Source of the DNA: a virus
Direction: 5' to 3' (one strand)
DNA: 31,758 nucleotides
Virus record (IMG/VR): IMGVR_UViG_3300008055_000060
Coordinates: 1 to 31,758 of that record
Positions 1 to 31,758 of this stretch are shown here, in pieces (position 1 is the stretch's first letter; each line of letters starts with the position of its first letter). The position numbers and the translations under genes were made by a program. The notes under the pieces are model-generated. The model made no database searches and was not told the origin of the DNA. It saw only the letters and a list, made by a program, of their open reading frames with translations.

Positions 1-372
1 ATGCAGACCACCATGCGGACAAGGTATAAATTGAACCAACCATTGAAAACCATTGGCGGGCGTCTCATCAAGATGGAACCGCCTAAGATTATCAATGGCC
101 GTCTGCGTGAGTTCGATTACAAAGGGGTTAACCTTTTGATTCAAGGCTCCGCGGCTGATCAGGCCAAGGCTGCCATGCTGTTGTATCAAAGCAAACGTCA
201 GGGTAGTAGGCTTCTGCTTAGTGTGCATGATGAGTTGGTTATCTCAGCTCCGGAAGAGCATGTGGTTCGTGAGGCTGAATGCCTGACATGGTCCATGTGC
301 AACGCTTTGACGATGGATGTGCCCATGGTCAGTGATTACAAAATCGGCAACACGTATCAGGAGGTCAAATGA
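1..372 (+). CDS. DNA polymerase I (family A), C-terminal fragment
   Basis: Replicative family-A DNA polymerase, of which only the last 123 residues are in the window. The reading frame is open from base 1, so the first ATG is probably internal. Visible landmarks are NLLIQGSAAD (about residues 44-53), the conserved QGSAAD helix of the palm/fingers, and LLLSVHDELVIS (about 71-82), which is motif C with the HDE residues that bind catalytic metal. The protein would synthesise phage DNA in the cytoplasm. The stop codon overlaps the next start (ATGA), so it heads a translationally coupled string of small genes followed by nucleases and a helicase. Motif C makes the family assignment firm. The gene cut at the left edge cannot be described upstream. 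Confidence 0.93.
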   Translation: MQTTMRTRYKLNQPLKTIGGRLIKMEPPKIINGRLREFDYKGVNLLIQGSAADQAKAAMLLYQSKRQGSRLLLSVHDELVISAPEEHVVREAECLTWSMCNALTMDVPMVSDYKIGNTYQEVK

Positions 373-461
373 TGACACGTTGGGAAAAGATTGAAAGGGT
401 TCTGCTTCTTGTAGGCCTAATTGTTGTGTTGATGGATCTTTACGTTTGGAGGCCGCTATGA
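369..461 (+). CDS. 30-residue single-span membrane peptide
   Basis: A tiny ORF of 30 codons plus stop. It begins MMTRWEKIERV, continues with a hydrophobic run LLLVGLIVVLMDLYVW, and ends RPL. One transmembrane helix with a charged N-terminus is predicted by eye. The start overlaps the polymerase stop (ATGA at 369-372) and its own stop overlaps the next ATG (ATGA at 458-461), so it fits exactly between two genes in the coupled series. That is the main evidence that it is real. An alternative start is the second ATG at 372. No family is recognised. It might be a small inner-membrane effector, but no function can be assigned. Confidence 0.55.
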   Translation: MMTRWEKIERVLLLVGLIVVLMDLYVWRPL

Positions 462-676
462 CTGAAGAAGATGAGGCGTTTAACGAGCTTGAAAAAGCGT
501 TGGGCTGGCGCAAGCGGCAAATGCTTATGAAACAGCTTGACCCTATCTCAAACAAGATCAGAAACGACGCCCTGGAAGAAGTGGCAAAAGAAGTTGACAA
601 CTTTAAAGCGTTTGAAAAAGACACAATGGCAAGCTTTGCCGCATACGTAAGGAGTATGAAAGGTGCCCAGACCTAA
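458..676 (+). CDS. hypothetical protein, 72 aa, helical
   Basis: Small acidic, mostly helical protein starting MTEEDEAFNELEK. The ATG at 458 is preferred over an upstream TTG at 446 because a clear GGAGG lies at 448-452, five bases ahead of it, and the ATG overlaps the stop of the preceding membrane peptide. Charged residues are spread evenly and there are no membrane segments or recognisable catalytic motifs. It sits between DNA polymerase and the nuclease/helicase genes, so an accessory role in early infection or replication is plausible but unproven. The family is not recognised. Confidence 0.75.
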   Translation: MTEEDEAFNELEKALGWRKRQMLMKQLDPISNKIRNDALEEVAKEVDNFKAFEKDTMASFAAYVRSMKGAQT

Positions 677-851
677 ACCGCCTGAAAAACTAATAGGCAG
701 ACAAGTACGAATGTCAGATAGACATTGGCATATTCTTAATCATCTTGGCGGGGCTGAGTGGTTAAGACAGTTGTTAGATAAAAAAGATCCATTCCCTAAA
801 AAATACTACGAGAAACTACAAGATGCAAATAATGGAACTAATAAAATATGA
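663..851 (+). CDS. hypothetical protein, 62 aa, small basic
   Basis: GTG-started ORF (MPRPKPPEKLIGRQVRMSD...) overlapping the previous gene by 14 bp, with GGAG at 652-655 upstream as a possible ribosome binding site. The core RMSDRHWHILNHLGG followed by AEWLRQLLDKK resembles small phage and bacterial proteins with a 'LGGxxWLRxLI' ending to a short helical domain. That likeness is recalled, not computed. The end is basic and hydrophilic. It may be a small DNA- or protein-binding accessory factor. No stronger statement is supported. Confidence 0.65.
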   Translation: MPRPKPPEKLIGRQVRMSDRHWHILNHLGGAEWLRQLLDKKDPFPKKYYEKLQDANNGTNKI

Positions 852-1053
852 TCATGAAAGAGGTTGCTTTGTTGCAAAAGGCAATAAACCTACTCATGTG
901 GTAAGCCCCTTTGAATGGCAAAGCGATCCGCGGCCTAGCATCTTCTTGCAAGACCCCAGATTTAGAAGCCGCAATGGCATGCAGCAGGTAAAGCTTGTTG
1001 TTGATAACCCAAAGCCATTCTTCCCATATAATGAAACATTGAAAGGTCAGTGA
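823..1053 (+). CDS. hypothetical protein, 76 aa
   Basis: Short ORF that overlaps the previous gene by 29 bp and whose TGA overlaps the next ATG (TGATG at 1051-1055). Two starts are possible, ATG at 823 and ATG at 832. The latter gives MELIKYDHERGCFVAKG. The protein is hydrophilic and rich in Pro and aromatic residues (SPFEW, NPKPFFPYNE), with no recognisable motif, signal or membrane segment. It belongs by position to the early replication operon. The family is not recognised. Confidence 0.65.
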   Translation: MQIMELIKYDHERGCFVAKGNKPTHVVSPFEWQSDPRPSIFLQDPRFRSRNGMQQVKLVVDNPKPFFPYNETLKGQ

Positions 1054-1688
1054 TGGCATACTCAAACTCATCAATCAAAACCTACGAAGATTGCCCTTAC
1101 AAGTACAAGCTAACTCGCATCGAGCATCGACATGAGCCAGCCGGTGACGCCGCGGAGCGTGGCAAAATGATTCACGCCGAGTTTGAAGATGCTTTGATCA
1201 ATCTCAATCTAATTCCCGATGAACGCAAGTTCTGGCTTCCTTACCTTGAAGAGCTTGTTGCAAAGAAAACTCGCAGCGAGGTAGAGTTTGCTGTGACCAA
1301 GGATTGGCAACCATGTGACTTCAAGGCCCCCGAGGCTTGGGTAAGGGGTATCTATGATGCTGTGTACTTCGATGGCGCCAGAGCCCACGTCCTTGACTGG
1401 AAGACCGGCAAAGAGCGTGAGTATGGTGAGCAATTAAGGTTATATGCAACAATCATCTTGACCAGCCACCCTGAAATAGAGACCGTAACCACCGAGATTT
1501 GCTACATTGACTTAAACAAGCAATCACCCTACCCAGAATACACACGCAAAGAGTTCCCAGACTTACAAGCTTGGCTTTCAGCACGTGTAGGTAAACTTGA
1601 GAATGATGACATCTTTGCGCCTAAGCCGTCTTACGGCTGCAGGTGGTGTCACTTCCGCAAATCCAATGGCGGGCCTTGCCAATGGTAA
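1053..1688 (+). CDS. PD-(D/E)XK nuclease, Cas4/RecB-like, with probable Fe-S cluster
   Basis: Predicted Mg-dependent exonuclease of the RecB/Cas4 clade, 211 residues. Motifs in order are SSIKTYEDCPYKYKL (Cys14), RGKMIHAEFE (His41), RGIYDAVYF (Asp102), HVLDWKTGK (Asp115 and Lys117, the D-x-K core) and EQLRLYA (Gln127 and Tyr131). Near the C-terminus GCRWCHFRKSNGGPC supplies Cys196, Cys199 and Cys209. Together with Cys14 this matches the four-Cys 4Fe-4S arrangement of Cas4 and AddB-type nucleases. The start at 1053 is chosen over GTG at 1050 because it follows ATTGAAAGG at good spacing. It stands beside a VRR-NUC nuclease and a SNF2-like helicase, so it probably works in phage DNA recombination, end processing or host DNA breakdown. 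Confidence 0.88.
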   Translation: MAYSNSSIKTYEDCPYKYKLTRIEHRHEPAGDAAERGKMIHAEFEDALINLNLIPDERKFWLPYLEELVAKKTRSEVEFAVTKDWQPCDFKAPEAWVRGIYDAVYFDGARAHVLDWKTGKEREYGEQLRLYATIILTSHPEIETVTTEICYIDLNKQSPYPEYTRKEFPDLQAWLSARVGKLENDDIFAPKPSYGCRWCHFRKSNGGPCQW

Positions 1689-1969
1689 CCAAGGTATTGC
1701 TTGAGCGGCATTTGGAGACTTACTTCTCTGCCGCTTGCAAGAAACGTGGCTTGCTTACGTTAAAGTTGAACGTACGCTATGCCCGCGGTTGGCCCGATCG
1801 TATTGTACCGTTGAAAGGTGGCGGGGTTTTGTGGGTAGAACTAAAGCGGCCCGGAGGCAAAACCTCAGCGTTGCAGGACAAGGTGCATAACGACTTGCAA
1901 AAGTTTGGCCACCTTGTTCACATCATTGACTCTAAGGAAGGTATCGACAATGTTTTGGGAACCGCATGA
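1682..1969 (+). CDS. VRR-NUC domain nuclease
   Basis: Compact 95-residue protein that is almost entirely a VRR-NUC fold, a member of the PD-(D/E)XK superfamily related to Holliday-junction resolvases and FAN1 nuclease domains. The visible signature is RGWPDRIVPL (Asp39), VLWVELKRPGGK (Glu53 and Lys55) and SALQ (Gln65). The ATG at 1682 overlaps the previous stop. An in-frame ATG further up (1643) would force a 46-bp overlap and is not preferred. The next gene, a helicase, starts at 1950 inside this one. A stand-alone VRR-NUC next to a SNF2-like helicase is common in phages, and a structure-specific nuclease role in recombination or replication is likely. Confidence 0.88.
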   Translation: MVTKVLLERHLETYFSAACKKRGLLTLKLNVRYARGWPDRIVPLKGGGVLWVELKRPGGKTSALQDKVHNDLQKFGHLVHIIDSKEGIDNVLGTA

Positions 1970-3347
1970 GTACCAGAAAGAAGCTGTAAAGTTTCTGGTG
2001 GAAAAAGGCTCGGCAGCTTTATGGCTGGATCCCGGGCTTGGTAAAACAGCTGTTGTGCTATCGGCTTTCAGAATCCTAAAGCTTAAAGGCATGGCCAAGA
2101 AAATGCTGGTCATTGCTCCACTTAGGCCTGTGCATGGCGTGTGGCCGCCTGAAGCTAAGAAGTGGGAACAGTTTGCGGATTACTCCGTTGGCGTGCTGCA
2201 TGGTGGAACCAAGGCTAAAGTCTTAAAGCAGCAGCATGACATATACGTTATCAACTTTGAAGGCCTTGGCTGGCTATCTTCGCAACTTAATGGCAAAGAT
2301 TGGCCCTTCCAAATCCTGACGGTGGATGAGATATCTTATATGAAAAACACGCAAACTCAGCGGTTTAAAACAATAAAGCCTTTGCTGGACAAGTTTGACC
2401 GCAGGTGGGGTTTAACCGGATCTCCAGCTCCAAACAGCTTGCTTGACATCTTTGGCCCGCAGCTAATCCTTGACCAAGGGGCTACCTTTGGCCCTTACAT
2501 CTCACGATTCAGAACAGAATACTTCTTCCCTTCCGGTTACGGCGGGTACGAGTGGAAGCTGCAATCTGATGGTGAGGCTAGGATCCATGCGGCGTTGGCT
2601 GGCAAAGTGCTTCGTATGGCGGCGCTGGACCATCTAGATTTGCCTGAGTTAACTTATAACGACATTATGGTAGATCTACCCCCTAATGCCAGAAAACTGT
2701 ACGACGCCTTTGAAAACAACCTGACCGTAGAATTGAATAGCGGGAATGTAACGGCTGTCAACGCTGCCGTGGCCGTAATGAAAGGCCAGCAAATTGCCAA
2801 TGGTGGCTCATACTTGGATGATGATGGGAGTGGTAATGCTAGAATCTCAACGCACCTTCATGACGCGAAGACTGAAGCGGTTCTCGATCTGGTCGAGGAG
2901 CTATCAGGCCAACCTTGCATCATCGGTTATCATTTTGCGCATGACCTCGAGAGGCTTAAGGCTGCCTTTCCTAATGCGCCTATCATTGGCAGTGGGGTTG
3001 TTGGTCGTAAACTTGATTCTATTATTGATGATTGGAACGCCGGTAAGACATCAGTTCTTTTGGCTCACCCAATGTCGGCGGGTCACGGTCTTAACTTACA
3101 AGGTACTGGGCATGCTGTCATCTGGTACTCGCTGACTTGGAGCCTTGAGATCTACGAGCAGTTTATTCGCAGACTCTGGAGGCAGGGTCAAAAGAATCAT
3201 ATTGTTGTGCACCACATCATGGCCAAAGATACCATTGATGAAGCCATTATGATGGCCATCAGGCGAAAAGATAAAACGCAGCAAACTTTGTTAACCGCAG
3301 TGCGTGACTACGTTAATCGTGATACAATCAATCCCGTTGACCATTGA
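1950..3347 (+). CDS. SNF2/DEAD-like superfamily 2 helicase
   Basis: ATP-dependent DNA helicase or translocase of 465 residues. Motifs are LDPGLGKT (Walker A, residues 26-33), LTVDEISYMKN (Walker B, Asp126-Glu127), GLTGSPAPN (motif III, 154-162), the linker VLLAHPMSAGHGLNLQGTGH (motif V region) and YEQFIRRLWRQGQ (motif VI arginines). The ATG at 1950 has AAGGAAGG upstream and overlaps the VRR-NUC gene by 20 bp. Upstream in-frame codons starting at 1905 lack a good site. The order, with an HXXYQ-type start and the HGLNLQ and RRLWRQGQ blocks, is typical of phage SNF2-like helicases. It likely remodels DNA for replication or recombination together with the adjacent nucleases. Confidence 0.93.
   Translation: MFWEPHEYQKEAVKFLVEKGSAALWLDPGLGKTAVVLSAFRILKLKGMAKKMLVIAPLRPVHGVWPPEAKKWEQFADYSVGVLHGGTKAKVLKQQHDIYVINFEGLGWLSSQLNGKDWPFQILTVDEISYMKNTQTQRFKTIKPLLDKFDRRWGLTGSPAPNSLLDIFGPQLILDQGATFGPYISRFRTEYFFPSGYGGYEWKLQSDGEARIHAALAGKVLRMAALDHLDLPELTYNDIMVDLPPNARKLYDAFENNLTVELNSGNVTAVNAAVAVMKGQQIANGGSYLDDDGSGNARISTHLHDAKTEAVLDLVEELSGQPCIIGYHFAHDLERLKAAFPNAPIIGSGVVGRKLDSIIDDWNAGKTSVLLAHPMSAGHGLNLQGTGHAVIWYSLTWSLEIYEQFIRRLWRQGQKNHIVVHHIMAKDTIDEAIMMAIRRKDKTQQTLLTAVRDYVNRDTINPVDH
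3318..3328 (+). promoter_or_regulatory. probable extended -10 promoter
   Basis: TGATACAAT (TGnTACAAT, 3320-3328) lies in the last codons of the helicase gene, 31 bp before the next start. It closely matches the element TGATATAAT at 6372-6380 that precedes another leader of the same kind. No convincing -35 is seen, which is normal for extended -10 promoters. Inferred from motif and repetition only. Confidence 0.45.
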
Positions 3348-3354
3348 AAGGAAT
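3341..3354 (+). promoter_or_regulatory. conserved leader with GAAAGGA ribosome binding site
   Basis: CCATTGAAAGGAAT just ahead of the ATG at 3359 repeats the leader seen before the genes at 6436 and 6693, and in shorter form (ATTGAAAGG) before 1053. GAAAGGA would pair with a 16S rRNA tail of the CCUCCUUUC type. Confidence 0.6.
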
Positions 3355-3358
3355 CTAT

Positions 3359-3631
3359 ATGCAACTCACCGCTATTGTCGAAAGACTCAACCCCATACAA
3401 CAGGAAGATACTGACATGTCAGAAGCAAAGCTACGCGCCCGTGCAAACAAAAAAGCAATCATTACTTTGGTTGCAGAAACCAACCCAAAGCGTAACAACA
3501 CATTGTCACGTGAACGTTTTGCTTTGTACCGCACTGGCATGACAGTTGCTGAATACATCCAAGCAGGCGGCAGATCAGGTGATGTGAATCACGACGCTGC
3601 TGAGGGCTACATCACGCTTGCACTGCCATGA
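3359..3631 (+). CDS. hypothetical protein, 90 aa, basic helical
   Basis: Starts MQLTAIVERLNPIQQ at an ATG placed five bases after the conserved GAAAGGA site. An in-frame upstream TTG at 3344 is not preferred. The middle is basic (KLRARANKKA) and is followed by NPKRNNTLSRERFALYRTG and a short motif MTVAEYIQAGG. It may bind nucleic acid, but no family is recognised. A probable extended -10 promoter lies within the preceding gene, so this may be the first gene of a transcript that includes the modification cluster. Its TGA overlaps the next ATG (ATGA), which implies translational coupling to the glycosyltransferase-like gene. Confidence 0.75.
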   Translation: MQLTAIVERLNPIQQEDTDMSEAKLRARANKKAIITLVAETNPKRNNTLSRERFALYRTGMTVAEYIQAGGRSGDVNHDAAEGYITLALP

Positions 3632-4539
3632 ATATCTTAATTACCGGCGTTACAGAGACGCATACCAACCATCCGCAGCGTGCAAGCTCTACCAAGTTTA
3701 TTTCCATTCCTGAATTGATGGCATCAGCTTTTGGTCGTATGGGGCATCACGTTGACCATCGCGCCGTTACATCGGGTGAAGACCTCTCACGTTACGACAA
3801 AGTATTTGTGTACCTGTACCCCTTGGATCACAATGCTTTGAACCCTGATGGGGCCTTGTGGGCCTTAGAAAGCCGCTTTGATGCTTATGTTTGCCTTGAT
3901 GATTGGGCTTTTCAAAAGATCTTACCGTCATGGGAAAACAAGATTGCGCCTGAGTCGTTGTGTGAGCATACGTGGATTGCTCCGCTATTTCCATGGGGCA
4001 GCACCAAGGCCATGGGTTTGCCAGTAGAAGACATTATTGCATGGGATCCAAGCCCGTTGTATGAAATGCCTGCTGTGCATCAAATGTCTTGGTATCATCG
4101 CAAAACCGAGTGGTACAACGCATCCCTATCAAAAGAGGCGCATGATTGGGCTACTGACCAGCACCTTGCGTGGCCTATACATAGTGTAGGTGGCAAGGCA
4201 CTAGGTCAGCCTAGAATCCTTGAGTCCGATGTTGTTTGGCAGTATGGTAGCTATAAAGGCGTACTCTGCCCAACGTATCGTCATGCAGGCTGCGGCTGGT
4301 GGCGCGTACGTTATTTACATGCTGCGCATGCTGGTTGCGTGCTTGGCGGCGATCCTAAAGAGCTTGGCATTATTGATGCCGCCTACGCATACACACTCCA
4401 TGAATTAGAACGCATGGATAGCTATCAACTTCAACTGACTGCAGCGCAACAGGCAACTTACTTGCGTACCGCATCGCTTGAAGACACACTATCAAAACTT
4501 GAGGGTATCTTAAATGATCGTAATTCTAGAAGGGGCTGA
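3628..4539 (+). CDS. putative GT-B glycosyltransferase, DNA beta-glucosyltransferase-like
   Basis: 303 residues with a Rossmann-like N-terminus (MNILITGVTE) and a C-terminal half typical of GT-B folds: GVLCPTYRHAGCGWWRVRYL and then HAAHAGCVLGGDPKELG (231-247), in the place where these enzymes bind the nucleotide sugar. Compared from memory with T4 beta-glucosyltransferase, the order agrees: an early ASSTKF segment (T4 has PSSET), MGHHVD (T4 MGLNVD), YDKVFVYL (T4 YDRLIVVN), and YVCLDDWAF with Asp91/92 where T4 has YLFTD with catalytic Asp100, followed by a similar SWEN/SWPN. Residue Glu272 of T4 is not obviously kept. It overlaps the kinase gene by 26 bp. Likely role: transfer of sugar to hydroxymethyl bases in phage DNA. 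Alternative: another sugar transferase. Confidence 0.55.
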   Translation: MNILITGVTETHTNHPQRASSTKFISIPELMASAFGRMGHHVDHRAVTSGEDLSRYDKVFVYLYPLDHNALNPDGALWALESRFDAYVCLDDWAFQKILPSWENKIAPESLCEHTWIAPLFPWGSTKAMGLPVEDIIAWDPSPLYEMPAVHQMSWYHRKTEWYNASLSKEAHDWATDQHLAWPIHSVGGKALGQPRILESDVVWQYGSYKGVLCPTYRHAGCGWWRVRYLHAAHAGCVLGGDPKELGIIDAAYAYTLHELERMDSYQLQLTAAQQATYLRTASLEDTLSKLEGILNDRNSRRG

Positions 4540-5455
4540 TGGCGGGGGAAAGACTACCCTGTCAGAGACCTTGCGACAACGATTGCAGAAGGACAAGATG
4601 ACCCATGTCGTAAAGCATGGCCCGTATAAAGGTATGAATACCGAGGACCTTTGCCGTACGTATTTTCGTGGCATGACAGCAGCGTTAACCTACGATGACC
4701 ATGTCATCATGGATAGGTCATGGCTGTCTGAGCCGATCTATGGCAACGTGTATCGTAAAGGCGATAACAGAATTGACATGCCGCGCCGTAGAATGTTAGA
4801 GCGTGCAGCCTTGGCACGAGGCGTTGTGGTTATTCATTGCCAACCTGATTTTGAAGTGTGTATGCAAACATTCAAAGATCGCATTGAGGATGAGTACTTG
4901 GACAATATCAAACAGTTGGAGCAAGTGTATGAAGGCTACGCCTCGCTGCCAATGGATACATCACTGCCAGTCATCACCTACGACTATACCAAAGATGATA
5001 TAGAAGAGTTGTTCATCAAGCTTGCAACCAAGACAATGACTAACAAATCATCCGGCGGCGGCGCCTTTGTTGAAGGCAATACACTAATGCTTTGCGACAA
5101 AGGGCCTCGTACAAATGTTAAGTCCACCGCAGCCGTGGTGCCTTTCATTAACTTCTTGGATAATGATGGCCCTAGCAGAATGCTGGCTGAAACTCTGGAG
5201 CGTGAGAATGTACCTGAAACTGGTTTGTACTGGGTTAACACTCAAACTTACCAAGGCACACCCATGGATTCAGCCTTCATCAAACAACTGAAGCCAAAAC
5301 GTATTTACGCCCTTGGCAACAATGCTTACACGTGGGCACTAAACAATGAGGTGCCGGTAATTAAGTTACCACCTCCTTTGTATCATATGCAACACTATCC
5401 CGACCAACCCTATTTAATTACGGAAGCTGATTATGGAAATGCTGATTCGCAATGA
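4514..5455 (+). CDS. dNMP kinase (thymidylate-kinase-like) fused to UDG-like domain
   Basis: Two-domain protein of 313 residues. Residues 1-175 form a P-loop nucleoside monophosphate kinase: MIVILEGADGGGKTTL (Walker A), then IMDRSWLSEPIYG (the DRS/W substrate-binding segment) and a lid region rich in Arg. From about 185 to the end a second domain has LMLCDKGPRTN, GLYWVNTQTY, LKPKRIYALGNNAYTWAL and PPLYHMQHYP. This spacing recalls uracil-DNA-glycosylase superfamily proteins (motif 1 GxxPG-like, then PK-I-ALG, then a HP-type end), though catalytic residues are not clearly kept. The gene overlaps both neighbours (26 and 23 bp). It probably phosphorylates a pyrimidine deoxynucleotide made by the next gene. 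The second domain may recognise or act on bases. Confidence 0.7.
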   Translation: MIVILEGADGGGKTTLSETLRQRLQKDKMTHVVKHGPYKGMNTEDLCRTYFRGMTAALTYDDHVIMDRSWLSEPIYGNVYRKGDNRIDMPRRRMLERAALARGVVVIHCQPDFEVCMQTFKDRIEDEYLDNIKQLEQVYEGYASLPMDTSLPVITYDYTKDDIEELFIKLATKTMTNKSSGGGAFVEGNTLMLCDKGPRTNVKSTAAVVPFINFLDNDGPSRMLAETLERENVPETGLYWVNTQTYQGTPMDSAFIKQLKPKRIYALGNNAYTWALNNEVPVIKLPPPLYHMQHYPDQPYLITEADYGNADSQ

Positions 5456-6215
5456 GCCTGAGCTCATCAATCTTTACAACGTGCTGCAGCAGCATGGCAC
5501 TTGGACAAGTCCGCGTGGTGAACGGTGCCTTGAGATTGAGAACTTTACTTATACGGTCAACCCCTTTGTAAGGTTCAACTCATTCAAAGGTCGTAACTTC
5601 AATGTGAAGTACCTTAAGCGCGAAATGTCTTGGTACATCAACGCTGACCCGTATGACCTTAGCATTGCAGAGCATGCAGCGCAGTGGGGCAAGATCGTTG
5701 CCAACGGTAAGTTGAATAGCAACTACGGCAGTTATTGGTTTGGCAAACATGGCGCTCTGCATATTGCAAAGCTGCTCACGCAGGATCCAATGTCCCGTCG
5801 TGCAGTGATTCCAATGTACGGCACTGACATAGACCATATGGATATAGAGGCGAAGGATGTTCCATGCACGCTGGCCATTGAGTTCCGGATCAGGAATGGC
5901 CGGTTGAACGCCAGAGCCATCATGCGAAGCCAAGATATTCTTTGGGGCATGGCAAATGACTTGCCAACTTTTAGCTTTCTGCAGGAAATTGTGGCTAACT
6001 TGGTTGGCGCTGAGATGGGAACATTGACAATATCAGCTGGGTCATTCCATGTGTATGAGTCTCGATTGGCCATGTTCAATGACATCATCAACACCAATAT
6101 CCATGAAGAGCTTATTGACAAGCCACCACGGATCAATAGGTATGAGGCCAATCTTTTGGCAGGCAAATCCATCAACCCTACTTTTGAGTTTGCAAAATGG
6201 CTATTGAACGTGTAG
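5433..6215 (+). CDS. thymidylate synthase-family protein, probable deoxypyrimidine hydroxymethylase
   Basis: 260-residue ThyA-family enzyme. Visible motifs are DVPCTLAIEF with the nucleophile Cys145, RAIMRSQDILWG with the phosphate-binding Arg165-Ser166, and SAGSFHVYES with His206 and Tyr208. Aligning RSQDILWGMANDLPTF with E. coli RSCDVFLGLPFNIASY puts Asp176 opposite Asn177, the residue that selects dUMP. T4 dCMP hydroxymethylase has Asp179 here, and Asn-to-Asp exchange in synthases shifts preference to dCMP. The likely reaction is therefore folate-dependent hydroxymethylation (or methylation) of dCMP, not dTMP synthesis. It overlaps the kinase by 23 bp. The family is certain and the substrate is inferred. 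A dUMP-specific enzyme remains possible. Confidence 0.85.
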   Translation: MEMLIRNEPELINLYNVLQQHGTWTSPRGERCLEIENFTYTVNPFVRFNSFKGRNFNVKYLKREMSWYINADPYDLSIAEHAAQWGKIVANGKLNSNYGSYWFGKHGALHIAKLLTQDPMSRRAVIPMYGTDIDHMDIEAKDVPCTLAIEFRIRNGRLNARAIMRSQDILWGMANDLPTFSFLQEIVANLVGAEMGTLTISAGSFHVYESRLAMFNDIINTNIHEELIDKPPRINRYEANLLAGKSINPTFEFAKWLLNV

Positions 6216-6379
6216 ATTTATCATTCGCTGTTCAAAAAGAACTTAGAATATTTGCTTTTGAACTTATTCGTGACGGTTATCAAATGGAGGATATACTGAC
6301 GGCATTGGCCGCTCTAAAAGTGGAAATGGCTTCGGCCATGGTTTGGCAAGATGTACTAAGTACAAAAGACGTGATATAA
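6197..6379 (+). CDS. hypothetical protein, 60 aa
   Basis: Starts at ATG 6197 within the last codons of the thymidylate-synthase homologue (19-bp overlap). Sequence MAIERVDLSFAVQKEL... with two probable amphipathic helices (ELIRDGYQMEDILTALAALKVEM). It has no membrane or catalytic motifs. The TAA stop at 6377-6379 lies within a palindromic -10-like element, so the end of this gene and the next promoter overlap. Coupling to the modification block suggests a helper role, but nothing more can be said. The family is not recognised. Confidence 0.65.
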   Translation: MAIERVDLSFAVQKELRIFAFELIRDGYQMEDILTALAALKVEMASAMVWQDVLSTKDVI

Positions 6380-6386
6380 TTCACGT
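6369..6386 (+). promoter_or_regulatory. palindromic extended -10 promoter/operator
   Basis: ACGTGATATAATTCACGT has six-base inverted arms (6369-6374 and 6381-6386) around a perfect TATAAT, and TGA in front of it makes an extended -10. A symmetrical box centred on the -10 could be bound by a dimeric repressor. A sister site without the right arm occurs at 3320-3328. Regulation is inferred. Confidence 0.6.
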
Positions 6387-6403
6387 TATGGGATACCCCC
6401 ATA
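6387..6403 (+). promoter_or_regulatory. 5' leader stem-loop
   Basis: TATGGG and CCCATA pair over a five-base loop, directly after the palindromic promoter. If transcription starts about seven bases after the -10, the hairpin would form the very 5' end of the mRNA, a position known to protect transcripts from decay. It lies 33 bp upstream of the ATG at 6436. Confidence 0.45.
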
Positions 6404-6430
6404 CTTTGTAAATTGACTATTGAAAGGAAT
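6403..6430 (+). repeat. 28-bp direct repeat, copy 1
   Basis: Perfect 28-bp match to 6661-6688. It contains TTGACTATTGAAAGGAAT, that is, a stop codon plus the conserved ribosome binding leader. The two copies begin 258 bp apart and bracket the small gene at 6436-6669. Confidence 0.9.
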
Positions 6431-6435
6431 ACAGC

Positions 6436-6669
6436 ATGAGAACAAAATCAATTATTGCAGCAACGTTTGGCCTAGACTCTAATGATGTTGAAGAGTATCG
6501 TTATCAGTCTACCAGAACGCGTCAAGCAATTTATGCGATTGGTAATTACTACTTTACTTGTGGAAAAAGAAGACCTAAAGACGAAGTAGGCGCAGAATGG
6601 CAAATGGACAAAGATCAGTTTTGGGCTACACAAAACAAGACTGTTCTTTGGAGTTCTAAAACTTTGTAA
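6436..6669 (+). CDS. hypothetical protein, 77 aa, cassette between direct repeats
   Basis: ATG at 6436 follows the GAAAGGA site in the first direct repeat. Its stop codon (6667-6669) lies in the second repeat. Sequence MRTKSIIAATFGLDSND... has aromatic-rich middle (AIYAIGNYYFTCGKRRP) and acidic-basic C-terminus with Trp residues (EWQMDKDQFWATQNK). The small size and compact aromatic core would suit a small host-takeover or anti-defence protein, but there is no evidence beyond its position behind its own promoter. The flanking repeats mean recombination could remove it cleanly. The family is not recognised. Confidence 0.75.
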   Translation: MRTKSIIAATFGLDSNDVEEYRYQSTRTRQAIYAIGNYYFTCGKRRPKDEVGAEWQMDKDQFWATQNKTVLWSSKTL

Positions 6670-6688
6670 ATTGACTATTGAAAGGAAT
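6661..6688 (+). repeat. 28-bp direct repeat, copy 2
   Basis: Perfect match to 6403-6430. It covers the last codons of the 77-aa gene and supplies the ribosome binding site of the gene that begins at 6693. Confidence 0.9.
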
Positions 6689-6692
6689 TGAA

Positions 6693-7403
6693 ATGCTACA
6701 TAAAACCCATTGGACACCAGTAGAACGCAACCTTGTCATTGAGACTGCGGTGACCTTCTACAATGAAGGTACCTACAGCCCCATTGCAGCAATTAGACAA
6801 GCTCAGCAAATTGTGCTATTACCTAATCGCCGCCGTACACTTGCTAGTCACTCAGCAGCGCCTGACTTGATCAAATTGCTCAAGCAAAAAGCTGCGCAGA
6901 AGGTGCCAACGCAAAAGGTGGTAGTTTCTACCACACCTGTGAAAATAATGACCCCAGCGCCACCGGTAGTGGTTAAAACCGATGCACCAGTTGATCTCGT
7001 TGAGCAGTTGGTGAATACTATTACACAACGATTCATTCTGGGGCTTCGTGAAAGCCTGCAGATTGCAGTCAGAGAGCTTGAGCATGAGTTTAAGATTGAA
7101 AAGCACAATCCAACGTATGGCGCATCTGGCAAGTCATTGCCTAAAGTGGTTATCATCGGTTTGCTGGGTGATCAGGTCCACGCCATCACCAAAGAATACT
7201 CTGACCGGTACGAGGTAAAATGTATTGACACCGACAGAGCCATGGGTATGTCACCGCCACAAGCTAATGCATACCTTTTGATGAAGAACTTCATCAACCA
7301 CCCGCTGTACCACAAGTACCAAGCATTCCCTAATCATGTTTTAATAGACGGCGGCATGTCAACCCTACGCATGTGGCTCAATACTAAAGGACAAGACTTA
7401 TGA
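6693..7403 (+). CDS. hypothetical protein, 236 aa, helical N-terminus and Rossmann-like C-terminus
   Basis: ATG at 6693 is placed after the second leader repeat. An in-frame start at 6678 is not preferred. Residues 1-60 (TPVERNLVIETAVTFYNEG, AAIRQAQQIVL) look like a helical DNA- or protein-binding region. Residues 65-105 are a Pro/Val/Thr-rich linker (TPAPPVVVKTDAPVDLVEQ). The C-terminal part contains LPKVVIIGLLGDQVHAI and YEVKCIDTD, a beta-strand, Gly-rich loop and helix typical of Rossmann-like folds, ending with HVLIDGGMSTLRMWL. This could be a regulator or a nucleotide-binding protein. The stop overlaps the next ATG. No confident family is known to me. Confidence 0.75.
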   Translation: MLHKTHWTPVERNLVIETAVTFYNEGTYSPIAAIRQAQQIVLLPNRRRTLASHSAAPDLIKLLKQKAAQKVPTQKVVVSTTPVKIMTPAPPVVVKTDAPVDLVEQLVNTITQRFILGLRESLQIAVRELEHEFKIEKHNPTYGASGKSLPKVVIIGLLGDQVHAITKEYSDRYEVKCIDTDRAMGMSPPQANAYLLMKNFINHPLYHKYQAFPNHVLIDGGMSTLRMWLNTKGQDL

Positions 7404-7612
7404 TACCCGAAGACTTTATTTATACCCCTGCGTCAACTTGCATCACCGAAAGATGGCGCCGTGTTTACAGCTGGGTTCCTCCATCCGAGGATCCTGCTTA
7501 CGTCAAAAAATGGTATGACTTTAGAACAAAATTTGCCAGAGGCATTGAAGCACTTGACCAGCCTATTGACGTGCCGCAGTTCATCTCCATCAAGAAGTGG
7601 AAGAAGCAATGA
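7400..7612 (+). CDS. hypothetical protein, 70 aa, aromatic-rich
   Basis: ATGA overlap with the preceding gene at 7400-7403 and with the following one at 7609-7612. MIPEDFIYTPASTCITERW... is rich in Trp, Tyr and Arg (ERWRRVYSWVPPSEDPAYVKKWYDF) and basic at the C-terminus (SIKKWKKQ). No signal or membrane helix. It is a small soluble protein of the early operon that resembles no family I can name. Confidence 0.7.
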   Translation: MIPEDFIYTPASTCITERWRRVYSWVPPSEDPAYVKKWYDFRTKFARGIEALDQPIDVPQFISIKKWKKQ

Positions 7613-7941
7613 AGCAAGCTCCTGACATGGTCAAAATGAGCTTTGACGATTGGGTAGATCTACTCACGCATACTAACCACTTGGAATTGCTAAGTAATCC
7701 ATACGACGTGTGGATCGAAGCTTTTCACGTAGGTAGTACTTTGGAGCGTAGGAACTGCGCACATCAGATACGCACAAGTCTTACGCTGGTTTCTTCAGAA
7801 GACTTTGATGATGACACGACTATGTCGGTCACCGATGTCAAGCAAATGCAAATTGGTTTGCTTAAGAAAGTCTTGGAAATCTTGGAGCCTACCGCGCAGA
7901 CCCAGGAGTTACCGAAGGCGGTGGTGAAGCCATTGGATTAA
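7609..7941 (+). CDS. hypothetical protein, 110 aa, last gene of rightward operon
   Basis: ATG at 7609 overlaps the previous stop. A GTG at 7597 in frame is less likely. Sequence MKQAPDMVKMSFDDWVDLLTHTNHLELL... is acidic and mostly helical, with a WVDLL and YDVWIEAF pair and a low-complexity acidic spot (SSEDFDDDTTM). The last 53 bp overlap the end of the convergent virion gene in the opposite strand, so both coding frames share DNA. It is a small soluble protein of unknown function. A stem-loop lies four bases beyond its stop. Confidence 0.7.
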   Translation: MKQAPDMVKMSFDDWVDLLTHTNHLELLSNPYDVWIEAFHVGSTLERRNCAHQIRTSLTLVSSEDFDDDTTMSVTDVKQMQIGLLKKVLEILEPTAQTQELPKAVVKPLD

Positions 7942-8905
7942 CCGTAGGCGCCGCAGGCTCATTATACTTATCCAAAGCGTACTGAGCTCCTGTGGCGCCT
8001 AAGCCTAAGGCAAGCCCAGGAATTTGTAGCCCTGGAACCATAGACGCTAATCCACCAGCGCCGGCCAAAACTGACAGCACAGCTCCGGATGTATCACCGT
8101 TCATGTAACGCTGATAGGCTTCATAGAAACTCATACCTGCTCCTGCACCGCCTAAGGCCCCACTAACAAGCGGCGCTTTAGCAACACTTGCCACTTTAGC
8201 CATTGGCCCTGGAGTTGCATCAGCCAACCTTTTAGCAGCAGCCGCTTCTGCAGCAGGCATTGCAGCTGCCCTTGCAGAAGTGGAAGCCTCGGCTTCTTTG
8301 CCTTGTCTAATAAGTCTATCCACCAAAGATTCTTTAATTTGCCCGGGCTCACCTGCGCTATAAATGTCAGGCCCAAACTTCTTGGTTAGCTTTTTAGTAA
8401 CCTCGCCTTGGCCTTTGCCACGCTGATACTGCGCTGCTGCTTCTGGCACGCCGCCTGCAATCTCTTTACTTCCGCCCGCCCAATTCTGATACCACTTGGT
8501 GCCAGAGGTTGTAGCCTTAGATGGCGCCGCCTCAGGCTGAATGCCAGCTTTAAGTAACTCCTCATCACGCAGCTTTTGCAACATGTCTTTAACACGCTGC
8601 TCTTCTTGAAGCTTCTTAACGCCTTCGGCTGTTCGCATTTCCTTTGTTGGCAGTAGCTTTGACATACCTTTTTGAACAAGCGGTCCAGATACGGCGCCTA
8701 CGCCAGTGGCAACAGCTTTTTCCTCACCGGGTGACATCCCTATTTCAGGGAATAATGTTTTAGGCTTTTTAGTTGTACTTGGCGCAGTCTTCGCAGGCCC
8801 AATTGGCATGGTAAAGATGTCGTCGAGTTCCCCTAAACTGTCAGTCTGTGATGTACCCTGTGGATCACCAAAAATAAGTGCATCCAGCTTATCGTCTTTT
8901 GCCAT
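7889..8905 (-). CDS. putative internal virion protein, last gene of late operon
   Basis: 338 residues, starting MAKDDKLDALIFGDPQ. The first half is hydrophilic and rich in Lys and Glu (coiled-coil tendency around residues 85-110, RTAEGVKKLQEEQRVKDML). The second half becomes Ala/Gly-rich with a hydrophobic segment (ALGGAGAGMSFYEA and AVLSVLAGAGGLASMVPGLQ) of a kind seen in membrane-active ejection proteins. It follows two other Ala-rich virion-like genes with an 8-bp gap and shares late-strand orientation. Likely a capsid-internal or ejection component, by position and composition only. It ends 53 bp inside the opposing gene. No firm family. Confidence 0.55.
   Translation of the reverse strand: MAKDDKLDALIFGDPQGTSQTDSLGELDDIFTMPIGPAKTAPSTTKKPKTLFPEIGMSPGEEKAVATGVGAVSGPLVQKGMSKLLPTKEMRTAEGVKKLQEEQRVKDMLQKLRDEELLKAGIQPEAAPSKATTSGTKWYQNWAGGSKEIAGGVPEAAAQYQRGKGQGEVTKKLTKKFGPDIYSAGEPGQIKESLVDRLIRQGKEAEASTSARAAAMPAAEAAAAKRLADATPGPMAKVASVAKAPLVSGALGGAGAGMSFYEAYQRYMNGDTSGAVLSVLAGAGGLASMVPGLQIPGLALGLGATGAQYALDKYNEPAAPTVNPMASPPPSVTPGSAR
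7945..8001. terminator. large stem-loop beyond convergent gene ends
   Basis: Left arm 7945-7960 and right arm 7984-8001 pair as eight perfect bases (TAGGCGCC/GGCGCCTA), a G-U wobble, four more, a two-base bulge and three more. The 23-base loop is AT-rich. It sits just after the stop of the rightward operon and inside the coding end of the leftward gene. There is no strong U-run, so it may pause or terminate transcription with Rho, or protect 3' ends of both messages. Confidence 0.4.
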
Positions 8906-8913
8906 ATGTCAAC

Positions 8914-10491
8914 TCACTGTGGGTTAAACTGTCTGAACAACTGCATCCGATAATCGGCGTAGTCTTTATTGATCTTCTCATACACGCTGCCGGGGCTGAA
9001 GAACTGACGTGGTGAAGCAGCTGGTCCAACTCTACTGCTGTACCCATCGTAGGCTCCATACAAAGCTTCACGTTGCTTGTTCAACAGTAACTGCTGGCGT
9101 GCCCATAGCTGTACAGCACGTGATGAGTCATCAATGCTTGCCATTGGCGCCTGCAAGAGTCTTGCATCATTATCCGTGGGGTTAACACCTAGCAAGCCTT
9201 TGTTGGCTTTTACGTTGGATAAGAATTCAGTCCCCAAGATGCGGCTTACGTCGCGAACAGATTGCTGATCTTCAGGCGAAAGCTTAACGCGTTCCAAGAA
9301 TTCTTTAACTGGCAACCCAACTCGTACGTTATACTGACCTGCTTGTGCCTGAATGCCTTCTTGCGCCGCAGTCATCAAGCCGGCAAGCAAACCTTGTTGC
9401 TGCATCTGTGCAAAGATTTGTGGCTTCTTAGTTGCAATCTCATTCAATTGCTTCAAGTTAGTATTGGATGATTCCAATAACTGCGGTGTGTAGTTAAGGA
9501 TCTCATCACGTTTAAGGTTGAATGACTTATCAGCCTCTTCAACACGACGCTTTTCAATCTCAGCACGTGACTGCAAAGGCATACCTTGCAAATCACTTGC
9601 CCTAGGTGCTTGCCCGGGTGTAGGCATCGGCGGCTGAGCAGTAACTGCAGGTGCTGGCGGTTGGCCTGCTTGCTGCTGCGCAACCAATGGCATAACAACA
9701 GGTGGCGGAACTGGAGCACCGGGTATAGCACCCGGCAAACCTGCTGGAGCTCCAGGCATTACAGCTGGAGCACCGGGCATTGCTGCAGCTGGCGCAGGAG
9801 CCCCTGCTGGTGCAGGCTTAGGTATATTACCAAGGCGTTGACCACTTGGCATAAGCGCAACAACAGCGTCGCCGTACTTAGCAATAAGCTCTGTTTCGTT
9901 CATACCAAGCTCGCGGTCTTTAACTGCGTTGGTAACTTTACGCTGGTCTTGCTCAGCAACAAACTTCTCGCGGTCAAGATTAAGCTTGCCCATTTCATTC
10001 TGCATGGTGAATGTACCCTTGACAATCTCACCAACTTTAGGCGATAACTGCGCAACCATGGGGTAGATCTTAGCAAGCTTTGCAGCAACATCAGGAGTCA
10101 CGTTGCCACTTGACAACACGCCTTCAACCTGCGCTGGTGCAACACCTAATGTTGCTGAAAGCAATTGCAAAGCCTTGCCTTGATTCTCTACTTCATATTT
10201 TTGGCCAGCCAACTGCGCACGCATTTGCGCAATAGGCAATTCAGCTTCACGTTGCTTTTCTTGTTGCGCAGCAACTACGCCAGATGCGCGACCAAGTGCC
10301 TCACCAAAGTTGCCTGTGCGCCCTGGGTCTAAAAATGCTGCGCCTACTTGAAATAAGTTAGGGCCTTGCTGTGTTCTTGCTTCCAAAGCTGCAAGAGTCT
10401 TTTGAATTGCGTCAAAGTATTCTGATTTAGCCCTGTCATCTCCACCAATCATGAATGGCGTTGATGAAGGTAATGCGCCTGTTTGTGCCAT
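8914..10491 (-). CDS. putative internal virion / DNA ejection protein, 525 aa
   Basis: Ala/Gln-rich helical protein starting MAQTGALPSSTPFMIGG. ATG at 10491 is chosen because GAGG lies seven bases upstream, and it overlaps nothing vital (a TTG at 10497 is an alternative). Residues about 30-220 are coiled-coil-like (IAQMRAQLAGQKYEVE and related stretches). Residues 225-310 are a Pro/Ala/Gly hinge with MPGAPA units (9580-9830 of the window). The C-terminal 200 residues are again helical (AEIEKRRVEEADKSFN, LKQLNEIATKKP) ending FRQFNPQ. The architecture fits structural proteins packed inside podovirus heads and injected with DNA. Assignment rests on context and composition. Confidence 0.55.
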   Translation of the reverse strand: MAQTGALPSSTPFMIGGDDRAKSEYFDAIQKTLAALEARTQQGPNLFQVGAAFLDPGRTGNFGEALGRASGVVAAQQEKQREAELPIAQMRAQLAGQKYEVENQGKALQLLSATLGVAPAQVEGVLSSGNVTPDVAAKLAKIYPMVAQLSPKVGEIVKGTFTMQNEMGKLNLDREKFVAEQDQRKVTNAVKDRELGMNETELIAKYGDAVVALMPSGQRLGNIPKPAPAGAPAPAAAMPGAPAVMPGAPAGLPGAIPGAPVPPPVVMPLVAQQQAGQPPAPAVTAQPPMPTPGQAPRASDLQGMPLQSRAEIEKRRVEEADKSFNLKRDEILNYTPQLLESSNTNLKQLNEIATKKPQIFAQMQQQGLLAGLMTAAQEGIQAQAGQYNVRVGLPVKEFLERVKLSPEDQQSVRDVSRILGTEFLSNVKANKGLLGVNPTDNDARLLQAPMASIDDSSRAVQLWARQQLLLNKQREALYGAYDGYSSRVGPAASPRQFFSPGSVYEKINKDYADYRMQLFRQFNPQ

Positions 10492-10493
10492 GA

Positions 10494-11543
10494 TCAATCC
10501 TCAACATTGCTAGGTGGGGTGTAGATATCTGACACTGATCTTGGCCCATAAATATCGTCAATTTGCGATTGCAAATCTGGATACATAAATGGATTTCCTT
10601 GTAACGCAGTGCCTTCAGCAGGGTTAGGACCGCCAAAAAACTTACTTAACGCGTTGCCTGCAGCTGTGCCGAATGGCGTTTGACTTACACCGCCAATAAT
10701 GGAGCCTAAGCCTGCAATCTGCGCCAATGGAGAAGCAGAATACGCACCAGGGATTGGGCCGGTGTAGGTATTATTGACTGTTGTTGGTACGTTGTAACCA
10801 CGCAATGCTTGTGCGCCTAAGTTGGCAGCTGTCAATGGAAACAGTTGCTGATTCTGATTGATGGTTTGCTGTTGACTACCCATGGTGGCCAACGCGTTAA
10901 TGTCTGCCAAGTTAGCGGCTTGGCCTGCAGTTGCAAGACTCCCGTATTGCTGAGCCGCGCCTAGTTTTTGTGCCTGATCAGCCTGCGCAGCACGCAATGC
11001 TTCAGTGTATCCAGATTGCAACGCCTGTGATTGCGCAGCTTGTGTATTCATCAACCCAGTGTTGATGGCTTGACCAAGAACCTCGGCGCCACGCTTAGAA
11101 CCGAATTGGCCAGTGCCAACTGCAGATGCCGTAGCCTGCGGAGCCAAGAATTGCTGAATATTTCGTTGACCTAATGAACCTAATGCATCCACAACTTGCG
11201 TTGTGTAAGGGTTCATGAACTGCTCAATGCGACTTTGACCGTCAGCAATTGGCTGCCCCGTCTTTGGATCTACAGGCTTTGCAGTAATATCGGCTTGACC
11301 AATATTACGAGTTGCTTCCATTGCCTGATTGAAATACCCAGGATATGTATTGGTTGTTGTTGCAGCCTTTTCAAAAGCCGCAGTTTGTAGTGGCTGCGCA
11401 TTAGCGTACGTAGCGTTTGAAACGCCTGCTGTAACGCCTTTTGCCAAGTCACTTAGATAATCAGTGTACCAAGATGGCGCGGATGTTACCTGATTCTGCG
11501 TCGTGGTGATATTCGGCAGTGGGCTGCCTTGCATTAAACTCAT
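10494..11543 (-). CDS. putative internal virion protein, 349 aa, Ala/Gln/Asn-rich
   Basis: Begins [18 protein letters not shown], and its ATG overlaps the stop of the giant gene upstream (ATGA). The composition is Ala, Gln, Asn and Thr with repeated AAQ/QAA helices ([20 protein letters not shown]) and a Gly-rich C-terminal part ([16 protein letters not shown]) that could be membrane-active. The N-terminal [20 protein letters not shown] is typical of phage small structural proteins around the connector. It ends just at the start of the next gene. A role as ejection or core protein, in a set with its two followers, is inferred from order and composition. Confidence 0.55.
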
Positions 11544-14500
11544 TTCATGCCTTTCAAATACGACAGGGGTGACTTAGCTTTAGGTGGTATTTTACCCACT
11601 GGGGCTGATCTTTTGTGTTCTCTTATGCTTTCACGCATTTTATCCAAAACTTGGGCACCAGCCTTATTTGAGCCATTGCCTAATGCCGCAACCGTATCCG
11701 CGTCAAACACGTACTCGCCATCCGCCAACATGGCCGGTATGCTATCTGACTGGCCATCACCTGCCCCTTGCACGTAATTGCCGGTCTTTCCAGTGATGAA
11801 CTCGGGAATATGCTCTACTTGGCCGCCTTTAGCAAATCCTGCCAATGGGCTTCCACCAAGATATTTTAATCCTGCCGATGTCATATTGCCTGTGTCGTAC
11901 CCAGGAATCATTGTGCTGTTGTCGTTGCCGCTTACAGGATTCCCGGGAGATGGCGCACCTGCAAGCTTAGAGCCAACAAAGCTAGTGCCTTCTTCAGTTT
12001 CAGCAGCTTCTATCGTGGCAGGTTTGATGCGACCAGTTAAGACTTGCAATAGCTTGGGGTCCACATTAGCCAGTTGCGGGTAGAGTTGCGCAAGTTGTGC
12101 CATTCCAGAATCATCCTTAATTCCTGCGCCAGCCAGCATTGTTGGTGTCAATGTCCCGGGCAACGCGCCAGTACTTGCTGGAGTTGTTAAAGAGCCTAGT
12201 GCGCCTGACTGTTGCTGCTTTGTAGGCGTCTTTGTAGGCGTTGTAATTTTTGTAGTTTTTGTAGGGTCTGTAGTTTTTGTAGGATCTACAGGAGGCACAA
12301 CTTCAGGCGGCACAACAGGTGGCACTTCAGGCGGCACAACTGGAGGTACAGGTGGTACTACAGGCGGCACAACTGGAGGAACTGGTGGTACTACAGGCAA
12401 AGCACCGGGTGGTACTGTTGGCAAGTCTGTGTTAACACTAGGATTTACGTTCGGGTTAACGTTAGGATTTACATTCGGGTTTACGTTAGGATTTACATTC
12501 GGGTTTACGTTAGGATTTACATTCGGGTTAACGTTAGGATTTACATTCGGGTTAACGTTAGGATTTACATTCGGGTTAACGTTAGGATTTACGTTAGGAT
12601 TTACATTCGGGTTAACGTTAGGATTTACATTCGGGTTGGATGTAACCGTAGACAGGGGGTTAGTTGTGGGGTTAACCGTTGGGTTGACTGTTGGATTTGC
12701 CAACGGGTTGGTTAAAACCGCAGCATTGGCATCCGCGGCAGCATTGGCATCCGCGGCAGCTTTAGCGTCAGCTGCAGCCTTGGCATCCGCTGCAGCCTTG
12801 GCATCCGCGGCAGCTTTAGCATCAGCAGCAGCCTTAGCGGCAGCCAATGCTGCTAATGTATTATTTGTTGTACTTGTTACAGCAGGTGTACTTGTTACAG
12901 TAGCTGCAGTTGCTGCATCGGCGGCAGCCTTAGCGTCAGCAGCAGCCTTAGCGTCAGCAGCAGCCTTAGCGTCAGCAGCAGCTTTAGCATCAGCAGCCAC
13001 TTGCGCAGCAGTTGCTGCATCCGCAGCGGCCTTAGTATCCGCGGCAGCTTTTGCATCAGCAGCAACCTTAGCATCAGCAGCGGCTTGCGCAGCCACAGCG
13101 GCGGCGGCTTCAGCGGCTGCAACTGCCTCAGCTTTAGTGGCAGCATCTGCACTAGCAGCAGCGTCCGCAGCAGCCTTGGCATCCGCAGCAGCCTTAGCGG
13201 CAGCGGCAGCCGCAGCATCAGACGCCGCTTTAGCATCCGCAGCTGCTTGCGCGTTGGCTGCTGCAAGGGCATCGGCTTTTACTTTTGCCTCTGCAGCCAA
13301 TGCTGCGTCAATTGCCACTTGCGCACTTGTGTCTGCGCCTGTTGTTACTGTGGCGCCTGTACCTGCTGTTGTAGTAGCCCCGGTGCCTACAGTACTTAAA
13401 GCCCCAGTACCAGTTGCTGCAGTAGTATTTGCGCCTGCTGTAGTAGCCCCGGTACCAGCTGTACTTAAGGCACCAGTCCCTGTTGTAGTGTTACCGCCAC
13501 CTACTGTAGCTAGCGCACCAGTGTCTGCAACTGTAGTTGCTGCTTGATTTTTTGATGCAATTGCAGCGCTAACGTCGCTTAGACTTAACCCAGCTTCAGC
13601 CATGGCAGTGCCAATTTCAGCTTGTGTGGCGTCAGGGTTAGCATCTAGCCAAGCGTTAATGCTATTGTTGACGTCAGCTACAGAGATGTTATTGTCTTGC
13701 GCATATTGCATGCCTGCGCTTGTAAGATTTAAGTTTGAGTTAGCTTCGCCAATATTAGCTAAAGTTTGCGCGCCTGCATCACTTAATACAGACTGCCCAG
13801 TTGATGCGTCTACTAATGAGTCAATTCTACCTGAGCCATTAGTGGATGCAATGCCTGCTTTGCTAAGCTCTTCATTAAGCGTGGTGTTTGTCTCTGCAAT
13901 AACATTTTGAATGTTTGAGACTTCAATAGATGATGAAGTCTTACCTGCAACAAGACCCTCAATCACGCCTTGTGTCAACGACTTATTGATATTTACAGGT
14001 CGGCCTAGCGCAACGTCTGTAAGAACATCGGTTGTAAATGCCTCAATAAGATCGGATGTGCCTTCTTTCGTAAAGCTAGCACCTGCTTTGGTTGTTGCTT
14101 TACTAAGCGCGTTGCTAACTTTGTTAACCAAAGCAGCGTCTGTAACACCGCCGGTAGCTACAGTAACAGCGGCTGCAATCTGAAACGCTGTTGTTGCCTC
14201 AGCGTCGGCTTGTGTTTCAGATTTACCTGCTGCCCTAGCCTCTCTGTATTTATCATTATAAGCCGCGCCGCCTGATTCCATGGCGTTCAAACCAACGTCA
14301 GTTCCTATGGCAGCAAATTTGCCTGCGTACTTAAGCACTTTAAGACCTAAGCCAATTGGCAAACCTTCTTGAATAACCTCAATAGCCGCCATATTGAGAG
14401 ACAGCGGGTTATTCCAAACAGCTTTTACGCCTGCAACAATCTTATTGCCTACGCCATCGGCGTCGTTAACTGCTTGAATAACATTTTGGTTGGCTTGATT

Positions 14501-16843
14501 GACTGACTCTAACTGCAAAGCCTCGCCAGTGCGCGTAATCATTTGGCCGGCGTTGGTCAATGCATTCACTGGGCCTGTAAGACCTATGGCAGACGCTGAG
14601 CCGCCAAGGAACTCATTGATTTGCCCAGTGGCTTGTGTAAGGTTTGACAAGCCTTGCTGCGCAATTGCAGCAGCTGTACTGCCTTCACCAAAGATGGTGT
14701 TAATAACTGCTTTGGTCTCATTTGCCTTTTGCGTAGCTTTGGCTAACCCTAACGCATCATTTTGCGCGTATAAGCGATTTGTCTCAGCTGCATTTTCATT
14801 TGGACCTCCAGCAATAAGTCTTGCTGAAGTATCGTTTTGCGCAGCTACAGTTTGCGATGCATTAGTTACCGTAGCCAAATTGGTGGCATTTAACGCGTTA
14901 ATCTTAGCATCAGCTGCTGCGGCTGCCTCAGTTGCAGTGCCTGTTGTGTATGTACCTGTTACGCCTGTTGCAGGGTTAGTCCACGTGAATGTTTGATTAG
15001 GCCCAAAGGCTAAACGATTAGCTGCAAACGTGTCGTTAAACGACGTAGGCTTTGTAACTGCTGCAGCGTTTGCCGCAACTGCTGCGTCGTAGTTACCAAA
15101 CTCGTCAGTATAGTTGCTAACATCTTCTAAAATATTAGGCGTACCACTAATGGTACTTAATGCGCCAACCGTGTCATTGATGCTAGAGACTATGTTTTTA
15201 GTTGCAAGGTTTGACGTTGCAGCTGTAGAATTAAGATCAGTTAGAAACTGCGATGCAGCGGCTGCAGTATCTGGGTTATTAAGCGCAGTGGTTGCAGTTG
15301 ATGTGGTAACATTGTTTATCAGTGACGTTGCAATATCGGGTTTAGTAATATTGCTAGCAGCGTTTGCTGTATTTGCCAATCCAGTTGCAGCGTTGATAAT
15401 TGCTGCCGCATTGCCTGAGTTAAGCGCGCCAACTAAATTTACTGCTGCACTAGCTGTTTTAACATCTGAGCTGCCAGTCAATTGGCCTGCAGCAGATAAA
15501 GCCCCTGCCCAATTACCATTATCAATGTTAACGGCTACGTTCAACGCATTGCCAGCATCTGCCAAGGAAATAGTATCCGTTAGCATTGTGGTATTGGCCA
15601 AGGCGCCAATACTAGGGTTATTCACCAAAGATGTAACTAAGCTACCAATGTCGCCTTTATCCAGCGCGCTGGCTACACGAAGGCCTGATGCAACATCAGT
15701 AAAGCCGCCTGCGCCTGCCAAACTTGCCAAGCCACCTAATATATCGCCGTTGTCAATTGCAATTGCTGCGTTGATGGCTTGCGCAAACGGCGCAACTCCA
15801 GGAATAAACGAGGCAATTGCTAAGAAGGGAGCAAGATCGCCAACGTTACTACTAGATGCTTTGGTTGTGTAAAAGATTGGAGAGCCGTCGGCGTTGAACT
15901 GAACCCTGTATCCAGTATTACCATCTCCAGAGTATGTTCCGCCAAAAGCATTACCTGTCTGGCGCTCGCCATAAGTGTTGGTAACTGCTTGACCTGTAAG
16001 CTTATTGCCAAAAGTTTCGCCAACTGCAGTAACGGCTTGTCCGTCTTTAATAACTATTTTAGATGGGTCAATTTGGCTGTAAGAGCCACCATATTCACCA
16101 CCACCATCAACGTATTGACCATAAACAGTCTCTAGTTTTGCGGTTGGAGGAACTACTACTGCGGTAGTTGTTTCGTTACCATCATAATCATATTGACCAG
16201 TACGTTGAAAAATTACGTTGGTAGTTGAGCCATCCCCGTTGTCCATTGCGCGAACAACTTCACCGTTATAAGTTTTGGCAATTTCTTCAACAGGCGCATA
16301 TGTAGTAACTTTACCAAAGTCTTTAATGTCTGTAATGCCGGTGTCAACTAAGATCTTGGCCATGTCTGCCGCATTCTGCGCCGCAGATCCTTTGCCTTCG
16401 CCTTGCCACTTATCGGTAGTGCCTTGAGCAAGAATTTGTTGCGCCACCTTGTCTATGGCCATATATTTCTTTACTTCTTCTCCTGAGACAGTTATATCCC
16501 CTAACGTTATAGTTGGGTTAAGCATAAACTCATCTAAAGCTTTTATTTGCTCAGGAGTTAACACAATCTCTGGATTAACTGCTGCTGCCTGTGACAACGC
16601 GCTTTGCGTAACTGCAGGCGGCGTGTAAGTGTCTTCTCCAAATTGCTGTGCGTAGTAATCAACTGCTGGTGGGGCAGTTGCTGCCTCAAATCTAGCAGTT
16701 ACCTCGCCTACACCAAGGCCTGTTGCTTGCGCCATTTGCTCAGGCGAAACCCCTGCTGCTTGCATTGTTGATGCAATCAATGCGTCGTCGGCACCCGGGT
16801 TAGCGTTAAGCCAGCCTAGAATATCTGCGTTAGTTACTGCCAT
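11540..16843 (-). CDS. giant repeat-rich virion protein, 1767 aa
   Basis: Largest gene in the window. The N-terminus ([19 protein letters not shown], residues 4-22) recurs in altered form near residue 1055 ([20 protein letters not shown]). Residues about 350-480 hold four copies of an A-x-D/N-x-G-D/N unit ([41 protein letters not shown]). Around 830-990 is a helical region ([31 protein letters not shown]) like internal virion proteins. From 1178 to 1376 lies a TolA-like Ala-Lys-Asp repeat, then 16 NPNV units and an NPSV (1403-1470), a Pro-Val stretch, and a C-terminal [17 protein letters not shown] motif known from phage virion proteins. Probably a large ejection or tail-associated structural protein. 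Alternative: long adhesin-like fibre. Confidence 0.8.
12434..12637 (-). repeat. NPNV-coding tandem repeat
   Basis: Seventeen 12-base units, 16 coding Asn-Pro-Asn-Val and one Asn-Pro-Ser-Val. Codons alternate (AAC CCG versus AAT CCT), giving an apparent 24-base super-period. Degenerate units (NPTV, NPLS) precede it in the protein. It lies within the giant virion gene between the Ala-rich and Pro-rich parts. Confidence 0.95.
12715..13310 (-). repeat. Ala-Lys-Asp (TolA-like) low-complexity repeat
   Basis: DNA coding a long run of AAADAK-type units, interrupted near 12851-12905 by a Thr/Val-rich segment. At the DNA level the units read GCAGCAGCCTTAGCGTCA and variants on the plus strand. Long alpha-helix expected, like TolA domain II. 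Confidence 0.85.
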
Positions 16844-16845
16844 AG

Positions 16846-17106
16846 TTAGCTCGTTGCTGGGTTAACTGCGTTGACAAGCTGCTCGGCCCACTCTTGCCAA
16901 TCATCATACTGGTATGGTCCGGGAATACCCTCATTGGTAAACACGTCAATGGATTTTAATCCTGCGCCCCACTCTTGCCAATTAGTATTTGCATCAGGAA
17001 TTGATAGCTGCTGCGCTGAGTATAGCTCAACCATAAGGCAAGCCCATGACTCAAAGGTGTGATACCTAGGGTCATAGACCTGCGCAACATTAAGTAGATT
17101 AGCCAT
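16846..17106 (-). CDS. small late protein, 86 aa
   Basis: Sits between the tail hub and the giant gene, three bases before the latter. ATG at 17106 overlaps the hub gene by eight bases and has GGAG upstream at a rather long spacing. An ATG at 17127 (MLEIQDL) is the other choice and would overlap 29 bases. Sequence [25 protein letters not shown]... is rich in aromatic residues with paired NWQEWGAGL and [13 protein letters not shown] motifs, which look like two copies of a short helix and suggest an internal duplication. Unknown function, probably a minor virion part. Confidence 0.7.
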
Positions 17107-19087
17107 AAGGTCTTGAATCTCCAACATCCGCGTCTAGCAAGATCTTACCTACTTGGTAATCCCCGCCTGACACATTAGATACAAATTTCAATCGCAGCTC
17201 ACGACGTTGTTCACGCATATCAATCTTGCCTGTTGTTGAGCTAAATGGGTAAGCGGCAGAAGTTGCATCAGCTGTTTGCGCAAATGGACGACCCGTGACA
17301 TACAAGTCCATGTCACCTTCTTGTATAAAGTCAGGCTCTACACGCTCTAGTCTTAACCATCTATTCTCACCAACAGGGCTAGGCTGCGATGGGCCGCCTC
17401 CAACCAGACCTAGATCATTAGTTTCAAAGTAAGACTCAATGGCAAGTGACGAAGTGCCTTCTACGGCATCAGTGCCTATCTCATGCTGCCATAAAGATAC
17501 AAAGCTAACAACAGCGGTTACAGTAATAATTAAACCTGAGCCGGCTGCAATGGCTGCTGATAGTGTATTACCGACAACATAATTCTTGCCTTTGTTGAAT
17601 ATTGTGACTGATGTTATAACACCGCCAGCAACCACAATTGTTGCCGTTGCATATGTGCCACTTCCGCCCGTTAATGCTTGGTTGGTGTAAGTACCATTTG
17701 TATAAGCCGAACCCGCATTGGTAATTGTTACTGCGTTAATGCCGCCAACTTCATTGACGTTCCACTCCGCAGCAATGGGGTAATGGAATACTTGTGAAAA
17801 GTAACCTGCAGATCGATAAGCGCCTAACGCAAAACCTGCGTCATACCACACGTTTTCACGCACGTTATAAATAACAGCGTTATTGCACTCGGTGGCTGTG
17901 CCTGACGGGTAAAACCACCAAATCTCGCCAAAGCGAGGAATCTTTGAAACCCAAACTTTTTCACGCTGAGCGTAGTTTAAGTTGTCAAAGAAGTAGTTCT
18001 GGTTGAACGCATTAGGAATCTCTTTCACAACACCGTTGTAAAGCAAAAACCTATCAACACCACACCAATAATACACACCGTCATACTCAATTACTGACTG
18101 ACCAGACAAAATAGATGACTGGCTGGAGATTAAGTCATACCGCCAGTATTGCAAAGGCGAGCCCGTACCGCCAATAAACGAAACTCGAATCAAAGAATCC
18201 AAACTCCAAAAGAGGCCCGATGGTGCATTTGAGCCACCACGTACAGGTAATCCTTGGACAATCTTGCCGGTGGCCACTGAGACCTCGTTAGCATCAGCAG
18301 ATACCCAATCATTCACATTTCCAGCTGAACAGTTGCTAATTAGCCCATCATTGCCATAAACAAACACGTAAGGGTGAAGCGTAACCACTCCACCAGATAC
18401 TGAGATTTGATTGTCAAAGGTTAGTGTAATGCTGGAGCCTGTAGCCGTTGCGTTTGCAGAAATTACCAACGTAGTGCCTGAGATAGACACAACGGTTGCT
18501 GCTGAAGGGATACCTGTGCCCGTCACCACTTGGCCTGCGCCAATCTGCGTATTAGCAGCAGCCAGAGTAATGGTTGCTGAGCCGTTGGTAATGGTGGTTG
18601 CAACTGCGGTAAACACACCAATTGGCGTTAAGCTTGTACCTGTAATGGCACCGCCTAAAACTGGTGTGTTAGTGTTGTTGTCAATTAGCGTGAGATTCTG
18701 CCCTGGATGTGCAAGTAGTAAGTTATTACCTGAGCCTGTGCCATCAAAGAATGTATCAAACTGCCAAAGGTTATTATCGCTAGACGTAAAACCTGATAGC
18801 GTCATGTCCGTAATGCCCGAGCCTACGCCATTATTGTCAATAGGAAGTAATTGCAAGCCTTGTGAATGCCCGCTAAATACGTTGTTAAAGCTTTGCTGTG
18901 GGTTAACGTACACACCACGCGATGGGCCTGACAAGTTAGCCGTAATTTGTCTGTAGCCACCCATCTTGCGTGGACGACCACGCTGAAACCTTACCCAACG
19001 ACCATCAGCATATGCATCAGCATCAAGCGTGGTGCCATCCCGCTGAATTCCAGGTTTAGTATCTAAGGCAAAGACCTTCTTGGTCAT
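17099..19087 (-). CDS. tail hub / DNA stabilisation protein, P22 gp10-like
   Basis: 662 residues. The N-terminus MTKKVFALDTKPGIQRDGTT, followed by ADGRWVRFQRGRPRKMGGYR and TDMTLSGFTSSDNNLWQFD, matches the packaged-DNA stabilisation family of P22 gp10, with which T7 gp12-type nozzle proteins share a beta-propeller. This part seals the tail end after packaging. Two inserts look foreign to the fold: residues about 149-224 (a Thr/Ser/Ala-rich region with TNGSATITLAAANT) and about 445-529 (a repeat of GSAYTNGTY and GKNYVVGNTL type). The start ATG overlaps the previous gene's stop by one base. Placed beside other connector genes, it likely forms the tail nozzle. Confidence 0.75.
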   Translation of the reverse strand: MTKKVFALDTKPGIQRDGTTLDADAYADGRWVRFQRGRPRKMGGYRQITANLSGPSRGVYVNPQQSFNNVFSGHSQGLQLLPIDNNGVGSGITDMTLSGFTSSDNNLWQFDTFFDGTGSGNNLLLAHPGQNLTLIDNNTNTPVLGGAITGTSLTPIGVFTAVATTITNGSATITLAAANTQIGAGQVVTGTGIPSAATVVSISGTTLVISANATATGSSITLTFDNQISVSGGVVTLHPYVFVYGNDGLISNCSAGNVNDWVSADANEVSVATGKIVQGLPVRGGSNAPSGLFWSLDSLIRVSFIGGTGSPLQYWRYDLISSQSSILSGQSVIEYDGVYYWCGVDRFLLYNGVVKEIPNAFNQNYFFDNLNYAQREKVWVSKIPRFGEIWWFYPSGTATECNNAVIYNVRENVWYDAGFALGAYRSAGYFSQVFHYPIAAEWNVNEVGGINAVTITNAGSAYTNGTYTNQALTGGSGTYATATIVVAGGVITSVTIFNKGKNYVVGNTLSAAIAAGSGLIITVTAVVSFVSLWQHEIGTDAVEGTSSLAIESYFETNDLGLVGGGPSQPSPVGENRWLRLERVEPDFIQEGDMDLYVTGRPFAQTADATSAAYPFSSTTGKIDMREQRRELRLKFVSNVSGGDYQVGKILLDADVGDSRPYG

Positions 19088-20379
19088 TAGAAGGTGCCTC
19101 CAGCAATACCACCAGTAACACCACTTCCAAACGTTCCGGTAGTACTACCAACAACCGCACTTGAAAATGTTCCTGTTGTCCCGGCAACGCCACCAACAAT
19201 TGTCAATCCCGTTGCTGAAAGCGTAGACCTTAAAACACCTAAAATCGAGGTGTTAAATTGTCCTGCACCGGCGCGATACAAACCTGTAGTAGACTCACTG
19301 GCAAAGCTTAAAGAAGGCACGCCAACGGTTCCATCAGCTAAAGAAACTGAGGTAATCGATCCAGCCTGAGATGTGTTGGCGTTAAAGAAGTTAGTGCCAT
19401 CACAAGCCAAAGTTACCTGCTGACCAGAGGGAATGACCACAGACGTGCCAACTCCAGTTCCTACAGTAAGTGTGTAACCGCCTGCTACTACGGAGTTTTT
19501 AATTACATACAAGTTCACTACAGGAGGATAAACAACCGTCACGTTACCAGTTAAAGTTCCTGTGTAAGTTTGAATGGTATTTGCCGCTTCACTTGAAGTT
19601 AAAGTGTACGACCCTGTAACGACAGCTTTAACCAACGACGTGTAAAAGAACTGATTGCTAACACCATAACCCACAGTTAAATAAGTTACACCAGTGCTGA
19701 CGATGAACGCGGACTCATTAGGCGCAAAAGTCTTTGTTGCTGCGCCATCAATATTATCAGACGCCGAGATCACCATCGAGCCTGTACCACTGTTCTTAAA
19801 CAGCGTGAACCAGTTGTTTCCAATGGTTGAAGCCGATGGAAGGTTGTAAGTACCAGCTCCACCAGTCCAAACAGAAGTTTGCGCTCTATCAGTTGTAGCA
19901 AAAGTCCCAGCAGTCACAAGCGTCTGTGCTGGATGACTTTGATTTAAAGTTAAGCCACTTGCAACCAGACCGTAGCCAGCCAATGTAGAGGCATCTGCAG
20001 AAGATGTTCCAGTGCCAAAGGAAATGTTGCCCCACGTGCCAGTGGTCGTGGGGTTTGCTGTGATGTAGACGTACTTGGACTCACCGGCGGCAATAGAGAT
20101 GATTGTGTTGGTACCTGCGTAGTCTTTAACCGTAAATGTGTTAGCTCCAACATTGCGAATCAACGCGTCATTACCTACCGAGTTTTGGTTGGCAGGCGGC
20201 ATATACAAGCTTAAGCCCGCTGTTGTAGCAGTAACCTGCATAATACGCGCTGCGTAGTCATCTGTGGCATTGCCATTGATTGGCCAATTCAGCTGCGTAT
20301 TTGCGCTCAGCGTAACGGCACGATACGAAACATCAGTTGGCTGAATGACGTTGCCTGTGAATGGTGAGTTATAGCTCAT
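19087..20379 (-). CDS. tail-fibre/spike-like virion protein, 430 aa
   Basis: Beta-rich Thr/Ser/Gly/Val protein starting MSYNSPFTGNVIQPTDVSYR. A possible virion-binding N-terminal domain (residues 1-125) is followed by beta repeats (WFTLFKNSGTGSMVISASDN) and a fibre motif GTVGVPSLSFASESTTGLYR common in phage fibre and baseplate proteins. The C-terminus, TGGIAGGTF, nearly equals that of the large fibre ending at 27201 (GGISGGTF). AAGGAC in the eight-base gap ahead of the start serves as ribosome binding site. It probably takes part in host recognition or links fibre to tail. Fibre class is firm and exact position is inferred. Confidence 0.7.
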   Translation of the reverse strand: MSYNSPFTGNVIQPTDVSYRAVTLSANTQLNWPINGNATDDYAARIMQVTATTAGLSLYMPPANQNSVGNDALIRNVGANTFTVKDYAGTNTIISIAAGESKYVYITANPTTTGTWGNISFGTGTSSADASTLAGYGLVASGLTLNQSHPAQTLVTAGTFATTDRAQTSVWTGGAGTYNLPSASTIGNNWFTLFKNSGTGSMVISASDNIDGAATKTFAPNESAFIVSTGVTYLTVGYGVSNQFFYTSLVKAVVTGSYTLTSSEAANTIQTYTGTLTGNVTVVYPPVVNLYVIKNSVVAGGYTLTVGTGVGTSVVIPSGQQVTLACDGTNFFNANTSQAGSITSVSLADGTVGVPSLSFASESTTGLYRAGAGQFNTSILGVLRSTLSATGLTIVGGVAGTTGTFSSAVVGSTTGTFGSGVTGGIAGGTF

Positions 20380-20387
20380 GTTAGTCC

Positions 20388-21023
20388 TTAACTATCAACC
20401 GCTATGGCTTGACGATCTGCAATGCGAAGCTTATCCTCTGCCATCAGCGTTTGCATGATTAAATCGTAGTTTTGCTGCCACATTGGCATACGCTCATCAT
20501 TCTTTAGGAATGGCATGGCCTGCATGAGGGACCCGTAGAGCAAAGCTTGTGGAGCGTAGATGGTAAACCAATTGGTTTGGTTTGATGAATCCAGAGGCTG
20601 TACTCGTTCATAGTAAAGGACCTCAAAATCATAAGCCGCGGCAGGCGTAGGAGCCACCAGCCAATGCGTGTAATCATAGTCGCAGTAGTACAAAGGCGTG
20701 CCCGTTGTGGCGGGGTCAGGCCAATAACTACGAAGGTACTCGTATTTACGAAGCAGTACGGGTTGACGGCTACCGCTTACCGTTACGTTCATGGAAACAG
20801 TTTTATGCCATCTGGCAGGCTTGTCAATTGTGGCTTGCCCCGATGTCATGGCGCTGGTATTGACCGTCAAGTTGCCAAGGAACTTAATTTGGCTGGCAAT
20901 GATCTGCTCAGCCAACATGATAAAGAGTGGAATCTTACTAAGCGTGGCTGTATCCGTACGCTCTAAATAAGACTCAATATTCTCCACCAAAGAGGTGTAT
21001 GTCATTACTGCAGCAGTTGCCAT
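20388..21023 (-). CDS. head-tail connector/adaptor-like protein, 211 aa
   Basis: Begins MATAAVMTYTSLVENIESYL. The mid part has VLLRKYEYLRSYWPDPAT and GTPLYYCDYDYTHWLVAPTP, and the end DERMPMWQQNYDLIMQTLMAED, a pattern common to tailed-phage connector proteins that sit beneath the portal (T7 gp11 and P22 gp4 functional class). Alpha-helical ends enclose a beta-rich core. A second connector-like gene, at 29640-30698, is separated by the fibre and lysis genes, which is unusual. Followed in operon order by a fibre-like gene and the gp10-like hub. Function inferred from motif recall and placement. Confidence 0.65.
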   Translation of the reverse strand: MATAAVMTYTSLVENIESYLERTDTATLSKIPLFIMLAEQIIASQIKFLGNLTVNTSAMTSGQATIDKPARWHKTVSMNVTVSGSRQPVLLRKYEYLRSYWPDPATTGTPLYYCDYDYTHWLVAPTPAAAYDFEVLYYERVQPLDSSNQTNWFTIYAPQALLYGSLMQAMPFLKNDERMPMWQQNYDLIMQTLMAEDKLRIADRQAIAVDS

Positions 21024-21025
21024 AC

Positions 21026-21196
21026 TTACTTGCCCCGTTTCCTAGCCATAGCCATATTATCAACTAAATTAGGATAAGGTCTACCTGCTGCTTTAGCTCT
21101 TGCTTTTGCTGCCGACTTTTTCTTCGGCGAAAGAGGCTTAGGTTTACCTAATGATTTTGGCCGTGGTTTTTCCCAAACAGGCTTACTTGATGCCAT
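21026..21196 (-). CDS. small basic protein, 56 aa
   Basis: ORF starting MASSKPVWEKPRPKSLGKPK and ending MAMARKRGK, with AAGGAGT placed seven bases ahead of the ATG, the best ribosome site nearby. About a third of residues are Lys or Arg, many Pro and Ala, so it resembles a histone-like or RNA/DNA-coating tail. The stop is three bases before the connector start. It fills the gap between endolysin and connector exactly. A virion-associated DNA-binding role is possible; unproven. Confidence 0.75.
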   Translation of the reverse strand: MASSKPVWEKPRPKSLGKPKPLSPKKKSAAKARAKAAGRPYPNLVDNMAMARKRGK

Positions 21197-21232
21197 TTTA
21201 AACACTCCTTAAAAATAAAGATATAACATTTT

Positions 21233-21676
21233 TCACGTGAGTAAGGCGCACTCGGCGGTGCGCCGTTTAAGCAAGCCCGGCAATACCTTGCCGCCACCTT
21301 TAGTCCAGAGCATCAGTTGTTCTTTTGCGCCTTCCCAATCATTGGCGTTGATTTTCCTCTTTAACGTAGATGTTTGCAAGCGTCCAGTGCCCAAATTGTA
21401 GGCAAAGTCCACGATGGCGTTGCACTTACGTACGTCTGTAATCAAACCGGGACAGTTACGCAACACACCGGGCAAGTACGTATGTTCTAACTCAATCATC
21501 AAAAGCGCCCTAGCCGTGGGTTCATCCATCGGCGGGTCTTCCAAAGTTACCTTGCGTTTATCTGCGTAGTAGGTAGAGCCGTAGCCAATCGTTGCCACGT
21601 TAGCCGGACAAAGATAAGGCTTAGAGCGATACCCTTCAAACCGGCGGCACAGTTCAGCGGCAAGCTCTAAGTTCAT
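21233..21676 (-). CDS. endolysin, GH24 lysozyme
   Basis: 147-residue lysozyme that cleaves the sugar backbone of peptidoglycan at the end of infection. The active-site region is RRFEGYRSKP (Glu14), YLCPANVATIGYGS (Cys23 and Thr29), and the later NAIVDFAYNLGTG helix. In T4 lysozyme the matching residues are Glu11, Asp20 and Thr26, so Asp is replaced here by Cys, a change also known in other phage enzymes of this family and active in T4 mutants. There is no signal or SAR segment, so it must wait for a holin. ATG at 21676 overlaps the holin stop (ATGA). The further upstream codons to 21712 are read through the holin gene. Confidence 0.92.
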   Translation of the reverse strand: MNLELAAELCRRFEGYRSKPYLCPANVATIGYGSTYYADKRKVTLEDPPMDEPTARALLMIELEHTYLPGVLRNCPGLITDVRKCNAIVDFAYNLGTGRLQTSTLKRKINANDWEGAKEQLMLWTKGGGKVLPGLLKRRTAECALLT

Positions 21677-22167
21677 AGGCCACGTTGCTTCAGAGTTCTG
21701 TCGAGGAACCAATAGTTAATAGTCCCAGACAACAGGGCTGAGAAGTCAGGTGTCATCATAGTTTTAAACACTTCTACGGCTGGCGCACCGGCAAGCCATG
21801 CGTTCCATGCAAACCATACGTGGATGAATGACCAGACAAACAGCACCCAGTATGTAACGACGGGACGGACGGATGCAGACAGACTCGCAACCCAACCGCC
21901 CGCAGCTTTGACCATCTCGGCCTGCTGGGTGATGGCGTTGTTAAAGGCATCCATAACACCTACATCTATGGCCGCTTCCCGCTGTGCGCCAATCTCAGCC
22001 AACTTTTGCTGACCGCGAAGCGTTTCTAATTCACACTGACGGGCAAACATATTGAGTTCGTGCTGGCGCTCATTCTTCTTGTCAAAAAATTTCAGGACTT
22101 CAGGCGCAAGGCGGAACAGACCACCAAACACAGAACCTAGAATACCGCCAGATAGGATGTCAAGCAT
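21673..22167 (-). CDS. holin of the 3TM (GTA-type) family
   Basis: 164 residues. A glycine-rich hydrophobic N-terminal segment (MLDILSGGILGSVFGGLF), a charged helical middle (NERQHELNMFARQCELETLR), and two hydrophobic segments near SVRPVVTYWVLFVWSFIHVW and the C-terminus. This pattern is typical of the 'holin of 3TMs' family used by phages and gene-transfer agents (Pfam GTA_holin_3TM, from recall). It forms the membrane lesion that lets the endolysin reach the wall. Overlaps the endolysin start and the upstream gene's stop (TAATG). Confidence 0.8.
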   Translation of the reverse strand: MLDILSGGILGSVFGGLFRLAPEVLKFFDKKNERQHELNMFARQCELETLRGQQKLAEIGAQREAAIDVGVMDAFNNAITQQAEMVKAAGGWVASLSASVRPVVTYWVLFVWSFIHVWFAWNAWLAGAPAVEVFKTMMTPDFSALLSGTINYWFLDRTLKQRGL

Positions 22168-22484
22168 TATCTTTTCTCCAACTTAGTTTCAATGACCGCA
22201 ATCTTCTGGCGGTTGTACTGAATGTCATCGCGGTTCTTTTGAATCTCCAACGACAAGTCTTGACGTAAGCGCTCGCGGGCAAGTTCTGCTCCCGTATTGG
22301 TAGCTTGCTTGTTGTCTGATGTGACTACAAGACTGATTTTGCTATTGAGTATTGTGACTTCGTGCGCCAGATTGGACAACGATGACATCAAGTAAACCAC
22401 GCATGAAAACAGCAGTGGCAGGATGGCAAACGTAATCTTTTCAATAAACGCGCCCTTTGCAGATTCTTTAGTTTCTTCAGCCAT
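22167..22484 (-). CDS. membrane protein with coiled coil, possible holin partner or i-spanin
   Basis: 105 residues: a short charged N-terminus, one hydrophobic span (about residues 17-37, ITFAILPLLFSCVVYLMSS), then a long hydrophilic helix rich in Glu, Lys, Arg and Gln. N-in membrane anchor with periplasmic coiled coil is the plan of an inner-membrane spanin, and no other spanin is visible in the window. It could also be a holin regulator. Directly adjacent to a gene with the mirror plan (coil then membrane span) and to the 3TM holin. Confidence 0.65.
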   Translation of the reverse strand: MAEETKESAKGAFIEKITFAILPLLFSCVVYLMSSLSNLAHEVTILNSKISLVVTSDNKQATNTGAELARERLRQDLSLEIQKNRDDIQYNRQKIAVIETKLEKR

Positions 22485-22700
22485 TTACATCCCCAATAGT
22501 TTTTTGACAAATTCTCCAGCCACGCCGGGGCCGAACAGCACGCAGACAATTACCCCATACAAGAGGTACTCAATCTTGTTCATGCGCTTAGTGCCGTCGT
22601 CGAACCGCGCTTGTATACCCTCGTATCTTTGAGCGCAGATTGCTTCGTGAATGCTAAGTCGCTTGTCCGTTTCCGTGGCGAGTTCTTCTACATCCGCCAT
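22485..22700 (-). CDS. membrane protein with coil and C-terminal span, 71 aa
   Basis: ATG at 22700 gives MADVEELATETDKRLSIHEA, a helical hydrophilic part, then a hydrophobic C-terminal segment (YLLYGVIVCVLFGPGVAGEF) and KKLLGM. An upstream in-frame start exists, but it would overlap most of the 49-aa gene read in another frame. This layout recalls XhlA/class III holin-like proteins. It stops exactly before the next gene. Likely part of the lysis set. Function inferred from topology and neighbours. Confidence 0.7.
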   Translation of the reverse strand: MADVEELATETDKRLSIHEAICAQRYEGIQARFDDGTKRMNKIEYLLYGVIVCVLFGPGVAGEFVKKLLGM

Positions 22701-22701
22701 T

Positions 22702-22851
22702 TCATTCGTCTTTCGGCTCTTCTTTAGGCTCTTCTTTAGGTTTTGCCGCTTCTTGAATGGCTTGAATAAGTTGGAACACCTCTTGGTAGGGGCGAGTTCC
22801 AAGATAACCAAGAACTTGATTTGCTAATTCAATAGGTAGTTGTAGTGTCAT
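22702..22851 (-). CDS. small protein, 49 aa, acidic tail
   Basis: Starts MTLQLPIELANQVLGYLGTR, continues PYQEVFQLIQAIQEAAK and ends with KEEPKEEPKDE. The 'LGYLGTRPYQEVFQLI' segment is familiar from small phage proteins near the lysis or tail genes. Its ATG overlaps the upstream stop (TAATG) and the gap to the next gene is one base. Function unknown. Confidence 0.75.
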   Translation of the reverse strand: MTLQLPIELANQVLGYLGTRPYQEVFQLIQAIQEAAKPKEEPKEEPKDE

Positions 22852-23168
22852 TAAGCGCTCCAAGGCAGTGGGGGTGTTATTACAGGGGGGTTAATTTGGT
22901 TTTGGATTTGTTGCTCAACAGCGGCTTCAGTTGCTGTCTGGTCAACACCATTAGCCCAAATCCAGCCAAGCACTTGAGACTGGGTTAAATTGGCGTAGGG
23001 GGTGAATGTGCCAGTTGGCAATGGAACAGCGCAAGTTGAGTAGATGGAGGCGTTGTAAGTTCCGTCAGTTCCAGAGCAAGTCCAATGAACTGTAAAAACA
23101 ACATCAGTGTTGCCACCCTCTTGTGGGTAGCAATCCATTGCGGTCACAGACCAAGTAATCGTAGTCAT
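22851..23168 (-). CDS. DUF7936-like virion protein, 105 aa
   Basis: Sequence MTTITWSVTAMDCYPQEGGN, then DVVFTVHWTCSGTDGTYNAS and LTQSQVLGWIWANGVDQ, which matches the pattern of a widespread small phage protein family (recalled as DUF7936). A beta-sandwich fold is expected. It lies between the fibre chaperone and the lysis set, with AAGGACT upstream. In other phages it accompanies tail-fibre genes. Function is unknown. Confidence 0.7.
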   Translation of the reverse strand: MTTITWSVTAMDCYPQEGGNTDVVFTVHWTCSGTDGTYNASIYSTCAVPLPTGTFTPYANLTQSQVLGWIWANGVDQTATEAAVEQQIQNQINPPVITPPLPWSA

Positions 23169-23177
23169 AGTGAGTCC

Positions 23178-23636
23178 TTAAGGTTGAGTCATTGGGACAT
23201 AGTCAGGATTGTGAGGCCAATCAACAAATGTTCTTGGCTCTGTAATGGTCGCTGGCAAATCGCGCAAAGCCTGACGGTATGTTGCCCATGCTGTCTTGTC
23301 TGCTGTGCTGTCTGCAATCTGTGTCCAATCACAGTCTTTGAGCAATTGGTTGCGCTGACCGCGAATGTTAGCCATTGCGCTGTCTTTGGCGGATTGAATT
23401 TCATCAGCGGTCAATGATTCAACTTGAGTCATAGACACAAATTCACCGTCATCGTAAGCCGCACTTGAAACCAACTTCTGAGTGAGTCGGTCATGCGTTT
23501 TAAAGGCGTTAACCTTCTTGGCATTATTGGCAGTCAAGAATTCATCGCTTGGGCCATTTGAGCCAAACGAAGTGTTGGAAAACAGTTCACGATAGTCGCC
23601 AACTGTAATGGGTGTTGTCAAAATTGCTACTTGCAT
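23178..23636 (-). CDS. tail-fibre assembly chaperone-like protein
   Basis: 152 residues. The C-terminal part, NQLLKDCDWTQIADSTAD then WATYRQALRDLPATI, is the hallmark of the phage tail assembly chaperone family (Pfam Phage_tail_APC, by recall). The N-terminal part begins MQVAILTTPITVGDYRELFS and has a beta-rich start followed by a helical DEFLTANNAKKVNAF segment. Such proteins help fold or attach fibres, and it directly follows the LamG fibre gene. Start ATG is preceded by AAGGAAC. Confidence 0.75.
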   Translation of the reverse strand: MQVAILTTPITVGDYRELFSNTSFGSNGPSDEFLTANNAKKVNAFKTHDRLTQKLVSSAAYDDGEFVSMTQVESLTADEIQSAKDSAMANIRGQRNQLLKDCDWTQIADSTADKTAWATYRQALRDLPATITEPRTFVDWPHNPDYVPMTQP

Positions 23637-23645
23637 AGTAGTTCC

Positions 23646-25607
23646 TTAGTATGGGCCAGTGTTGGGGAATGCCGCAGTTGGCGGTGTAAAGTTTGCTGTG
23701 TATCGGGCATAACCATTTGTAATTCGAAATTCATCTATGTAACCATTCCAGTACCATATTGGGGATTGCTGTACGCCAATGTACAAAGTTTTAGATACAG
23801 AGCCAATTGAATTGGAGTTGGTATAACTACCAACGCTTGTACCATTTACATATAAAGTTATTGTTGACCCATTGCGAACAGCGGCAATGTGATACCAAGT
23901 GCTAGTTGTTATTGTTGCGGAATAAAAAGAAGTTCCCGCAGTAGTTAAAAATCTAATTGTGTTTGCGTTAGAAATTTGAATTAACCATTCGTCTGTAGTT
24001 CCTGTAGTCCATGTACCAGCAACCACATAATAACTTGCTGACAAAGAATTAAGATAAACCCAACCTTCAATAGTAAAATTTCCTGTACCAAAGTTTTGTA
24101 TCGGGCCATAAGGTGATGTTAAATAACTGTTTGTCCCATTAAAACTCATTGACCCTGTACCATACTTTACGACGCTTGTAGAAATCTGTGCGTTACCCGC
24201 AGTTTCTAAGTTGTTCATCATGGCGTTGTCAAAGATTGCGCCATTAATCATGTTTGTAAGCAATGATGTGTTTGTTACATTTGTAAGCGGCGCTGTTGGT
24301 ACGGTATTTGAAAGCGCAGTACCTTTAACTAAACGCAAATCAGTTATGTAACCGGGGTAGTAATAATTATCTACTGTTTTTCCAATTACACCTTGTGTCT
24401 CACTAAAGTTTGTACTAATACTTCCACTAGCCACACTAGTGCCATTAAAGTACATCGTCATTGTCCCACTGCTTCTAATAACAGAAATAAACGTCCATTG
24501 GTTTAAAACCAATGCAACGGTAGAAGTAAGCAAGTTTGTATTATTGTCAATTTTTACTTGACCGTTGCTATAAACAACCACGGAAAACCTGTTTGCACTG
24601 ACAGAACTGCCAGTTTCAAAGATTGCCGATACAGGACTTTGAAATGATGTTGGGTAAATCCATGTTTGAAAAGTAAAGTCGCCAGTACCAACGGCAAATG
24701 CCGAATTAGACCCAGCGTTTAAATAATCACCACTACCATCAAAGTACCCTGACCCACCAATCACGCTTGTGGAGTAGGCGGTAGCAGTACCAAATGGGTT
24801 GAATCGTTGAACGCTTGTGCTTCCAGTTGGTGTTACTGTTACGGCGGTTGCACTATCGTCAATAAATCTATTGTCAGCACAAGTTAGTAATGATGTTCCA
24901 CTAATTGCGGTCAATGGCGTAGTGCTTGGCGTAAAATTGCTTGTGTAAACTGCCGTGCCTTTAACAATTCTTAAGTTTGATAAATAACCATTTAAAAAAT
25001 TAGCCTCGCCTAAATCGTTTCTAGCAATATACCAAGTGCCAGATGTTGTGGTGTAGTTATTGGTGTCTGTTCCTGTTCCAACAGATATACCATCAACATA
25101 AAGAGTTATGTTTGAACTTCCGTTACGAACAATAGCGCAATGATGCCATGTGCTATCTGTTACTACATTGCTAGAAACAATCGTAGAAGTTGCAACATAA
25201 CGAAGAACGCCTGTTGTTGTACTAGTGCCACCACCACCACTAGTAATATGCATTGACCCAATTGCGCTTCTACCGCCTAGAAAAAATTTGTCGCCATCTA
25301 GTGGCGCGTTAATCCAAAATTCAATTGTGAACGAACCAGTACCAAAAGCAAAATTGCTTGAGTTTGGAAAATTTAAAGTGGCGTTTGTCCCATTAAAGTA
25401 ATTTGACCAATTAGACCCATAAGGCGAGAAAGAACCTTGGGTGGTATTGCCGTTTCGGGTAATGGTGAAGTTGTTTGTACTGCTGTCTAAAAATGTATTG
25501 TTCTGTGCGCCATTAGTCCCATCACCATGCAACAACATGGTGACGTAGTTAAATTGTGCGTCTACTGTATTACCCGATACACCTGCTGTTTTTCCTGCCG
25601 CAAACAT
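23646..25607 (-). CDS. tail fibre/adhesin with three LamG-like domains
   Basis: 653 residues in three tandem concanavalin A/LamG-like jelly rolls, beginning near residues 85, 298 and 500. Each starts with a strand such as GTGSFTIEFWI, GTGDFTFQTWIYP or GTGNFTIEGWVYL, has TWHHCAIVRN/TWYHIAAVRN and YVDGISVG/YVNGTSVG, and ends in RIVKGTAVY, RLVKGTALS or RITNGYARY. The N-terminal 80 residues probably link to the virion. Such domains bind sugars or proteins, so this is a likely receptor-binding protein. AAGGACT lies ahead of the start. Domain fold is firm and ligand unknown. Confidence 0.85.
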   Translation of the reverse strand: MFAAGKTAGVSGNTVDAQFNYVTMLLHGDGTNGAQNNTFLDSSTNNFTITRNGNTTQGSFSPYGSNWSNYFNGTNATLNFPNSSNFAFGTGSFTIEFWINAPLDGDKFFLGGRSAIGSMHITSGGGGTSTTTGVLRYVATSTIVSSNVVTDSTWHHCAIVRNGSSNITLYVDGISVGTGTDTNNYTTTSGTWYIARNDLGEANFLNGYLSNLRIVKGTAVYTSNFTPSTTPLTAISGTSLLTCADNRFIDDSATAVTVTPTGSTSVQRFNPFGTATAYSTSVIGGSGYFDGSGDYLNAGSNSAFAVGTGDFTFQTWIYPTSFQSPVSAIFETGSSVSANRFSVVVYSNGQVKIDNNTNLLTSTVALVLNQWTFISVIRSSGTMTMYFNGTSVASGSISTNFSETQGVIGKTVDNYYYPGYITDLRLVKGTALSNTVPTAPLTNVTNTSLLTNMINGAIFDNAMMNNLETAGNAQISTSVVKYGTGSMSFNGTNSYLTSPYGPIQNFGTGNFTIEGWVYLNSLSASYYVVAGTWTTGTTDEWLIQISNANTIRFLTTAGTSFYSATITTSTWYHIAAVRNGSTITLYVNGTSVGSYTNSNSIGSVSKTLYIGVQQSPIWYWNGYIDEFRITNGYARYTANFTPPTAAFPNTGPY

Positions 25608-25617
25608 AGTTCAGTCC

Positions 25618-27201
25618 TTATGGTGTGTAGTTTTGACCAACAGTGGTGCCATACCAGTTTGTGCCATCACTGAAGAAACTAAAGATGTCCATTCTGGATG
25701 CGGTGCTAGTCAGTGTGGGGGCAGTGCCGCTAGGCCATTTCACCGTTGTCCATGTCACCGTGTAACTACCTGCACCAGTCTTCAACTTCAACAAGAACGA
25801 CTTGCCTGCTGTAGCAGTTGGCATTGTAATTGTTGCTGTTCCTGTCAGCGTAATGACTTGGTCAGTACCGTTGGTTACGATGTCCAGCGTGATGGCTGTA
25901 GAACTGTTTGCTGTGTATGTCTGCTCTTGGTAGTCGTTTTTGATAATGAAAGTACCAACCGTAGCAATACGGACTCTTTCTGTCACCGAACCACCAGCAT
26001 TTGTAGTCATCAAACTAAGATAGCCACCATATCCGCTTCCCGCATTTGCAAGACCTTGAATTCGAGCATAAGTATATGCACGACTCAATGTACTGGTATA
26101 TCCACCTAAATCTATTGCACCACCTGTATCAATTGTCTGGCTTCCCGCAGAATCCGAAACAAACAATTGTGTTGGTGTATTGGCGGCTCTTACTTGATAA
26201 GCGGAACGAATATCTACATTACCGCCATAGTTATCAAGCGTGTTATGACCTAAAAGAGTGTTACCCGAAGCAACAACTAATTTTGCCGTTGGCGAACTTG
26301 TGCCAATACCCAACCCTGTTGTGGTAAGGCGCATAAATTCAGTTAATGTAGCGTTTGTATTTGCTGTGCCGCCAGTTGTATCACCCGCCCAAACAAAATT
26401 GCCATTACCAAATATAAATTTAGAGCCACCAAATCCACCGCTTTGCCATTTTAATTGAGTGCCAACTGCATAAAGGTTGTAGTACAAACCACCTTCGCCA
26501 CCGACTGGAATAATGCTGGTTGTATAGGCTAAGAAAAGGCCCGGATAAATTGTGTTTGGTGGAATGGCAGTTGAGACACCTAAATTTGCTCCATCATAGT
26601 TAAAATTATTACTAGAACTAAAAGCACTTGTGCCATTACCGTATGGAACATTACCAGATGTTAAAGAAGTCAAACCAGTACCACCATTTGCAACATTCAA
26701 TGTGCCAGCAAGAGTAACTGCGCCAGAGGTTGCGGAGGAAGGAGTAAGACCAGTCGTACCAGCACTGAAAGTCGTTACAGCCACGCCAGACAATGTAGAC
26801 CACTGGGGTGCAGTACCAGTAGAAGTCAGAATCTGTCCTGCTGTACCAATTGCAAGTTTGGACAACAATGTACCAGCCGCATAGTAGGGAACATCACCAG
26901 CAGTAAATGTTGTCAGCCCAGTACCACCAGAGGACGTATTTAACGTGCCTGCAAGGGTCACTACGCCAGTTGTGGCAGTCGATGGTGTTAAGCCACCCAA
27001 AGAGGTCTGAAAGGACAGAACTGGAGCAGAGGTGGCGTTTGATGCCAACAACTTCACCGTACCAGCAGAGTTCTTAAAGTACAGCTTTTCATCAACTGTG
27101 TTGAGTGCTAACTCGCCAGCAACAAGATTTCCAGCAGACGGAATAGCCGCCGCAGTTGTGCTGTAGTACAGCGAGATTGGTGTGAAGTTTGTAGCCGCCA
27201 T
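25618..27201 (-). CDS. tail fibre protein, 527 aa
   Basis: Starts MAATNFTPISLYYSTTAAAI then AGELALNTVDEKLYFKNSAG, a common phage fibre beginning that binds the virion. Two copies of a TxGLTPSxATxGxVTLAGTL unit follow (about residues 68-86 and 149-167), shared with the preceding fibre gene. The centre has Asn/Gly-rich beta repeats, and the C-terminus, FSDGTNWYGTTVGQNYTP, is typical of fibre trimer tips. Its ATG overlaps the previous stop by one base. Likely side-fibre or receptor-binding part. Confidence 0.8.
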   Translation of the reverse strand: MAATNFTPISLYYSTTAAAIPSAGNLVAGELALNTVDEKLYFKNSAGTVKLLASNATSAPVLSFQTSLGGLTPSTATTGVVTLAGTLNTSSGGTGLTTFTAGDVPYYAAGTLLSKLAIGTAGQILTSTGTAPQWSTLSGVAVTTFSAGTTGLTPSSATSGAVTLAGTLNVANGGTGLTSLTSGNVPYGNGTSAFSSSNNFNYDGANLGVSTAIPPNTIYPGLFLAYTTSIIPVGGEGGLYYNLYAVGTQLKWQSGGFGGSKFIFGNGNFVWAGDTTGGTANTNATLTEFMRLTTTGLGIGTSSPTAKLVVASGNTLLGHNTLDNYGGNVDIRSAYQVRAANTPTQLFVSDSAGSQTIDTGGAIDLGGYTSTLSRAYTYARIQGLANAGSGYGGYLSLMTTNAGGSVTERVRIATVGTFIIKNDYQEQTYTANSSTAITLDIVTNGTDQVITLTGTATITMPTATAGKSFLLKLKTGAGSYTVTWTTVKWPSGTAPTLTSTASRMDIFSFFSDGTNWYGTTVGQNYTP

Positions 27202-29300
27202 TAGAATGTTCCTCCTGAGATACCGCCCGGCACAAATAACATCGAGCCGTCAAATGTCAATGCTGACCCCATTATCAGTTGATTTGATACGTTTTGATAA
27301 GCCACACCACCAGCCGTTCCGTTCAACGCATACAACTCTGTGATGTCACTGTTAGTGCCTGACTTGGCGGCAACTAAGTTTGTTCTTGCAGTTGAGGCTA
27401 TTGTTGCCCCAGTTCCGCCATTAAGAACTGCCAAAGTTCCAGCCAAAGTAACCGCACCAGAAGTTGCGCTTGAAGGCGTCAGACCCGTAGTTCCTGCGCT
27501 AAATGTAGTTACACCACTTGCTGGCGCGGCAACCCAAGATGCTGTTGTTCCGTTGGATGTCAGCAAATAACCGTTAGCGCCAATTCCCAATCGACTTGCC
27601 GTATTGACACCAGTTCCAATGATTAGGTCACCAGTTGTAGTGATAGGCGACAAAGCATTGAATGCCGCACTTGCTGTTGTCTGTCCTGTACCGCCAGAAG
27701 CAATGGCTAAAGTAGCAGATAAACCAGCGGCTGTACCACTTGTGTTTTGATTAAGCGTTGGAACGTCGGCAACTTGTATGGTGTTCATCACCACATTTGT
27801 TCCGTTACCTCGTAAATATGATCCGCTTGTGACCGCACCAGCAAAAGCGTTTATTGCCAATTGCGCAGTGGTTTGACCTGACCCGCCGTTGGTTAGTGCA
27901 AGAGTTCCCGCAACAGTCACAGCACCCGTAGTTGCCGTTGCTGGAGTCAGCCCAGTAGAACCAAAGGTAATTGAACTTACGCCAGAACCAGCACCTGAAA
28001 ATTGCGCCCATGTGATGGCTGTAACACCAATCGTACCGCCAGCATCGGATGTGCAAACCCAACCTGTGTCAGCAAGGGTAGAGCCAGTTTCTACAAAGAC
28101 GTAGGCTCCCGGCACTTGCGCCCAAGTGTTCATGTCCGTGGTTCTTGTCCACGCACCCGCCGCACAAAGGTAAAGCCCATTGTCAGCCGAGGCTGTTTGG
28201 TTTTTAACTAACACGCGGTCACCCGCAATCAGAACTACGCCATCAATTGTTTGAGTACCGCTTAAAGTGATGTTTACCGTTGTTCCAGCCACCACCGAGG
28301 CTTTGGTGTCTAACCCCTGCGCAACAGTGTCTACATAACTCTTGTTGGCTATATCGGTTGAGCCTGAAGGGGTCGTTGAAATTGTACCTGTAGTCAGCGT
28401 TACAGCGTTGATTGTTGTGTTTGTTGCGCTTGTGATCTGACCTTGCGCGTTCACCGCTATGACAGGAACGACTAAAGACGAGCCGTAGGTTCCTGCGGAA
28501 ACTCCAGTCACATCAATACTGATCGTTCCAGTCGAAGTGATTGGACCGCCCGTGAGTCCAGTTCCCGTAGCTACAGACGTAACACCAGAACCTGATGCAA
28601 ATGCAGTCCAAGCCCCGTTGTATCCCTCAAACAAACCCGTTGTTGAGTTGTAACGAATGTTACCTAACGTAGATGTTCCGCGTTGCCCAGTTGTCCCTAC
28701 TGGCACAACAACTCCACCAGTTCCCGGCAATATAGGATCGCTTGTAATTGCAAGTGTAGGATTGCCTGCGCCATTGCCATCAGTAACAGTAATTTGATTA
28801 GCAGTGCCAGTAATTTGACGCCCTGCAATTGTGGTGCCGCCTACAATTGCAAGCATACCCGTGCCAGACATATTTGCAACAGCTGCTGCAATGCCTGTCA
28901 GTTGAAAAGTTGGATTGCCCGACACACCACTACCATCAGTAATTGAAATGCCATTACCTGAAGCCGTCAGTGTCCTAGAGACTACAGTTGTGCTACTTGT
29001 TTTAGCAACAATACCTGTGCCTGCGGCTTCTAAACTTCCAGATGCGGCATTCAACGTTATTTGCAATGTAGACTGCGCGCCGCCATCAACTAAACCTATA
29101 CCTGTGCCGCCTGATAGCGCGCGGCTATTAGCCAGTGTAGGCTCTTGGTTCTTAGTTAAGAATGTTTGCGTTTGGTTTGGAGAAGAAGAGATTGCAGACG
29201 CTGTAGTTTGAACCGTAACGCCGTTTTGCACAATAGGCACTGCCTCGGTGCCTGTGATAGCACCAGCTGCCGGTAGTTGCGTAATTTGTATGTTTGCCAT
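27201..29300 (-). CDS. large tail fibre protein, 699 aa
   Basis: MANIQITQLPAAGAITGTEA opens a phage fibre N-terminal domain. A well-known block lies around residues 310-430: NKSYVDTVAQGLDTKASVV then QTIDGVVLIAGDRVLVKNQ and TGWVCTSDAGG, as in many tailed-phage fibres. Two GLTPxxATxGAVTxAGTL units occur further on. The end LFVPGGISGGTF shares its last residues with the fibre at 19087-20379. It lies first in a run of three fibre genes. Very Thr/Gly/Ala-rich beta structure is expected. Function: host attachment, probably a homotrimeric fibre. Confidence 0.8.
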   Translation of the reverse strand: MANIQITQLPAAGAITGTEAVPIVQNGVTVQTTASAISSSPNQTQTFLTKNQEPTLANSRALSGGTGIGLVDGGAQSTLQITLNAASGSLEAAGTGIVAKTSSTTVVSRTLTASGNGISITDGSGVSGNPTFQLTGIAAAVANMSGTGMLAIVGGTTIAGRQITGTANQITVTDGNGAGNPTLAITSDPILPGTGGVVVPVGTTGQRGTSTLGNIRYNSTTGLFEGYNGAWTAFASGSGVTSVATGTGLTGGPITSTGTISIDVTGVSAGTYGSSLVVPVIAVNAQGQITSATNTTINAVTLTTGTISTTPSGSTDIANKSYVDTVAQGLDTKASVVAGTTVNITLSGTQTIDGVVLIAGDRVLVKNQTASADNGLYLCAAGAWTRTTDMNTWAQVPGAYVFVETGSTLADTGWVCTSDAGGTIGVTAITWAQFSGAGSGVSSITFGSTGLTPATATTGAVTVAGTLALTNGGSGQTTAQLAINAFAGAVTSGSYLRGNGTNVVMNTIQVADVPTLNQNTSGTAAGLSATLAIASGGTGQTTASAAFNALSPITTTGDLIIGTGVNTASRLGIGANGYLLTSNGTTASWVAAPASGVTTFSAGTTGLTPSSATSGAVTLAGTLAVLNGGTGATIASTARTNLVAAKSGTNSDITELYALNGTAGGVAYQNVSNQLIMGSALTFDGSMLFVPGGISGGTF

Positions 29301-29301
29301 A

Positions 29302-29637
29302 TTACGGACTCAGGTTGTCAAGGTTGCCATTAGTCTCTGGATCATCGGTATTCTGCTCCGGCGAGATATTGTACGTATTATAAGGCCCAGTGATCAGTGA
29401 GTCTTGGTTTGCAGCTACACTGACATCAGGCCTTGGAAATCTAAGTGCAATCTTTTCAGGTTGCCGTGCTGGTAAACGGTATGGGTCAAACTGATCTCTG
29501 CAGCCATGGTCGCAGACTTTTAAGCCCGGATTATTGCCATCAGGCATCAGTTCAACATACGCTCTCTTCATGTGACACCGGTCACAAATTGCAATACTTA
29601 ATACCGCATTGCCAAGAGTATCTAGCGTACGTGGCAT
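29302..29637 (-). CDS. zinc-ribbon-like small virion protein, 111 aa
   Basis: MPRTLDTLGNAVLSIAICDR is followed by CHMKRAYVELMPDG and KVCDHGCRDQFDPYRLPAR. Two Cys pairs (ICDRC and VCDHGC) could bind one zinc ion. Such short proteins recur between connector and fibre genes in tailed phages of this class and are often listed as structural. The C-terminal third is acidic and disordered (NTDDPETNGNLDNLSP). Zn binding is inferred. Confidence 0.7.
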   Translation of the reverse strand: MPRTLDTLGNAVLSIAICDRCHMKRAYVELMPDGNNPGLKVCDHGCRDQFDPYRLPARQPEKIALRFPRPDVSVAANQDSLITGPYNTYNISPEQNTDDPETNGNLDNLSP

Positions 29638-29639
29638 AC

Positions 29640-30698
29640 TTACCTCGTATAGTAACTAATATTGGGAGCAAAGTAAATCGGACTCTTGTCTCTTTCTTCT
29701 TGCTCAGCAATATTCCAATACTTTTCAGCTTGCCCTTCAAGGTAAGAGATACGATCCCCTTGAACTGTGGGTAGCTCCATGGCCATCTGATGCGCAAGCA
29801 TATTCTGAATGGCCAGATACCATCTCTGAGGAATTTCTATCTCACCTGATAAATCACCTACATCCTGAATTTGCCGATGTCTCCAGACCACGATTTGTGG
29901 AGCGTATGAAGATGGCGCAGGCCATAAGTACATTGCAGGCTGAGGAATGTTGCGGTCAAACCAAAATTGCAACGGGTAAGCACTAGTGAAATTCTTGTTA
30001 GGCAAGTTTGTGTAGTCATCACGATTCAAACGTGCAAGTGGAATTTCCGTGGCATTTGAGCCAAAAACCACTTGATAAACACCCATGTTGGAGCCTGCTG
30101 TTTGCAGGATTCTCCAATACGGCGTGCTTGCTGAAGGCTCTAAGTCATAGTAAATCCATGTGCCTGCAACCCATGTAACGGCTCCGGGCGCATAAACCGT
30201 TGTCCAAGTCGTGCCATCAGTAGAAGACTGAATTAAGAGGGTCACTGAGCCAGATATTGCTGGTAGTATACCCACGGTCCCCATGTAGATGTCATTTCCA
30301 GACCCATTATTGATGCCAATATAGCCCGTGTTGGTGGTTAACTGACAAATGTTGGTGTATAGACCATCAAAGGCGTTGGCTGCAACGCCAGAAGAACTGT
30401 TTGCACCAGTGTTATTAGCGGTGACTGTTCGGTAATTGGAGTTTAAAACATCTACCGTGCCAGTTGGTAGGTAGTAAACATACTTGTCGGGATTAAGACC
30501 TATAACTGTCTTGTCAATACACCAGTACTGAATTCCGCGATTGGCAAGATTAGAAAGCAAGTAATAGAGACTATCTTTAGACGCCGCTACTTGCTCTGAA
30601 GTTAATTCTTCGGCCAGCTTGCCGGCGCGCCGAGCGCCATGATCAATTAGATTCTGAACCGTGATTGTTGTTTGGCCAACTGTTCCACTAGTGCTCAT
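29640..30698 (-). CDS. head-tail connector protein with F5/8-type insert, 352 aa
   Basis: N-terminus MSTSGTVGQTTITVQNLIDH with SEQVAASKDSLYYLLSNLAN, and C-terminus QPAMYLWPAPSSYAPQIVVW then EIPQRWYLAIQNMLAHQMAM, match podovirus adaptor proteins (T7 gp11/P22 gp4 functional class). Between about residues 95 and 220 is a beta-sandwich insert with FDGLYTNICQL, IQSSTDGTTWTTVY and YWRILQTAGS, the pattern of discoidin/F5-8C carbohydrate-binding domains. Such decoration of a connector is uncommon and could give the neck an outside binding surface. The assignment of the insert rests on motif recall. Confidence 0.7.
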   Translation of the reverse strand: MSTSGTVGQTTITVQNLIDHGARRAGKLAEELTSEQVAASKDSLYYLLSNLANRGIQYWCIDKTVIGLNPDKYVYYLPTGTVDVLNSNYRTVTANNTGANSSSGVAANAFDGLYTNICQLTTNTGYIGINNGSGNDIYMGTVGILPAISGSVTLLIQSSTDGTTWTTVYAPGAVTWVAGTWIYYDLEPSASTPYWRILQTAGSNMGVYQVVFGSNATEIPLARLNRDDYTNLPNKNFTSAYPLQFWFDRNIPQPAMYLWPAPSSYAPQIVVWRHRQIQDVGDLSGEIEIPQRWYLAIQNMLAHQMAMELPTVQGDRISYLEGQAEKYWNIAEQEERDKSPIYFAPNISYYTR

Positions 30699-30701
30699 AC
30701 A

Positions 30702-31247
30702 TTACCACCCAGGACAATTCCAACGTTTAAGAGATGCGGCCTTACGAGTAAGCTCGCCTTTTTCATCGCGCTTAGGCCCCGGCATTCCAGACATTCTAGC
30801 GCAGAATGAGTCCTTACGACCTTGGTCTGCTTTAGTTTTTGGGTTAGGCGCAGGCGCTTTAAGATTAGAGCCAGTTGCACGATTAAACTTATCGCGGCCT
30901 TTTTGTGTTAATCCGGCGCCTTGACTTGTAGGTAGCTTCTCACCACGTGAGACCGAGAGTCTAGGGTCGCCGCCATCTTTCATTTTGGCTGTTCTGGCGG
31001 ACTGCTTAAAGTCTTCAGCCGTTGGCGCGCCTTTGCTACCCACTCTGCGCATTTTCTCCCCAGAGCCTTCAGCGATTCTTTCACGTTTTGCATGAATGTT
31101 GGCATATAGACCGCCTTCTTTAAATTTCTTGCCCTTGTCGGCTTTAACAAACTCTTTGCCAACTTTTTGTGGAACACCACCATAGCCGCCTTTTGTGTGA
31201 GCTGCGGCTTGCATCAAACGATGCTGAGCTGGTGATTTGCTTGGCAT
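30702..31247 (-). CDS. DUF6321 domain virion-associated protein, 181 aa
   Basis: Highly basic. Residues 1-40, MPSKSPAQHRLMQAAAHTKG and GGVPQKVGKEFVKADKG, match a short phage motif that is also found as a separate small protein. Residues about 108-181 (LTQKGRDKFNRATGSNLKAP, RKDSFCARMSGMPGP, LTRKAASLKRWNC) are a DUF6321 domain, known from cyanophages and other aquatic phages. The link is Gly/Lys-rich. Function unknown; its place near the head end suggests a virion DNA-binding part. Domain by recall. Confidence 0.8.
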   Translation of the reverse strand: MPSKSPAQHRLMQAAAHTKGGYGGVPQKVGKEFVKADKGKKFKEGGLYANIHAKRERIAEGSGEKMRRVGSKGAPTAEDFKQSARTAKMKDGGDPRLSVSRGEKLPTSQGAGLTQKGRDKFNRATGSNLKAPAPNPKTKADQGRKDSFCARMSGMPGPKRDEKGELTRKAASLKRWNCPGW

Positions 31248-31249
31248 AA

Positions 31250-31654
31250 TTAGTTATACCCTTTGACCATTTCCAAAATGCACCAATAGGTGTCACCAGA
31301 AGATGCATCAGCCGTGCTAAACACAATGTCACCAGTAACACCAGCCCCGCCGTTGTTGGTAATACCGCCAAAGCCTGACATGTCAAGCGTCTGCGTCGCA
31401 CCGGGCGAGGATAGAAAGAACGGCACATCCGTTGTGGCGTCAAAAAACATTCTGACTTCCATGCCATGATTGGCGATGTAAATCTTTGTAACCGTTACTC
31501 TGGTACAAGTTTGACCTGACGCGCTTGGCGTTAGCGCGGAAACGTCTACCTTCAAAACCGCAGACTCACCAGTGCCATCACTGATGTTTGTAAATTTCAT
31601 AATAGCCGTGCGCTCACCATCGATAAGCGTTTGGCTCGTAACCGAATCAGCCAT
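31250..31654 (-). CDS. small structural protein, 134 aa
   Basis: ATG at 31654 (MADSVTSQTLIDGERTAIMK) is preceded by TTGGAGAAAAAT, so GGAG is the ribosome site; a TTG at 31666 is not preferred. The protein is beta-rich with many Thr, Val and Gly (FTNISDGTGESAVLKVDVSA, GDIVFSTADASSGDTYWCIL). Such proteins often lie next to capsid or connector genes in aquatic podophages; decoration or neck protein likely. First gene after a terminator, so it may have its own promoter, though none is clear. Confidence 0.65.
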   Translation of the reverse strand: MADSVTSQTLIDGERTAIMKFTNISDGTGESAVLKVDVSALTPSASGQTCTRVTVTKIYIANHGMEVRMFFDATTDVPFFLSSPGATQTLDMSGFGGITNNGGAGVTGDIVFSTADASSGDTYWCILEMVKGYN

Positions 31655-31675
31655 ATTTTTCTCCAATTAAAAGGA

Positions 31676-31691
31676 AGGGGCCGAAGCCCCG
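31676..31691 (-). terminator. intrinsic terminator, TTCG loop
   Basis: On the minus strand GGGGC-TTCG-GCCCC, a stem of five G/C pairs with a stable TTCG tetraloop, is followed by TTCCTTTT. It lies between the partial gene to the right and the gene that starts at 31654. Confidence 0.75.
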
Positions 31692-31698
31692 ACCTTGA

Positions 31699-31758
31699 TT
31701 AGCAAGAACCGCCGTAAGCTTTTTTCATCTTACCACCGGTTTTGTACTTTTGAATTAC
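31699..31758 (-). CDS. C-terminal end of a partial gene
   Basis: The frame from the right edge reads VIQKYKTGGKMKKAYGGSC and then TAA. Only the last 19 residues are visible, basic and Gly-rich. Short proteins with KKAYGGSC-like ends are known from phage neck/head gene sets. An in-frame ATG lies at residue 11, but the stretch before it looks coding as well. It ends eight bases before the terminator hairpin. Identity cannot be stated. Confidence 0.5.
   Translation of the reverse strand, partial: VIQKYKTGGKMKKAYGGSC

What the first reader, a model, noticed from the sequence alone, without database searches (positions are those of the whole stretch)
6403..6688. 28-bp perfect repeats bracket a 77-aa gene and its own ribosome site
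Recombination between 6403-6430 and 6661-6688 would delete one gene (6436-6669) exactly and leave the promoter joined to the next gene with a correct leader. That is a modular cassette slot in which small accessory genes could be gained or lost, possibly a source of anti-defence genes.
Basis: seen in the sequence. Interest (0 to 1): 0.6.

Follow-up and report, generated by a model that had tools for sequence, protein, structure and literature searches.

The report
Leader-duplicated accessory gene slot in phage
In a group of uncultured phages many small genes start with the same short leader sequence, and in this genome an extra small gene sits between two identical leader copies, while 48 related contigs show the same spot empty with one copy, which suggests a plug-in site for optional genes.

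Summary
The 28/28 repeat (6403-6430, 6661-6688) brackets a real 77-aa gene. The window is an IMG/VR virus contig. Only the window and contig 3300023174_003400 are occupied, so a gain is the simplest history. Their shared haplotype runs 88 nt into the next gene, where the trees change (upstream sisters 100/99; downstream sisterhood rejected, AU p = 0.0001), so recombination has acted beside the slot.

The repeat is one copy of a family-wide start-associated leader, TTGAYTATTGAAAGGWA, often preceded by TATAAT and a variable hairpin. It heads 182 distinct proteins in 27 families in the collected loci. A second site (DUF932 gene to 170-aa gene) holds 0, 1 or 2 leader-headed small genes. Closest known: SAS/ESAS of cluster K mycobacteriophages and PeSL cassettes of T4-type phages.

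The 77-aa protein has distant homologues in four unrelated phages and no known function; the anti-defence idea has no support. New variant of a known kind: the slot is well supported by comparison, its molecular mechanism is inferred.

The parts
6375..6380 (+). -10-like TATAAT; the stop codon of the 60-aa ORF overlaps it
   Evidence: Seen in sequence; exact TATAAT kept before the leader in most relatives
6387..6403 (+). Stem-loop TATGGG-ATACC-CCCATA at the expected 5' end of the mRNA
   Evidence: a stem is kept in many relatives although its sequence differs (GTGG/CCAC, TACAGC/GCTGTA, AGTACCGTAGGC/GTCTACGGTACT); a few relatives lack it
6403..6430 (+). Leader copy 1 (28 nt; core TTGACTATTGAAAGGAA at 6413-6429), start of gene 77
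6436..6669 (+). Accessory gene, 77 aa; present only here and in IMGVR_UViG_3300023174_003400 among relatives
   Evidence: homologues in Xanthomonas phage Rb1, Rhodobacter phage RcXuper, Dolichospermum phage Dfl-JY45, Bacillus phage SBSphiC
6661..6688 (+). Leader copy 2; its first 9 nt end gene 77 with its stop codon; start of the next gene
6693..7403 (+). Downstream gene (236-237 aa, unknown function), directly after the single leader in relatives
   Evidence: no Pfam, PHROG or fold match
6197..6379 (+). 60-aa ORF before the promoter, itself absent in some relatives (thyA then ends at the -10 box)
3337..3353 (+). Third leader copy in the window (TTGACCATTGAAAGGAA), heading a 90-aa gene after the SNF2-type helicase
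6278..6777 (+). Shared block: only 2 differences between the two occupied contigs; the downstream tree changes after it

Best explanation
This is an occupied accessory-gene slot at an operon head. These phages start many early/replication-side genes with one conserved leader (TTGAYTATTGAAAGGWA, a few nt before ATG), at operon heads usually behind a -10 box and a short hairpin. Shown by comparison: an ancestor of the window and one sister contig acquired a 258-nt unit (gene 77 plus one leader), so the promoter now precedes leader-gene77-leader-orf237; other relatives have the single-leader, empty form; leader-headed small genes also vary at a second site. Inferred: the unit was gained by recombination or template switching that copied this lineage's own leader, because the repeat includes ACTTTGTAA, which only the close clade has there. 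The flanking copies let homologous recombination or strand annealing remove or exchange the gene without harming expression of the next gene, since either product has one correct leader before each start codon. The leader core itself most likely works as a translation-initiation region (AAAGGA Shine-Dalgarno core).
For: Perfect repeat, chance 0. Exact single-leader form in 48 contigs, 18 of them close. Two contigs carry the same insertion, so it is not an assembly error. Parsimony and the upstream tree give one gain. dS of gene 77 is 0.04 against 0.18-0.25 in tmk, thyA and orf237. Topology change 88 nt into orf237, AU p 0.0001. Leader heads 182 distinct proteins in 27 families; 12 of 17 core columns at least 95% conserved. 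Second slot: 11 of 30 distinct spacers carry one or two leader-headed small genes, 19 none. Another leader-plus-hairpin duplication brackets a 103-aa gene in contig 3300006109_000045 (L086). Homologues of gene 77 elsewhere lack this leader and flanking repeats, so the leader belongs to this phage family, not to the gene. The phages carry an exonuclease (PDDEXK_1/phrog_69) and a Mu Gam-like protein.
Against: The step of insertion was not seen and no donor with the same leader-gene77 unit was found. No single-strand annealing protein was recognised. The low divergence near the slot partly reflects general conservation of the 60-aa ORF and promoter in all relatives. At the second slot the flanking leaders share only about 13-17 nt, so homologous recombination is less obvious there. 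Leader copies were chosen by the motif itself (up to 3 mismatches), so the conservation figures are partly circular.
Confidence: 0.78

Rival explanations
1. The two-leader form is ancestral and the gene was lost by leader recombination in other lineages.
For: Single-leader forms are exactly what such a deletion would leave.
Against: It needs many independent losses, including in relatives whose downstream protein is only about 40-50% identical; the two occupied contigs are sisters in the upstream tree.
Confidence: 0.07
2. The 28-nt duplication is a target-site duplication made by an enzyme-driven mobile element or integron-like cassette.
For: Insertion of a unit flanked by a direct duplication of pre-existing target sequence.
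Against: The unit holds only a 77-aa gene, with no transposase, integrase, homing endonuclease or attC-like hairpin; homologues elsewhere have no flanking repeats; 28 nt is long for a target-site duplication and matches a functional leader.
Confidence: 0.05
3. The repeats are only two ordinary ribosome-binding leaders kept similar by selection; the site is not a recombination slot.
For: The 17-nt core is conserved at many genes in the family.
Against: Identity extends 9 nt upstream of the core (ACTTTGTAA), a part not conserved in the wider family; in copy 2 this part lies in a coding end; empty and occupied states both exist.
Confidence: 0.1

Closest known systems
Start-associated sequences (SAS) and extended SAS of cluster K mycobacteriophages (PMC3203893)
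   Same: Short asymmetric repeat a few nt before start codons, on the non-structural side, containing a Shine-Dalgarno core; a subset preceded by an inverted repeat; attached to different gene families in different relatives
   Different: Unrelated sequence (GGGATAGGAGCCC there); there the inverted-repeat sequence has a consensus, here the hairpin sequence varies and mainly the pairing is kept; here occupied and empty forms of one slot with identical leader copies are seen
PeSL promoter/stem-loop cassettes of T4-type phages (Arbiol et al. 2010; Comeau et al. 2014; titles seen in reference lists; content from my own knowledge)
   Same: A repeated regulatory sequence between genes acts as a homology anchor for gain, loss and shuffling of small accessory genes
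   Different: PeSLs carry an early promoter plus a stem-loop terminator; here the duplicated part is only the untranslated leader, the promoter and hairpin stay single
Morons of lambdoid phages (own knowledge)
   Same: A single extra gene inserted between two genes that are neighbours in relatives
   Different: Morons bring their own promoter and terminator; gene 77 uses the resident promoter

Membership tests
Start-associated sequence (SAS) of cluster K | Sequence GGGATAGGAGCCC | tested here: not met
   Core is TTGACTATTGAAAGGAA
Start-associated sequence (SAS) of cluster K | Several copies just upstream of start codons of non-structural genes | tested here: met
   Within 3 mismatches, 4 copies in a near-complete relative (G003), on the replication side and a few nt before ATG
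Start-associated sequence (SAS) of cluster K | Inverted repeat upstream in a subset (ESAS) | tested here: met
   Hairpins of varying sequence between -10 and leader in many, not all, elements
PeSL cassette of T4-type phages | Repeated unit contains an early promoter and stem-loop | tested here: not met
   Copy 2 has neither TATAAT nor the hairpin
PeSL cassette of T4-type phages | Gene content between units differs among relatives | tested here: met
Moron | Inserted gene with own promoter and terminator | tested here: not met
   No -10/hairpin with copy 2 and no terminator seen within 6436-6688 by reading
Integron-type cassette or transposon | Recombinase/transposase or attC-like recombination site with the unit | tested here: not met
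   The 258-nt unit holds only the 77-aa ORF and the leader
Anti-defence gene | Similarity to a known anti-defence family or a counter-defence phenotype | not testable with these tools
   No profile match; phenotype needs experiment

The most novel reading that the evidence does not exclude
The leader is a phage-family-wide tag, perhaps read by a phage-encoded RNA-binding or translation factor, that both guarantees expression of any newly arrived small gene and serves as the recombination dock, making plug-and-play slots at several operon heads.
Probability: 0.3. Interest if true: 0.65.

Novelty: new variant of a known kind. Interest (0 to 1): 0.52.

Why it matters
It gives a natural before-and-after pair for gene gain at a defined site in phages, with the leader as the shared part. 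The leader motif can be used to list the accessory genes of a large uncultured phage group from metagenomes, genes which are otherwise short and unrecognised, and it offers a testable rule for how phages add genes without breaking operon expression.

Tried and rejected
DNA search of the region in GenBank phages: no match. Plasmids: none. Gene 77 in bacterial genomes, and Rb1 or RcXuper homologues in viral or genome contigs, by short-peptide scan: none. Alignment of homologues was too diverse for a scan. Structure of gene 77 from one sequence: pLDDT 57, not used. Fold search of orf237: no match at E below 0.001. Orf237 in GenBank phages: none. Relatives cannot be drawn for virus records. Exact 18-mer hits after a tRNA-like sequence in L065/L073 encode only 15 aa and were taken as possible chance. 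A general scan for direct repeats that bracket small ORFs in relatives gave no other strong case except leader copies.

Full report
What is there. The repeat ACTTTGTAAATTGACTATTGAAAGGAAT stands at 6403-6430 and 6661-6688 without a mismatch and nowhere else in the window within 3 mismatches; shuffles give none. Between the copies is a 77-aa ORF (6436-6669), whose last codons and stop lie inside copy 2. Copy 1 follows TATAAT (6375-6380) and a hairpin (6387-6403); copy 2 follows coding sequence. The window is a 31,758-base IMG/VR virus record; neighbours are thymidylate kinase, a thymidylate synthase-like protein, a PDDEXK nuclease and an SNF2-type helicase.

Relatives. Fifty-six contigs encode relatives of the downstream protein and 64 encode relatives of the thymidylate synthase. 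Aligned at the slot, 48 contigs have one leader followed directly by the 237-aa gene; 18 of these are close relatives with the same 60-aa ORF, promoter, hairpin and leader. Only the window and contig 3300023174_003400 have two leaders and the 77-aa gene. Two contigs (L166, L167) have the leader followed by other small genes, and nine lack promoter, leader and orf237 altogether.

History. In the upstream region the two occupied contigs are sisters (100/99); downstream of 6778 they are not, and holding them together is rejected (AU p = 0.0001). The block 6278-6777 has 2 differences between them, and the first 88 nt of orf237 are identical in the two but different from all empty relatives. dS of gene 77 is 0.04 against 0.18-0.25 in neighbouring genes, though the 60-aa ORF is also low (0.05) and is well conserved in all close relatives. 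One gain with later exchange next to the slot explains this. The part ACTTTGTAA of the repeat is found before the leader core only in the close clade, so the second leader was probably copied within this lineage (inference).

The leader. Scanning near-complete relatives showed the 17-nt core at several gene starts per genome, on the replication side, including a third copy in the window at 3337. At the operon heads a TATAAT or TACAAT and a short hairpin usually precede it; the hairpin sequence varies widely while pairing is kept in many, but some lack it. Shuffle tests are weak for the shortest single hairpins; the case for the hairpin rests on its recurrence at one place with different sequences.

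A second slot. Between the DUF932 gene and a 170-aa gene (phrog_624), 19 of 30 distinct spacers hold no further leader-headed gene, 5 hold one and 6 hold two, of several families, each headed by its own leader (families). One of them (L242) may hold a further gene without a leader. Contig L086 has a longer duplication, hairpin included, around a 103-aa gene. This makes the finding one case of a wider pattern.

The gene. Four phages of other groups carry homologues at about 30% identity, hypothetical or unannotated. A profile from these four finds the window gene at 3e-16. They lack the leader and flanking repeats. Function is unknown; no library matched and the structure model was poor. I see no evidence for or against anti-defence.

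Mechanism. Shown: occupied and empty forms, one gain, recombination beside the slot, a family-wide leader. Inferred: homologous recombination or annealing at the leader as the route of gain and loss, and a translation role for the leader. An exonuclease and a Mu Gam-like protein are encoded, but no annealing protein was recognised.

Comparison. It works like the PeSL cassettes of T4-type phages and looks like the SAS/ESAS of cluster K mycobacteriophages, but belongs to neither by sequence or by the extent of the repeated unit.

Noticed in passing
Loci L190, L218, L222, L225, L229, L232, L238, L240, L242, L254, L281: Variable small leader-headed genes (66-139 aa) between the DUF932 gene and a 170-aa phrog_624 gene; a second accessory slot.
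   Followed up: partly
6197-6379 and relatives L126-L139, L145-L158: The 60-aa ORF before the promoter is missing in some relatives; there the stop codon of thyA lies at the -10 box, as the 60-aa ORF's stop does here.
   Followed up: partly
L134, L140-L144, L157, L159, L160: The whole promoter-leader-orf237 block is absent after the thymidylate synthase gene or 60-aa ORF.
   Followed up: partly
L086:13487-13950: Leader plus hairpin duplicated around a 103-aa gene; the two genes also share a similar N-terminus (MAHQKSTT / MAWQKSTT).
   Followed up: no
L184:17225-17320, L269, L274: Leader-headed 63-aa genes directly after a tRNA-like sequence, without -10 or hairpin.
   Followed up: no
12407-13330 (minus-strand 1767-aa ORF): Long repeats inside a giant virion-side protein: NPNVNPNV units and [12 protein letters not shown] units.
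   Followed up: no
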